From a virus: DNA of 44,770 nt. The stretch lies in IMG/VR virus record IMGVR_UViG_3300024520_000011, positions 1 to 44,770 of that record. One strand, 5' to 3'. Below, in pieces: positions 1 to 44,770 of this stretch. A model generated the notes under the pieces. It made no database searches. It saw only the letters and a list, made by a program, of their open reading frames with translations, and was not told the origin of the DNA. Position numbers and translations under genes: made by a program. Positions within the stretch are counted from its first letter, which is position 1, and each line of letters starts with the position of its first letter.

Positions 1-127
1 GGCAGGATTAAATAATGGAAGTTCAAACAGACATACTATTACTTAATTTTGCGGGAGCGGTTACCGACCCTAAAGAATTGGTGCGGATCGTGCAGGAAAT
101 AGAGGATCGTTTGAAAGAACAGGCAGA
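1..127. repeat. Left copy of 127-bp terminal direct repeat
   Basis: These bases are identical to 44644-44770, so the contig ends overlap and the molecule closes at 44,643 bp. The repeat holds the last four codons and stop of the tail gene ending at 44658 and most of the small gene at 15-173. Position inside coding sequence and a length equal to a common maximal assembly k-mer suggest a circularisation overlap rather than a physical terminal repeat. Confidence 0.95.
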
Positions 128-173
128 GGCGATAAATGATTTACATGCGCGGGTGGTAGCATTAGAGCCATGA
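15..173 (+). CDS. Small predicted coiled-coil protein (52 aa)
   Basis: The ATG overlaps the TAA of the upstream tail gene (TAATG), and the TGA overlaps the next ATG (ATGA), so it is translationally coupled on both sides. The second half (LVRIVQEIEDRLKEQAEAIN) is an amphipathic, heptad-like helix with no cysteines. The product is unknown. Its place between the gp10-like tail protein and the GNAT-like protein suggests a small virion or assembly factor, which is inference. The first 113 bp are repeated at the right end because of the terminal overlap. Confidence 0.7.
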   Translation: MEVQTDILLLNFAGAVTDPKELVRIVQEIEDRLKEQAEAINDLHARVVALEP

Positions 174-589
174 AAAAAGGAACCGGTCTTAAATTTACAT
201 GGATTACGGATTTTAATCTTGTGCCGATGTATCTTTTGGAGCAAGTGCAGCCGAAAGAATGGGAAGCAAAAGACCTTTTCGCTTTCATAAAAGCCAATGA
301 AAACAAGATGGTTATCGGGGTTTTTTATGATAAAAAGGAAACAATGGACATAAAGGGCTTTGTTTGTGGAAACTTAAATCCCTTGACTAAAGCACTTTTT
401 ATTCATATCCTAAGCATAGACAGGGAATATCAAAACAAAAATGTTATTTCAGAAACAATACGCATACTAAGAAAATACTGCAAACAAAAGCAAATACAAG
501 AGATTACAATGCAAACAACCAGGCCGGGAGCCTTTGAAAAAGCCGGAATGCAAAAAAGCGATAAGATAAACATGGAACTGGAGGTTTAA
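170..589 (+). CDS. GNAT-like N-acetyltransferase-fold protein
   Basis: 139 aa. The pattern of a central beta strand (KALFIHILSIDREYQNKNV), a following helix (ISETIRILRKYCKQKQ) and a C-terminal strand ending in FEKAGMQKSDKINMELEV fits the GNAT fold, in which a strand-helix pair binds acetyl-CoA and the C-terminus reads E.GF. The usual acetyl-CoA loop Q/RxxGxG/A is not clear here, where the sequence is REYQNKNV, so catalysis is uncertain. GNAT-like proteins occur beside ejection-protein genes in several podoviruses. It sits in the late operon just before the internal virion genes, with an ATGA overlap upstream and a gap of 1 bp downstream. Confidence 0.55.
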   Translation: MKKGTGLKFTWITDFNLVPMYLLEQVQPKEWEAKDLFAFIKANENKMVIGVFYDKKETMDIKGFVCGNLNPLTKALFIHILSIDREYQNKNVISETIRILRKYCKQKQIQEITMQTTRPGAFEKAGMQKSDKINMELEV

Positions 590-590
590 C

Positions 591-1355
591 ATGGGCGGCA
601 TAGGCGATTTTTTATTCGGTGAAACAAATGAGGGCGGACTGCAGGGGCAAGCCTCTACATTAACCGGGGGGCAGGAAGGCCTTCTGGAGCGATTGACTGC
701 ATTCCTGCAGGGGCAGGTTGGGCAACCGGCGGCTTCTTTTGGGCAGGACACAGCTGCGCAAGCTTCACCTTTACAAAACACAGCCTTTGGGCAGGTAGAG
801 GATTTGCTGGGTAGCGGAGTTTCTCAGGGTGCGGCAAGCTCATTGAACAGGATAAATCAGCCTTTTGATCCTTCTTCTGTAACTGACTTTTTCAATACAA
901 ATGTAAAAGCTCCGGCACTCGAAAATTTTCAGGATGAAATTATACCGGGGATACGGCAAAGCTTTGTTAATCAGGGGCTTGGCAGATCAGGGGCTGCGGT
1001 CGGTGCGCTGGCAGATGCGGGTACTGATTTAGGCACGAACCTTTCACGGCAATTATCTGATTTGCTATTCAATACAGAACAAAGAACTTTAGACAGGCAA
1101 GCGCAGACTGCGCCAACCGGACTGAACACACTCAATACAGGATTGGGAGCGGGTGGACAGCAACGGGATATAATGAGCCAGCTTCTTTCCGGTCGATTCG
1201 GAGAATTTTTGAGAACACAGCCGGGCAATAATTCGGCACTTAATTTGTTGGGTCCTGCTTTGGGGACTCGTGCTTTTGAGAATATAGTGCAGGGGCCGTC
1301 TCAAACAGAGGGAGCTTTGGGGCCGCTGACCAGTTTAGCCGGGTTGTTTTTTTAA
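591..1355 (+). CDS. Putative internal virion / DNA ejection protein 1
   Basis: 254 aa, rich in Gly, Gln, Ala and Leu, starting MGGIGDFLFGE after a strong GGAGG site. A central block (FNTNVKAPALENFQDEIIPG, then RQSFVNQGLGRSGAAVGAL) resembles the 'F...V..P.L..F...I.P.I...F...G.GRS.A' pattern I associate with phage ejection or tail-lumen proteins in podoviral late operons. No catalytic motif and no membrane segment were seen. It is the first of three consecutive genes of increasing size (254, 384, 691 aa), the usual arrangement of P22 gp7/gp20/gp16-type ejection proteins. The assignment rests on context and composition. Confidence 0.55.
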   Translation: MGGIGDFLFGETNEGGLQGQASTLTGGQEGLLERLTAFLQGQVGQPAASFGQDTAAQASPLQNTAFGQVEDLLGSGVSQGAASSLNRINQPFDPSSVTDFFNTNVKAPALENFQDEIIPGIRQSFVNQGLGRSGAAVGALADAGTDLGTNLSRQLSDLLFNTEQRTLDRQAQTAPTGLNTLNTGLGAGGQQRDIMSQLLSGRFGEFLRTQPGNNSALNLLGPALGTRAFENIVQGPSQTEGALGPLTSLAGLFF

Positions 1356-1367
1356 TAAGGATATATC

Positions 1368-2522
1368 ATGGCGATTGTAATACCAGGCATAGACAAAGGA
1401 GTTTTCGGGGGGGCGCCCGGACAAATAACACAAGCTGCAAAAGACTTTGGCGTAATGCTTCAAAAGCGTAAGCACAAAGAACAGATGGAGCTTTTAAGCA
1501 CGGTTTTGCAGGGTTCAGCACAGGGCGGACAGGTTGATCCGCAAGCTTTGATAGGATCCATTTTTTCATCCCCGGATTTGACAGCACAAACTAAAATGCA
1601 GGGGTTACAATTTGCCAGTGCTTTACCTTCACAAAAACAGACAGAATTAGGGCAGCTTAACCAGCTTATTGACGCTCGTGATAGTTTGCCAGCAAATGAT
1701 CCCAAAAGGCAGGCTATTGATGCTTTTATCCAGAAAAAGACAGGCCAGCAGCAGGGACAAAAAAGTCTTTCAGGCGTTGGCAAGCTACTGAAAGAAAGAG
1801 AGTCTCTGCCCCAAGACAGCCCTTTGCGCAAGATATATAATCAGGCGTTGTCAAAACAAATTACACCCAGAGGTGAGCGTATTCGGGTTAATTCCGATGG
1901 GTCAGTTTCCATTGAAAGAGGGCAGGGCGTTACATCGGGTGGGGGGAGTTTCCAAAGATCGACAAAGGGGGGACTGGAAAAAGACATCTTAACCAAGGGT
2001 GCAGGCATAAGTCGATTGGATCAGATTCAAAAAAGCTTCAATCCCGATTTCTTGACTCTCCAGGGTAAGTTTGGATCAGAAGTCGCAAATTTAAAAGAAA
2101 AAGTAGGGTTTAAATTAGATCCAAGCGAAAGAAAAACATTAAAAGAATTTGCTGTTTTTAGGCGGCGGGCGTTCAGCAATCTAAACGCATACATAAAAGA
2201 CATTACCGGGGCAGCCATGAGTGAAGCGGAGGCCCGGCGAATAAGAAAAGGTGTCCCCGATCCTCAAAAAGACGGCCCCACTGTTTTTCAAACAAAGCTT
2301 AATGACACCATCAAAGAGTTGAAACTCGCGCAGGCAAGGCTTTCTTATGTCAGGGGGCAAGGGCTTTCCCGGAACAGCATAGATATTTCACAAATGCCAC
2401 GGATAATGAACGAAAGAGGCGGCGAGCTTTTTAAACAGTTTACTTCGCAAGGGATGAACGAAGAGGAAGCCAAAAGGCAAGTGCAATCACAATTATCACA
2501 AGAGTTTGGATTGGTTGAATAA
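1368..2522 (+). CDS. Putative internal virion / DNA ejection protein 2
   Basis: 384 aa, hydrophilic and predicted mostly helical. The first half is Gln-rich with short repeats of the type QGSAQGGQ, KTGQQQGQ and ERESLPQDSP/ARDSLPANDP. The second half is charged helix (SEAEARRIRKGVPDPQKDG, NDTIKELKLAQARLSYVRGQ). The stretch around 'GAAMSEAEARRIRKGVPDP' resembles a module seen in phage internal proteins, where 'G...S..E..R...G.P' is common. Its stop overlaps the next ATG by one base. It lies second in the three-gene ejection-type set. Function is inferred from position. Confidence 0.55.
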   Translation: MAIVIPGIDKGVFGGAPGQITQAAKDFGVMLQKRKHKEQMELLSTVLQGSAQGGQVDPQALIGSIFSSPDLTAQTKMQGLQFASALPSQKQTELGQLNQLIDARDSLPANDPKRQAIDAFIQKKTGQQQGQKSLSGVGKLLKERESLPQDSPLRKIYNQALSKQITPRGERIRVNSDGSVSIERGQGVTSGGGSFQRSTKGGLEKDILTKGAGISRLDQIQKSFNPDFLTLQGKFGSEVANLKEKVGFKLDPSERKTLKEFAVFRRRAFSNLNAYIKDITGAAMSEAEARRIRKGVPDPQKDGPTVFQTKLNDTIKELKLAQARLSYVRGQGLSRNSIDISQMPRIMNERGGELFKQFTSQGMNEEEAKRQVQSQLSQEFGLVE

Positions 2523-4597
2523 TGCCGCAAGATTTTGCAACAGAATTATTAGAGCCTTCTTTCCGGCAAACGCAAGCTGGCAAAGTCCCGACACCAGAAA
2601 TAGATTTTGCGGGGGAGCTTCTTGAAGGGCAGCCTTTACAGCCTGTTAGAAGGCAGACTGGTTCAATAAGCACAATTACAGGAAAGCCGATCACAGAAAG
2701 AGTGCAGACGGGGCAAGAGCCAGCAGGATTCGGGACACAGGTTAAAACGGGTTTTGTCGAAAGCCCTGAAGCCAAAATTAATATTTTTGCGCAAGCCAGA
2801 TTTCCTGATATTCCATTAAAAAAAGCACGGGAACGGTATGGTGTTATAGATGGCGATGTTGTTTATTTAGCAAACGATGGCAATATTTACCGTGAAGTGC
2901 CTGGGGATACGCCTGAAAGAGTAGTCAGTTTTTTAGCAGATTTGCCAGGGCAAGCCCCTGCCATTATTGGCGGCACGGCGGGGAGTGTTTTCGGAGGGAT
3001 ACCGGGAGCCAGTCTTGGGGCTGGGGCTGGGGAAGCCACCAAACAGATAATCGGGAAGCTTGCATTTGATGATCCTGTATCAGCGGGAAGGATTGCAGGT
3101 GAAGCAGCCTTGGGCGGTGTGGGTGAAACAATCGGCAAGGGCATAAGTTCCGCAGTAGGCAAAGCTCTTTTAAACCGAGGCGGGACTCTTTCTAAGGCAG
3201 CGAAGGGGAGCATAGCGCAACTTGACAAAGCGGCAGCCAAAGAAGCTGAAGCCCTGGGCAAGCGATATGGGATTGACCTTTTTTCACCACAGACAACGGA
3301 ATTACCAGAATTGATTGATCAGTTTAAATTATTGGCAGACTTACCCAAAACGAGTAATTTGTTACGTGATGTTGCTAAAAACCAGCAGACACAGGTACAG
3401 GGGGCGATTGAACAGTTTGCGAATGAAATCACAACGGATGCCGTTACACCCTTTACTACAGGAAAGAGGCTTTCGGAAACAGCGGAGGCTGCAATTACCG
3501 AATTAAAGAAAAACCGGTCCCAATTAGCGAAGCCTTATTATGAGGCAGCTTTTGAGAAGCCAGTTGAGCTTAATTTTGATCCGATTTTCCAGACTTTAGA
3601 CGGGCTTTTAAAGAATTCTCCCAAGGGGAGTAAAAGCTTTCGTTCTTTGTCGAGAGTTAAAAGGATGCTTTCAGATGGGCGGGCCGACAATAATTTGCAG
3701 TTTTTGGATAATGTCAAAAAAGAAATTGATGCTATGTTAACCGGCCCCGATGCTTTGAGTATTGCAAAGACTACACAGAGGAACTTGCTGGAAGTGAAGG
3801 GCTCTTTGACAAACATGGCCGATACAGCGTCTCCTTTATATGCTGAAGCTCGCAAGGTATTTCAGGCATTATCGCCGGGAGTTACAGAAGCAGAACAGTC
3901 TATAATAGGCAATATAGCAAAACTGGAAGGCGATCAGGTAACTCAAGCATCTAAAAAACTTTTCGCTTCGATAACCTCTTCTCCGGAGGCGGTGCGGTAT
4001 GCAAGAACGGTAATAAAAAAAAACAACCCGGATGTTTGGGATCAGGCTGTGAAAACATATTTGCTTGATGTTTTTGAAAACATAAAAGGTACAGTAAGCG
4101 GCAATTTCACCAACTTAGGCGGGCAGTTTTTCAAAAGAACTATTGGTAATTTAAAACAGCAACGAATTTTAAAAGAAGCGTTAGGCAAAGAAGGCTTCCA
4201 GAATTTCACGAAGTTTGCGGATATTTTGCGCAGAACTTCTCTGACCACAGGCAAAGAATCGGCTACAGCCTCTCGGCAAGTGGCGTTAAATAAGCTAAAA
4301 GAGCAAGGGGAGTCAAAAATAGTGGGGCTGGGGGAGTTCAGAATAACACAGCCTTTTGCACAAATCAGCAAAAAGATTAATGATCTGTTGTTTGGCAACT
4401 TCCAGACAAGATTAGCTGATGCGCTGGTTTCGCCACAGGCAGCCAAAAGGCTTGAAAAAGTTCGGAGTTTATCCGGCTCCCGTGAAAAGCAGATTAAAGC
4501 ATTCAGCACTTTTCTGAGTTTGGCAATCGGGGGTGAGTATTCAAAACCGGGCTTGCCTGAAATGACGATCCCTTTTGAAACCTTCCAAAATGAATAG
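2522..4597 (+). CDS. Large internal virion / DNA ejection protein 3
   Basis: 691 aa. Residues about 140-190 are a Gly/Ala-rich hydrophobic segment (IIGGTAGSVFGGIPGASLGA) that could insert into a membrane, as expected for a protein that crosses the cell envelope during genome delivery. The rest is long charged helices (about 250-640). This matches the largest P22-type ejection protein in place and architecture, although no sequence family was confirmed. No lytic transglycosylase signature was found. Start ATG overlaps the previous TAA by one base. Confidence 0.55.
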   Translation: MPQDFATELLEPSFRQTQAGKVPTPEIDFAGELLEGQPLQPVRRQTGSISTITGKPITERVQTGQEPAGFGTQVKTGFVESPEAKINIFAQARFPDIPLKKARERYGVIDGDVVYLANDGNIYREVPGDTPERVVSFLADLPGQAPAIIGGTAGSVFGGIPGASLGAGAGEATKQIIGKLAFDDPVSAGRIAGEAALGGVGETIGKGISSAVGKALLNRGGTLSKAAKGSIAQLDKAAAKEAEALGKRYGIDLFSPQTTELPELIDQFKLLADLPKTSNLLRDVAKNQQTQVQGAIEQFANEITTDAVTPFTTGKRLSETAEAAITELKKNRSQLAKPYYEAAFEKPVELNFDPIFQTLDGLLKNSPKGSKSFRSLSRVKRMLSDGRADNNLQFLDNVKKEIDAMLTGPDALSIAKTTQRNLLEVKGSLTNMADTASPLYAEARKVFQALSPGVTEAEQSIIGNIAKLEGDQVTQASKKLFASITSSPEAVRYARTVIKKNNPDVWDQAVKTYLLDVFENIKGTVSGNFTNLGGQFFKRTIGNLKQQRILKEALGKEGFQNFTKFADILRRTSLTTGKESATASRQVALNKLKEQGESKIVGLGEFRITQPFAQISKKINDLLFGNFQTRLADALVSPQAAKRLEKVRSLSGSREKQIKAFSTFLSLAIGGEYSKPGLPEMTIPFETFQNE

Positions 4598-4605
4598 GAA
4601 ATAAA

Positions 4606-4902
4606 ATGGCAACAGAAACATTAAACACGGGAACGCAGACGGGGGCAGAGGTGGCGATAGAAGATGCGGCTACTTTTTTTGTCCGTCTGGATGGTTCAAC
4701 TCCGGGAAGCAATAACTTTGGCGGGGCGTGGGTAGCTCTGGAATCCAGGCAAACGGGAGAAGATGATACCTTCTGGCAGGTTATTGAAACTTTTAAAACG
4801 AATATGCAGCGTGGGGATACAAGCCCTGCGCCTATGGATTATCGTTTCCGTGTAGTTAAAGAGGGGGAGGCTGGTTACTCAGTCGATGCGACTATAACAT
4901 GA
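4606..4902 (+). CDS. Small beta-rich virion-associated protein
   Basis: 98 aa with strong beta propensity and no cysteine: FFVRLDGSTPGSNNFGGAWVALESR, then FWQVIETFKTNM and a final YRFRVVKEGEAGYSVDAT. The closing strand resembles an Ig-like or fibronectin-like repeat ending ('YRFRV..G....V.A'), a fold common in phage appendages. The stop overlaps the ATG of the LamG fibre gene (ATGA), so the two are probably co-translated and may assemble together. Exact role unknown. Confidence 0.6.
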   Translation: MATETLNTGTQTGAEVAIEDAATFFVRLDGSTPGSNNFGGAWVALESRQTGEDDTFWQVIETFKTNMQRGDTSPAPMDYRFRVVKEGEAGYSVDATIT

Positions 4903-6974
4903 TAACAGGCGAAATCATAAAGCCCATCTTTACAAAGATATTTGAGAGAATCAAGGGTGGACTGCCCGCAATGCCGCCTCTCTTTGCTCCTATCGCCTGG
5001 CTGTTTAACACTGAAGGCTTTGGCTCTGAAGGGGATAATACCGTTGTCATTGACAGCGTGGGGGATAATATTCGTTCTCCCGTTGGTTCGTGCTATGATT
5101 TTGACGGGACGGATGACTTTGTTGTTTTTGGCAATGAGCATAATTTCAACGCTCAAAGTTTCTCCGCGTCATGCTGGTTTAAAACGACTTCAAGCGTGAC
5201 TTTCCGGTTGTGGGACAAAAGAGGAACGGGAGGATTTGGCTCTAATATTCCGGGCTTCCAAATATCTGCCCAGGCAGCGTGGGGCAACGCTGCAATAGAC
5301 GATGGTCTTGGCAATTATGTTCGCTTCGACTCTGTCCCTTACAACGAAGGGGACGGCGAATGGCATAACCTTGTGATGACGTGGGATACTGACTCGGGTA
5401 CGGCAAAGTTCTGGATGGATAGAGTGCTGAAGGGCACTCAGGTCAACCCGGCGATGGTAAATGCGGATTTAACAACTACCCGGCATTTGGCTTTTGGCTG
5501 TGCATGGGACGCTGCAGGAAGCCAATCTCAGCATTTTGAGGGGCAGGCGTGGGATGCGAGGCTGTTCGACACCGCTTTGGAGCAAGCTGATATAGACAAA
5601 ATTTATGCTTTTGATCCACAGGTCGCCGGAGCTATTTTATTTTGCAAGTTTGAGGAAACCCGTGGGCTCTTTGCCTTGGATTGCGCGGGGAGTGTCAATG
5701 GCGATATCATGAATATTGCAGACGAAAGCTTGTTTCATGTACCTAATTTTCTGTATTCATTTGCGGATGCTGTTGGATATACTGATGATCCTGCGTATAT
5801 AATACCGAGAAGCGAAGCAAATACCACGCTGGATGCAAACGGCGGGGCATTACAATATCCGGACAGAGCAAAATACAGCCCAAAATTAGTTGAAAGCGCA
5901 TGCGTGTTTTTCCATGGGCCTACCACAATAGCGGAGGCTCCGGCCGATGCAAGCCATACCAATATTTTTGATGGGGGCGGCAAGGTGGAAGTCGGCATTT
6001 ATCCCACCAGCGTAGTCGGCGGCTTGGGTTTTTCGGGGTTTTGCCGGAAACCGCAATCATGGCGTTTCTTACTCACTGACCCGGTTGGCGACGATGCCAA
6101 GGTTTTGTTAATCTTTCCTTTTGACGTGACAAACGGGCAGTACGAGACCACAGCCAGGGCTATTACAGTCGGGAACTGGTATGATTTGGAGATTACCCAC
6201 GATGTTGACAGTATAAGTAACGTGCCGATACTGAAGATAAACGGCAATGTTGAGCCACTGACTATCGTCCAGTCTCCCGTTGGGCTGAGGAATGATGACA
6301 CGGTGAAACCGATAGAGATGGGGAATATAACAGCTTTAGACAAGGGGTTTTTGGGGTACATGCGGGATTTGAAGCTTTATAAGCAGGGAGTTTTAAAAAA
6401 TCATTACCCTATGAGCGGACAGAACAATCCAGATTTTTTGTTTGATGTGGAAAGCGGCGCCCATTTAGTCCCTTCAAACTTTACCACTTTGACGCAATGG
6501 AGCATAACGCAGGGCAGCGTTCATTATAATATCCAGAATGGCGTGTCCCTATATGAGCATTTGACTGAGTTGCCGATTATAATTCCTTACGATAATGCAG
6601 GGCTTCCAATTTCCTACACACCTCCAGCCGGTTATACCTTAACAGGCGATTACCCGGGCGGTGACGGAGTATTCCCAAAGGGTGTTGAGACGAAATTTAG
6701 ATTTTATACAAGCTATGGCGATCTTTTGCCGGCGGCTATTTATCAGATAAACGAAATGGACGGGAACGAATTTTTAGGAAATACAGCGACCGGAGATTCA
6801 TATGCAATCGGATATAATGACATGGTAGCGGATGTGGGCGGGAATATTTTAACGGATGTAACAGATCCGAATCATAAAAAGGATTTTCGGATATTTGAGG
6901 TGGTAATAAGCATAACATGGGATTCAGTTGAAATCACGTGGGACGCCGTTGATATAACGTGGGATTCAGTATAG
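4899..6974 (+). CDS. Tail fibre/spike-like protein with LamG (concanavalin-like) domain
   Basis: 691 aa. Residues about 60-235 form a Laminin-G/concanavalin-like lectin domain: YDFDGTDDFVVFG opening, a FSASCWFKTTSS strand, EWHNLVMTWDTDSGTAKFWM in the middle, and WDARLFDTALEQADIDKIYA closing, all canonical LamG_3 landmarks. A second lectin-like region follows (about 330-500; 'VGNWYDLEITHD', 'GFLGYMRDLKLYKQG'). LamG domains bind glycans, so a receptor-binding or adhesion role is likely. The C-terminus has three copies of ITWD(S/A)V(E/D), encoded by a 21-bp tandem repeat. No pectate-lyase or sialidase motif was seen. Confidence 0.7.
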   Translation: MITGEIIKPIFTKIFERIKGGLPAMPPLFAPIAWLFNTEGFGSEGDNTVVIDSVGDNIRSPVGSCYDFDGTDDFVVFGNEHNFNAQSFSASCWFKTTSSVTFRLWDKRGTGGFGSNIPGFQISAQAAWGNAAIDDGLGNYVRFDSVPYNEGDGEWHNLVMTWDTDSGTAKFWMDRVLKGTQVNPAMVNADLTTTRHLAFGCAWDAAGSQSQHFEGQAWDARLFDTALEQADIDKIYAFDPQVAGAILFCKFEETRGLFALDCAGSVNGDIMNIADESLFHVPNFLYSFADAVGYTDDPAYIIPRSEANTTLDANGGALQYPDRAKYSPKLVESACVFFHGPTTIAEAPADASHTNIFDGGGKVEVGIYPTSVVGGLGFSGFCRKPQSWRFLLTDPVGDDAKVLLIFPFDVTNGQYETTARAITVGNWYDLEITHDVDSISNVPILKINGNVEPLTIVQSPVGLRNDDTVKPIEMGNITALDKGFLGYMRDLKLYKQGVLKNHYPMSGQNNPDFLFDVESGAHLVPSNFTTLTQWSITQGSVHYNIQNGVSLYEHLTELPIIIPYDNAGLPISYTPPAGYTLTGDYPGGDGVFPKGVETKFRFYTSYGDLLPAAIYQINEMDGNEFLGNTATGDSYAIGYNDMVADVGGNILTDVTDPNHKKDFRIFEVVISITWDSVEITWDAVDITWDSV
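6912..6971 (+). repeat. 21-bp in-frame tandem repeat, three units
   Basis: Units at 6912-6932, 6933-6953 and 6954-6971 (last one truncated by the stop) encode ITWDSVE, ITWDAVD and ITWDSV at the extreme C-terminus of the LamG fibre. The units differ mainly at synonymous positions plus Ser/Ala and Glu/Asp, so the peptide appears conserved while the DNA has drifted. The copy number could vary by slippage. Confidence 0.85.
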
Positions 6975-6989
6975 CAAAGGGGAGATAGC

Positions 6990-7400
6990 ATGGCGAAACA
7001 AGTTATTGGTTTAAGTTCTCCGGGGGATGGGCTTGGCGATCCTCTGCGTGATGGCGGCACTAAGCTCAACGCAAATTTTACGGAGTTGTATGGCGCTGTT
7101 ATCGATGTGAATACTGCTACATACAGCGTAACTTCAGAAAACAAAAATATTTACCATGTAAGCCGCACTACAACCGGGACGGCTACCATTACAATAGCAT
7201 CGGCACTTTTAGCAATAGACAATGTTAGTTTTTTTATTGTTGATGGGGGATTGAGCGCAGGGACCAATAACATCACTATTGAAACAGAAGGCGCAGAATT
7301 GATACACGGGGATTCGGAGGGCGCAGAAATAACTGTCAATGGGGCAACGTATAGTTTTTACACATTCGGCGGCGACTTGTTTATTAAATCCGCATATTAG
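6990..7400 (+). CDS. Fibre/appendage protein with phage 'NANFTELY' motif
   Basis: 136 aa. The N-terminus contains LGDPLRDGGTKLNANFTELY, matching the 'GDPLR....K.N.NF.ELY' motif found at the start of many phage fibre and appendage proteins. The rest is a beta-rich domain (TTTGTATITIASALLAIDN, NNITIETEGAELIHGD) of the kind found in small trimeric appendage proteins. Clear AGGGGAGATAGC ribosome site before the ATG. It lies directly after the LamG fibre and is probably part of the same appendage. Confidence 0.6.
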   Translation: MAKQVIGLSSPGDGLGDPLRDGGTKLNANFTELYGAVIDVNTATYSVTSENKNIYHVSRTTTGTATITIASALLAIDNVSFFIVDGGLSAGTNNITIETEGAELIHGDSEGAEITVNGATYSFYTFGGDLFIKSAY

Positions 7401-7409
7401 GAGGAAGCA

Positions 7410-8243
7410 ATGATAAATGGAAGGGCGTTTTTTATAACCGATCCGTCCAGTGGAGCGCAAATGGGAGTCAGGAAGAAAAAGCCATCAGACGCAACGGGCG
7501 CAGGGGACATCCACGACTTAGACAACCATGAAACGATTGTGCAAGAACCGTTTGTCCAATATACCGGCACGACCACAACACCAAATGCAGTAGTAGCACA
7601 GGATGCAACCGTTCTTCCCACCAGCAACACGGCTGGCTTTGCGGCAGATGATGAAATAAAGATTTATGAAGGCACTACCATCTGGCATGTAGGAGTGTAT
7701 AAAGTGCTTTCCATCGTGCCCAATACAAGCGTAACGATTGCGCGCCCTCTTGACACTGCTTTAACAGCAACCACAACGATTGAGAGGGTGGTCGGTGATA
7801 TGAACGTGGCCGGGTCTTTAGCTGTGCCTGTAAAGTTTGAAGCAAGGATCAAGCCCGGCAAGATCGCTCATGCAGAAAATGTGGTAATCGCCGGCACTTC
7901 TGGCGGGACTAGTACGCCGGATGGCACAAAGTTTATAAATCAACCAGCCTTAACAAATGGCATAATTATAAGGCAGGAAAAGGGGAACGGCATAAAAAAG
8001 ACTTTTGGGTCGTGGAGCCAAAACAAAGAGCTTATTTTAGCATGCGGGAACAATGCTGACTATACAGAGGGGACGCTTGAGGGGATTAACGCAAAGTGGA
8101 GCCCCAAAGAAGAGGCGGATGTTGTTTTGAACATGGTTGCCGACGATGGGGACGCTATCAGGGTGTATGTCCAAGACGATTTAACCGCGCTGTCCAATAT
8201 CTCCTTAAGAATGATTTGCACATGGCATTACACTGACGAATAG
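7410..8243 (+). CDS. Beta-rich appendage protein, function unknown
   Basis: 277 aa preceded by a near-consensus TTAGGAGG ribosome site. The middle (about residues 60-125) reads like a bacterial/phage beta module: 'VLPTSNTAGFAADDEIKIYE' followed by 'YKVLSIVPNTSVTIARPLD', an x-GDxI-x-V pattern often seen in phage baseplate and fibre proteins. The C-terminal half has alternating strands and no enzymatic motif. It is inside the late appendage cluster (4606-9683), so a virion role is likely but not demonstrated. Confidence 0.5.
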   Translation: MINGRAFFITDPSSGAQMGVRKKKPSDATGAGDIHDLDNHETIVQEPFVQYTGTTTTPNAVVAQDATVLPTSNTAGFAADDEIKIYEGTTIWHVGVYKVLSIVPNTSVTIARPLDTALTATTTIERVVGDMNVAGSLAVPVKFEARIKPGKIAHAENVVIAGTSGGTSTPDGTKFINQPALTNGIIIRQEKGNGIKKTFGSWSQNKELILACGNNADYTEGTLEGINAKWSPKEEADVVLNMVADDGDAIRVYVQDDLTALSNISLRMICTWHYTDE

Positions 8244-8250
8244 GAATAAC

Positions 8251-8904
8251 ATGAAAATAAAAATCAACAGCACTCATATCAGGGGAAACGGCAATGGCAA
8301 TAACAATGGCAAGTATTTTGCTATGGCAAAGAAATTGCAGAACAGAGGTTTTAAGCTAAGTCTTATCCCCCTTGTGATGCAACCGCTTGATATTCTCTGC
8401 CAAAAGATTCCACAAGCGGAAAGGGGTCTGGCAAAAAAGGATTTTCTGGAAGCCCTTGAAACGGCCATGTCAAAAGCAAATTCCCTGGATATCGGAGCCA
8501 CCGGCAATGTCGAGTTCATAGGCGATAGCAAAGATATGACACTCAGTGAAATGCTGGGTATAGTCACTGACGGCGGGGAAGTTGAGGGCGTGGATGTATA
8601 TGCCAAAATGCCTGTTTCTATCCTTGATATCATGGTCCCAGCTGGCCTCCCGAAACAAAGCGAAACAGAGGGCGGCGTGGAAACCATAAGGACATGGGGA
8701 ACATGGCGGGATAAGAACCACCCGATAAAACTCAGCAATGACAAAACAATAGCAGTTTTCGGTTTAAGCACTTTCGGAAAGAAGCTCCCGATGTCTGCAG
8801 TGAAAATAATTGCAGACCAGACCGGGTACGGAATTGAATTAATGCTGGAAGCCAACTTCAGGGCACTTATGCAAACGGCGGAATTTTACATAGAGGACCA
8901 TTAA
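8251..8904 (+). CDS. Unknown late protein paired with the trypsin-fold gene
   Basis: 217 aa, mixed alpha/beta, not recognised. Near the N-terminus is a Gly/Asn-rich stretch (RGNGNGNNNGK). Further on are FIGDSKDMTLSEMLGIVTDG, an SILDIMVPAGLPK strand and a Trp-rich TIRTWGTWRDKNHP segment. The gene ends 2 bp before the pseudoprotease gene at 8907, so the two are very likely translated together and may form a complex. No signal peptide or membrane segment was seen. Confidence 0.5.
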   Translation: MKIKINSTHIRGNGNGNNNGKYFAMAKKLQNRGFKLSLIPLVMQPLDILCQKIPQAERGLAKKDFLEALETAMSKANSLDIGATGNVEFIGDSKDMTLSEMLGIVTDGGEVEGVDVYAKMPVSILDIMVPAGLPKQSETEGGVETIRTWGTWRDKNHPIKLSNDKTIAVFGLSTFGKKLPMSAVKIIADQTGYGIELMLEANFRALMQTAEFYIEDH

Positions 8905-8906
8905 AC

Positions 8907-9683
8907 ATGCAAATAACTTCCAAGACTAAATTACAACTGGACGTTCTGGCTGCCCACGGCACTTTTTTTGCCGGGTTTCCTTTCCTCTCCAACGCAGGGC
9001 AGAACTGGATACTGACAGCGGCCCCGAAACTATCCAAGGTAGGCATGGGCGTTTTTGCTTTCAGCGACCAGGGGGTAACTCCTATCGGAGAGGTGAGGAC
9101 GGTTATTAAAGATTTGTGCTTAATCGCTCTGCATAAGGGCATTGAAATAGCACAGTATAAAATCAAGAGCGCAGCACAGAGCGCAGGCGTGTCTATCAGA
9201 ACCTTTCAATCAACAGGGAGGTCAACGATTACAAAGATACAGAGCCCTTACTTCACCATCAAACCAGGAGTTGTTACTGCTGGTGACATGGGGGCGGCAA
9301 TATTTTACCATAATGGACAGTCGGGGTATACTCCTGATTCATGCGTAGGCATTGTAACGGCGTATAATATCAAAGAAGCTGGCTGTATGATGGTCGAGCC
9401 AGCAATCAAAACCTTTTTCCCAAAGTATAAAATAGAACCCATAAACAACCATATAAAACCAATTGAGAATGCAAAAGAAAGGACGGACATTATGACCGGA
9501 GAAAATACAGAGGGCAATACCCCTATCCCTATGGTTACATTAGAGCAGAAGGAAGGCAATATAGAGCGAAAGACCACCTTTCCGGGGAAAGGGCTAGACC
9601 AGGCAGTTGTACAAATTATCATTGACTCCACCTACGGAGCAGGCGGAACGATTGGCGCCGGGCTTAGCTCTAATCGGGGATAA
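8907..9683 (+). CDS. Trypsin-fold protein lacking catalytic His and Ser (pseudoprotease)
   Basis: 258 aa. Residues about 15-170 line up with chymotrypsin-like peptidases: NWILTAAPKL (residues 33-42) matches the vLTAAHC block but has Pro40 where His is expected. IKDLCLIAL (67-75) matches the D-[IL]-A-L-[IL] block and keeps Asp69. TAGDMGAAIF (124-133) matches the GDSG block but has Met128 in place of Ser. FQSTGRSTI (100-108) resembles the GxTTG loop, and CVGIVTAY follows as the post-GDSG strand. The spacing of 40-69-128 is normal for compact viral or bacterial members. With two of three catalytic residues gone, proteolysis is unlikely, and a structural or binding role is inferred. The C-terminal about 85 residues are extra. 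Confidence 0.6.
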   Translation: MQITSKTKLQLDVLAAHGTFFAGFPFLSNAGQNWILTAAPKLSKVGMGVFAFSDQGVTPIGEVRTVIKDLCLIALHKGIEIAQYKIKSAAQSAGVSIRTFQSTGRSTITKIQSPYFTIKPGVVTAGDMGAAIFYHNGQSGYTPDSCVGIVTAYNIKEAGCMMVEPAIKTFFPKYKIEPINNHIKPIENAKERTDIMTGENTEGNTPIPMVTLEQKEGNIERKTTFPGKGLDQAVVQIIIDSTYGAGGTIGAGLSSNRG

Positions 9684-9686
9684 ACA

Positions 9687-10040
9687 ATGGTGGAATTATT
9701 ACCGGCATGGTTGCAGCCATACATAACTTCGGATTCAATGTGGGCAGTGATTTTCTCTGTGTCTGCCATTGCGCTGGCTTTTTATTTAAACAGCAAGAAA
9801 TTTCTTACTAAGCAAAGAGCCTACGAGCAATGCGTAGAAAACAAGCTACGCAAGGACTTTCGTGAGGCTTTGAAGCTTGAGCGGCGTATGGCAGCGATAG
9901 AACAGACACTTGAACTGGTGTTGAACACCATACATGGGCAGCTGGGCATTGTGATAAAAGCGCAGACGGTTTTTAAGGAAAAAAAGGAACAGGATGATGG
10001 CGGACTTCGATCAAGCCTTCAGCAAGATGATAAAAAATGA
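9687..10040 (+). CDS. Single-pass membrane protein with coiled coil, lysis-associated
   Basis: 117 aa with one N-terminal transmembrane segment (about residues 18-36, WAVIFSVSAIALAFYLN) followed by basic residues and a charged helix. This fits an inner-membrane spanin subunit, a small holin or a pinholin-like accessory. The last 47 bp overlap the start of the endolysin gene in another frame, which links its translation to lysis. No lipobox partner gene was found nearby, so the spanin reading is tentative. Confidence 0.5.
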   Translation: MVELLPAWLQPYITSDSMWAVIFSVSAIALAFYLNSKKFLTKQRAYEQCVENKLRKDFREALKLERRMAAIEQTLELVLNTIHGQLGIVIKAQTVFKEKKEQDDGGLRSSLQQDDKK

Positions 10041-10545
10041 AGGCGGCTATAAGCTTCACCAGGTAAAAGGAGATAGGGGCGGGATCACTTACGCCGGGAT
10101 TTCTAAAAAGTTTCACCCTGATTGGCAGGGGTGGGCGAAGATAGGCAGAAAAGAATACGATGCAGAACTCACCGGAATGGTGAGGGTGTTTTATCTGACA
10201 AGGTTCTGGAATCAGATACAAGGCAGCTCCATCGAAAACCAAATTATCGCAGAAAATATCTTTGACTTCGCTGTAAACGCTGGTTGGCGGGTTGCCGCTA
10301 AAATAGTTCAGGTCATAGTCGGCACGGCCCCGGACGGGATCATTGGAGAAATTACTCTGGGCAAAATAAATGAGATAGGCAACTCTGAAAACAAGATGGC
10401 TGTTCCTCTCTTTATTGCACACTACGCATTAGCAAAAATGGCAAGGTACGCAGAAATATGTACCAGGCGGGAGAGAAGCAGAAAGTTTCTTTTGGGGTGG
10501 ACAAAGCGCACTTTAAAGATGGCTTCGGGAGAGAGATATGTTTGA
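9994..10545 (+). CDS. Endolysin, glycoside hydrolase family 108 muramidase
   Basis: 183 aa, the usual size for GH108 phage lysozymes (ZliS type). The N-terminus has the catalytic signature KNEGGY (Glu in NEGG) and GDRGGITYAGIS, which together mark the family. The central helix ENIFDFAVNAGW matches the conserved FDxxVNxG block. The C-terminal part (DGIIGEITLGKIN and following) corresponds to the PG_binding_3 domain usually fused to it. It cleaves peptidoglycan glycan strands at lysis. There is no signal peptide, so it depends on a holin. ATG codons at 9994 and 9997 are both possible. Confidence 0.9.
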   Translation: MMADFDQAFSKMIKNEGGYKLHQVKGDRGGITYAGISKKFHPDWQGWAKIGRKEYDAELTGMVRVFYLTRFWNQIQGSSIENQIIAENIFDFAVNAGWRVAAKIVQVIVGTAPDGIIGEITLGKINEIGNSENKMAVPLFIAHYALAKMARYAEICTRRERSRKFLLGWTKRTLKMASGERYV

Positions 10546-11014
10546 CTTTGGCATGGGCATAGGCAACGCTATTAAAGCTGTTGCCGACATTGTGGATGAT
10601 GTGTGGACTTCGCCTGAAGAGGAATTGAAGATTGCACTTTCTGAAAGGAAGATTGATGCGAGTGTTGCGATGGCTCAAATCAAGGTTAACGAAACTGCAG
10701 CGAAGCACAGGTCTATTTTTGTGGCTGGAGGTCGTCCTTTTTTGATATGGGTATGCGGAACAATTATGGCATACCAGTATATCGGGTATTCTTCTTTAGA
10801 GTGGATATTCGGACTTCTCCAGGCGTATGAAGTTATCCCCGTGCAAATACAATATACGGTAGCTGGCGTTGCAAAAACCCTTATGATCAAGCCGCCGCCT
10901 CAGCTTGATTTTGTTGCGATTGTCCCGATTATGCTTAGTCTTTTGGGGCTTGGCGGGATGCGAATGACAGAACGAATCAAGGGAGTTGCCATAAACTCAA
11001 TAAGAAAACCCTAG
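10538..11014 (+). CDS. Holin, GTA-type 3-TM family
   Basis: 158 aa. An N-terminal cytosolic helix region (EEELKIALSERKIDASVAMAQ) precedes KHRSIFVAGGRPFLIWVCG, which matches the 'sif.a..RPf..W' block of the 3-TM holin family associated with gene-transfer-agent release. Hydrophobic segments follow at about 66-82, 84-100 and 121-138. It overlaps the endolysin by 8 bp and closes the late operon. Its TAG stop lies on the palindrome CTAG, which also forms the TAG stop of the opposing gene. Confidence 0.8.
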   Translation: MFDFGMGIGNAIKAVADIVDDVWTSPEEELKIALSERKIDASVAMAQIKVNETAAKHRSIFVAGGRPFLIWVCGTIMAYQYIGYSSLEWIFGLLQAYEVIPVQIQYTVAGVAKTLMIKPPPQLDFVAIVPIMLSLLGLGGMRMTERIKGVAINSIRKP

Positions 11015-11364
11015 CCGATGGGCTTTTTCACGTGGGCAGCTTCACACATTTCGTGTGTCCACTTGTCATCCGTACCATCTGGCTTGCTTAGCACATAGTC
11101 TGTAGCCGTGACTAACCGGACCGTTCTTTCAGCGTTGAGTTTTGATCCTATCAGATTCACATTTAAAATTGTATCTCCTTTTTTAAAGAGGCGATTGCCG
11201 GGTTTTATCACTACTTTGGCTGGCTGTTCGACTTCAGCTTCCGGAGCGGGAGTATCTTTAAATTTATCCAGGAGTTCTTGGAGTTGGTCCCGATATGCAG
11301 GTTCGTTTGTGATTCTCTTGAGAAGCCAGCCGTTAATTTTCTTCATGTTTCGTTTCTGCGCCAT
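11011..11364 (-). CDS. Hypothetical protein at the end of the leftward operon
   Basis: 117 aa from the ATG at 11364, which has an AAAGGATTAG site 8 bases upstream; an in-frame TTG at 11382 would add six residues. N-terminal basic helix (MAQKRNMKKINGWLLKRI), an acidic/Pro linker (KDTPAPEAEVEQPAK) and a beta-like C-terminus (RTVRLVTATDYVLSKPDGTD). No family recognised. The last codon converges with the holin gene, sharing CTAG. Confidence 0.6.
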   Translation of the reverse strand: MAQKRNMKKINGWLLKRITNEPAYRDQLQELLDKFKDTPAPEAEVEQPAKVVIKPGNRLFKKGDTILNVNLIGSKLNAERTVRLVTATDYVLSKPDGTDDKWTHEMCEAAHVKKPIG

Positions 11365-11485
11365 TGGCTCTAATCCTTTCAATTGTTTCTTTCAGTTCCG
11401 CATTCTCTTTTTGCAAAGCTTCTACCCGGTCTATAAGCTTCTCAACTCTTTCGAAAACGCCTTGCGCTTCAGTTGCATCTACCAT
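11333..11485 (-). CDS. Small coiled-coil protein (50 aa)
   Basis: Begins MVDATEAQGVFERVEKLIDR and continues as a continuous heptad-like helix (VEALQKENAELKETIERIRA). The GGAGGGGAATTGAC leader gives a strong ribosome site. Its last 32 bp overlap the next gene out of frame. Possibly oligomerises; function unknown. Confidence 0.65.
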   Translation of the reverse strand: MVDATEAQGVFERVEKLIDRVEALQKENAELKETIERIRANGAETKHEEN

Positions 11486-11486
11486 G

Positions 11487-11690
11487 TCAATTCCCCTCCA
11501 ATCGTCTGAGCTCGGCTTCTGCTTTCTCTAAATGCTTTTGCCAAGCTTTGTCTTTTTTGAGTGCTACTCCCAACTTTTCCCAGTACTCGCTGTCAAGTTC
11601 TGCGATTTCCTTCTCAACATCTTCGAGTGATTCTTCCAATGTCTTTATCTTGCTTTTCAGTGCCTTGATGCTCTTTTCTTTCGGTGTCAT
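11487..11690 (-). CDS. Small coiled-coil protein (67 aa)
   Basis: Almost entirely charged helix: KALKSKIKTLEESLEDVEK then KHLEKAEAELRRLEGN. A GAAAGGAGCAAACC leader sits right before the ATG. The stop is 1 bp from the next start. No family was recognised. It is one of at least three short coiled-coil proteins in the leftward block. Confidence 0.65.
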   Translation of the reverse strand: MTPKEKSIKALKSKIKTLEESLEDVEKEIAELDSEYWEKLGVALKKDKAWQKHLEKAEAELRRLEGN

Positions 11691-11705
11691 GGTTTGCTCC
11701 TTTCG

Positions 11706-11921
11706 TCAGGTTAATTGCTTCCTGTATTTCATAGGCCATTGTTTTTCCTTTTCCTTTGCCTTTTCCTTTGCCTTCGCATAGCTCATTTCCCTTGATGTGC
11801 GTAAATACCGGAAACTAACCCGGCATAAGGGAGTCCACTTGTAGCCATGTAAATATAGGCGCTCCCATATTAAAATTGATCCGCTTGACGATGACCATCT
11901 GCCCAATCTTGGTAGTATCAT
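11706..11921 (-). CDS. Doubtful small ORF (71 aa) with Lys/Glu repeat tail
   Basis: The ATG at 11921 has a good AAAGGAG site 8 bases upstream. The N-terminal part is Trp/Ser/Arg-rich and does not look like a normal protein. The C-terminal part (MSYAKAKEKAKEKEKQW) comes from a short purine-rich repeat at about 11747-11776. In the same region, another frame encodes a 27-residue peptide beginning at an internal ATG (MVIVKRINFNMG to VDSLMPG) that looks more protein-like. A frameshift or decayed gene is possible. Confidence 0.35.
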   Translation of the reverse strand: MILPRLGRWSSSSGSILIWERLYLHGYKWTPLCRVSFRYLRTSREMSYAKAKEKAKEKEKQWPMKYRKQLT

Positions 11922-11968
11922 CTGATTTACTCCTTTCGAGTTTTACTGCAACCGCCTTGATTCAATGA

Positions 11969-12196
11969 TTATCCGTTAAAGTTCTGAATCTTTGCCAAGA
12001 GCGCTGGCATGTTTTTGATGTTTTTTGTAAAGAGGCTTTCAATGTTTATTTTGCCAAGCTCTTCCACATTCTCGCCCTCCACGGCTGCCTTCTGGGGAAA
12101 CCTGAGAACTGAAATGTTCTGCACTGTGCGGACATGCTTATCCCCTTCTGTTTTGGTTTCTGTTACAGTTACCAGATATTGCTTTTTTGTCGTCAT
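11969..12196 (-). CDS. Hypothetical protein (75 aa)
   Basis: MTTKKQYLVTVTETKTEGDK begins with a clear beta hairpin, followed by VRTVQNISVLRFPQKAAVEG and a helical end. GGGAGGAGCAGCC precedes the ATG. No family recognised. It sits between the NlpC/P60-like gene and a doubtful ORF in the leftward operon. Confidence 0.6.
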   Translation of the reverse strand: MTTKKQYLVTVTETKTEGDKHVRTVQNISVLRFPQKAAVEGENVEELGKINIESLFTKNIKNMPALLAKIQNFNG

Positions 12197-12212
12197 GGCT
12201 GCTCCTCCCTTG

Positions 12213-12704
12213 TTATACCACCATCTGCGCCGTCTTTTCGGCTCCCATAGCCTCTAGTATCCAGACAAGCTTTCCGGGACTCACTTTATGCGGCGGCACA
12301 TTTTCCCACTTGTATGCTGTTGCCAAAGGGTCTACAATGCCCTCTGTACACATTTTCCCGTCTTTTGTCTGCCAGTCCAGGCTTAAGGTATGCCCAAAAA
12401 GAACCGTGAGCCAGTCATACGGAGCTTTTGTGTCTGCCAAATGCCTGTAATATGCCATGCACGAGTCATATATGGCATTGGAGACGGTGAGCTCCCACAC
12501 GTCATATGGAGTTCCTTCCTTATGGTCTGCAAGCGTGGAACGCCCCCATTTCATGCCTATCCCTGTCTGGTTCCACACCTCAATATAACAATTTGCTTCT
12601 TTATCCTCTACTGCGAAGTGTGATTTGTTGGACCATGTTTTTAACATTATTGCTTTTGACTTCCATGATTTGCCGGAAAATGCTAAGAATGATAGTATTT
12701 TCAT
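12213..12704 (-). CDS. Permuted NlpC/P60-like (YiiX-type) papain-fold hydrolase
   Basis: 163 aa. The order is that of circularly permuted members: His first (TWSNKSHFAVED, His at about residue 29), Cys later (DGKMCTEGIV, about residue 119). Other family landmarks are KEGTPYDVWELTV, APYDWLTVLFGH (the Y-D-W block) and HKVSPGKLVW near the C-terminus, resembling the 'rvSPgdL' ending of phage copies. Such enzymes cleave amide or thioester bonds in cell-wall peptides, lipids or proteins. There is no signal peptide, so it probably acts in the cytosol or in the virion. Its location in the recombination operon instead of the lysis block is unusual. Confidence 0.65.
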   Translation of the reverse strand: MKILSFLAFSGKSWKSKAIMLKTWSNKSHFAVEDKEANCYIEVWNQTGIGMKWGRSTLADHKEGTPYDVWELTVSNAIYDSCMAYYRHLADTKAPYDWLTVLFGHTLSLDWQTKDGKMCTEGIVDPLATAYKWENVPPHKVSPGKLVWILEAMGAEKTAQMVV

Positions 12705-12723
12705 ATGTGTTCTCCTTTATTTG

Positions 12724-12948
12724 TTAAAATTGTAAAGTTATATTTTTTACTGGCAACATTAAGCTGTATTTCAATCTTGTTTTTTCTCCAATTTTCGCCT
12801 CATAAGATTCGATATTTTTCCTTATTTTCTGGACTTCTTCTTCCCTGATTGTGATCCGAACTTCTTCTTCCATGCTTTTGATATCGTGTTTTAAGTCATC
12901 AATCTCATAGCTTATCTCTCTTATCCTTTTTGCTAATTCCGGGTTCAT
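12724..12948 (-). CDS. Small coiled-coil protein (74 aa)
   Basis: MNPELAKRIREISYEIDDLK continues as an uninterrupted charged helix through about residue 58, with a short hydrophobic end (YSLMLPVKNITLQF). AAGGAGCGGGA precedes the ATG. Function unknown. Confidence 0.6.
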   Translation of the reverse strand: MNPELAKRIREISYEIDDLKHDIKSMEEEVRITIREEEVQKIRKNIESYEAKIGEKTRLKYSLMLPVKNITLQF

Positions 12949-12973
12949 TCCCGCTCCTTACTGGTTTTAGCGA

Positions 12974-13294
12974 TTATGCCATTTTGCCCGGATCAAATTC
13001 TGCAATTATTATTTCAGCTTTTGCAAGCTGGCTCTGTCCGTTTCGGAAATAACACTTCCAGATATCGCCGGATTCTTCCCCCTCGCCGGACAAAGCGAAT
13101 AATACACCGCGATGCTTTTTACTGAACTCCGTCATCTCTTCCTCCCATTCATACCATTTCGTTGAGCTCCCTGTGTCGCCGTTTGCTTCAAGGGCATATT
13201 CAGCGCCCTCCGATGACTCCCTTAATTCTTCTATAATGCTTCCAGGCTGCTCAACATCATCCAGATCAAGCTTATAGCTTGTATAATATCCCAT
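12974..13294 (-). CDS. Conserved-type phage protein (MGYYTxY family), unknown function
   Basis: 106 aa. Starts MGYYTSYKLDLDD and contains YALEANGDTGSSTKWYEWEE and LSGEGEESGDIWKCYF, a pattern I recognise from phage and plasmid proteins of unknown function ('YaL...Gds...KWY..e.dm..fSk..p...F.l.GEGEE.gDiW..yF'). Negatively charged overall. It follows the AAA ATPase gene in the leftward operon. Confidence 0.65.
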   Translation of the reverse strand: MGYYTSYKLDLDDVEQPGSIIEELRESSEGAEYALEANGDTGSSTKWYEWEEEMTEFSKKHRGVLFALSGEGEESGDIWKCYFRNGQSQLAKAEIIIAEFDPGKMA

Positions 13295-13311
13295 GTCATT
13301 TCTCCTATGTT

Positions 13312-14550
13312 TTATATCTCTTTGCCCACATCCTGTTTAAGCAAGATGGAGTTTATGCCAGTGGGCTTCGTTTTTCCTACATATTCAACTATGAATTGAT
13401 ACTTGCCTTTTTTTGCGAGTTTTTCGAGTGCCGGGATTGTCCCGTCATCCTCTACGTCTAACTCTCTTCCGGAGGGGATCAAGAAAAGCGGCATTTTTGC
13501 TTCTTTGTCTTTTGATAAAAGTTTCAATGCCATTTCAACAAGTCTGGCTGTGTTAAAGTTGTGTTCGTCAAGAGGAGCCGGTTGCTTCCCCGGCCTCTTC
13601 ACCATCAATTCCCCTTTGTCGGTGATGACTATATTCGGGTAAGGCTTCTGCTTGTCTATCTGCTCAATCCTTTTTACTTCGAGGTCTTTTACTTTATCGC
13701 TCTGCTTTTTCCAGTTATCTTTGGCAGCTTTGAGCCTTCCCTTTTCGATTTTGAAGCTGTCATATTTTTCAGCTTCCTCGTTTGTTCCTGCTGCTTTGTC
13801 GATCTTTTCCTGAATCGGGGCGGTGTCTTTTTTGGTTTGTCCTTTTGGCAAGATAATCAGAGCCTCTTCAGCTTTTTGGAGTTGTGTTGTCAGACTGGCT
13901 ACCTCTGCTATCTTCTTGTCAATAGCTTTGCTTGCGCTGTCCTGATCCCGGTTAAACTTTTCAGCCTCTTCTTTTTCTGCGTAAAGCTTCCCGACATCCA
14001 CCCTTTCCACCTTTTCAGGCTCCTCTTTGCCCTTCAGCGTTGCTCCCGCCTGTAACTTCGCTTTGTTGTATACTGCCAGCCCTGCCTTCGCATCGGCTAT
14101 CTTCCTGTCAATTTCCGCTGTGTCAATCCCCAGCATCTTTGCCTGTTCTTTGGGCGTTTGGTGTATGAAGGATTTAACATCATATGCGTGTTTGGATAAA
14201 ATATTTTCAAGAAAATTCTCCGGCACTTCCCCGCCGTCCTCCCTTGTGATTTCAAGGCTTTCGGTGGTTTTTGTTATCTTCCTGCTGATTTTATATTTTA
14301 TCCCATGCGCTGAGATTATGCCATTGGTAGTAGCAGCATTGCCATAATTACCAATCAACTGCTGTTGATCTTTTTTCTTCATTCCAAGCCCGGCAACTCC
14401 TTCGAGTAGAACGACGATGCTCTGCAGTAATGTAGACTTCCCGGTTCCGTTTTTGCCTACGATGTAGAATATTCTATCATCCCCAAAGCTCACCTCTATG
14501 CTTTCAAGCCCTTTAAAATTATTGGCTTGCGCTTCCTGTAGTACTATCAT
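13312..14550 (-). CDS. SMC/RecF-like AAA ATPase
   Basis: 412 aa. Walker A at about residues 32-41 (IVGKNGTGKST), in the RecF/SbcC style after an N-terminal strand (LQEAQANNFKGLESIEVSFG). Residues about 155-290 are coiled coil. The C-terminal lobe has LPS-type signature residues replaced: LDEHNFNTARLVEMALKLL corresponds to the signature helix, and MPLFLIPSGRELD stands where Walker B (hhhhDE) is expected but lacks the adjacent acidic pair. It starts on the last base of the recT stop region and belongs to the RecT/exonuclease operon, so a role in DNA end processing is likely. Confidence 0.75.
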   Translation of the reverse strand: MIVLQEAQANNFKGLESIEVSFGDDRIFYIVGKNGTGKSTLLQSIVVLLEGVAGLGMKKKDQQQLIGNYGNAATTNGIISAHGIKYKISRKITKTTESLEITREDGGEVPENFLENILSKHAYDVKSFIHQTPKEQAKMLGIDTAEIDRKIADAKAGLAVYNKAKLQAGATLKGKEEPEKVERVDVGKLYAEKEEAEKFNRDQDSASKAIDKKIAEVASLTTQLQKAEEALIILPKGQTKKDTAPIQEKIDKAAGTNEEAEKYDSFKIEKGRLKAAKDNWKKQSDKVKDLEVKRIEQIDKQKPYPNIVITDKGELMVKRPGKQPAPLDEHNFNTARLVEMALKLLSKDKEAKMPLFLIPSGRELDVEDDGTIPALEKLAKKGKYQFIVEYVGKTKPTGINSILLKQDVGKEI

Positions 14551-15644
14551 TACAATTCCTCCCCTGTGTGTTCGTTGCCGCTACCTTTTTCCACGTCAAC
14601 CAGGGCTTGCAATGCGTTTTCGATTAGCTTCCAGTCTGCTTTGGTGAGCATAGCATCAGTATAATTCATTTTGTTTAGGTCAATGCTGAAACCGTAAAAA
14701 AGCTCTTCTGTTTGGTTGCCCAGGTTTTGCGATCCGGCTGTCATCATTAAGTCTTTTACCGCTTTTGGCGCCGCAACTGTTCCTTCCTGCTTTGCTGCTT
14801 TCTTTCCAGGTTCTGGCTTTTCGGTGGTGGTTTTTGGGGGGTCTGGTTCCGTCTTTTTCTTCGTGTCAATAGTGATAATTCCATCTCCCATGTTTGACAA
14901 GTCGGTTTCGGGTTCGCCCTGCAAATGTTCTGGGATTAAGTTTACTCCTGATAACATCGCCGTCTCAATCATTGCCGCCCTTTGGAGTTCTGGGCTTTTC
15001 GGGATTCTTTTTGCAAGCTTCCTGACTGCTGTTTTACACCACATGGCAGGCTCGTCTTTCCCTCTCCACAGGGAATCGCTCCTTTTAATTCCGGGAGACC
15101 TTTTTTTGGTTTCTGCCGCATCTGCAGGTGTGACGACTTCAAAGTCAAAGCCTCCCCCCTTGAACTTTACAACCGCATAAGCAAATATCAACTTTGCGGT
15201 TGGTTTCCGCTGGGGATCTGGCTTGTGGGTCAAAAATGCGTTAAGCCCGTATTCATAATCAAATATATCCCCTTCATAAACCGGGTGAAAGGGTATGCTT
15301 TCAATGCCGCCCGACTGATGCGCCAGCTGGATATAACCGAGATATCCCGGTATGCAAGTTGCTTCTAAAATTCCACCTTTTTTGTTGTTCCTGAATGGCA
15401 CTAAATAGGCATGCCCCAAAGGAGTTCCTATTTCCAGCCCTAAAACAGAAGCTTCAATGAGGGCGTTGACAATTGACGATCCCGTGCACTCAAGCAGCCT
15501 TGGATTACGGGACATAGCCATAAATGCTACCCGCAATAGTCGCTCCACTTTTACGTGTTTTGGGATAACTGACGCAACTGCTTTTCTGTTGTTCGTAAGC
15601 AAGTTGAGTATCCCCGTCTGTTTTTCCTGTAATGCTTTTGTCAT
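14550..15644 (-). CDS. recT: RecT-family single-strand annealing protein
   Basis: 364 aa, longer than E. coli RecT (about 270) because of a Thr/Lys/Pro-rich C-terminal extension (about 255-364). The core shows the RecT hallmarks: ALIEASVLGLEIG near residue 65, HAYLVPFRNNKKG, CIPGYLGYIQLAHQSGGI, VYEGDIFDYEYG and DEPAMWCKTAVRKLAKRIPK. It pairs complementary strands exposed by the partner exonuclease. The ATG overlaps the exonuclease stop by 4 bp. The extension may contact SSB or the adjacent ATPase, which is inference. Confidence 0.92.
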   Translation of the reverse strand: MTKALQEKQTGILNLLTNNRKAVASVIPKHVKVERLLRVAFMAMSRNPRLLECTGSSIVNALIEASVLGLEIGTPLGHAYLVPFRNNKKGGILEATCIPGYLGYIQLAHQSGGIESIPFHPVYEGDIFDYEYGLNAFLTHKPDPQRKPTAKLIFAYAVVKFKGGGFDFEVVTPADAAETKKRSPGIKRSDSLWRGKDEPAMWCKTAVRKLAKRIPKSPELQRAAMIETAMLSGVNLIPEHLQGEPETDLSNMGDGIITIDTKKKTEPDPPKTTTEKPEPGKKAAKQEGTVAAPKAVKDLMMTAGSQNLGNQTEELFYGFSIDLNKMNYTDAMLTKADWKLIENALQALVDVEKGSGNEHTGEEL

Positions 15645-16288
15645 GTGATTAATCCTTCCCTTTGTATTAATGTTTGCTTGATATGTTCAAGCTTTATTGC
15701 TGCTTCGTTGATTTCTCTATCCAAAGCCCTGTGAAAATTTCTGTCTGGATATACCCGGATAACTACGCTGAGGAGTCCCGGATAATAGCTGAAAAAATCC
15801 CACCACTCTCTCCCGGTAATCCACAAAGAACCCTGCACTTGCGGAATGTATTCGGTGGGGAGTTTTTGTTCGTAAAGACTTCTTGCGTGAGTTCCTTTTC
15901 CTGGGCACTTTATTTCAAGCCCTCCATCAGTGCCAATCAAACCGTCAGGGCTACAACCGGCAGGCAACCCGTCTATTTCTATCAATCCAACCTCTTGAAC
16001 CTCCAAGCCTTTATATTGTGCGTATGCCACTCTTGCTTCTGGCTCGTGGTCAATCCCCCACTGTATCCGATGGTTAACGTAGCCTTCCCCGCCCTTCGAT
16101 GGTTCGCCGCCCCTTTGAATCCTCCGCCATTCGGCAGCTATTTCAAACAAATATGCGTCTCTGGATGCTGATTGCTTGAGGGTAGTGGGGGCAACTATTT
16201 TTTTGAACTTTGAAGAGCTCATTATCCCGGCGTGTTTCGTCCACCACTCGTCAGTGTATTGATCAAATGTGTGGGTTATTATTTTCAT
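15641..16288 (-). CDS. YqaJ/lambda-type 5'-3' exonuclease
   Basis: 215 aa. Motifs of the PD-(D/E)XK viral recombinase family: RIQWGIDHEPEARVAY (G.e.EP.A), AGCSPDGLIGTDGGLEIKCP (sPDG...EIKcP, containing catalytic Asp, Glu and Lys) and PTEYIPQVQGSLWITGREWW (the QVQ..L helix). It degrades one strand of double-stranded DNA ends to make the substrate for RecT, and the gene pair is adjacent with a 4-bp overlap. N-terminus TFDQYTDEWWTKHAGIMSSS matches the family start. Confidence 0.92.
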   Translation of the reverse strand: MKIITHTFDQYTDEWWTKHAGIMSSSKFKKIVAPTTLKQSASRDAYLFEIAAEWRRIQRGGEPSKGGEGYVNHRIQWGIDHEPEARVAYAQYKGLEVQEVGLIEIDGLPAGCSPDGLIGTDGGLEIKCPGKGTHARSLYEQKLPTEYIPQVQGSLWITGREWWDFFSYYPGLLSVVIRVYPDRNFHRALDREINEAAIKLEHIKQTLIQREGLIT

Positions 16289-16788
16289 CCGAATTGCATC
16301 TCCTTCGCTGTTTCGGGGTCAGGCTTGGTTTCAATCTCACCATTTGCCCATTTAATTACTTCTTTTACATAGCAGTCCCTTTGGTATATATGCGGCTCTA
16401 AAACCTTGCCAATGGCTTCTAGGGCTTCGACAGCTTTGCTCATATTCGCAATGGCTTCTTCTGATCCCATCTCCTCTTCAGCAAAGTATTCTCTTGTGAA
16501 CTCTATGCCAAAAGGATAATCTTTATAAAGCCCGTCTGCTGTTTCGGTTTCATCCAGTTCATTTTCAAAGGTTTCTATAAAGCTATCGCATGTTAATTCG
16601 TCTGCAAACAAAAGGGTCAAGTTGCCATCATCTATGACAAAATCCATTTTGGCTTTGGGTCTGTTACCTTTTGATTCCACATACTGTTCAAACTGCCCCA
16701 GCCTTTTACTGGTCGTTCTTTCATGCTTCAGTCTTAAGTCGTCAGTTCCATCGCCATACAGTTTTCGGATTTCTTTTTTAAAGCTCAT
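16285..16788 (-). CDS. Hypothetical acidic protein (167 aa)
   Basis: Soluble, strongly acidic in the middle (FENELDETETADGLYKDYPF), with an N-terminal basic helix. No known motif. It overlaps the exonuclease start by 4 bp and the upstream gene by 11 bp, so it belongs to the recombination operon and may be an accessory factor. An AGAGG site precedes the ATG. Confidence 0.6.
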   Translation of the reverse strand: MSFKKEIRKLYGDGTDDLRLKHERTTSKRLGQFEQYVESKGNRPKAKMDFVIDDGNLTLLFADELTCDSFIETFENELDETETADGLYKDYPFGIEFTREYFAEEEMGSEEAIANMSKAVEALEAIGKVLEPHIYQRDCYVKEVIKWANGEIETKPDPETAKEMQFG

Positions 16789-16954
16789 TTTTATCCTCTT
16801 CTATAAAAAAGTTGTTATATGTCAATGAATCTAAAAACCCGACAAAGGCATTGCCTTTATCTTTCGATCCTCGTTTTTCTAAATACTGCAGGAACTTTTC
16901 AGCCTCTTCGTCTGTAAACTCGCCCTCGCTTTGATACATGCGCCAATACTGCAT
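16778..16954 (-). CDS. Hypothetical small protein (58 aa; start uncertain)
   Basis: The ATG at 16954 is preceded by GAGAAAGGAG at 5 bases, giving MQYWRMYQSEGEFTDEEAEK and a charged helical body. The frame stays open upstream to a TTG at 17056 without a ribosome site; the extra 34 codons (ARERIRELIRHLDRKSAGVR) also look like protein, so the longer form of 92 aa is possible. No function recognised. Confidence 0.5.
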   Translation of the reverse strand: MQYWRMYQSEGEFTDEEAEKFLQYLEKRGSKDKGNAFVGFLDSLTYNNFFIEEDKNEL

Positions 16955-17083
16955 GGCTACTCCTTTCTCCCACTGGCACGGATATCCTCGCACCCCAGCC
17001 GACTTTCTATCTAAGTGCCGGATTAGCTCTCTTATCCGCTCCCTTGCCCAGTTCAATTAAGAACGCCAGTGGTTTAAATTAGT

Positions 17084-17266
17084 TTATAAATTTGCTATTA
17101 TTCCCCAAGCTAAAGATATAAAAGCGATAACTCCTATGGTTACCATGCCAGCCCCCCAAAAGACTTCATACTTTTTATTATTCCCCACAATCCTTTTTCT
17201 TATTAGCCAAAACAATATCCCGAAAACCATTGTTGATATTATTGCTATTTTAAATGGTATTGGCAT
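17084..17266 (-). CDS. Small two-TM membrane protein
   Basis: 60 aa with two hydrophobic helices (about 4-22 KIAIISTMVFGILFWLI and 36-58 FWGAGMVTIGVIAFISLAW) joined by a basic loop RKRIVGNNKK. The hairpin shape fits a small inner-membrane protein with both ends outside the cytoplasm. Early-operon location suggests host-membrane modification or exclusion, which is inference. GAAAGGGGGCGAATT precedes the ATG. Confidence 0.6.
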   Translation of the reverse strand: MPIPFKIAIISTMVFGILFWLIRKRIVGNNKKYEVFWGAGMVTIGVIAFISLAWGIIANL

Positions 17267-17293
17267 AATTCGCCCCCTTTCGTTGTTATTCTG

Positions 17294-17569
17294 TTATTTC
17301 CCAGTTTTGCCCTCTTCTATACGATACTCCCGTGCCCAGCGAGGAAAAACTGATAGCCAAACGCCTCTTTGATTGGACACGGTAACGTAAAAAAGAAAGC
17401 ATTCATCTTCTTCTAAATAGTCAGGCTCTTCACCTTCAAGCTCTTCTGCATAGCTTTTAGCCGCTTCATGTGTCGAGCCAGCTTCCCTTTCTTCAAACTC
17501 TGCAGGATCAATGTCATTAGGGTCAATATAAACTCCATCCTCTGCTTGCCATATCTTGTATTTTGCCAT
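17294..17569 (-). CDS. Hypothetical acidic protein, paralogue of 17584-17856
   Basis: 91 aa. N-terminus MAKYKIWQAEDGVYIDPNDI matches MDNYKIYHAENGKKIDPKDI of the neighbouring gene, and both then carry an A..S..HAA/EAAK..A.Y helix, an acidic loop and a V-W-V/WL-S strand. A tandem duplication is the simplest explanation. Function unknown; soluble, probably a small beta/alpha domain. Confidence 0.65.
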   Translation of the reverse strand: MAKYKIWQAEDGVYIDPNDIDPAEFEEREAGSTHEAAKSYAEELEGEEPDYLEEDECFLFYVTVSNQRGVWLSVFPRWAREYRIEEGKTGK

Positions 17570-17583
17570 TGTTTGTTCTCCCT

Positions 17584-17856
17584 TTATTCGGCTTCCCGAC
17601 TATTATAAGACAAATCATAGGTTGCTGTTACCCAAACCCAGACTCCGGGGTTTTCAGACTCTGGCTGTTTGATGACATAATAAAGCCTTTCAAACCCTTC
17701 TTCTGGAAGGTCTGCAAAGCTATCATCATATGCAGCTATTTTTTCAGCGGCATGCTCTGGTGACCATGCAGACACCATAACCCGTTCTTTTGGGGCAATG
17801 TCTTTTGGGTCAATCTTTTTGCCGTTCTCCGCATGGTATATTTTGTAGTTATCCAT
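17584..17856 (-). CDS. Hypothetical acidic protein, paralogue of 17294-17569
   Basis: 90 aa from the ATG at 17856, chosen because AAAGGGAG lies 7 bases upstream and because this start aligns with its paralogue. Contains SAWSPEHAAEKIAAYDDSFA and GVWVWVTATYDLSYN. The ribosome site lies inside the end of the preceding short gene (8-bp overlap). Confidence 0.65.
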   Translation of the reverse strand: MDNYKIYHAENGKKIDPKDIAPKERVMVSAWSPEHAAEKIAAYDDSFADLPEEGFERLYYVIKQPESENPGVWVWVTATYDLSYNSREAE

Positions 17857-18001
17857 TATGAATCTCCCTTTGGAATGGAGATATTCCCAAAGGCTTTGCC
17901 ATGTCAAAATTGCTGAACATCGCATCCCCGCTATAATCAGCATCCTTCTTTTTGAGGATGCCCCGAATTATATCAATTTCTTTTTCGATTGTTTTTTGCA
18001 T
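17849..18001 (-). CDS. Truncated DUF1599-like protein (50 aa)
   Basis: Starts at the ATG at 18001 (GGGAG 7 bases upstream); longer in-frame starts would cross the promoter. The sequence DIIRGILKKKDADYSGDAMF followed by SNFDMAKPLGISP matches the N-terminal 'K..DYsgd...NF.....lgi.p' block of DUF1599-like phage proteins, which usually continue for another 40 or more residues. Here the protein stops just after that block. It is the first gene of the leftward operon. Either a trimmed functional fragment or a remnant. Confidence 0.55.
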   Translation of the reverse strand: MQKTIEKEIDIIRGILKKKDADYSGDAMFSNFDMAKPLGISPFQREIHNG

Positions 18002-18038
18002 GTTTAATCTCCCGTTTGGTTCGTGATTATTAAAAGCC

Positions 18039-18067
18039 ACTTTACACGATGGTTTTTTGGTTGTCAA
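18039..18067 (-). promoter_or_regulatory. Leftward early promoter
   Basis: On the minus strand, TTGACA (18067-18062) and TAAAGT (18044-18039) are separated by exactly 17 bp, an excellent sigma-70 match at -35 and 4/6 at -10. It would start the leftward operon beginning at 18001. Confidence 0.75.
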
Positions 18068-18070
18068 GGA

Positions 18071-18094
18071 AAATATTAAAATAAATATTAAAAT
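18071..18094. promoter_or_regulatory. Tandem 12-bp operator candidate
   Basis: Two perfect head-to-tail copies of AAATATTAAAAT lie between the -35 elements of the two divergent promoters. A shorter AAATATT recurs at 18135-18141, downstream of the rightward -10. Binding by the adjacent HTH protein (18160) would control both promoters; this is inference. Confidence 0.6.
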
Positions 18095-18099
18095 AGTTG

Positions 18100-18128
18100 T
18101 TGACTTTTCTTTCCTGCCGTGCAATAGT
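18100..18128 (+). promoter_or_regulatory. Rightward early promoter
   Basis: TTGACT (18100-18105), 17-bp spacer, AATAGT (18123-18128, 4/6). It drives the HTH gene at 18160. The 14 bases from the -35 (TTGACTTTTCTTTC) recur at 32185-32198. Confidence 0.6.
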
Positions 18129-18159
18129 GACCGCAAATATTGATTAATAGGAGGTTTTT

Positions 18160-18378
18160 ATGAAAAAAGGCAATACACGAGTTGACAAACAGAAGCTTGA
18201 TAAAAGATTAAGCGATTTAAACATCACCCGGACTGAATTGGCTGCTAAAATGAGGTACTCTGCTACACACCTGGAACATATTATGAAGAGAGGCCAGTTA
18301 TTAATGCGTCATCAGGATGCCTTTGTAAAGGTGTTAGGGCATGGCGATTATCTGGTAACCGTGAAGGGGGAAAAATGA
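18160..18378 (+). CDS. Small helix-turn-helix regulator, Cro-like position
   Basis: 72 aa. Residues 8-45 (KQKLDKRLSDLNITRTELAA then MRYSATHLEHIMKRGQL) fit an XRE-type HTH: helix, LTRTELA turn, recognition helix YSATHLEHI. AATAGGAGG precedes the ATG. As the first gene rightward of a divergent promoter pair with a tandem repeat, it occupies the place of a cro gene. No partner CI-type repressor with a dimerisation/cleavage domain is present in the window, so it may be the sole early switch protein. Confidence 0.65.
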   Translation: MKKGNTRVDKQKLDKRLSDLNITRTELAAKMRYSATHLEHIMKRGQLLMRHQDAFVKVLGHGDYLVTVKGEK

Positions 18379-18758
18379 ACTACTCGAAAGAATTCAACGA
18401 TAAGGTTCGGGCGATACTGGAATATATCAAATGCCCATATGACCTTACCTGCCTTGACATTAACCATACAGGAGAGGAAAAAATATTATTCCAGTTTCTG
18501 AAAGCGATTGAGTATAATTTTATAGATTATGATTTTGCTTTTGCGTGGATGCAAGAAACAGACCCAGAAATAGAATGGGAAGATAAGCGAGAGCTTCTGG
18601 CGTTGCATAACAAAGATTATTTTTTCGCCACATCGGAGACGCAAGGCAGTGGTAGGACTGCGCCATTGCCTGGCTTTGTAGTGCCATACAAGGAAACAAC
18701 GAGGCTTTTACTCCCTACCAAAAAGCTCATTAACGAGCTAACAGACGCAATTTTTTAG
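18375..18758 (+). CDS. Hypothetical protein (127 aa)
   Basis: Overlaps the HTH gene by ATGA. The sequence is acidic with many aromatic residues (EYNFIDYDFAFAWMQETDPE) and no known motif; the C-terminus has a basic helix (TRLLLPTKKLINELTD). Tight coupling to the regulator suggests an early regulatory or host-takeover role, which is inference. Confidence 0.6.
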   Translation: MNYSKEFNDKVRAILEYIKCPYDLTCLDINHTGEEKILFQFLKAIEYNFIDYDFAFAWMQETDPEIEWEDKRELLALHNKDYFFATSETQGSGRTAPLPGFVVPYKETTRLLLPTKKLINELTDAIF

Positions 18759-18777
18759 AGGTGGAGGAGGAAAAATA

Positions 18778-18987
18778 ATGCACGACAAAAATAAGCATAA
18801 AATACTGGTTTTCGATACTCTTGTGTCAGAGGAAGTGCCACACCTGAAAGCTGAGGTTCTGGACATTAAGCGCATCGAAACTATCGCAGTCAAAATGAAG
18901 TGGAGCGAAGGGGAGCGGACATTTATAATGACCCAGGAGGAGTTTGAAAAAACAGCGTGGGTATATGAAGAGGAGAAGGAACAATGA
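18778..18987 (+). CDS. Hypothetical protein (69 aa)
   Basis: Begins MHDKNKHKILVFDTLVSEEV after GGTGGAGGAGG, followed by strands (AVKMKWSEGERTFIMTQEEF) and an acidic helical end. No family recognised. The stop overlaps the next start by 4 bp. Confidence 0.6.
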   Translation: MHDKNKHKILVFDTLVSEEVPHLKAEVLDIKRIETIAVKMKWSEGERTFIMTQEEFEKTAWVYEEEKEQ

Positions 18988-19508
18988 AAATAAAAATGCA
19001 ATGTGCAAGATGTTTCAAAGAAGGTTTCAAAAAAACCTCTATTTATTGTGAGGAGTGCATTGAAAGTGATGCAATAACTCACTGCGAATTTTGTAACGAT
19101 TATGTCTTTGACGATCCTGATGGGCTTTGTCAGCACATCTTTGTTACTCAACACATGGAATTTTCTGGAAGTGGCTATTTCGGAGAGCAGCTCTACCATC
19201 ATAGAGAGGAGGTTTTTTTAACTGCTTTCTGTAAAGAGATGCCCCGCTTTGTGTTAACCGCAATAGTAAAACAAATACGAAAAAGCGGCGACCCTTATTT
19301 ATGGTGGACTCTTGGCAAAGCTTGCGAAAAAAGCAACCATAAAGCAGAGGTTTATGATGAACTCGACAAAAGGCTGTGTCGTGCTAAAGGCGAATTCAAA
19401 GACGCTATTCGGTTTTTAAGATCAATAGAGGAAAAAAGCGATTGCTCAGAATGGACAGCGGCATTTATTAAGCAAGCGAAGCAAAAAAATTGGAAAAGCA
19501 AACAATGA
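18984..19508 (+). CDS. Zinc-finger-like protein (174 aa)
   Basis: Residues 6-37 carry two cysteine pairs and an HCEFC knuckle (CARCFKEGFKKTSIYCEEC, then HCEFC), then further Cys/His (LCQHIFVTQH). This is the pattern of a zinc ribbon or paired treble-clef, suggesting nucleic-acid or protein binding. The rest is helical and charged. It is flanked on both sides by ATGA overlaps, so it is in a tightly coupled early operon. Confidence 0.55.
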   Translation: MKIKMQCARCFKEGFKKTSIYCEECIESDAITHCEFCNDYVFDDPDGLCQHIFVTQHMEFSGSGYFGEQLYHHREEVFLTAFCKEMPRFVLTAIVKQIRKSGDPYLWWTLGKACEKSNHKAEVYDELDKRLCRAKGEFKDAIRFLRSIEEKSDCSEWTAAFIKQAKQKNWKSKQ

Positions 19509-19819
19509 AAGTAAGATATAAAAAGATAGAGCCGGAACTTTTGAGTATTTACCATGTTGCTGATCGGTGCGGCTTTTTTACTACTGAAACTGATCTTAAC
19601 GGCGGCTATGGCTGCACGTTCCCGGAAAAGGAAAAAGGATACCCCGGTTGCTGTTACCAGTTCGACTGCCCGGTTTCGCATGAGGCTAGTTTGGAAGATT
19701 TAAGGAAAATGGATCAAGACCTTTATGAAGAGTACAAACATTGTACAGGCGACCTGGAAGATCATGGAAGTGAGTGGATGGTGATGTACAGGACGGCCAA
19801 AACAACAAAGGAGAGTTGA
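19505..19819 (+). CDS. Hypothetical Cys-containing protein (104 aa)
   Basis: Start chosen at the ATG at 19505 (ATGA with the previous stop); an in-frame TTG at 19490 is less likely. Contains CGFFTTETDLNGGYGCTFPE and GYPGCCYQFDCPVSHEASLE, six cysteines within about 45 residues, which could bind metal. An acidic helix follows. Function unknown. Confidence 0.55.
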   Translation: MKVRYKKIEPELLSIYHVADRCGFFTTETDLNGGYGCTFPEKEKGYPGCCYQFDCPVSHEASLEDLRKMDQDLYEEYKHCTGDLEDHGSEWMVMYRTAKTTKES

Positions 19820-19821
19820 TT

Positions 19822-20037
19822 ATGGAGAACAGCTTTAAAATATCATGGGGAATACATAACGGAACGCAGGATAGCCGGGATCATTGCGAACCCATAATAG
19901 CTGATACACAAAAAAAAGCGATTAACCAATACAAGAAGCGGATAACCTTCTTACGCTCTATCGGGCAGTTCCTTTGGTATGCAAATATAACATACCCAAA
20001 AACAGAAAGGCTTGAGGACGGGGACGCATACAGATAG
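19822..20037 (+). CDS. Hypothetical protein (71 aa)
   Basis: The ATG at 19822 has AAAGGAG 8 bases upstream, which decides the start over longer in-frame options. MENSFKISWGIHNGTQDSRD is followed by a basic helix (KKAINQYKKRITFLRSIGQF). Not recognised. Confidence 0.55.
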   Translation: MENSFKISWGIHNGTQDSRDHCEPIIADTQKKAINQYKKRITFLRSIGQFLWYANITYPKTERLEDGDAYR

Positions 20038-20096
20038 GGTATGATGTTGTGTGTGTATGATTTAAACAAACACTTTAACAAAGGGAGCATAACAAA

Positions 20097-20297
20097 ATGA
20101 TTAAAAACGGAAAAACATATGTAAAAGTTCAACATGAAACACAAGGGTCACGCATGGAGGCCGGCGATGTCTGCTATATAGACGGGTATGCTCAATTTGC
20201 GACAGGCAGGCCATGCGCTGTTATAGTAAGGGATAGCGACGGCGTGATGGAGTGGGCAGATATTCCTAATCTTAAAGCCATAAAGGAAACCGATTAA
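20097..20297 (+). CDS. Hypothetical beta-rich protein (66 aa)
   Basis: MIKNGKTYVKVQHETQGSRM, then GDVCYIDGYAQFATGRPCAV and a WADIPNLKAIKETD end. The strand-turn pattern suggests a small barrel. AAAGGGAGCATAACAAA precedes the ATG. No family recognised. Confidence 0.55.
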   Translation: MIKNGKTYVKVQHETQGSRMEAGDVCYIDGYAQFATGRPCAVIVRDSDGVMEWADIPNLKAIKETD

Positions 20298-20315
20298 CAG
20301 CGGAAAGGATAACCA

Positions 20316-20531
20316 ATGACCGTAAAATTTAACAGAGTGGACATAACAGGATTAAGGGCTACCCACTTTGAACAGCTCCGGGACTATGTTGAGCATAGGG
20401 AAAGAACTAATTATTATTATGGCAATAGAGAGCAGTATGAAAAACGACATAAAGAGCTAAAAGTCTGGTTAGCACAGATAATCATTAAGGCAAAAGACAC
20501 TAACAACCGGATTCCGAAAGCGAAAGGGTAA
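20316..20531 (+). CDS. Hypothetical protein, paralogue of 21772-21966
   Basis: 71 aa. It shares VDITGLRATHF with VDIAGLKADHF of the later gene, and both then carry an HY/ELGY...YYG..../Y...E..K..L.WL..II helix ending. The arrangement 'A.HF......Y...YG.......H..LK.WL..I' occurs in small phage proteins of unknown function. Basic and probably helical. Confidence 0.6.
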   Translation: MTVKFNRVDITGLRATHFEQLRDYVEHRERTNYYYGNREQYEKRHKELKVWLAQIIIKAKDTNNRIPKAKG

Positions 20532-20534
20532 ACA

Positions 20535-20846
20535 ATGAGCGATGACAAAGAAAAAATCGTGCAGGTGCTTATGTACACCGAAAGCCCGACAGAACCACCG
20601 CTAATCGGATTAAGCAATCAGGGCAGAACATATGAAATGATCGGTTTTTGGGAAGATGGGAAGCCCGTTGGCTGTGAGTGGAAGCCCTTCATAGAGCCGT
20701 TAGCGCAGGAAAAAGAAACCACTGAAGAGGACATAATAAAGTGGTTCAACAACAAATATGTTTTGTCAGGCAGAATGGAAGCAGTTGAGCACACCGGGTT
20801 TGACGTATGCCGTTTTATTGCGGAATTTATTAACGAAAGGAGATAG
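20535..20846 (+). CDS. Hypothetical protein (103 aa)
   Basis: An N-terminal beta sheet region (KIVQVLMYTESPTEPPLIGL), a GKPVGCEWKPF loop and a C-terminal helix (FDVCRFIAEFINERR). Starts 3 bp after the previous stop. No family identified. Confidence 0.6.
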   Translation: MSDDKEKIVQVLMYTESPTEPPLIGLSNQGRTYEMIGFWEDGKPVGCEWKPFIEPLAQEKETTEEDIIKWFNNKYVLSGRMEAVEHTGFDVCRFIAEFINERR

Positions 20847-20848
20847 GG

Positions 20849-21250
20849 GTGAAAAAGGACATAAGGATTGCAATGAAAACAGAATTAAAGTTGACAGTGA
20901 TTATCAGAAATGACGCTCCCATTCGCCAATGTCAGGATAACCCTTCCTACAGAAGCGTAACGATAGAGTTAACAGAAAAGCAAATGGGCAAGCTCGATTT
21001 AAAATATACAGACAACAACTTGTGCGACACTTCTTTTTATGAGGAGATATCCCAGTGTTTTTTGGAGCCTCTAAACAGCGAAGGCAAAGAAAGAAAGAGA
21101 GTACAGGTGGTAAAAAGTTACAAAAGCGGCTATGGCGTTGTTTGCCCTGAGTGCCCGGGCTGGGAGGAGCGACCACTTGCATTAGACCCGAATTGTTTTG
21201 GGGAAACTTGGACATGTACCGATTGTGGGAATGTTTTTGATGTTGACTAG
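20849..21250 (+). CDS. Zinc-ribbon protein with GTG start (133 aa)
   Basis: A GTG at 20849 follows AAAGGAG by 6 bases; a later ATG at 20873 has no ribosome site. The C-terminus has CPECPGWEERP then CFGETWTCTDCGNVFDVD, a two-pair zinc ribbon of the transcription-factor type. The N-terminal 90 residues are beta-rich (LKLTVIIRNDAPIRQ). A nucleic-acid-binding role is likely. Confidence 0.6.
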   Translation: MKKDIRIAMKTELKLTVIIRNDAPIRQCQDNPSYRSVTIELTEKQMGKLDLKYTDNNLCDTSFYEEISQCFLEPLNSEGKERKRVQVVKSYKSGYGVVCPECPGWEERPLALDPNCFGETWTCTDCGNVFDVD

Positions 21251-21283
21251 ACAGAGGATTAAACGGAGGGGAGTTAACTTTAG

Positions 21284-21417
21284 ATGACTTTAAGAAAGCC
21301 TTGAAGGATATGGATACAATAGAACTTGTTTCTTTATTTGACGTTCCGCAATTAACAGACAAAGAGCTTGCTTCTTTGTATGAGTCTATACCCAACGCGA
21401 TAAATATTAATGATTAA
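21284..21417 (+). pseudogene. Small gene with broken or non-canonical start
   Basis: GGAGGGGAG at 21265-21273 heads a good ribosome site, and its flank GATTAAACGGAGG is shared with the leader of the gene at 21772. The ATG at 21284, though, leads to a stop after six codons. In the +2 frame an open, protein-like stretch (FKKALKDMDTIELVSLFDVP, then QLTDKELASLYESIPN) runs to 21417. One extra base at the ATG would restore a 44-residue protein. An internal ATG at 21310 would give 35 residues without a site. Confidence 0.4.
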
Positions 21418-21430
21418 AGGAGGAAAAGAC

Positions 21431-21691
21431 ATGGCAAAGGAAAAAAAAGACAACGCAGTAAAAAAGGCAATGGAAGTAATCAAAAAAGCAATGATAGATG
21501 ATAATCCGGGAGAAGCGGGAAGTTATGCCCATAGCTGGCACTGTAACATTGCAATGATGTGCTATGATGCAATGGCAGACGCAGCAAAGAAAACAGGCGC
21601 AGAATTTGATTACGTAGCATTTCTTGAAATAGGGAATGATGCAGCCAGCAGATTTATGAAGCTTTGTTTTGACGTGGAAACCAGGCGATAG
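21431..21691 (+). CDS. Hypothetical protein (86 aa)
   Basis: AAAGGAGGAAAAGAC just before the ATG at 21431 decides this start. Helical, with a His/Cys/Met cluster in AHSWHCNIAMMCYDAMADAA. It resembles small helical phage proteins of unknown function. It is followed by a stable hairpin at 21705-21736. Confidence 0.6.
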   Translation: MAKEKKDNAVKKAMEVIKKAMIDDNPGEAGSYAHSWHCNIAMMCYDAMADAAKKTGAEFDYVAFLEIGNDAASRFMKLCFDVETRR

Positions 21692-21704
21692 CGATAACCC
21701 TTCC

Positions 21705-21736
21705 GCTGGCTGTAGGTTAAAGAATCTGCAGCCAGC
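21705..21736 (+). other. Intergenic RNA hairpin
   Basis: GCTGGCTGTAG (21705-21715) pairs with CTGCAGCCAGC (21726-21736) through 11 bp including one G-U, loop of 10. No T-run follows, so it is not a classical terminator; it may act as a transcript stabiliser or processing site between 21691 and 21772. Confidence 0.6.
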
Positions 21737-21771
21737 AAGAAACCCTTGAAAGCGATTAAACGGAGGCGATA

Positions 21772-21966
21772 ATGAGTGATGACAGTGTGGACATTGCAGG
21801 ATTAAAAGCCGATCACTTTGCAATGATGTTAGAAGGGCTTGACTATATGCATCATGAATTAGGATATGGGCTTGGAAGTGAGAGCCATTATACGCAAAAC
21901 GAAAACACGTATAATGAGGCTCTGTCTTGGCTACAGGGAATAATTAACAATATGAAAAGGACTTGA
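21772..21966 (+). CDS. Hypothetical protein, paralogue of 20316-20531
   Basis: 64 aa with VDIAGLKADHF, followed by an EGLDYMHHELGYGLG helix and a LSWLQGIINNMK end, aligning with the earlier paralogue. The leader GATTAAACGGAGG matches that before 21284. Function unknown. Confidence 0.6.
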   Translation: MSDDSVDIAGLKADHFAMMLEGLDYMHHELGYGLGSESHYTQNENTYNEALSWLQGIINNMKRT

Positions 21967-21967
21967 T

Positions 21968-22267
21968 ATGAAAGACAAAAGAATCAAACAATTTATTGCG
22001 TTTTTAGACACATTGCCGGACATTGATGAATATAGGTATAAAGAAGATGGAAAGTACCTCATTACTAATGAATGGCTTTGCGGCACGTTTGCTGGGCGTG
22101 GCTTTGTTGGAGATACACCCAAAGACGCCGCTATGCAGCTCATGGATTACTTTGACGAACATTTAAATCACAAAAGCTGGGTTGGTGGTGGTGTTACAGA
22201 AAGCGGATGGCCTGATTTGGATAAAGTTAAAAGCTACATAGACACTTTTGATAGATACAATAAATAA
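21968..22267 (+). CDS. Hypothetical protein (99 aa)
   Basis: MKDKRIKQFIAFLDTLPDID, then YLITNEWLCGTFAGRGFVGD and a helical LMDYFDEHLNH region. It has a compact alpha/beta look. It begins 1 bp after the preceding stop and is the last gene before the ncRNA interval. Confidence 0.6.
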   Translation: MKDKRIKQFIAFLDTLPDIDEYRYKEDGKYLITNEWLCGTFAGRGFVGDTPKDAAMQLMDYFDEHLNHKSWVGGGVTESGWPDLDKVKSYIDTFDRYNK

Positions 22268-22270
22268 CCC

Positions 22271-22299
22271 TTGACAAAGCCATTAAAGGTTGCAATAGA
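22271..22299 (+). promoter_or_regulatory. Promoter of structured RNA
   Basis: TTGACA (22271-22276), 17-bp spacer and AATAGA (22294-22299). The -10 neighbourhood GCAATAG is the same as in the rightward early promoter at 18121-18127. Transcription would begin near 22306. Confidence 0.6.
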
Positions 22300-22305
22300 G
22301 AATAC

Positions 22306-22443
22306 ACAGCGTTGGGGAGCGCTTTTTAATGAAAATAAGAACATCTAAAATAAAAATAAAGCCTTATCAGAGGTGGGGAGCTATCCCCAAAAAGAGTTGT
22401 ACTCATAGATGTTCGGCTCTCCGCTTCTGATAGGGCTTTTTTT
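22306..22443 (+). ncRNA. Structured non-coding RNA with 24-bp stem and predicted pseudoknot
   Basis: The interval lies between a promoter and a terminator and carries no ORF. Elements in order: a weak hairpin AGCG/CGCT at about 22308-22323 whose loop holds GGGGAG; a single-stranded region containing GAACATCTA (22339-22347); the left arm 22358-22381; a 34-base loop that contains TAGATGTTC (22406-22414), the exact complement of GAACATCTA; and the right arm 22416-22439. The two arms pair along all 24 bp (four G-U pairs), then the 9-bp helix would form a pseudoknot. GGGGAGC in the first hairpin (22314-22320) duplicates the left-arm segment 22375-22381, so it could compete for the right arm, as in a riboswitch or antiterminator. 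Expected length about 138 nt. It could be a trans-acting RNA or a 5' leader of the HNH gene. Confidence 0.65.
22358..22443 (+). terminator. Long-stem terminator
   Basis: The 24-bp stem described for the RNA ends in a seven-T run (22437-22443). It precedes the HNH gene's ATG (22461) by 17 bp, so it may limit read-through into the replication genes unless pairing is changed. Confidence 0.7.
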
Positions 22444-22460
22444 GTTTATGGAGGTAGCTA

Positions 22461-23261
22461 ATGCCAAAAAGAAAAGCATTGTCTAAAAAGTTAAGATTTG
22501 AGGTTTTCAAAAGGGATGGTTTTAAATGTGTATATTGCGGACGCTCCGCTCCGGAGGTTATTCTGCATATTGACCACGTAAAACCAGTTGCCAAGGGAGG
22601 TAAAAACACTCTTGTAAACCTTGTGTGCTCTTGTTTTGATTGCAATATAGGGAAAGGCGCAAGAGAACTGAGCGACGATTCTTTAATTTCTAAACAAAAA
22701 AAACAAGCAGATAAAATAAAAGCCCGCCAAGAGCAACTGGAAATGATGGTGAAGTGGTATGATTCTCTTGAAAAAATTCAAACAACTGAAATGGAAGTGC
22801 TTGTAAAAAAATGGCATCAGTACGTAAAAAAACAATATAGGCTGAGTCAAGAAGGTCAAAGGGATATGAAAAAACACCTTAAAAAGTATGGTTTCCAAGA
22901 GGTTTTAAATGCTATGGCTACAGCTACTGAGCAATATTTAAAATATAACGAAAAGGAAGAGATTGAACAAAAGTCGGTTAATTTAGCTTTTAAAAAAATA
23001 AGCGGGATTTGTAGGATTAGAGCATTCGATGGTAAAGACAAGGAAATATATAAAAAAGTTTATTACATAAGAGGAATACTCAAAAACAGGGTTTCCATGT
23101 CCGCTCTCGGCTGTAAACAATGCATTGGTTTTATAATAGAAAGCCATAAAACAAACAAAATTCCGTTAGAGAAAATACAATCGATAGCAACGAGATGTAA
23201 TAGCTATTATGATTTTCAAACAGAGATTGATAATCTTGCGGAAGGGATCAACAATGGCTAA
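22461..23261 (+). CDS. HNH endonuclease-domain protein of the replication module
   Basis: 266 aa. The first 75 residues are an HNH nuclease: RFEVFKRDGFKCVYCGRSAP (CxxC), HIDHVKPVAKGG (the H-D-H block) and LVNLVCSCFDCNIGKGAREL (N plus second CxxC). The remaining 190 residues are basic helix without a known signature. It begins after TGGAGGTAGC. Phage HNH proteins may cut DNA for replication, packaging or homing; the position right before the initiator suggests a replication role. Confidence 0.85.
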   Translation: MPKRKALSKKLRFEVFKRDGFKCVYCGRSAPEVILHIDHVKPVAKGGKNTLVNLVCSCFDCNIGKGARELSDDSLISKQKKQADKIKARQEQLEMMVKWYDSLEKIQTTEMEVLVKKWHQYVKKQYRLSQEGQRDMKKHLKKYGFQEVLNAMATATEQYLKYNEKEEIEQKSVNLAFKKISGICRIRAFDGKDKEIYKKVYYIRGILKNRVSMSALGCKQCIGFIIESHKTNKIPLEKIQSIATRCNSYYDFQTEIDNLAEGINNG

Positions 23262-24090
23262 AAACAGACCCGTTAATAGCGATTTTTGGATAGACGAATT
23301 TATCGAATCTTTGACAGTAAAGGAAAGATATTTGTTTCTTTACCTTTTAACGAATCCTGATTGTCATATTTCAGGAATATATAAAACTACAGTTAAAAGA
23401 ATGGCGACTGATACTGACTTAACTAAAAAAGAAGTTGAAAAAGCTTTGTCCCGGTTTTCTGCTAAGGATAAAGTTTATTTTAAAGAAGGGTATATTGTAA
23501 TAGTAAATTTTCTTAAATACCAAAAACCGAATACTTTGATGATAAAGGGGATCGAAAAGGCTTTGAAAGCCTTACCTAACCCTTTGAAAGGCTTTATCGG
23601 TTCTAAGGAATCTAAAATTTTCTTAAATATTCAGCGTACTTCTAAAGCCTTTGAAAGCCTATTGAAAGCCTTTGAAAGGATAAATAAGAATATAGATATA
23701 GATAAGAATGAAAATAATAATGAAGATGAAGATGAAGATGCTGAAGTTTCCGAAATACCGGATTTCTATTTACGACTTGCTGACCGATTTTATCAAAAGA
23801 AAAAAACCCAAACGAATGTTAAAATTGGATACCATCAAGAAAAATGGGCAAAGGTTTTGCATCAGCTTGAATATATAGACAAGTACACACAGGACATAAT
23901 CACAAAGGTTTTGGAGTTTGCCTTAAATGATGACTTCTGGATTACAAATCTGATTTCACTGGCTGGCATAAGGAAAAAGAGCAAAAACGAATTATCAAAG
24001 TTTGCAAACATACTGGCTAAATGTGAACAAAGAAATAATGGCAAAAAACAATACGAAAATTATGAATCAGAAGCCTACAAGGTGATATAA
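23254..24090 (+). CDS. Replication initiator / replisome organiser
   Basis: 278 aa from the ATG at 23254 (8-bp overlap with the HNH gene). The N-terminal 100 residues (VNSDFWIDEFIESLTVKERY, then LTKKEVEKALSRFSAK and YIVIVNFLKYQKP) form a winged-helix domain of the type found in phage replisome organisers. A Lys/Asp/Glu-rich linker follows, then a helical C-terminus (QEKWAKVLHQLEYIDK, KNELSKFANILAKCEQRNNG) that would load the helicase. The coding DNA of the middle part carries iterons, as in lambda O. The DnaB-type gene begins at its stop. Confidence 0.75.
   Translation: MAKNRPVNSDFWIDEFIESLTVKERYLFLYLLTNPDCHISGIYKTTVKRMATDTDLTKKEVEKALSRFSAKDKVYFKEGYIVIVNFLKYQKPNTLMIKGIEKALKALPNPLKGFIGSKESKIFLNIQRTSKAFESLLKAFERINKNIDIDKNENNNEDEDEDAEVSEIPDFYLRLADRFYQKKKTQTNVKIGYHQEKWAKVLHQLEYIDKYTQDIITKVLEFALNDDFWITNLISLAGIRKKSKNELSKFANILAKCEQRNNGKKQYENYESEAYKVI
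23559..23740. other. Putative replication origin (iterons plus AT-rich stretch) inside the initiator gene
   Basis: Near-palindromic copies of CCTTTGAAAGG/C occur at 23559-23571 (GGCTTTGAAAGCC), 23581-23591, 23648-23659 and 23669-23679, with a half copy at 23660-23670. A purely A/T and purine-rich run follows at about 23680-23740. Iterons plus an AT-rich melting region inside an initiator gene is the layout of ori-lambda. Confidence 0.65.
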
Positions 24091-25499
24091 TGACAATACT
24101 CCCCCCTCAAAATTTAGAAATGGAAGAGAGCTTGATAGCCTCTTGTTTCTTAGAGAAGTCTTTGGTCAGTGAAATTTGCGGCATACTAAACCATACGGAT
24201 TTTTACCAAACTTCACACCAGTTAATTTTCAAGGAGATTGAGATAGCCAATCAGGCAGGTTCAGAATTTGATCTTGCAACTGTGGTCAGTTCCCTAAGAG
24301 AAAAAAAGCTTTTAACGAAATGCGGTGGAGCCTCTAAAATAAGCTGTATGTTTGATACCGTACCACGAGCCTCTGCCCCAAAGAAATATGCCTTAAAAGT
24401 AAAAGAGTTGAGTATAAGAAGGCAGTTAATTGACAGGGTGCAGGGCATTAACCGGGATGCTTACGGGTTTGAAGTTCCCACTGAGCTTCTTTTAAGCAAT
24501 GCAAAAAAGGCAATAGCGGATTTGGTTTTAACTGGCACGGCTTCTGAAATAGTGGAGTTTGCTGATTATCAAATGGAATGCACAAGCCGATATGAAAAGC
24601 TTCAGAAATACCAGGGCATGACGGGAGTAACAACGGGATATTACAAGATAGATGAGCTTACTTGCGGGTTCACACCGGGAGATTTAATCATTTTAGCAGC
24701 CCGCCCGTCCATGGGAAAAACTGCGTTTGCTGTAAACATGATGACAAAACAATGTCGGGAGGATATCCCGGTCGGTTTTTTGTCTCTGGAAATGACCAGG
24801 TTGAAAATTCATAATCGAATTAATGCGGCTGGTGCTAAAATAGACAGCCTTAAATTCAGAAGCGGGGGGTTCACCTCTCAAGAGTTTAAAAGCTTATCGG
24901 ATTTTATGCCAGCTAATTCATATTGGCAATTACACATTGATGACAGCACGGGGATAAATCAAAACCAGATCCGATCAAAGATTCAGTTTTTCGTGCAGGA
25001 AAAGGGCGCGCAAATTGTCTATATTGATTATTTGCAACTCATAAAATCAGCCGCTACATACAAAAGAAAAGACCTTGAAATAGGGGATATTGTTCAGGAC
25101 ATAAAAGCCATGGCAAAGGATTTCAATATTCCGATTGTGCTGTTATCTCAACTGAACAGAAATCTTGAATCCAGAGAGAACAAAAGACCAAGACTTTCTG
25201 ATTTGCGTGAATCCGGCGCTATAGAGCAAGAGGCGGATATTGTTATTTTTTTGTATCGACGCAGTATGTATACAGATTTTGAGTATTTCATGTTTAGAGG
25301 ACAGCCGTACGCTCTTACACTGGAATCTCTGAAGTCTAAAAAAACAGACCCGGCTGTAAAAAAAGCATACTGGATGGATGCGGAGGCGATTTTTGCAAAG
25401 CACAGGGACGGGAGCCTGGGGACGGTTAAGTTGGGCTTTGAGCGTGAATTTACACAATTCCATAACATATCGGGGGAGCGCAATGAAGCGGGTGAATAA
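24090..25499 (+). CDS. DnaB-family replicative helicase
   Basis: 469 aa, typical length. The N-terminal domain (ESLIASCFLEKSLVSEICGI, DFYQTSHQLIFKEIE) matches DnaB_N, and the RecA-like core has Walker A ARPSMGKTAFAVNMM (near residue 207), IVYIDYLQLIKSA as Walker B, VLLSQLNRNLESRENKRPRL and SGAIEQEADIVIFLYR. It unwinds the phage DNA as a hexameric ring, loaded by the upstream initiator. Start ATG overlaps the initiator's TAA by one base. No DnaG-like primase was found, so host primase is presumably used. Confidence 0.95.
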   Translation: MTILPPQNLEMEESLIASCFLEKSLVSEICGILNHTDFYQTSHQLIFKEIEIANQAGSEFDLATVVSSLREKKLLTKCGGASKISCMFDTVPRASAPKKYALKVKELSIRRQLIDRVQGINRDAYGFEVPTELLLSNAKKAIADLVLTGTASEIVEFADYQMECTSRYEKLQKYQGMTGVTTGYYKIDELTCGFTPGDLIILAARPSMGKTAFAVNMMTKQCREDIPVGFLSLEMTRLKIHNRINAAGAKIDSLKFRSGGFTSQEFKSLSDFMPANSYWQLHIDDSTGINQNQIRSKIQFFVQEKGAQIVYIDYLQLIKSAATYKRKDLEIGDIVQDIKAMAKDFNIPIVLLSQLNRNLESRENKRPRLSDLRESGAIEQEADIVIFLYRRSMYTDFEYFMFRGQPYALTLESLKSKKTDPAVKKAYWMDAEAIFAKHRDGSLGTVKLGFEREFTQFHNISGERNEAGE

Positions 25500-25596
25500 A
25501 CTTAGAATAGCCAATATTATTTATATGATTGGAAAGCAGTTTGGAATGAAGAGCGCAGGATTAAACAGGTGGGTACTGAAGGTAAGGAAAATATGA
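25483..25596 (+). CDS. Small basic protein (37 aa)
   Basis: The ATG at 25483 follows CGGGGGAG by 4 bases and overlaps the helicase end by 17 bp. The peptide (NKLRIANIIYMIGKQFGMKS, then AGLNRWVLKVRKI) is basic and amphipathic. Unknown. Confidence 0.45.
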   Translation: MKRVNKLRIANIIYMIGKQFGMKSAGLNRWVLKVRKI

Positions 25597-25614
25597 AAAC
25601 GAAACGGAGCTAAA

Positions 25615-25905
25615 ATGAGTGATGAAATCAAAATTGGCAGTGAGTGGTGGAAAATGCCATGTGAAAATCCTTTGCTTGTGCAGAGGCTTACCTTAAAAGA
25701 TATGTGTTGCAGTATTCTTGAAAAAAGCGGGGAGCCTCTGCATTATAAGGAAATAGCAAAGCGATTGGAAGCTGATTATGGCAAAACGTTTGAACATGTG
25801 AAGAGTAAAGCGACAACCATAACAGGGGCTTTATGGCAAGAACAAAAGATTATAGGCAATGGGCGTGGATATTACTTTCTGAAAGAATGGGAGGAGGGCA
25901 AATGA
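25615..25905 (+). CDS. HARE-HTH winged-helix protein
   Basis: 96 aa. Residues about 24-92 (LTLKDMCCSILEKSGEPLHY KEIAK broken over the helix-turn region, then GALWQEQKIIGNGRGYYFL) fit the HARE-HTH domain, which occurs in the RNA polymerase delta subunit and in nucleic-acid modifying enzymes. It may bind DNA and act as a regulator. Its stop overlaps the next ATG. Confidence 0.75.
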   Translation: MSDEIKIGSEWWKMPCENPLLVQRLTLKDMCCSILEKSGEPLHYKEIAKRLEADYGKTFEHVKSKATTITGALWQEQKIIGNGRGYYFLKEWEEGK

Positions 25906-26150
25906 ACTGGTTAAAAAGAAAGTATAAGGCAGTTATGAAAAATGAGGTTTTGTTTAATTTCATAGCCTCTTCTGTTTGCTTTGCAGCGATGGTCGGAGTT
26001 TGTGCAGATTCTTTAAAAGCTTTTTTCCTATGCTGTTCAGGTCTTTATTTGTTTATGTGGTTTATTGCTTTGTGTATCCAAATTTTTACAAAAAACCTGC
26101 CATTAATTATGATAAATCAGAACACGGGAGGTGATGACAATGCAGATTGA
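25902..26150 (+). CDS. Small membrane protein (82 aa)
   Basis: The ATG at 25902 (ATGA overlap, GGGAGGAGGG upstream) is preferred over a longer in-frame start. Two hydrophobic helices at about 17-36 (VLFNFIASSVCFAAMVGVCA) and 42-63 (FFLCCSGLYLFMWFIALCIQ). Early membrane protein of unknown role. Confidence 0.6.
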   Translation: MNWLKRKYKAVMKNEVLFNFIASSVCFAAMVGVCADSLKAFFLCCSGLYLFMWFIALCIQIFTKNLPLIMINQNTGGDDNAD

Positions 26151-26595
26151 AGATATTAAAGAGGGCGTTAAGGTGAGGCAGAAAAAAAACCCTTGCACAA
26201 AAGGAGTGATTACGGATTATGATGAGATGTTTAACCATGTGTCTTTTAGGGCTGGGGTCGATTATGGGCAGCTGAGTTCGGCTTTTCTTGAAGAATGGGA
26301 ACTGGACACTGCCGTTCCGATAACAGCCGAATCCCTGATTAATGCGGGGTTTCAGGAACAAACGGAGGCTATGAACTCTGGGGAAACAGTAGCGTATTAT
26401 CTTTTTCCTTTGCCGTGTGCAATAAAGGAGTTTCAGAAAGCTTTGATTTTTCATTTAGACATGAAAGAATGTGATTTAATAGAAAGAAGGCGAGAAGACA
26501 GCCGGCTAACAGAGCTTATAGGTATAGAAGCCAAAAAAGAAACCATGACGGAATTGCTTGATTTAATAAGGGCTTTGGGAGGGCAAATAGAATGA
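26140..26595 (+). CDS. Hypothetical protein (151 aa)
   Basis: Start taken at the ATG at 26140, 8 bases after GGGAGG; GTG at 26131 and ATG at 26134 are alternatives. The first 50 residues (IEDIKEGVKVRQKKNPCTKG, VITDYDEMFNHVSFRAGVDY) look like a small SH3-like barrel; helices follow. Function unknown. Confidence 0.6.
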   Translation: MQIEDIKEGVKVRQKKNPCTKGVITDYDEMFNHVSFRAGVDYGQLSSAFLEEWELDTAVPITAESLINAGFQEQTEAMNSGETVAYYLFPLPCAIKEFQKALIFHLDMKECDLIERRREDSRLTELIGIEAKKETMTELLDLIRALGGQIE

Positions 26596-27041
26596 AAAAC
26601 GGAGACTTGGTAGAGTTTGACAAGGCACGAAAGGAATGTAGTTTTTATGAGAGCGGGCTTTGTGATTACCCAGACATAGAAAGTGCTTGCGCTGTCCAGC
26701 AATGCCCTGTGATTAGGCTGGTAACAATATCAGAAATTGAAAGGCATAATGCAGAGTTGTATGAACAGCTTAAAAAAAACATGGAAAAGATGAAAAGCCA
26801 AAAAGTGCATGAACAGAGGGACGAACTCAATACATTCCCAGCAAATTATAGCGAGTTTTTTAAATCATGGGTTTTGTGGTGTGGGAACGAATCAATCGCA
26901 ACAGAATCCTGGACAATAGAGCTTATGCCAGATGGCAGGGTAACTATCAACAGCGATGAAGCATTGATGATACAGGTAAAAGAGGATAATGCCCTTGTAG
27001 TCTTTGCTGTGTCCAGAGGCGGGGAGGTGAAGTATGAATAA
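26592..27041 (+). CDS. Hypothetical protein with Cys cluster (149 aa)
   Basis: An N-terminal segment has four cysteines (CSFYESGLCDYPDIESACAV then QQCP), a possible metal site; a Lys-rich helix and beta-rich end follow. ATGA overlap upstream. Unknown. Confidence 0.55.
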   Translation: MKNGDLVEFDKARKECSFYESGLCDYPDIESACAVQQCPVIRLVTISEIERHNAELYEQLKKNMEKMKSQKVHEQRDELNTFPANYSEFFKSWVLWCGNESIATESWTIELMPDGRVTINSDEALMIQVKEDNALVVFAVSRGGEVKYE

Positions 27042-27261
27042 ACCGGAAAAAATAAAAATAGGGCTTTTCCAGGTAACTCTCCTAGAAGATGGCAAATTGA
27101 AAGTATGGGCAGAAGATGCCCTTGTAATCCATCCAAAAACAGACAATCACATAGAAATAAATACCGAAAATGTGAGAATGGATGTGAACGATAGCAATGT
27201 ATGGGGCGGAAAGCTACCCAGCACAAAGCCATGGCTGCTATATTCGTTTTTTAATAGGTAG
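27034..27261 (+). CDS. Hypothetical beta-rich protein (75 aa)
   Basis: IKIGLFQVTLLEDGKLKVWA then NHIEINTENVRMDVNDSNVW, an all-beta appearance. It overlaps the previous gene by 8 bp after GGGGAGGTGAAGT. Not recognised. Confidence 0.55.
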   Translation: MNKPEKIKIGLFQVTLLEDGKLKVWAEDALVIHPKTDNHIEINTENVRMDVNDSNVWGGKLPSTKPWLLYSFFNR

Positions 27262-27332
27262 GCAGGGGCGGGAAGATAGAGCGGCAGGGCATGGACGCTG
27301 GGCGGTTTAAATCAGAAATAAAGGAGGGCTAA

Positions 27333-28100
27333 ATGATGTGTGGAGGAGGATCTTATAGTGTCGCATACGACGACATAGAAACGGAAACCCAGCTTTGGAA
27401 AACTTCAACGGATGGTAAACACGTAGCTTTTTATGCTGATAATTCAGACTGTGAAGGGGCAACGGAATGGTGCCGAGCCCACTGCTACATGAAAACAAAA
27501 CCGGTTATAACCCAGTATGACCCCAATTTTATGTCACTTGATTATAACGCAAAATATTTCTATTGCGTTGGGGCAGTTCAAAGGAAAGCATTTGCAAAAG
27601 ATTTTTTAGAAGCAAAGTACATAACCTTTTTTGCGTCTGGCACGATGTCGCAAATGGTCTCAAGCAATGGGGAGACTTTACGTACCATCATAAGAGAAAT
27701 AGCTGATGGACACCAAAATAAAGTCATACGCTTTTTTGTCAGGCGACCAATCAGATTTGAAAAGGTGGATAATGTTGGCATCCTTAGCGAACATAGCAAC
27801 CGCCTTGAAACAAAGGTGCCTTTCCCCCAAAATGCTGTCATTGTTTTTTCGGTCGATATGTTCACGCATCTAAGCTATGTTCATTGGGCTTTAAAATCAA
27901 AGGAGGTTTCAATGATTTCGATAGTGGATCATCCTGATAATATTAAGCAGATAGCATATTTAAAAACCCAAGTGAAAAATGTGTTAACTTGCGAGGATTG
28001 TAAAGAAAACGGGTATCTTTGTTTCAAGCAGGAACAAAAAACATTATTGATAATGAAATATATAACAGACGAGGCGATGGGAATACGCGGTTTAAATTAG
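27333..28100 (+). CDS. Cysteine-rich GP88-like protein, possible Fe-S/radical-SAM relative
   Basis: 255 aa. CEGATEWCRAHCYMKTKP near residue 50 matches the 'C.g....C...CY...g' start of phage GP88-like proteins. A central block (YITFFASGTMSQMVSSNGET, then KVIRFFVRRPIRF) resembles the strand-helix pattern of radical-SAM-type barrels. The C-terminus has CEDCKENGYLCFK, a second Cys cluster (CxxCx5C-like). I therefore suggest a metal- or Fe-S-binding enzyme of phage origin; no substrate can be proposed. GGAGGGCTAA precedes two ATGs. Confidence 0.5.
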   Translation: MMCGGGSYSVAYDDIETETQLWKTSTDGKHVAFYADNSDCEGATEWCRAHCYMKTKPVITQYDPNFMSLDYNAKYFYCVGAVQRKAFAKDFLEAKYITFFASGTMSQMVSSNGETLRTIIREIADGHQNKVIRFFVRRPIRFEKVDNVGILSEHSNRLETKVPFPQNAVIVFSVDMFTHLSYVHWALKSKEVSMISIVDHPDNIKQIAYLKTQVKNVLTCEDCKENGYLCFKQEQKTLLIMKYITDEAMGIRGLN

Positions 28101-28113
28101 AAAGGAGCGGAGG

Positions 28114-28422
28114 ATGAGCAGAGACGAAGCAACAAAACAGACTATATCTATTTCGGAGTGGAGAAAGGGCGTTACACGACATACACGGCAACCCGCTTTT
28201 CCTGTAGTTTGTGATGCACAGCAAAGACAAATAGAGAAAACAAAAGGGGCGCCAAGCGGAATATCAAGCGCAGGTGTAATTGAGCTTATTAAGTCATGGC
28301 GGGAAGGGATAGAATATTATGAGTCTTTTCCTGATAAGTTAGGCGAAGGCGCAGCCGCAATATACAGCATATGTATTTACAATCTTTGGGAGAAAATGGG
28401 GTGCAGTGATGAAAAAGCTTAA
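28114..28422 (+). CDS. Hypothetical protein (102 aa)
   Basis: A basic N-terminal part (SISEWRKGVTRHTRQPAFPV) and a helical C-terminal half (IELIKSWREGIEYYESFPDK). AAAGGAGCGGAGG precedes the ATG. No match recognised. Confidence 0.55.
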   Translation: MSRDEATKQTISISEWRKGVTRHTRQPAFPVVCDAQQRQIEKTKGAPSGISSAGVIELIKSWREGIEYYESFPDKLGEGAAAIYSICIYNLWEKMGCSDEKA

Positions 28423-28735
28423 CAAAGGACAGCAAAAAGTAATCTTGCTTGGGTACGCAGCCGAACTTAAAAAGACGCTGGACAGATTTTTTGAAACTGA
28501 TAACTTTGACGTTACTGTTTTTTATGGCAGCTTTTCGGCATTAGTGAAGATTTACCGGAAAAAAAGATATGGAAGTGGAGCAAGGGTTTTCCCTTTTAAA
28601 GCTGTAAAAAAGAGAAGCAGCGGCGCAATATGGCTAAGAAAGCCGTTAGTTGATAAAGAGTGGTTCAGTCCGGCGGCTTTTGATTCTATAGGCTTTGTGG
28701 AGAGGCTATGCAAACACGAAGGGAGCGGAGGATGA
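28409..28735 (+). CDS. Hypothetical protein (108 aa)
   Basis: ATG at 28409 inside the end of the previous gene (14-bp overlap); a GTG at 28406 is in frame. Basic (LVKIYRKKRYGSGARVFPFK, VKKRSSGAIWLRKPL), so nucleic-acid binding is possible. Unknown. Confidence 0.55.
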   Translation: MKKLNKGQQKVILLGYAAELKKTLDRFFETDNFDVTVFYGSFSALVKIYRKKRYGSGARVFPFKAVKKRSSGAIWLRKPLVDKEWFSPAAFDSIGFVERLCKHEGSGG

Positions 28736-28944
28736 GAGGTAAAAGAATTACAGTAATTCATGGCGGGTGGGAATGTACCACAGAAGAGCCACCAGAAGTG
28801 GCGGTTAAATTACTTGCTGAAACAATACTGCGGGATGCAACGTTAGAGGCCGCAAGTGGGGTATATAAAGTAGGCGATAAAGAATATAGCGTAGAGCCTC
28901 AATATATCTTGAGAATCAAGTTTGACATTGAGGAGGTGAAGTAA
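28732..28944 (+). CDS. Hypothetical protein (70 aa)
   Basis: ATGA overlap with the preceding stop decides the start. Contains ITVIHGGWECTTEEPPEVAV and YKVGDKEYSVEPQYILRIKF. A small beta protein; no family recognised. Confidence 0.55.
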   Translation: MRGKRITVIHGGWECTTEEPPEVAVKLLAETILRDATLEAASGVYKVGDKEYSVEPQYILRIKFDIEEVK

Positions 28945-29150
28945 TGAGTAAACCAATCTATGAACCGGCTGGCAGGGCAGCGGAGTTCTCAAAATTTGCG
29001 CTGAATTTATTCAATGGCTGTTCGCATGGCTGTGAATATTGTTTTAATAAAATCGGAGTTGCAAAAAATCTTTTAGGCAAAGATGACGTTACGCCAAAAA
29101 AGGTTTTGGTTTTTGATCTTGATATAGAAAAAGAACCAGGGAACAATTGA
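28944..29150 (+). CDS. Truncated radical-SAM protein (68 aa)
   Basis: Residues 2-45 match the start of phage/bacterial radical-SAM proteins: YEPAGRAAEFSKFALNLFNG followed by CSHGCEYCF, the CxxxCxxC cluster motif preceded by NLFNG. Such proteins normally continue for about 200 more residues through the TIM barrel, but this one stops after KKVLVFDLDIEKEPGNN. A run of eight G residues (29153-29160) follows the stop and serves as the ribosome site of the next gene. Start overlaps the previous TAA by one base. It may be a decayed enzyme or a small Fe-S protein. Confidence 0.7.
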   Translation: MSKPIYEPAGRAAEFSKFALNLFNGCSHGCEYCFNKIGVAKNLLGKDDVTPKKVLVFDLDIEKEPGNN

Positions 29151-29164
29151 TCGGGGGGGGATAA

Positions 29165-29773
29165 ATGACTGAACGTGAATATTTAACAATCTTCAGCAAG
29201 CCTCTTAAGCAGGAATTTTGGTATCATAAAATTGGTGATACTTTCCCGGATTTTTCTGACAAAAAAGAAGGTGATGCAGAGGGTGAAAAGACAGAAGAAA
29301 AAGGAAAGAAGCGATTCACAAAAAAACTGCCTTTTGATTATTTACTGGAAAATGAAAAAGGGGCAATTAAAGGCGAGGCGAAACGAATTGTAAAGGAAAG
29401 CCTGAATCCCAAATATGTATTTAAAAAACACCAGTTAGATGCGTTCCGGGATATTCATAACGTAAAAGTTAAGGCTGGGCGTGGTATGTTTGACTCGTCT
29501 CATTTGATATGGCTTCTTTTTATGGATAAACCATTAACAAAACTTAAAAAAGGCTCTCTTTCAGAGTACGCAAAAGAGAATAATCTAATATGGCGGATCC
29601 GGAAAGCAGATAAGATTATCTTCGCTATTGAGCTTTATTATCAGCCGGAATACGCTGTCAAAACCACGAAAATTATGAAGTTTATTGAATCAGGTTTTTA
29701 CCGTATTTATTCGTATCATGGCGGCAACAAGGGTTTTCGATTAAGAGAGGATATTAGCAGTATAAAGGAGTAA
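29165..29773 (+). CDS. RecU-like PD-(D/E)XK nuclease (Holliday junction resolvase candidate)
   Basis: 202 aa. KKLPFDYLLENEKGAIKGEA with K immediately after supplies the D...(E)xK core of PD-(D/E)XK nucleases (PFD at about 57; EAK). YVFKKHQLDAFRDIHN (near 90) matches the 'f.lk.HQ...l......gg' helix of RecU-like resolvases, and SSHLIWLLFMDKP is the following strand. It probably resolves branched DNA before packaging. It is the last gene of the rightward block and faces the leftward operon. Confidence 0.6.
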   Translation: MTEREYLTIFSKPLKQEFWYHKIGDTFPDFSDKKEGDAEGEKTEEKGKKRFTKKLPFDYLLENEKGAIKGEAKRIVKESLNPKYVFKKHQLDAFRDIHNVKVKAGRGMFDSSHLIWLLFMDKPLTKLKKGSLSEYAKENNLIWRIRKADKIIFAIELYYQPEYAVKTTKIMKFIESGFYRIYSYHGGNKGFRLREDISSIKE

Positions 29774-29774
29774 T

Positions 29775-29795
29775 GCCCCCACAATTAAGGGGGGC
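29775..29795. other. GC-rich hairpin at convergent gene junction
   Basis: GCCCCC (29775-29780) pairs with GGGGGC (29790-29795), loop of 9, lying in the 37-bp gap between opposing genes. It lacks a T-run on either side, so any termination would need another factor. Confidence 0.4.
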
Positions 29796-29810
29796 GGGGA
29801 GGGTTGAGGG

Positions 29811-30071
29811 TTAATTGATAAATTTAGCGACAAGCTGGCTTTGTAGCTCTGCTATGTCCGCTTCGTGTTGTCCCTTGCTTTCTGTTAGCAGACTTCTTGC
29901 TGCTCCCGGTGGGATAAAGTCGGGAAAGATGAAATCTTTTTGCCTTTGCAAGTCGAAGTTACCAAGGCTGAGATAATAGTTTGCCGTGTCCAAATCCTTC
30001 CTTTTTTTCTGAATTTCCTTGAGCAAATTGCTGATTTCAGTCGCTCTTTTTTCTGCCTCTTCATACTTCAT
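29811..30071 (-). CDS. Coiled-coil protein (86 aa)
   Basis: MKYEEAEKRATEISNLLKEI and KKRKDLDTANYYLSLGNFDL form heptad-like helices. AAAGGAGAAATAACT precedes the ATG. Function unknown. Last gene of the short leftward operon. Confidence 0.6.
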   Translation of the reverse strand: MKYEEAEKRATEISNLLKEIQKKRKDLDTANYYLSLGNFDLQRQKDFIFPDFIPPGAARSLLTESKGQHEADIAELQSQLVAKFIN

Positions 30072-30073
30072 AG

Positions 30074-30226
30074 TTATTTCTCCTTTAATATTTTTTCAAG
30101 TTCTGGTAGCTGTTTGAGATCTTCGGCTTTGACTTCGCCTGTTTTGAGTGCCTTAATCAGTGAATCAAGCATTAGGGCGGCTCGTGCTTTGTGAAATTGT
30201 TTTTGCTTTATTCCAAAGTCGCTCAT
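30074..30226 (-). CDS. Small helical protein (50 aa)
   Basis: ATG at 30226 with GGGAGG 8 bases upstream and ATGA overlap with the RHH gene; this decides the start over a longer frame. QKQFHKARAALMLDSLIKAL, then EVKAEDLKQLPELEKIL: helical and possibly a partner of the RHH protein. Confidence 0.6.
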   Translation of the reverse strand: MSDFGIKQKQFHKARAALMLDSLIKALKTGEVKAEDLKQLPELEKILKEK

Positions 30227-30381
30227 GACCCTTTCCTCCCTTTGTTCTTCAACCATTGATTCAAAATCCACCGTATTTGGTCCGGCAGCTTCCGCCCTGC
30301 TTTCTTCCCCTCTTTTCCGATGTCTTTTAGTAATTTCTTGTCAAGCCTGATGTTATACATTTTTTTCAGTTCCTGAGCCAT
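30223..30381 (-). CDS. Ribbon-helix-helix (Arc/MetJ-type) regulator
   Basis: 52 aa. MYNIRLDKKLLKDIGKEGKK and AGRKLPDQIRWILNQWLKNK form a beta strand with alternating residues, an amphipathic helix, a G-R-turn and a second helix, the Arc-type RHH layout. AGGAGAGTATAAAAA precedes the ATG. It is the only clear DNA-binding protein of this operon and is likely to autoregulate the promoter at 31748-31776. The frame is short, so automatic gene calls with a length cut-off near 60 codons would miss it. Confidence 0.75.
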   Translation of the reverse strand: MAQELKKMYNIRLDKKLLKDIGKEGKKAGRKLPDQIRWILNQWLKNKGRKGS

Positions 30382-30547
30382 TTTTTATACTCTCCTTATG
30401 TTTATTGTTTTTTTCCTCCTCCTGCTCTAATACCTCCTTCAAAGAAGGTAGCTTTGCGTTGTCGGGGGGTTTTCTGTTTCCGTCTATCATGGCTTTCCAG
30501 ATTGCCATTTGTAATTTTTGGCCTTTCCCTACAATATCCACCAGCAT
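30353..30547 (-). CDS. Hypothetical protein (64 aa)
   Basis: Contains QKLQMAIWKAMIDGNRKPPD and LKEVLEQEEEKNNKHKESIK, ending acidic/basic and Asn-rich. AAAGGAGGAAAGACA precedes the ATG. Overlaps the RHH gene by 29 bp in another frame. Unknown. Confidence 0.6.
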   Translation of the reverse strand: MLVDIVGKGQKLQMAIWKAMIDGNRKPPDNAKLPSLKEVLEQEEEKNNKHKESIKNGSGTEKNV

Positions 30548-30560
30548 TGTCTTTCCTCCT

Positions 30561-30728
30561 TTATTGGTTTTTCTTTGGTTTGTTTAATATCCGCCTTAAG
30601 TCTTCACACTTCTTAGTATCAAGGTCGAGCAATTCAACTGCTCCCAGCTGTAATTCTTCGACAAGGGTGCGTAAAGCGGTGTTAGCTACTCTTTTGCTTA
30701 TTGTGTCTTTGGTGCCGGGTTTACTCAT
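30561..30728 (-). CDS. Small protein (55 aa)
   Basis: MSKPGTKDTISKRVANTALR then VEELQLGAVELLDLDTKKCE, with a basic end. GGAGCTAAAACC precedes the ATG, which overlaps the previous stop by 4 bp. Unknown function. Confidence 0.55.
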   Translation of the reverse strand: MSKPGTKDTISKRVANTALRTLVEELQLGAVELLDLDTKKCEDLRRILNKPKKNQ

Positions 30729-30940
30729 GGTTTTAGCTCCTTTGCCCTCTTTATAGCTTTTCTAATTATTCCTGTGATTTCTTCCTTTAATTCCTGCACT
30801 TTCGCGTCTGCCGCCGCTGCTTTCGTTTCTGCCTCCTCTCTTTCTGCCCTTGCTTTTTCAAGCTCCTTTAATTTGCCTTTGGTGGCTTTGTCTAATTCTT
30901 TCGTCATTCTTGTCAGTTTTTTCTTCATGTCGTTTTTCAT
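30725..30940 (-). CDS. Coiled-coil protein (71 aa)
   Basis: Nearly pure charged helix: KLTRMTKELDKATKGKLKEL through VQELKEEITGIIRKAIKR. AAAGGAGCAAACGAC precedes the ATG; a second ATG 12 bases on is possible. Function unknown. Confidence 0.6.
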   Translation of the reverse strand: MKNDMKKKLTRMTKELDKATKGKLKELEKARAEREEAETKAAAADAKVQELKEEITGIIRKAIKRAKELKP

Positions 30941-30972
30941 GTCGTTTGCTCCTTTGTGTTATGTTCGTTTGG

Positions 30973-31506
30973 TTATGCGCATAAGGGATGAGTCCCGCTA
31001 TATGTCCCGCCCTTGTGTTTGTGAAGCCATGCAAGCCTTTTTTCGTTGTTGCAAAACAGATAAGAGCCTCTCAACACCGGTGCGTCGTCTCTGTCTGTTC
31101 TTACTTGCAGCCTAAAAGTCCCCCCGTAGCCGGTTTTGCGCGGGGATTTTTCTATTGCTCCTCGTGTTTCTCTGACTGTTTCGCTGCTCGCCCTTTGACA
31201 TAGGGCAGTTTTTCCGGTGTCACTTACCTTTACCACGATTACAAAATCATAATTTGTTGCATCGTAGCCCCACACCGCATAAAAAATATCGCCTGCTTTT
31301 ACTTTTCCGGCTTCTGCCCTCTTTGCTTGCTCTTTTTTTATAGCTTTTATCATTTTCAAGACGTTTCTTTTGCCTAATCCGCTCAAGCCGCTGTCGATGC
31401 CGTCTTGATATCCCTCTAACATTTCCGTCAGTTTTTCGTCTGTTGATTCTTCTAACCATTCGTTAATTATTTTGGTCGCCTCTGCCGGGGTGTTCATCGG
31501 TTTCAT
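30973..31506 (-). CDS. Hypothetical protein (177 aa) with phage 'AGDIFYAVWGYDATN' domain
   Basis: The N-terminal 65 residues are helical; residues about 70-177 contain AGDIFYAVWGYDATNYDFVI and VRTDRDDAPVLRGSYLFCNN, a 'GDIFy..WGYDqTN.dFy.v' pattern I recognise from uncharacterised phage and plasmid proteins. AAGGAGTATTTGAT precedes the ATG. Probably a beta-rich nucleic-acid or protein-binding domain. Confidence 0.65.
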   Translation of the reverse strand: MKPMNTPAEATKIINEWLEESTDEKLTEMLEGYQDGIDSGLSGLGKRNVLKMIKAIKKEQAKRAEAGKVKAGDIFYAVWGYDATNYDFVIVVKVSDTGKTALCQRASSETVRETRGAIEKSPRKTGYGGTFRLQVRTDRDDAPVLRGSYLFCNNEKRLAWLHKHKGGTYSGTHPLCA

Positions 31507-31697
31507 ATCAAATACTCCTTTCTTAGTTTGGCTTCCTCTACTATCTTCTGGTTTTTGAAATATGTTATCTGGGCTCTCGCAAGAGCAATTTTTTCCTGCA
31601 GGCCTTCTATTTCCTCCTCTTTGCTTTTGATGGCTTGATTGAAAAATCTGATTGTTTGCTTCACTGTTGCCTGTGTTTTCGTCAGTTCGTTCTTCAT
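31503..31697 (-). CDS. Coiled-coil protein (64 aa)
   Basis: ATG at 31697 with AAAGGAAATTGAC upstream; a longer frame would overlap the promoter. KNELTKTQATVKQTIRFFNQ then a long charged helix (KEEEIEGLQEKIALARAQIT). First gene after the leftward promoter. Unknown. Confidence 0.6.
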   Translation of the reverse strand: MKNELTKTQATVKQTIRFFNQAIKSKEEEIEGLQEKIALARAQITYFKNQKIVEEAKLRKEYLI

Positions 31698-31747
31698 GTC
31701 AATTTCCTTTCGTTCAGTGTTTAAAGTTGTTGTTAATCTTGGAAAGC

Positions 31748-31776
31748 AATATACATGGGCTGTCATCTTTTGTCAA
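31748..31776 (-). promoter_or_regulatory. Strong leftward promoter
   Basis: On the minus strand TTGACA (31776-31771) and TATATT (31753-31748, 5/6) are 17 bp apart. It starts the operon at 31697, with about 45 bp of leader. Confidence 0.8.
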
Positions 31777-31783
31777 GAAAAAA

Positions 31784-31803
31784 ATTACAAAAGATTACAA
31801 ATG
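31784..31803. promoter_or_regulatory. 10-bp direct-repeat operator candidate
   Basis: ATTACAAAAG is followed directly by ATTACAAATG, just upstream of the leftward -35. RHH proteins bind such spaced direct or inverted repeats, so the 30223 product is a candidate ligand; this is inference. Confidence 0.45.
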
Positions 31804-31833
31804 ATGGTGAAATAGAACCCAATGCCCTGTTTT

Positions 31834-31842
31834 TGCTACAAT
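31834..31842 (+). promoter_or_regulatory. Rightward extended -10 promoter candidate
   Basis: TGCTACAAT is an extended -10 (TGn plus TACAAT, 5/6) with only a 3/6 -35 (31814-31819) at 17 bp. It would read the small ORF at 31934 and the non-coding region beyond. Confidence 0.4.
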
Positions 31843-31933
31843 AAAAAAATGAAAATAATTGTGGGGGTGATTATGCGGAAATCTTGCTTTATCATTAATA
31901 ATCAGATCCATTCAGCATTTTTGGGAGGAGATA

Positions 31934-32017
31934 ATGACAGAAAATGCAAAGAAATCAAGAATGTATAAAGCAGATCCAAAAGCCGGATATTTTATCCTTG
32001 ACTTTGCAGGTTTTTGA
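31934..32017 (+). CDS. Very short ORF with strong ribosome site (27 aa)
   Basis: TTGGGAGGAGATA lies directly before the ATG. The peptide MTENAKKSRMYKADPKAGYF then ILDFAGF is hydrophilic and then hydrophobic. It may be a leader peptide whose translation affects the downstream RNA, or a small protein. No homologue recognised. Confidence 0.35.
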   Translation: MTENAKKSRMYKADPKAGYFILDFAGF

Positions 32018-32184
32018 TTATATGTATTGTCTTGTTACTCACTTTTTTCGGTCCGGTTCGTGTTCATTGTTCATTCGTTGTTCTGATCTCAGAAGCCCCT
32101 TGAGAATATTCTTAGCCGATTTAAGGCTAAAATAATATAGATCAGGGGGTTTTCTGTTTCTGCTTCTTGCTTTTATAATATAGT

Positions 32185-32213
32185 TTGACTTTTCTTTCTA
32201 AATATGCTATTAA
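32185..32213 (+). promoter_or_regulatory. Rightward promoter sharing a 14-bp block with the early promoter
   Basis: TTGACT (32185-32190), 17-bp spacer, TATTAA (32208-32213, 4/6). The 14 bases TTGACTTTTCTTTC are identical to 18100-18113, and a TAGTT precedes both. Confidence 0.5.
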
Positions 32214-32238
32214 ACAAAACAGTCTGAAGATGTTTGTT

Positions 32239-32266
32239 TTATCAGAAGTTTTGCTGTTTCTGATAA
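32239..32266. repeat. Perfect 9-bp inverted repeat
   Basis: TTATCAGAA (32239-32247) and TTCTGATAA (32258-32266) with a 10-base loop, about 25 bp downstream of a promoter candidate; possible operator or RNA hairpin. No T-run follows. Confidence 0.6.
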
Positions 32267-32402
32267 TCACTGTTGTGTGTTAATCTTTGAAGTCAGAAAT
32301 GGGCTTTCATTTTTGCAACCTCTCAAAAAAACCCTCCATCATGCCAGTAAGTATCTAAAATCCTTCAACATCCCGTAACCCCCCTTTATGATTATTTATC
32401 TC

Positions 32403-32431
32403 TTGACATTCCCGTTTTCATAGGTTATTTA
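32403..32431 (+). promoter_or_regulatory. Candidate late promoter
   Basis: Consensus TTGACA (32403-32408) with TATTTA (32426-32431, 3/6) at 17 bp, roughly 115 bp before the first gene of the packaging/structural block. The weak -10 may imply an activator. Confidence 0.45.
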
Positions 32432-32486
32432 GCTCGATATTCGGCTTCTGTGTTTTGCCATAAATAAGAAGCTCCTTTGATGTTAG

Positions 32487-32521
32487 CCTGCCCTGGACAA
32501 TTACCAGTACGCCGGGGCAGG
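32487..32521 (+). other. GC-rich leader hairpin before the late operon
   Basis: CCTGCCCTGG (32487-32496) pairs with CCGGGGCAGG (32512-32521) through 10 bp with one G-U, loop of 15, ending 28 bp before the ATG at 32550. Possible 5' leader structure or packaging element. Confidence 0.55.
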
Positions 32522-32549
32522 TGAAATAATTTGAGATTGAGGGGAGAAG

Positions 32550-32687
32550 ATGACAACGGAAGAGGAAAAAACCTTAATAAAGTTATTCGGGAAGCCGGAA
32601 ACCGAAAAAGAGCGGCGAAAGACACGACGACCCACCACACAAGAGCTAACGAGATTAGCCGAAGCTGTCCGTAAGGGAGCAATATAA
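32550..32687 (+). CDS. Small basic protein (45 aa), first gene of late block
   Basis: MTTEEEKTLIKLFGKPETEK then ERRKTRRPTTQELTRLAEAV, basic in the middle and helical at the end. TTGAGGGGAGAAG precedes the ATG, and the stop abuts the next ATG. Perhaps a DNA-binding accessory; no match recognised. Confidence 0.5.
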   Translation: MTTEEEKTLIKLFGKPETEKERRKTRRPTTQELTRLAEAVRKGAI

Positions 32688-32936
32688 ATGAAAACAGCAT
32701 ATTTTCCTGAAGAATTAGGAATAGACAAAAGAATATCGCAACAAAAACAAACGCTTGACCTTTCAAAGAAGATTCAGGCAGCTGAAATAAACGGAGAGGA
32801 TAAGGTTAAAACCCGCAATTGGATAGAAGAGCCAGACGTAATCAGTGAAAGCACATGGGCTGAAATGCCGGTGATTAACTTTGCTGCTTGGTTGTGGGGA
32901 CGTGATCTTTGGGAAATGCCAGACGCCTCTTTATAG
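32688..32936 (+). CDS. Hypothetical protein (82 aa)
   Basis: Begins directly after the previous stop, with AAGGGAGCAATATAA as ribosome site. It is charged at the N-terminus and Trp-rich at the C-terminus (STWAEMPVINFAAWLWGRDL). Unknown. It precedes the terminase genes. Confidence 0.55.
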   Translation: MKTAYFPEELGIDKRISQQKQTLDLSKKIQAAEINGEDKVKTRNWIEEPDVISESTWAEMPVINFAAWLWGRDLWEMPDASL

Positions 32937-32942
32937 TGGCGC

Positions 32943-32967
32943 AAAGTGGATAAAAGTGGATAAAAGG
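32943..32967 (+). repeat. 10-bp tandem repeat upstream of TerS
   Basis: AAAGTGGATA occurs at 32943-32952 and 32953-32962, with a partial AAAGG after it; the last copy merges into the ribosome-site region of the small terminase ATG at 32981. TerS recognition or pac sites of headful phages often lie at or near the terS gene, so this is a candidate. Confidence 0.5.
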
Positions 32968-32980
32968 AAATGATGATATT

Positions 32981-33382
32981 ATGAGCGCAGGAAAGACAGA
33001 AAGAAAACTTTCCACTAAACAACAAAGATTTGTTGACTTCTTCAACGGAAACGCAACAGAAGCGGCAAGATTAGCAGGATATTCAGGCAGTGAAACGGTG
33101 CTGGGCGTAGTAGGAGTTAAAAATATAAGAAATGGTAAGATAGCTGCGGCAATACAGGCAAAAGAGGCTAAATTCAAAAAAGGCAAAATAAAAACCCTTG
33201 AAGAAATACAAACATTCTGGACTGATACCATTGATGATACAGAAGAGAATATGCAGAACAGACTAAAAGCAGCCGCAGACCTTACAAAAGCAAAGGGCGG
33301 CTTCATAGAAAGAGCGATAGTGGACACAAATATTACAATCAGCCCAATAACTGTAATGAAACCAAATAATGCCGGAACTTGA
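32981..33382 (+). CDS. terS: Terminase small subunit
   Basis: 133 aa. The Terminase_2-type start KLSTKQQRFVDFFNGNATEA, then ARLAGYSGSE, is the HTH that binds phage DNA, followed by RNGKIAAAIQAKEAKFKKGK and a helix (LEEIQTFWTDTIDDTEENMQ). It oligomerises and recognises the packaging site. Overlaps TerL by 14 bp. Confidence 0.88.
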   Translation: MSAGKTERKLSTKQQRFVDFFNGNATEAARLAGYSGSETVLGVVGVKNIRNGKIAAAIQAKEAKFKKGKIKTLEEIQTFWTDTIDDTEENMQNRLKAAADLTKAKGGFIERAIVDTNITISPITVMKPNNAGT

Positions 33383-34778
33383 GAAGATATATAAACCGAT
33401 CCCGACACTTCAGGCTTTCCATGAGTCAGGCGCGCAAATGAGGGCGATAGTGGGTCCGGTTGGTTCGGGTAAAACAACGGCGGCGGCTTGGGAGCTTTGT
33501 TATTATTTGCCATTCTTTTTGCTGGAACAGTACGGAATAAAAAAGACAAGATGGGTAGTGGTAAGGAATACGCTACGGGAGCTTATAGACACCACACAGC
33601 GCACAGTTTTCGATTGGTTTGACTGGGGAACATACAAGGCACAGCCACAATTCACATATTTATTAAAGTATCCGACTGAGGGCGTGGAGGTTGAATTGCT
33701 TTTTAGGTCGTGTGATATTGATAAACATATCAGGCAGTTTAAATCATTGGAGTTGACAGGCTACTGGATAGACGAATCAATAGAAACAAAACAGTCAGTT
33801 ACAAAGATGCTGAAAAACAGGATCGGGAGATATCCTCGCAAGTGTCCTGTAAGATTCGGCATTGAGACCACGAACCCTCCGGAGATTGAGCATCCGTTAT
33901 ACTGGCAATTTGACTGGCAGTCACCACCTCCCGGACCGGTGCCGAATGGCAAACCTTTGATCAATCATGCTGGGTTCTGGCAGCCGCCGAGAGAGAACGA
34001 GATAAACTTAAGACCCGGATATTATGATGATCTTGTCAATGATTATGCTGACGATCCTGACTGGGTAGCGATGTATGTTGACGGGAAGCCGGGAGTTTTG
34101 GCAGTAGGCAAACAGATATATAATAATTTTCAGCGGGTTAGGCATGTGGCTAAAGAGCCTCTGAAGTGGTCTGGCTCGGAGTTATACAGAGGATGGGATA
34201 ATACAGGAAACAGCCCGGCGGCGGTTGTAGCGCAGTTTCCTACAGCTTTACAGTGCCATATCTTGAAAGAATTCTTTGCAGAGCGTGAATCCATTGTTGA
34301 TTTTACGAACCGAGTAGTAGCGGAATGCAATCTAAAATTCCCAAATGCTGAATATACTGATTATGCAGACCCTGCAGGAAATGCGGAGTTTTCCAAAAAA
34401 GAGGGCGGCTTTACTTCAAATGCTCGGTTAATGCGGGAAGAGTGCGGAGTTTCAGTACTTCCTTCAGAACAAAACTTTGCAAGCCGTATCAATGCAGTTG
34501 ACGGGGCACTGGCAAAGTATGATGGGTTGTTGCTTGATCCCAGCTGCACCCGGTTGCAGAATGGCTTCTTGGGCGGTTATCATTATCCCGAAATTGGGAA
34601 TACCGGCACTTTTTCGGAAGCACCAAAGAAAAACAAATATTCACATGTCCATGACTCTTTGCAATACTTATTGGTTAAGGTGTTGAGAACAAAGGCGAAA
34701 CCATCGAACATGACAAAAAACAAAATACACAAGATCAATAAACAATCCATTATGCCGTCAATGAGAAAAAGGCTTTAA
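33369..34778 (+). CDS. terL: Terminase large subunit (packaging ATPase/nuclease)
   Basis: 469 aa. Walker A IVGPVGSGKTTAA (residues 29-36 core), Walker B YWIDE (132-136). The C-terminal RNase-H-like nuclease domain begins at YRGWDNTGNSPAAVV and contains YTDYADPAGNAEF, supplying conserved acidic residues. It pumps DNA into procapsids and makes the headful cut. Late block position between TerS and portal confirms it. Confidence 0.93.
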   Translation: MPELEKIYKPIPTLQAFHESGAQMRAIVGPVGSGKTTAAAWELCYYLPFFLLEQYGIKKTRWVVVRNTLRELIDTTQRTVFDWFDWGTYKAQPQFTYLLKYPTEGVEVELLFRSCDIDKHIRQFKSLELTGYWIDESIETKQSVTKMLKNRIGRYPRKCPVRFGIETTNPPEIEHPLYWQFDWQSPPPGPVPNGKPLINHAGFWQPPRENEINLRPGYYDDLVNDYADDPDWVAMYVDGKPGVLAVGKQIYNNFQRVRHVAKEPLKWSGSELYRGWDNTGNSPAAVVAQFPTALQCHILKEFFAERESIVDFTNRVVAECNLKFPNAEYTDYADPAGNAEFSKKEGGFTSNARLMREECGVSVLPSEQNFASRINAVDGALAKYDGLLLDPSCTRLQNGFLGGYHYPEIGNTGTFSEAPKKNKYSHVHDSLQYLLVKVLRTKAKPSNMTKNKIHKINKQSIMPSMRKRL

Positions 34779-36736
34779 TGCTAAAGAAATCACCGATAAA
34801 ACAAGAATTTGATGATGCTTACGATGCCGCATATTCTCATTGGTCTGATTTTTTCAATGAAGCAGAGATAGACCTTGAGCAATACTGCGGAAAGCAGTTT
34901 GATGCTGCTGACAAAGCTTTTCTTGCTTCTAAGAACAGGCAATCATATGAATTAAACAAGATACGCCGGATTATTGATATGATATCCGGTTATCAGCGGA
35001 AAAACAGACTATCATTGACATATGAACCACAGGAAAAGTCAGACGATGAGCTTGCATCCCTTTTTTCTGATATGTTGATGTTTATAATGATGAATAGCAA
35101 GATATACGGCACGATGTCAGACGCTTTTGAATTGGGTGCGCTGGTAACTGGTGTAAACTTTGTTGAGTTATTCATGGATTATGGTGCAGACCTTATCAGC
35201 GGCGATATACGGGCTAAGAGATTGCCATATAACAGTGTTTTACTTGATCCCAGGCTGCAGGAAAGGGATTTGTCTGACTGTTCTTATTATATGAGGCGTG
35301 AGATATTCGCTCCTGATATTGTGAGTCGGCTTTTACCATCGGGCATAATATCGAAACAGAAGATAAACAACCTTGCTAAAAAGGCATATTCAGACAAGAA
35401 ATTCCCAAGCTTAGATGTTAATAGCTTTAATCCCGACCCCGGTGCAATCTCATATGATCAGTACTGGAAGCGGAAAGAGTTAAAACAAAAGATACTGATA
35501 GACACTGGCACTGGTGACATGAGGGCATACACGGGGACTAAAAAGAATTTAGAGGAGATTCAAAGGCGGGTTGTTGCGGCTGGTCATCCTGAATTTTATG
35601 TATTGGAAATGACGAAGCAAACAGTAGAGAGGAATATCTTTTTAAATGGGGAGTTTATCCATAAAGAAACCGCTCCGAATGGTCTTGATGAATTTCCGAT
35701 AGTTCCGGTTATGGGGTTGTTTGTGCCTGATTATAAAGATGATTCAAGATATAGATTGCAGGGAGTTGTCAGGGGTTTAAGAGACCCACAATCTGAGGTA
35801 AATCGCAGACGGTCACAAATGACTGATATAGTAGAGAGTCAGATAAACTCCGGCTGGATAGCAGTTGACGGGGGCGTGAATAATACAGACGACTTGAACA
35901 AAACGGGGCAGGGCGTGTCTATCTTTGTGAAAGAGGGTAGCGTCATTGGGGATGTTTTGAGGAAAATAGATCCTGCTAATATACCGGCTTCCATGTTTCA
36001 GATGGTATCAGAGGCAAATGATGATATGCAGGAAATAGCGGGAGTTAGTAAAGAATTGCTGGGAGAAGAGACAAAGGATATCCCGGTGGCTGTCACGAAG
36101 CTGAGACAGGGTGCGGCTTTAACCATGAAGCAAGGGCTTTTTGATCATTATAGAGATTCTAAAAAAAGTTTAGGGTACAAGATTCTGAAGATGATCAAGG
36201 GCAACTACACACCGGAAAAGTTCCAGACAGTTTTAAATAGGGAGATACAGCAAGAAGATATTGAAGGGCTTCAGGTTAAGGACGTGGTGCCGTCTGAGGG
36301 GATTTTAACTGATACTCAACAGCAAATGAACTTCGCTCAACTAATGCAATTAAAAGAAATGGGCATGCCGATCCCGGATGAGCTTTTGATTGATTCTTCT
36401 TCTTTGGCAAAGAAAAAGGAATTGAAGGAAGCTTTATCAAAGGCAGCGCAGGAACAGTCGAAGCAATCCCAACATGCGCAACAGTTACAGCAATTACAGT
36501 TGCAATTATTACAGACACAGCTTGCGGAAAATCAGGCAGATGCACAGGAAAGAAAAGCGAATGCGAGGCGTGATGATTCAACTGCGAGGCTCAATAATGT
36601 TAAGACAATGGAGGGGATACAGGATTTGCGGGTAAGCAGAGGTTCAACACAATTAAATGATTTAATGGGAGCAATAAAGATACTGAATGATATTAACGTA
36701 AGCCAACAGGCCTCAACAAATGTTCAGAAGGTTTAA
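34778..36736 (+). CDS. Portal protein, P22-like
   Basis: 652 aa. The N-terminus (SHWSDFFNEAEIDLEQYCGK, then NKIRRIIDMISGYQRKNRLS) and VEQSQ-like stem features (QSEVNRRRSQMTDIVESQIN, GVSKELLGEE) match P22-type portals, which are longer than HK97-type ones. The Gln-rich C-terminus (SKQSQHAQQLQQLQLQLLQT) is compatible with the barrel extension of P22 gp1. It forms the DNA gate and head-tail connector. One-base overlap with terL. Confidence 0.9.
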   Translation: MLKKSPIKQEFDDAYDAAYSHWSDFFNEAEIDLEQYCGKQFDAADKAFLASKNRQSYELNKIRRIIDMISGYQRKNRLSLTYEPQEKSDDELASLFSDMLMFIMMNSKIYGTMSDAFELGALVTGVNFVELFMDYGADLISGDIRAKRLPYNSVLLDPRLQERDLSDCSYYMRREIFAPDIVSRLLPSGIISKQKINNLAKKAYSDKKFPSLDVNSFNPDPGAISYDQYWKRKELKQKILIDTGTGDMRAYTGTKKNLEEIQRRVVAAGHPEFYVLEMTKQTVERNIFLNGEFIHKETAPNGLDEFPIVPVMGLFVPDYKDDSRYRLQGVVRGLRDPQSEVNRRRSQMTDIVESQINSGWIAVDGGVNNTDDLNKTGQGVSIFVKEGSVIGDVLRKIDPANIPASMFQMVSEANDDMQEIAGVSKELLGEETKDIPVAVTKLRQGAALTMKQGLFDHYRDSKKSLGYKILKMIKGNYTPEKFQTVLNREIQQEDIEGLQVKDVVPSEGILTDTQQQMNFAQLMQLKEMGMPIPDELLIDSSSLAKKKELKEALSKAAQEQSKQSQHAQQLQQLQLQLLQTQLAENQADAQERKANARRDDSTARLNNVKTMEGIQDLRVSRGSTQLNDLMGAIKILNDINVSQQASTNVQKV

Positions 36737-36807
36737 ATGTTTTATAAAATGCAGAGTTAAACAGTGGATGTTTAAAATGAATTTCAACAAAGAGCAAAGG
36801 AAATCAA

Positions 36808-37521
36808 ATGGACCCAAAGGAAACAACGGGCGTAAATGAATTGGCTCCGGGTGCCGCCGACCCAGGGCAGGAAGCGATAAACACTGAAGAGCAACAGCCT
36901 TCAGAAACAGGAAAAACAGAGGTTCAGGAAACGACTGTCCCTTTGGAGGCGCTACAGAGCGTAAGAACGGAAATGCAAGCCGCTAAAGATCAAAATGTGA
37001 GCTTGCAACAGCAAATTGCTTTATATCAGGCACGGTTGGAAGGCCAGACAGCCAAACAGCCGGAGCCGGGAGTAGCAGTTGCGGATGTAGGCGCAGATGA
37101 TGATATTGTTACAGTAGGGCAGTTAAGGCAAATCTTACAGCAAAACCAAGGTACAGGCGAATTACAGGCAATCAAACAGAAATTAGATTTATTAGGGCAG
37201 TCGGTTCAGAACCCAGAGATGATACAGGATGTAAAGACCAAACTGCCAGGAATCATACAAAACAACCCAGCTTTAGCGCAGATGATACAGACCGCTCCGA
37301 ATCCATTACAGGCGGCATATGAATTGACAAAGCTTTCAGCGACACCAGCGCAGCCAAAAACGGATATTATGAGTTCTCTTAATAAGATTATCCAGAATGC
37401 TCAAAAGCCAAAATCAACGGCAACGGCTGGCACTGGCGGCAATCAGTTGGAGCTTGATATTGCCAATATGTCTGACGAAGATTTCAGAGCGCACGTAGCA
37501 AAAGTTAAGGCGGGGGGTTAG
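36808..37521 (+). CDS. Scaffolding protein
   Basis: 237 aa, acidic, without Cys or Trp. It has a Pro/Glu-rich start, a coiled coil around residues 45-75 (EALQSVRTEMQAAKDQNVSL), and a Gln-rich region. Position between portal and capsid genes is standard for scaffolds. It guides procapsid assembly. Confidence 0.8.
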   Translation: MDPKETTGVNELAPGAADPGQEAINTEEQQPSETGKTEVQETTVPLEALQSVRTEMQAAKDQNVSLQQQIALYQARLEGQTAKQPEPGVAVADVGADDDIVTVGQLRQILQQNQGTGELQAIKQKLDLLGQSVQNPEMIQDVKTKLPGIIQNNPALAQMIQTAPNPLQAAYELTKLSATPAQPKTDIMSSLNKIIQNAQKPKSTATAGTGGNQLELDIANMSDEDFRAHVAKVKAGG

Positions 37522-37529
37522 GAGGTAAA

Positions 37530-38462
37530 TTGAATACTATAGAGAATCTTCCTTATCCAATAAATGTTTATTACATAAGGACGTTTTTAATGAGAGCCAG
37601 GCCAGCGTTGGTTCATCTGAGATATGCGCAGAATACACCGGTTCCGAAAAAGGAAGGTGAAACTGTAAAATGGAGAAAATATCTGCCATTGTCACTTGTG
37701 GATGCTCCTCTTTCAAAAACCGGGGATGTTCCAGAGCCGATCAGCATATCAGTCAGAGATATTACCACGGTTTTAAACCCGTGGGGAGCGTGGACTCCGA
37801 CTGCAGATTGGGTTGACTTAACCCAGCATGACAGGGAAATGACGGAAATTGTTGAGTTACTTGGTGAACAGGCGGCGGAAACTCTTGATCGGAATGCTAA
37901 ATTAGTTCTGGCTTCGGGAGCGAATATTCATGAGGCTGCGGCTGGCGTGAACGGAAACACACCGACTGAAATAACGGCAACCGATATAAAGTATGCAGAA
38001 TTGCAGTTGATGCTGCGGAATGCTAAAACAATTTCAGAGATAGTGTCTGCTTCAACTGGAGTGGGGACAACTCCTGTGAGAGCGGCGTATTTTGCAATAA
38101 TCAATACTGAGTTAAGGGACGATCTTGAAGCTTGCGCAGGTTTTCTGCCTGTAAGTAAGTATCCCAATACTGGGGCAATTGTTGAAAATGAATGGGGTAC
38201 AGTTGGAAATGTCCGGTTTATTATGACAACTGTGGGGTATAAAGACACTTCAGTATCGCCGAATGTTTATTTTATTCCGATTATGGCTGCTAACGCATAT
38301 GGGACAGTTGATATCGGCGGCGTGAATATGATCATGAAGAGCGCACAGCAAGCGGGCGGACCATTGAATCAGTTCTCAACGGCTGGTTGGAAATTAAATG
38401 CCTGGGGTGCTCGTATTCTACAGGAAAAGTTTCTGGAAATTTTGAAAGTTACAAAAGCATAG
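37530..38462 (+). CDS. Major capsid protein, N4-gp56 family
   Basis: 310 aa, the normal length. Family landmarks: YYIRTFLMRARPALVHLRYA, QNTPVPKKEGETVKWRKYLP, PLSKTGDVPEP, WVDLTQHDREMTEIVELLGE, QAAETLDRNAKLVLASG and IMAANAYGTVDIGGVNM. The start is a TTG at 37530, 4 bases after GGAGG; the next ATG would remove the conserved N-terminus. It forms the icosahedral shell (HK97 fold). Confidence 0.93.
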   Translation: MNTIENLPYPINVYYIRTFLMRARPALVHLRYAQNTPVPKKEGETVKWRKYLPLSLVDAPLSKTGDVPEPISISVRDITTVLNPWGAWTPTADWVDLTQHDREMTEIVELLGEQAAETLDRNAKLVLASGANIHEAAAGVNGNTPTEITATDIKYAELQLMLRNAKTISEIVSASTGVGTTPVRAAYFAIINTELRDDLEACAGFLPVSKYPNTGAIVENEWGTVGNVRFIMTTVGYKDTSVSPNVYFIPIMAANAYGTVDIGGVNMIMKSAQQAGGPLNQFSTAGWKLNAWGARILQEKFLEILKVTKA

Positions 38463-38473
38463 GGAGGTAAAAG

Positions 38474-38863
38474 ATGGCGATTGCATTAGCAAATAAAAAG
38501 CAGGGGGTTTTTACCTCAGACGGCAATGCAAAAAGTCTGAACATCGGCTTTTTGCCGGATGTTATAAAAGTGGAGAACATGAATGCGGCTGGGGGTGAGG
38601 TGTATCAGGCTGTTTTCAATAAGGCATATGGCGGTGACGAACTTCAGTACACTCTTACACCCACGGTGTCATACGCAAGCTCCGGGCAGGTTATCGCATT
38701 ACTGGAAAGCACATCTGTCAGTACGGTAACGGTTGACGGCATTGAGGATAAAACGCTTGGGGGTACAAAGGGCTTTCTGATAGCTGCTGGCTTTATGGAT
38801 GCAGCGGACACGATTGTATGGGAAGCCGGCCTTTATAATGCGGACTATATGGACGAAACATAG
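38474..38863 (+). CDS. Head decoration/minor capsid candidate (129 aa)
   Basis: Begins after GGGAGGTAAAAG. Beta-rich: SDGNAKSLNIGFLPDVIKVE and STSVSTVTVDGIEDKTLGGT; it ends in a Met/Asp-rich tail. A small gene directly after the capsid gene is a typical position for a head-stabilising protein. Family not identified. Confidence 0.55.
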   Translation: MAIALANKKQGVFTSDGNAKSLNIGFLPDVIKVENMNAAGGEVYQAVFNKAYGGDELQYTLTPTVSYASSGQVIALLESTSVSTVTVDGIEDKTLGGTKGFLIAAGFMDAADTIVWEAGLYNADYMDET

Positions 38864-38873
38864 AAAAACAATG

Positions 38874-38897
38874 GGGGATAGTTTGACGGCTGTCCCC
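38874..38897 (+). other. Hairpin after capsid-proximal genes
   Basis: GGGGATAG (38874-38881) pairs with CTGTCCCC (38890-38897), 8 bp with one G-U, loop of 8. No T-run. It may protect the 3' end of the capsid message or attenuate downstream genes. Confidence 0.5.
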
Positions 38898-38916
38898 TTC
38901 AGAAGAGGAGGCAATT

Positions 38917-39468
38917 TTGGACCCGAATATTTTACATAATAAAATCATAGCAAGTGATCCTGCCCTGAAATTGGCAGAGGAAAAAACCCGATTCAAGGCT
39001 GCTATGGCAAAAAGAACAGCAGACCTGGACAAAGAAGGGTTGCAGTGGTTCGAGTTTCATAATGTTGATGATCCTGGGGATGCTGTGACAATCAATTATC
39101 TTGGTAGAAACTTTCACCTCGTTCCAGGCAAGCCGATACAGGTGCCGCCTTCAGTGGCAGCGCAGGTTAGTTCGATCAGGGTGCCTGAAGTGAAGCATAA
39201 AAAAACAGCACATGGGCAGCTTGAAATGGACGTGGAAAGCCAGACCATGAGGCCGAGGTATGTATTATCACCGACCACGGCCGGGGCATCACCACAGGAA
39301 ACTTCAATAGCGGAAACGAAGGCTAATGCGATGCGGTTAACATCATTCCAAAACCAGTTTCCGGAGGCTGCATTGAAGCTGAAGGCAGCGGGTTATAAAG
39401 GACTGACAAGTGAAACGTATGAAGCTTTGAAAATTCAGAATGCGGACCCGTTGAATCAGGGGCAGTAA
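38917..39468 (+). CDS. Hypothetical virion protein with TTG start (183 aa)
   Basis: The TTG at 38917 follows AGAGGAGG closely and defines the start; the next in-frame ATG would lose the first 29 residues. It has an N-terminal helical region (RFKAAMAKRTADLDKEGLQW), a beta middle (GDAVTINYLGRNFHLVPGKP) and a C-terminal helix. Located between head and adaptor genes, so likely structural. Confidence 0.55.
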   Translation: MDPNILHNKIIASDPALKLAEEKTRFKAAMAKRTADLDKEGLQWFEFHNVDDPGDAVTINYLGRNFHLVPGKPIQVPPSVAAQVSSIRVPEVKHKKTAHGQLEMDVESQTMRPRYVLSPTTAGASPQETSIAETKANAMRLTSFQNQFPEAALKLKAAGYKGLTSETYEALKIQNADPLNQGQ

Positions 39469-39472
39469 ATAA

Positions 39473-40099
39473 ATGTGGACATTGACCAGTATTATAAGCG
39501 CAGTCAGAGGACTCTCCGGGCAGGAATCAGTGACGGGCTTTTCTGACGAAGCAATGACAGCGATCATAAATGAATTTTATGTTAATATGTTGCCGAATGC
39601 GGTATATTCTCAAAAGTTTGACGGGTTTTATGATATTGCGACTGTTATTGCCACGACTGATTATGCTATGCCGTCAGGTATGATGCTGAAAGATCCGGCA
39701 TGGTATTTCAATAATGGAGTGGAATATCAAATCAGGGTATTTTCTGACCCTAAGCTGTTCTTTTCTGCATATCCTATTGAGAATAGCACACCGGGGGAGC
39801 CGGGGGCGGTTATGATCCATGGGGGCATAATCTCTGTAAGGCCAGAACCGGATGCAATATATACCCTCAAGTTTACGGCAAAGGTTAAACCAGCGGAACT
39901 TGTGGACGGGACTGACACCTTGCTTGATGATGCCTGGGGAAGGTATGTAGCGTATGGAGCGGCGATATTGATACTGGAAGCGGCTGGGGATTTTCAGGAA
40001 TCAAACCGGTTATCAAAGGTAGCCATAATATTAAAAAGTAATATAAACAGCAACTACACTATAACACGTCCTGCACAGGATGTTATAAGGAGCTTTTAG
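39473..40099 (+). CDS. Head-tail adaptor, P22 gp4-like
   Basis: 208 aa. The C-terminal half has the LDDAWGRYVAYGAAILILEA block with a preceding KPAELVDGTDTLLDD and then EAAGDFQESNRL, resembling gp4-type adaptors ('L.d.AWGr.iayGAa.d'). The N-terminus (SFSDEAMTAIINEFYVNMLP-like helix) follows. It would connect portal to tail parts. Position supports this. Confidence 0.65.
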   Translation: MWTLTSIISAVRGLSGQESVTGFSDEAMTAIINEFYVNMLPNAVYSQKFDGFYDIATVIATTDYAMPSGMMLKDPAWYFNNGVEYQIRVFSDPKLFFSAYPIENSTPGEPGAVMIHGGIISVRPEPDAIYTLKFTAKVKPAELVDGTDTLLDDAWGRYVAYGAAILILEAAGDFQESNRLSKVAIILKSNINSNYTITRPAQDVIRSF

Positions 40100-40100
40100 C

Positions 40101-41087
40101 ATGGTTTTTTCAGTAGATTGGGATGCAGCTTTTAATGTGTATCCGTCAGAGAATGTAAACAAAAACGAAACAGATGATATTTTCCGGGCTTTAAAGGCAG
40201 CGATTCAGGAGCGGATAGATGTTGACCATTATATGGATATGGCTGGAACGCAGACCTATCACGGTGAGCATCGAAAGATTACGTTTCAGGCAGTTATAAC
40301 AACGCCTACCAATGTAACTGGCAAGGGTTTTGTTTATATCAAAGAAGTGAATGGAAGCCCGGAATTGCACTGGCAAGGGGAGGCTGGGGGTGAGGAGCTT
40401 CAGTTAACAGTGGGTGGTAGATCAACAGGGATTGCGGAAAAGCTGGAACTGTCACCGATAGCCACGCCCACACCAGCGGCGGATACTGGTTTTGTATATG
40501 CTAAAGATGTGGATTCACAAGCGGAATTGCACTGGTTGAATGAGGGCGGTGATGAAATACAGATTACATCAGGCGATATGATGATCCCCCGTTTTTCGAG
40601 GCTGCTGCATGTGGAGGATCAAAAGCCATCAAAGACAGCGGGCGGGGCTTTCAGTGCAAACGGAGTTTTTGACACAAGGGACTTAACAGTTACCCGTACA
40701 AACGAGATACCGGGCGCTGTTGTTGATTTAGGTCTAAACCAAATATCTTTACTGCCGGGGACATACTTCGCTGATATTTCCGTGCCGGCTAGCAAAATTT
40801 TCTCCCACAGGGCAAGGCTTCACGATGTTACGAACGACACCACCTTAATCTGGGGTTCTTCAGAAGGCGTGGATGACGGGAACACGGGGGATGCCATAAG
40901 CAACCGAAGCGTTATAACAAGAAAGTTTATAATTACTTCCGACCCTACAACAATCGAGGTGCAACATGCATGCACGGACTATACAGACCCACCTACTGTT
41001 TATGCGTTTGGGAAGGGGCATCCTGCTTCAACAGCGACTTACGATCTTGGCCCCGAAATTTATACAATCGTTAAAATATGGTATTAA
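40101..41087 (+). CDS. Fibre-like protein with two repeats and C1q/TNF-like tail domain
   Basis: 328 aa. Residues about 74-150 hold two copies of GFVY.K(E/D)V....ELHW..E.G.E(L/I)Q(L/I)T, a phage fibre module. The C-terminal about 140 residues (LNQISLLPGTYFADISVPAS, SHRARLHDVTNDTTLIWGSS, TTIEVQHACTDYTDPPTVY and IYTIVKIWY) match the jelly-roll domain found at fibre tips. Probable receptor-binding or head fibre. Confidence 0.7.
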   Translation: MVFSVDWDAAFNVYPSENVNKNETDDIFRALKAAIQERIDVDHYMDMAGTQTYHGEHRKITFQAVITTPTNVTGKGFVYIKEVNGSPELHWQGEAGGEELQLTVGGRSTGIAEKLELSPIATPTPAADTGFVYAKDVDSQAELHWLNEGGDEIQITSGDMMIPRFSRLLHVEDQKPSKTAGGAFSANGVFDTRDLTVTRTNEIPGAVVDLGLNQISLLPGTYFADISVPASKIFSHRARLHDVTNDTTLIWGSSEGVDDGNTGDAISNRSVITRKFIITSDPTTIEVQHACTDYTDPPTVYAFGKGHPASTATYDLGPEIYTIVKIWY

Positions 41088-41101
41088 AAGGGAGTCTCAA
41101 A

Positions 41102-41938
41102 ATGAAGAAGATAGTTTTTTCCGTTGCCCTGCTTTGTTTCTGGGTATGCGCAGTGCGAGTCTATGCGCAAGAATGCCCTGACCCTTTCCTTGTTTCTTCA
41201 CGAGGCGAATTGGCGGGGAGCCTTGTAAAGATTTATGATGCTAACAACCGCTATGTTGGTTTTGTGACAAGGTATTACACCGAATCAGAATTCCCGGGGG
41301 AATGCTTCGTTAGAGGGCAGACGCAATCTGGCAATACATTTACTTTTCTTATGCACAGCGAGATGTTTGGGGAAAGTGATGATTGGCCAATATTTCCATA
41401 CTTGGATTTCATCGTCTCCTTTCCGATCCGCTTTGAAACGGTGATATCGCAGGACATTAAGGATTATGTTGATATCCATATAGAAGCTGCCATTCGGGTT
41501 GCCATTGCTAATTTGGAACTGCCAGAAGAGCCGCCAGAGCCAGAACCCGGGGACGACCTTGTTATAACAGCGGGGGTCCCAAATACCTTGACAGACGTGA
41601 TTGACAAGGATCAGTTTCTTTACAATGCCGATATCGCAGGCGAATACAGCCAGACAATAGGCAATCTCACGTGGTCTCACGCTGGGCACAGCACACAGAC
41701 AAGAGGGAACGTTGTTTTAAGGACTGATATTAATACAGGCCTTTTGGATATACCTGACAGGGAGCCGGATAGAGCAATTATCACCACTGCCAATGGGCTG
41801 TCTTTTCGTGCAGAGTCTCTAGTCGGACAGCGGATGTTTTCGCAGGGGGCATTAAGAGTCAAGGCGTATGAAGCGAACTTTAGGGATGATGGACTGGATA
41901 ATTCAACAGTAACTATAGTGTGGCTTAGAGCATCATAG
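41102..41938 (+). CDS. Sec-signal-bearing virion-cluster protein A
   Basis: 278 aa from the ATG at 41102 (AAAAGGGAG upstream; an earlier ATG at 41078 is less likely). A clear N-terminal signal peptide (KKIVFSVALLCFWVCAVRVY, cleavage likely after A22-QE) precedes a Cys-containing region and a Pro/Glu linker (PEEPPEPEPGDD). The last about 95 residues share blocks with the next gene: LTWSHAGHS, VVLRTDI, PDRAIITTANGLSFRAE, LRVKAYEANFRDDGLDNSTV. Function unknown, but export to the envelope is likely. Confidence 0.65.
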   Translation: MKKIVFSVALLCFWVCAVRVYAQECPDPFLVSSRGELAGSLVKIYDANNRYVGFVTRYYTESEFPGECFVRGQTQSGNTFTFLMHSEMFGESDDWPIFPYLDFIVSFPIRFETVISQDIKDYVDIHIEAAIRVAIANLELPEEPPEPEPGDDLVITAGVPNTLTDVIDKDQFLYNADIAGEYSQTIGNLTWSHAGHSTQTRGNVVLRTDINTGLLDIPDREPDRAIITTANGLSFRAESLVGQRMFSQGALRVKAYEANFRDDGLDNSTVTIVWLRAS

Positions 41939-41947
41939 GGTAGTAAC

Positions 41948-43078
41948 ATGAAAAGAATAATATTGATTTTGTGTATTCTGCTTTTTGCATTGCCGGTTAA
42001 GGGCTTTGCGGGGGTTATTCTCCCGAATCCGTTTTTCGGCGATATGAGTGGTGCGACATATATGGATATGTATATCTTAGACAAATATATCACGAGGCTA
42101 TCCCGCTCTGCTGTCGGGAATACGGATCAATATTTGCATGATGCCCTTTACAGGGAAGATATCGTTTTCCCGGATAACGTTTTGCCTGGGTTCCGGGTTA
42201 CATTGATTTTGAATACTTATTTCATGGGTTGTGACGGTGGCTGGTGTTTTGGCACTTTTGATGTTGGATATTCCACCCGCTCTGCCCCTGTGCCGAGCCG
42301 TGCAACATGCAGCGATCTGGGCGTTCCATCTTTTCAAACAGCACCAGATGATTATTTTCCGTCCTCGGGCGTGAACAGTGCCGTTCATTATGAGTCCCAA
42401 GGGGGGGCAATGCCAGTTCCCAATTCGTATTGGCTTTTCGATGCTTTCTTCAGGACGGAAGCAGGAATATACTTGGCGACAGGGGGCACAGCTACAGCAC
42501 AGGCGACTTCGATTATAGAAAGAGTGGGGAGTGATTACCGTTGCTTGGACGGCGAAAGCTTGTCTGAAGCCCCACGTTCTTCTCTTTACGAAGATGATCT
42601 GCAATATGAATTTTACGAATGGGAAAGAGTGGATGACAACCCTGAAGTGATGGCATTATACAATTTCACAGCTGATGATGTGAGGTTCGAGCCTTTCCGT
42701 GCTACCTCTTCTTGCGCTGCACTTACAACCTGTATCGACAACCGGATAAATGAGGTTCTTCTAAACACAGGAGTTACAGAGATCGGCACAATACAAGAAT
42801 TTTCCAATCTTGAGTGGAGCGAAGCAGCGTGGAGTACAGATGAAACAGGGGCGGAGGTTTTAAGGACTGATATACCTGCAAGCGATCTGTTAGTGCAGGG
42901 CAGAGTGCCGGATCGAGCGACAATAACGTCAGCTTGGGGCGTGTCTTTTTTAGCACATGCAATTATTGATAGGCAGCAGCATTTAAGAATTAAGGTATTC
43001 GGGGGCAATTTTGGAGATGCAGGGACTCAAAACTCAATCGTAACACTGTCTTGGAACACTGTAGCGGGTAAACAATAG
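41948..43078 (+). CDS. Sec-signal-bearing virion-cluster protein B
   Basis: 376 aa. Signal peptide KRIILILCILLFALPVKGFA followed by a cleavage-compatible A-G. The first 250 residues are a different domain with several cysteines (CDGGWCFGTF, CSDLGVPSF, SCAALTTCID). The C-terminal about 100 residues repeat the domain of protein A: LEWSEAAWS, VLRTDI, PDRATITSAWGVSFLAH, LRIKVFGGNFGDAGTQNSIV. Both genes are in the tail cassette between the fibre-like protein and the gp10-like protein. Confidence 0.65.
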   Translation: MKRIILILCILLFALPVKGFAGVILPNPFFGDMSGATYMDMYILDKYITRLSRSAVGNTDQYLHDALYREDIVFPDNVLPGFRVTLILNTYFMGCDGGWCFGTFDVGYSTRSAPVPSRATCSDLGVPSFQTAPDDYFPSSGVNSAVHYESQGGAMPVPNSYWLFDAFFRTEAGIYLATGGTATAQATSIIERVGSDYRCLDGESLSEAPRSSLYEDDLQYEFYEWERVDDNPEVMALYNFTADDVRFEPFRATSSCAALTTCIDNRINEVLLNTGVTEIGTIQEFSNLEWSEAAWSTDETGAEVLRTDIPASDLLVQGRVPDRATITSAWGVSFLAHAIIDRQQHLRIKVFGGNFGDAGTQNSIVTLSWNTVAGKQ

Positions 43079-43086
43079 GAAAATAA

Positions 43087-44658
43087 ATGTCATATCAACC
43101 TTTCTTAATAGCTGAACATGCGGGACTTTTTAAAGGCCTTACGCCATGGAAGGCTCTTGTAAATGCCGGTTTGATATTCAAAAATACCTATATCAAACAT
43201 GATGGCACTCTTAAAAAAAGAAGGGGTTACAAGCCATATCTTGATACAGAAGCTGGCTTGCCGATTACAGGTGTGTTTTCACATGTTACGCTGGAAGGTG
43301 ATGACCTGACACTGGTTACGGATACAGAAAAGCTATATAAATGGGATGCGGGGGATTTGCTTGAGGTGGTAACTGGTTCGCCGCCGGCCATGACAGGAAC
43401 GAGCTCTGACTTGGTTGTATCGGAAAGCTTGGCGGGTGTAACGTATTACACAAACGGCGTTACCGGTGATATATTACGATATTATGACGGAACAGTAGCG
43501 GGCGAGGTTACACAAACGACACTTACAACGCCCACGGCGATAGACATTACTGGTGCAAAATTTATTAAAGTGTTCAAAGAGCGGGTTCTTTTATTTAATT
43601 TGTCTGAAGGCGGGGAGAGAATCCCGCAAAGAATCCGCTGGAGTCCTTTGGGCAGTGGTGGCTTGTGGTTTCCTGATTTTTCAGCTCCGCCGCCGCCTGT
43701 CACGGAAAGGGAATGGGACCCACTGGCATATCTTGACCTGCCCACAAATGAGATCATATATGGTGTGGATTACTCAACAAATCACATTGTAATATTTACA
43801 GCCAACAACACATGGAAATTAGAGGCTTTGGGTACAAGCCCTGACACACCCTTCAGAGTTCAGAAGGTTACATCTGGCATTGGGGCAAGGGGTTATTATT
43901 CTACAGTTTCTTACCATGATAACGTTTTCGCCTTTGATAAAGAAGGGATCATCATATATAATGGTCGTTATTCACAGCGATTAGATGCCAAAATTCCGGA
44001 CTTTTTTGTTTCCTTTAACACTGAACTCATTGGAATTATAAACGGAGTAGCAAGCGAAGAGACCCGGCAAATTGTTTGGCTATATCCGAGCGTGGGTGCG
44101 ACTGAGAACGATTCAGCACTGACTTATAACTACGAAAAAAACACATGGGCAACCTGGGAGATTGGCGGGATTCACCGGCTGGGACTTTCCACAGCGCAGG
44201 ACTTCGAAGCCTACAAAGATTTAGTGGGGACGTTTAAAGAGTGGGACGAGCCTTTCAACACAGCATCAAATGACATTGGCTTCCCTATCCTTTTGGGCGG
44301 GGGTGTAGCCGGTGAAGTTTTCAAAATGAATACTGAAGCAACGGACGATGGCGTACCGATAGACATTGATGTTTTTTCCGGTCAGTACAATCCTTTTATA
44401 AAAGAAGGGTACAGGGCAAGGCTGGGATACATTGATTTCATTCTCAAAACAACGGAGCCGTTAGACATAGGCTTTTATATAGATTTTGAGGACAGCGCAT
44501 ATGCAACGGGGATACTTGATCCGGGGCAGGAAATAAACAGGGTGTATTCCGGTGCGGTGGGAGATTTTCACAGGGTGCGGATCACTGGCAGTGTTTCAAG
44601 CTCAGTTGAAATTGAGGGCATGATTTTATATTTCAGAAAAGCAGGCAGGATTAAATAA
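43087..44658 (+). CDS. Tail accessory / DNA stabilisation protein, P22 gp10-like
   Basis: 523 aa. Repeating beta-strand and turn pattern suggests a beta-propeller-like core: FKNTYIKHDGTLKKRRGYKP, VTYYTNGVTGDILRYYDGTV, FIKVFKERVLLFNLSEGGER, IPQRIRWSPLGSGGLWFPDF and VIFTANNTWKLEALGTSPDT, all typical of P22 gp10-type tail hub/plug proteins. RRGY near the N-terminus fits the family. It closes the portal-adaptor tube and holds packaged DNA. Its stop overlaps the next ATG and crosses the contig join. Confidence 0.8.
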   Translation: MSYQPFLIAEHAGLFKGLTPWKALVNAGLIFKNTYIKHDGTLKKRRGYKPYLDTEAGLPITGVFSHVTLEGDDLTLVTDTEKLYKWDAGDLLEVVTGSPPAMTGTSSDLVVSESLAGVTYYTNGVTGDILRYYDGTVAGEVTQTTLTTPTAIDITGAKFIKVFKERVLLFNLSEGGERIPQRIRWSPLGSGGLWFPDFSAPPPPVTEREWDPLAYLDLPTNEIIYGVDYSTNHIVIFTANNTWKLEALGTSPDTPFRVQKVTSGIGARGYYSTVSYHDNVFAFDKEGIIIYNGRYSQRLDAKIPDFFVSFNTELIGIINGVASEETRQIVWLYPSVGATENDSALTYNYEKNTWATWEIGGIHRLGLSTAQDFEAYKDLVGTFKEWDEPFNTASNDIGFPILLGGGVAGEVFKMNTEATDDGVPIDIDVFSGQYNPFIKEGYRARLGYIDFILKTTEPLDIGFYIDFEDSAYATGILDPGQEINRVYSGAVGDFHRVRITGSVSSSVEIEGMILYFRKAGRIK

Positions 44659-44770
44659 TGGAAGTTCAAACAGACATACTATTACTTAATTTTGCGGGAG
44701 CGGTTACCGACCCTAAAGAATTGGTGCGGATCGTGCAGGAAATAGAGGATCGTTTGAAAGAACAGGCAGA
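44644..44770. repeat. Right copy of 127-bp terminal direct repeat
   Basis: Identical to 1-127. It includes the end of the gp10-like gene and the first 113 bp (44658-44770) of a second, incomplete copy of the 52-aa gene at 15-173. It should be counted once in a closed genome. Confidence 0.95.

Follow-up and report, generated by a model that had tools for sequence, protein, structure and literature searches.

A leader RNA of about 140 nt ahead of the HNH and replication genes of a 44,770-base virus sequence (the window, that is, the whole stretch of DNA analysed) is predicted to adopt two significant and mutually exclusive folds, as the earlier note had suspected, with a multibranch fold forming first and an intrinsic terminator replacing it. 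The two folds, the sequence in which they form, how significant they are and the reappearance of the layout at two unrelated loci (L003 and L085 below) are computational results. Since the same layout precedes a related gene in two unrelated sequences, the leader is probably a genuine on/off switch. With moderate confidence, and on the strength of the modelled folds, we interpret it as a transcription attenuator controlling the HNH-DnaD-DnaB operon.

Table 1. Features of the leader and of its neighbouring genes. Helices of the two folds are predicted.
Feature	Coordinates	Strand	Remarks
99-aa ORF	21968-22267		Directly upstream of the leader element
Promoter TTGACA-17-AATAGA	22271-22299	+	TGC ahead of -10; motif
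H1, 5'-end hairpin AGCGUU-GGGG-AGCGCU	22308-22323	+	Followed by a U run; opens once P0 forms
P0 5' strand	22313-22320	+	First GGGGAGC copy; pairs with 22416-22423
33-codon ORF	22329-22430	+	Considered as leader peptide
P1 5' strand GAACAUCUA	22339-22347	+	Exact complement of 22406-22414
Terminator left arm	22358-22382	+	Includes second GGGGAGC copy; 25 bp with 22415-22439
P2a (22361-22365:22370-22374) and P2b (22375-22379:22384-22388)	22361-22388	+	Early fold; mask the left arm
P3 hairpin GAGU-UGU-ACUC	22394-22404	+	Fits either fold
P1 3' strand UAGAUGUUC	22406-22414	+	In the terminator loop; abuts the right arm
Terminator right arm	22415-22439	+	First nucleotides also pair with first GGGGAGC (P0)
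T7 tract, intrinsic terminator	22437-22443	+	Sequence
HNH endonuclease gene, PHROG 16986 type	22461-23261	+	First gene after leader; SD 22450-22454; Pfam HNH 3.1e-11, phrog_16986 9.5e-58
DnaD-like helicase loader / replisome organiser gene	23209-24090	+	phrog_1701 6.3e-17
DnaB-like replicative helicase gene	24090-25499	+	Pfam DnaB_C 5.7e-82

Promoter and genomic setting

The record has no close relative in the collections searched. Of the consensus-spaced promoter proposed in the earlier note, the -35 box TTGACA (22271) is perfect, whereas the -10 box AATAGA is a poor match to the sigma70 consensus, for which reason a consensus scan left the promoter unreported. The RNA would start at about 22304-22306, placing H1 at its extreme 5' end. 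The pattern TTGACW-N14-TGC-AATAGW occurs with zero mismatches at exactly two sites in the window, 22271-22299 and 18100-18128, although it was derived from these two sites and is not an independent test. The second site lies in the divergent region ahead of the first early rightward gene (early operon). Both sites carry the 8-mer TGCAATAG at equal distance from TTGAC, which is unlikely to be due to chance. At 32092-32213, ahead of the packaging genes, an imperfect terminator is followed by a promoter-like site, and this site and the early promoter at 18100 have TTGACTTTTCTTTC in common.

Several further observations concern the surrounding genes. When the frame of the 99-aa gene is read on beyond its stop codon, 26 further codons (22268-22345) show coding-like codon usage, and the motif QRWGA is found both in this extension, which is perhaps a decayed gene end, and in the 33-codon ORF. 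A 14-bp hairpin with no T tail is located between two small early ORFs (21705-21736). Within the DnaD-like gene, AAAGCCTTTGAAAGCC-type repeats at 23556-23679 are candidate replication-origin iterons.

Predicted folds and their order

Arms at 22358-22381 and 22416-22439 had been described as pairing in full (24 bp, four G-U) and as being followed by seven Ts (22437-22443), 17 nt ahead of the HNH start codon (ATG, 22461), and our analysis reproduced each of these points. U22382 and G22415 form a 25th pair, also G-U, for a total of five. No hairpin in the window is stronger than this T-tailed one, and its stem is the longest, the runner-up of 15 bp being 10 bp shorter, and stems never exceeded 15 bp when the 20-24 kb stretch was shuffled 40 times. 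The 146-nt fold has an energy of -53.4 kcal/mol (z = -6.5, 0 of 200 shuffles), and the terminator alone has z = -6.9. Each of the five non-Watson-Crick pairs of the stem is G-U on the + strand, the DNA-level palindrome is imperfect, and the - strand fold is much weaker (-35.6). Since the G-U pairs are all on the + strand and the - strand folds worse, selection appears to act on the + strand RNA. The intrinsic terminator (25-bp stem and T7) lies between a promoter, recognised as a motif only, and the HNH gene, with no promoter after it and no space for one in the 17-nt gap.

The segments GAACATCTA (22339-22347) and TAGATGTTC (22406-22414) are exact complements, as claimed previously, and complementarity of at least 9 nt arose in 20 of 3000 shuffles of the loop and upstream sequence. 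The reported GGGGAGC duplicate was found at 22314-22320 and again at 22375-22381; the stretch common to both copies is TGGGGAGC (36 of 3000 shuffles). Folds were predicted on a transcript of growing length by programs that handle nested structures only. Transcripts that end before about 22431 are predicted to fold best into a multibranch structure with P1 as its closing helix. P1 is predicted as soon as its 3' strand has been made and encloses three hairpins, two of them masking the terminator left arm. Once 22416-22422 has been made, H1 is predicted to open and the first GGGGAGC copy to pair there (P0), capturing the start of the right arm. The predicted probability of P0 is approximately 0.97-0.98 for transcripts ending at 22422-22430 and near 0 past 22434. 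The corresponding values for P1 are approximately 0.998-0.999 up to 22430 and 0.08 at 22434, where the terminator takes over with a probability of 0.90.

As the segments were picked after being noticed, true significance is below the following figures: the early-fold (P1) segment alone has z = -5.4 (0 of 1000 shuffles), and in a stricter control, where the terminator stem was kept paired with its columns permuted and the remainder was shuffled, transcripts ending at 22415 gave -33.3 compared to -18.0 +- 2.9, a value reached by 0 of 1000 controls. Among 1921 segments of equal length and GC, the sole more stable one was the terminator region near 32.1 kb. At equilibrium the terminator beats the early fold by approximately 14 kcal/mol in the window, and the early fold could therefore act only kinetically or if stabilised. 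Refolding barriers along nested paths were 15-20 kcal/mol.

The pseudoknot proposed in the earlier note was not supported as a static element. A 10-nt link would need to span a stacked helix of about 34 bp, so that P1 and the terminator, which share no nucleotides, should not coexist in full according to helix geometry; what had been called a pseudoknot makes better sense as an alternative fold. For an H-type pseudoknot with its two crossing helices present at the same time, the crossing topology was seen under nested-only folding, but links of 9-10 nt for 28-34 bp in the window and L085 speak against it. The "competitor" (GGGGAGC) and the "pseudoknot" (P1) belong, in the modelled structures, to one alternative fold, and a short-lived pseudoknotted intermediate during switching is possible. 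Separately, the P2b region GGGAGCTATCCCCAAAAAGA (22376-22395) resembles the HNH translation start GGTAGCTAATGCCAAAAAGA (22453-22472), with 16 of 20 positions identical (2 of 2000 shuffles), possibly as a common binding site or an old duplication.

Relatives and recurrence of the layout

Sequence relatives were sought in viral contigs using the HNH, DnaD-like, 99-aa, DnaB and portal proteins as well as three DNA patterns. None was found, and there is therefore no covariation in the strict sense. In genome contigs, the portal protein had no match, and the HNH alignment led to 80 loci with no comparable long hairpin, the shorter L085 terminator emerging later, when the layout itself was scanned for. 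A covariance model of the two-copy, single-sequence kind, which is insensitive, gave nothing credible when run on the window, on 50 loci and on 398 genomes from a single phylum. The majority of HNH relatives have no such leader, and their HNH gene is packed directly behind the upstream gene; this was the case in all eight additional phages. The statement of the earlier note that no known family is represented agrees with a search of all 4227 Rfam families, which gave 0 window matches at the gathering threshold (best sub-threshold score 21 bits compared to 55 needed), and the L003 and L085 leaders had no match above threshold. A metabolite riboswitch would carry a conserved ligand-binding aptamer; no known aptamer family was matched in Rfam and sequence is not conserved among the three leaders, although a new aptamer is possible. 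A type III antitoxin RNA would consist of pseudoknot repeats in tandem ahead of a ToxN-like gene; there was likewise no Rfam match, and the next gene is the HNH gene. The open-access literature searched contained no description of a leader ahead of phage HNH-replication genes.

The layout was found at two further loci. In L003 (virus contig IMGVR_UViG_3300037458_000574, HNH 41% identical), the promoter is TTGACA-17-TAAGTT (score 14.0), and the P1 strand TGCGAGGATCACG lies at most 5 nt from the inferred start. P1 is here an exact 13 nt, the complement of TGCGAGGATCACG being in the 38-nt terminator loop (1 of 5000 shuffles), and the G+C-rich terminator of 11 bp ends in T7 directly ahead of the HNH ATG; no replication genes were recognisable downstream of HNH. 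Its right arm (4980-4998) carries G-rich TCGGGGGGTAG immediately ahead of T7 and the HNH ATG, and this single hairpin might control termination and also translation. In L085 (Arthrobacter sp. MAG contig JAPLAM010000005.1), the promoter TTGCGT-17-TATACT is followed by a P1 of 17 positions with one mismatch (16/17; 0 of 300 shuffles) and by a 12-bp terminator with a T-rich tail, whose loop ends in the P1 3' strand. Downstream are an HNH ORF and then a DnaD-like loader gene, as in the window.

The distance from the inferred start to the ATG is 143-160 nt in all three leaders, which also have in common the predicted folding order of P1 and then terminator. P1 and terminator are linked by 10 nt in the window compared to 9 nt in L085, and in each of these two leaders the P1 3' strand is directly adjacent to the right arm. 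At full length the terminator wins in the window and in L003, whereas P1 of L085 is still favoured at equilibrium (0.88). In the stem-held control, the early folds were beaten by 3 of 500 controls in L003 and by 2 of 500 in L085. The three leader sequences are mutually unrelated with no conservation among them, and no GGGGAGC-type duplicate was seen in L003 or L085. The common layout may go back to a shared ancestor, the sequence having since turned over entirely, or may have arisen by convergence.

The layout was then counted in 908 kb of loci; this sample was assembled around HNH genes, and the specificity for HNH is thus weakly tested by the following counts. T-tailed hairpins whose loop measures 15-70 nt numbered 106, and the only HNH genes with such a hairpin within 45 nt were those of the window, L003 and L085. 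A crossing helix (complementarity of at least 9 nt between loop and upstream sequence) was present in 3/3 of the HNH-preceding hairpins compared to 2/103 of the others; with the window left out, 2/2 compared to 2/103 gives roughly 1e-3 by our own arithmetic. T-tailed hairpins as such showed no significant excess ahead of HNH genes (3/109 compared to 9/735). When a T tail was not required, the crossing-helix scan returned 4/126 HNH genes and 11/694 others; among the tails listed, those of the window and L085 alone were T-rich, and L003 was missed because its ORF start had been called upstream. Another HNH gene, on a Neomarinimicrobiota MAG contig (L047, 1912-2172), is preceded by a strong promoter, two T-tailed hairpins and repeated GGGTCGG, and no crossing helix was found in that region.

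Proposed mechanism, alternatives and known systems

In the mechanism we favour, the RNA would begin near 22305 and adopt the multibranch fold closed by P1 with the terminator left arm hidden, after which P0 would seize the first nucleotides of the right arm. Should the early fold last until polymerase has cleared the T tract, transcription would run into the operon; if it yielded, the right arm would invade the left arm, form the 25-bp terminator and release an RNA of about 140 nt. A signal (ligand, protein or trans RNA) or the speed of transcription could bias the choice. We infer the production of the RNA, the setting of read-through by fold choice and the bias by a signal. Counting against this mechanism are the weak -10 box, the leaderless state of most HNH relatives, the non-significant excess of T-tailed hairpins ahead of HNH genes, the lack of recognisable replication genes after HNH in L003 and the lead of the terminator at equilibrium. 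Of the roles suggested in the earlier note, a regulatory RNA or riboswitch-like leader is favoured by the exclusive folds, the lack of promoter room and the layout of L003 and L085, whereas an anti-host RNA found no support. More tentatively, the leader could belong to an undescribed class of bistable phage leaders that is defined by architecture and not by sequence, responds to a signal and sets when the HNH nuclease and the replication genes are expressed. The architecture of such a class would comprise a promoter, the P1 5' strand near the start, the left arm, P1 3' in the loop by the right arm, a T tract and HNH-replication genes.

An ordinary strong terminator that closes off the early operon upstream, or one that forms the 3' end of a free-standing sRNA of about 140 nt, would have the same classical stem and T7, the promoter-like site of its own and the thermodynamic dominance of the terminator; the early fold would then be incidental, and HNH would be expressed through leakage or antitermination as at lambda tR1. 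We consider this unlikely, as there is no promoter space between the terminator and HNH, the early fold keeps its significance when the stem is kept paired, and the crossing-helix layout recurs in L003 and L085. Control by RNA, in the manner of P4 or pIP501, appears improbable. A trans or antisense RNA would pair with the leader, for instance at the GGGGAGC duplicate, and so promote the terminator; pIP501 RNAIII attenuates the repR leader in this way (PMC4981023), and in the window a single GCUCUCC lies opposite two copies of GGGGAGC ahead of replication genes. However, the minus strand over the window, L003 and L085 leaders gave only low promoter scores, none of them convincing, among the three the duplicate was seen in the window only, and no integrase or repressor was recognised in the record, which leaves an immunity role unsupported.

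Attenuation through translation seems very improbable. Ribosomes on the 33-codon ORF would block the terminator, with the first GGGGAGC as Shine-Dalgarno sequence; the duplex is average (-7.0 kcal/mol compared to a gene median of -7.25) and overlaps P0, and the ORF ends inside the right arm. The stretch had been described as free of ORFs, which is not strictly accurate in view of this one, but its codon score of -0.127 per codon (0.12 +- 0.07 for true coding) is lower than in any of the real coding segments tested, and no homologue of the peptide was found. The leader peptide was rejected on codon usage, the ORF being probably non-coding. A hairpin for processing by RNase III, or a replication origin primed by a transcript, which the 25-bp duplex, the AT-rich 22327-22361 and the adjoining DnaD/DnaB genes would suit, is highly unlikely given a GC skew that follows gene direction with no switch at the leader, an imperfect DNA palindrome whose RNA stem is kept by G-U pairs, and a P1 that it leaves unexplained along with its recurrence.

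If attenuation by competing folds is correct, phages would gate the step to DNA replication by an RNA attenuator that can be found by layout only, and not by sequence similarity or covariance libraries. HNH genes are widely found beside phage replication initiators, and regulation of the HNH gene would then offer a route to its role.

The nearest working analogues would be riboswitch expression platforms, plasmid rep attenuation and the premature termination of P4. In IscB/omega-RNA (HEARO), too, a structured RNA precedes an ORF with an HNH domain, and the HNH domain resembles that of IscB. However, IscB combines RuvC and HNH, and the window protein is HNH-only, scoring 53.5 bits against NCBIfam guided_IscB (cut-off 175) over the HNH part only; the leader has no Rfam match, and close HNH relatives are without upstream RNA. 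The guided_IscB match covers the HNH domain at 22461-22660. At lambda tR1, termination in early phage transcription is governed by elements of the nascent RNA. The put RNA of HK022 is a further case (PMC9378689); put works on the polymerase, which then reads through distant terminators, whereas here a competition inside the leader is predicted. In satellite phage P4, premature termination occurs ahead of replication genes (CI RNA, seqA, seqC) (PMC4825925), and a duplicated segment facing one complement is also a shared feature; in contrast to P4 immunity, the arrangement in the window differs, with no Rfam match and no sign of lysogeny in the record.

Plasmid rep attenuation (pIP501, pT181) resembles the window in acting in a replication-gene leader and differs in its antisense promoter and RNA, undetected by our scan. 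Attenuation operates in the leader of the pT181 replication gene. In pIP501, RNAII/RNAIII attenuation takes place in the repR leader (PMC4981023). Riboswitch-type attenuators have the same 5' leader, early metastable fold, replacing terminator and regulated gene directly downstream. Unlike them, the window leader has no Rfam match or known ligand, and its P1 shares no terminator nucleotide and would exclude the terminator by hiding the left arm and by geometry. If this is true, exclusion mainly through crossing-helix geometry would constitute an expression platform, and a search by layout could find it in many more genomes.
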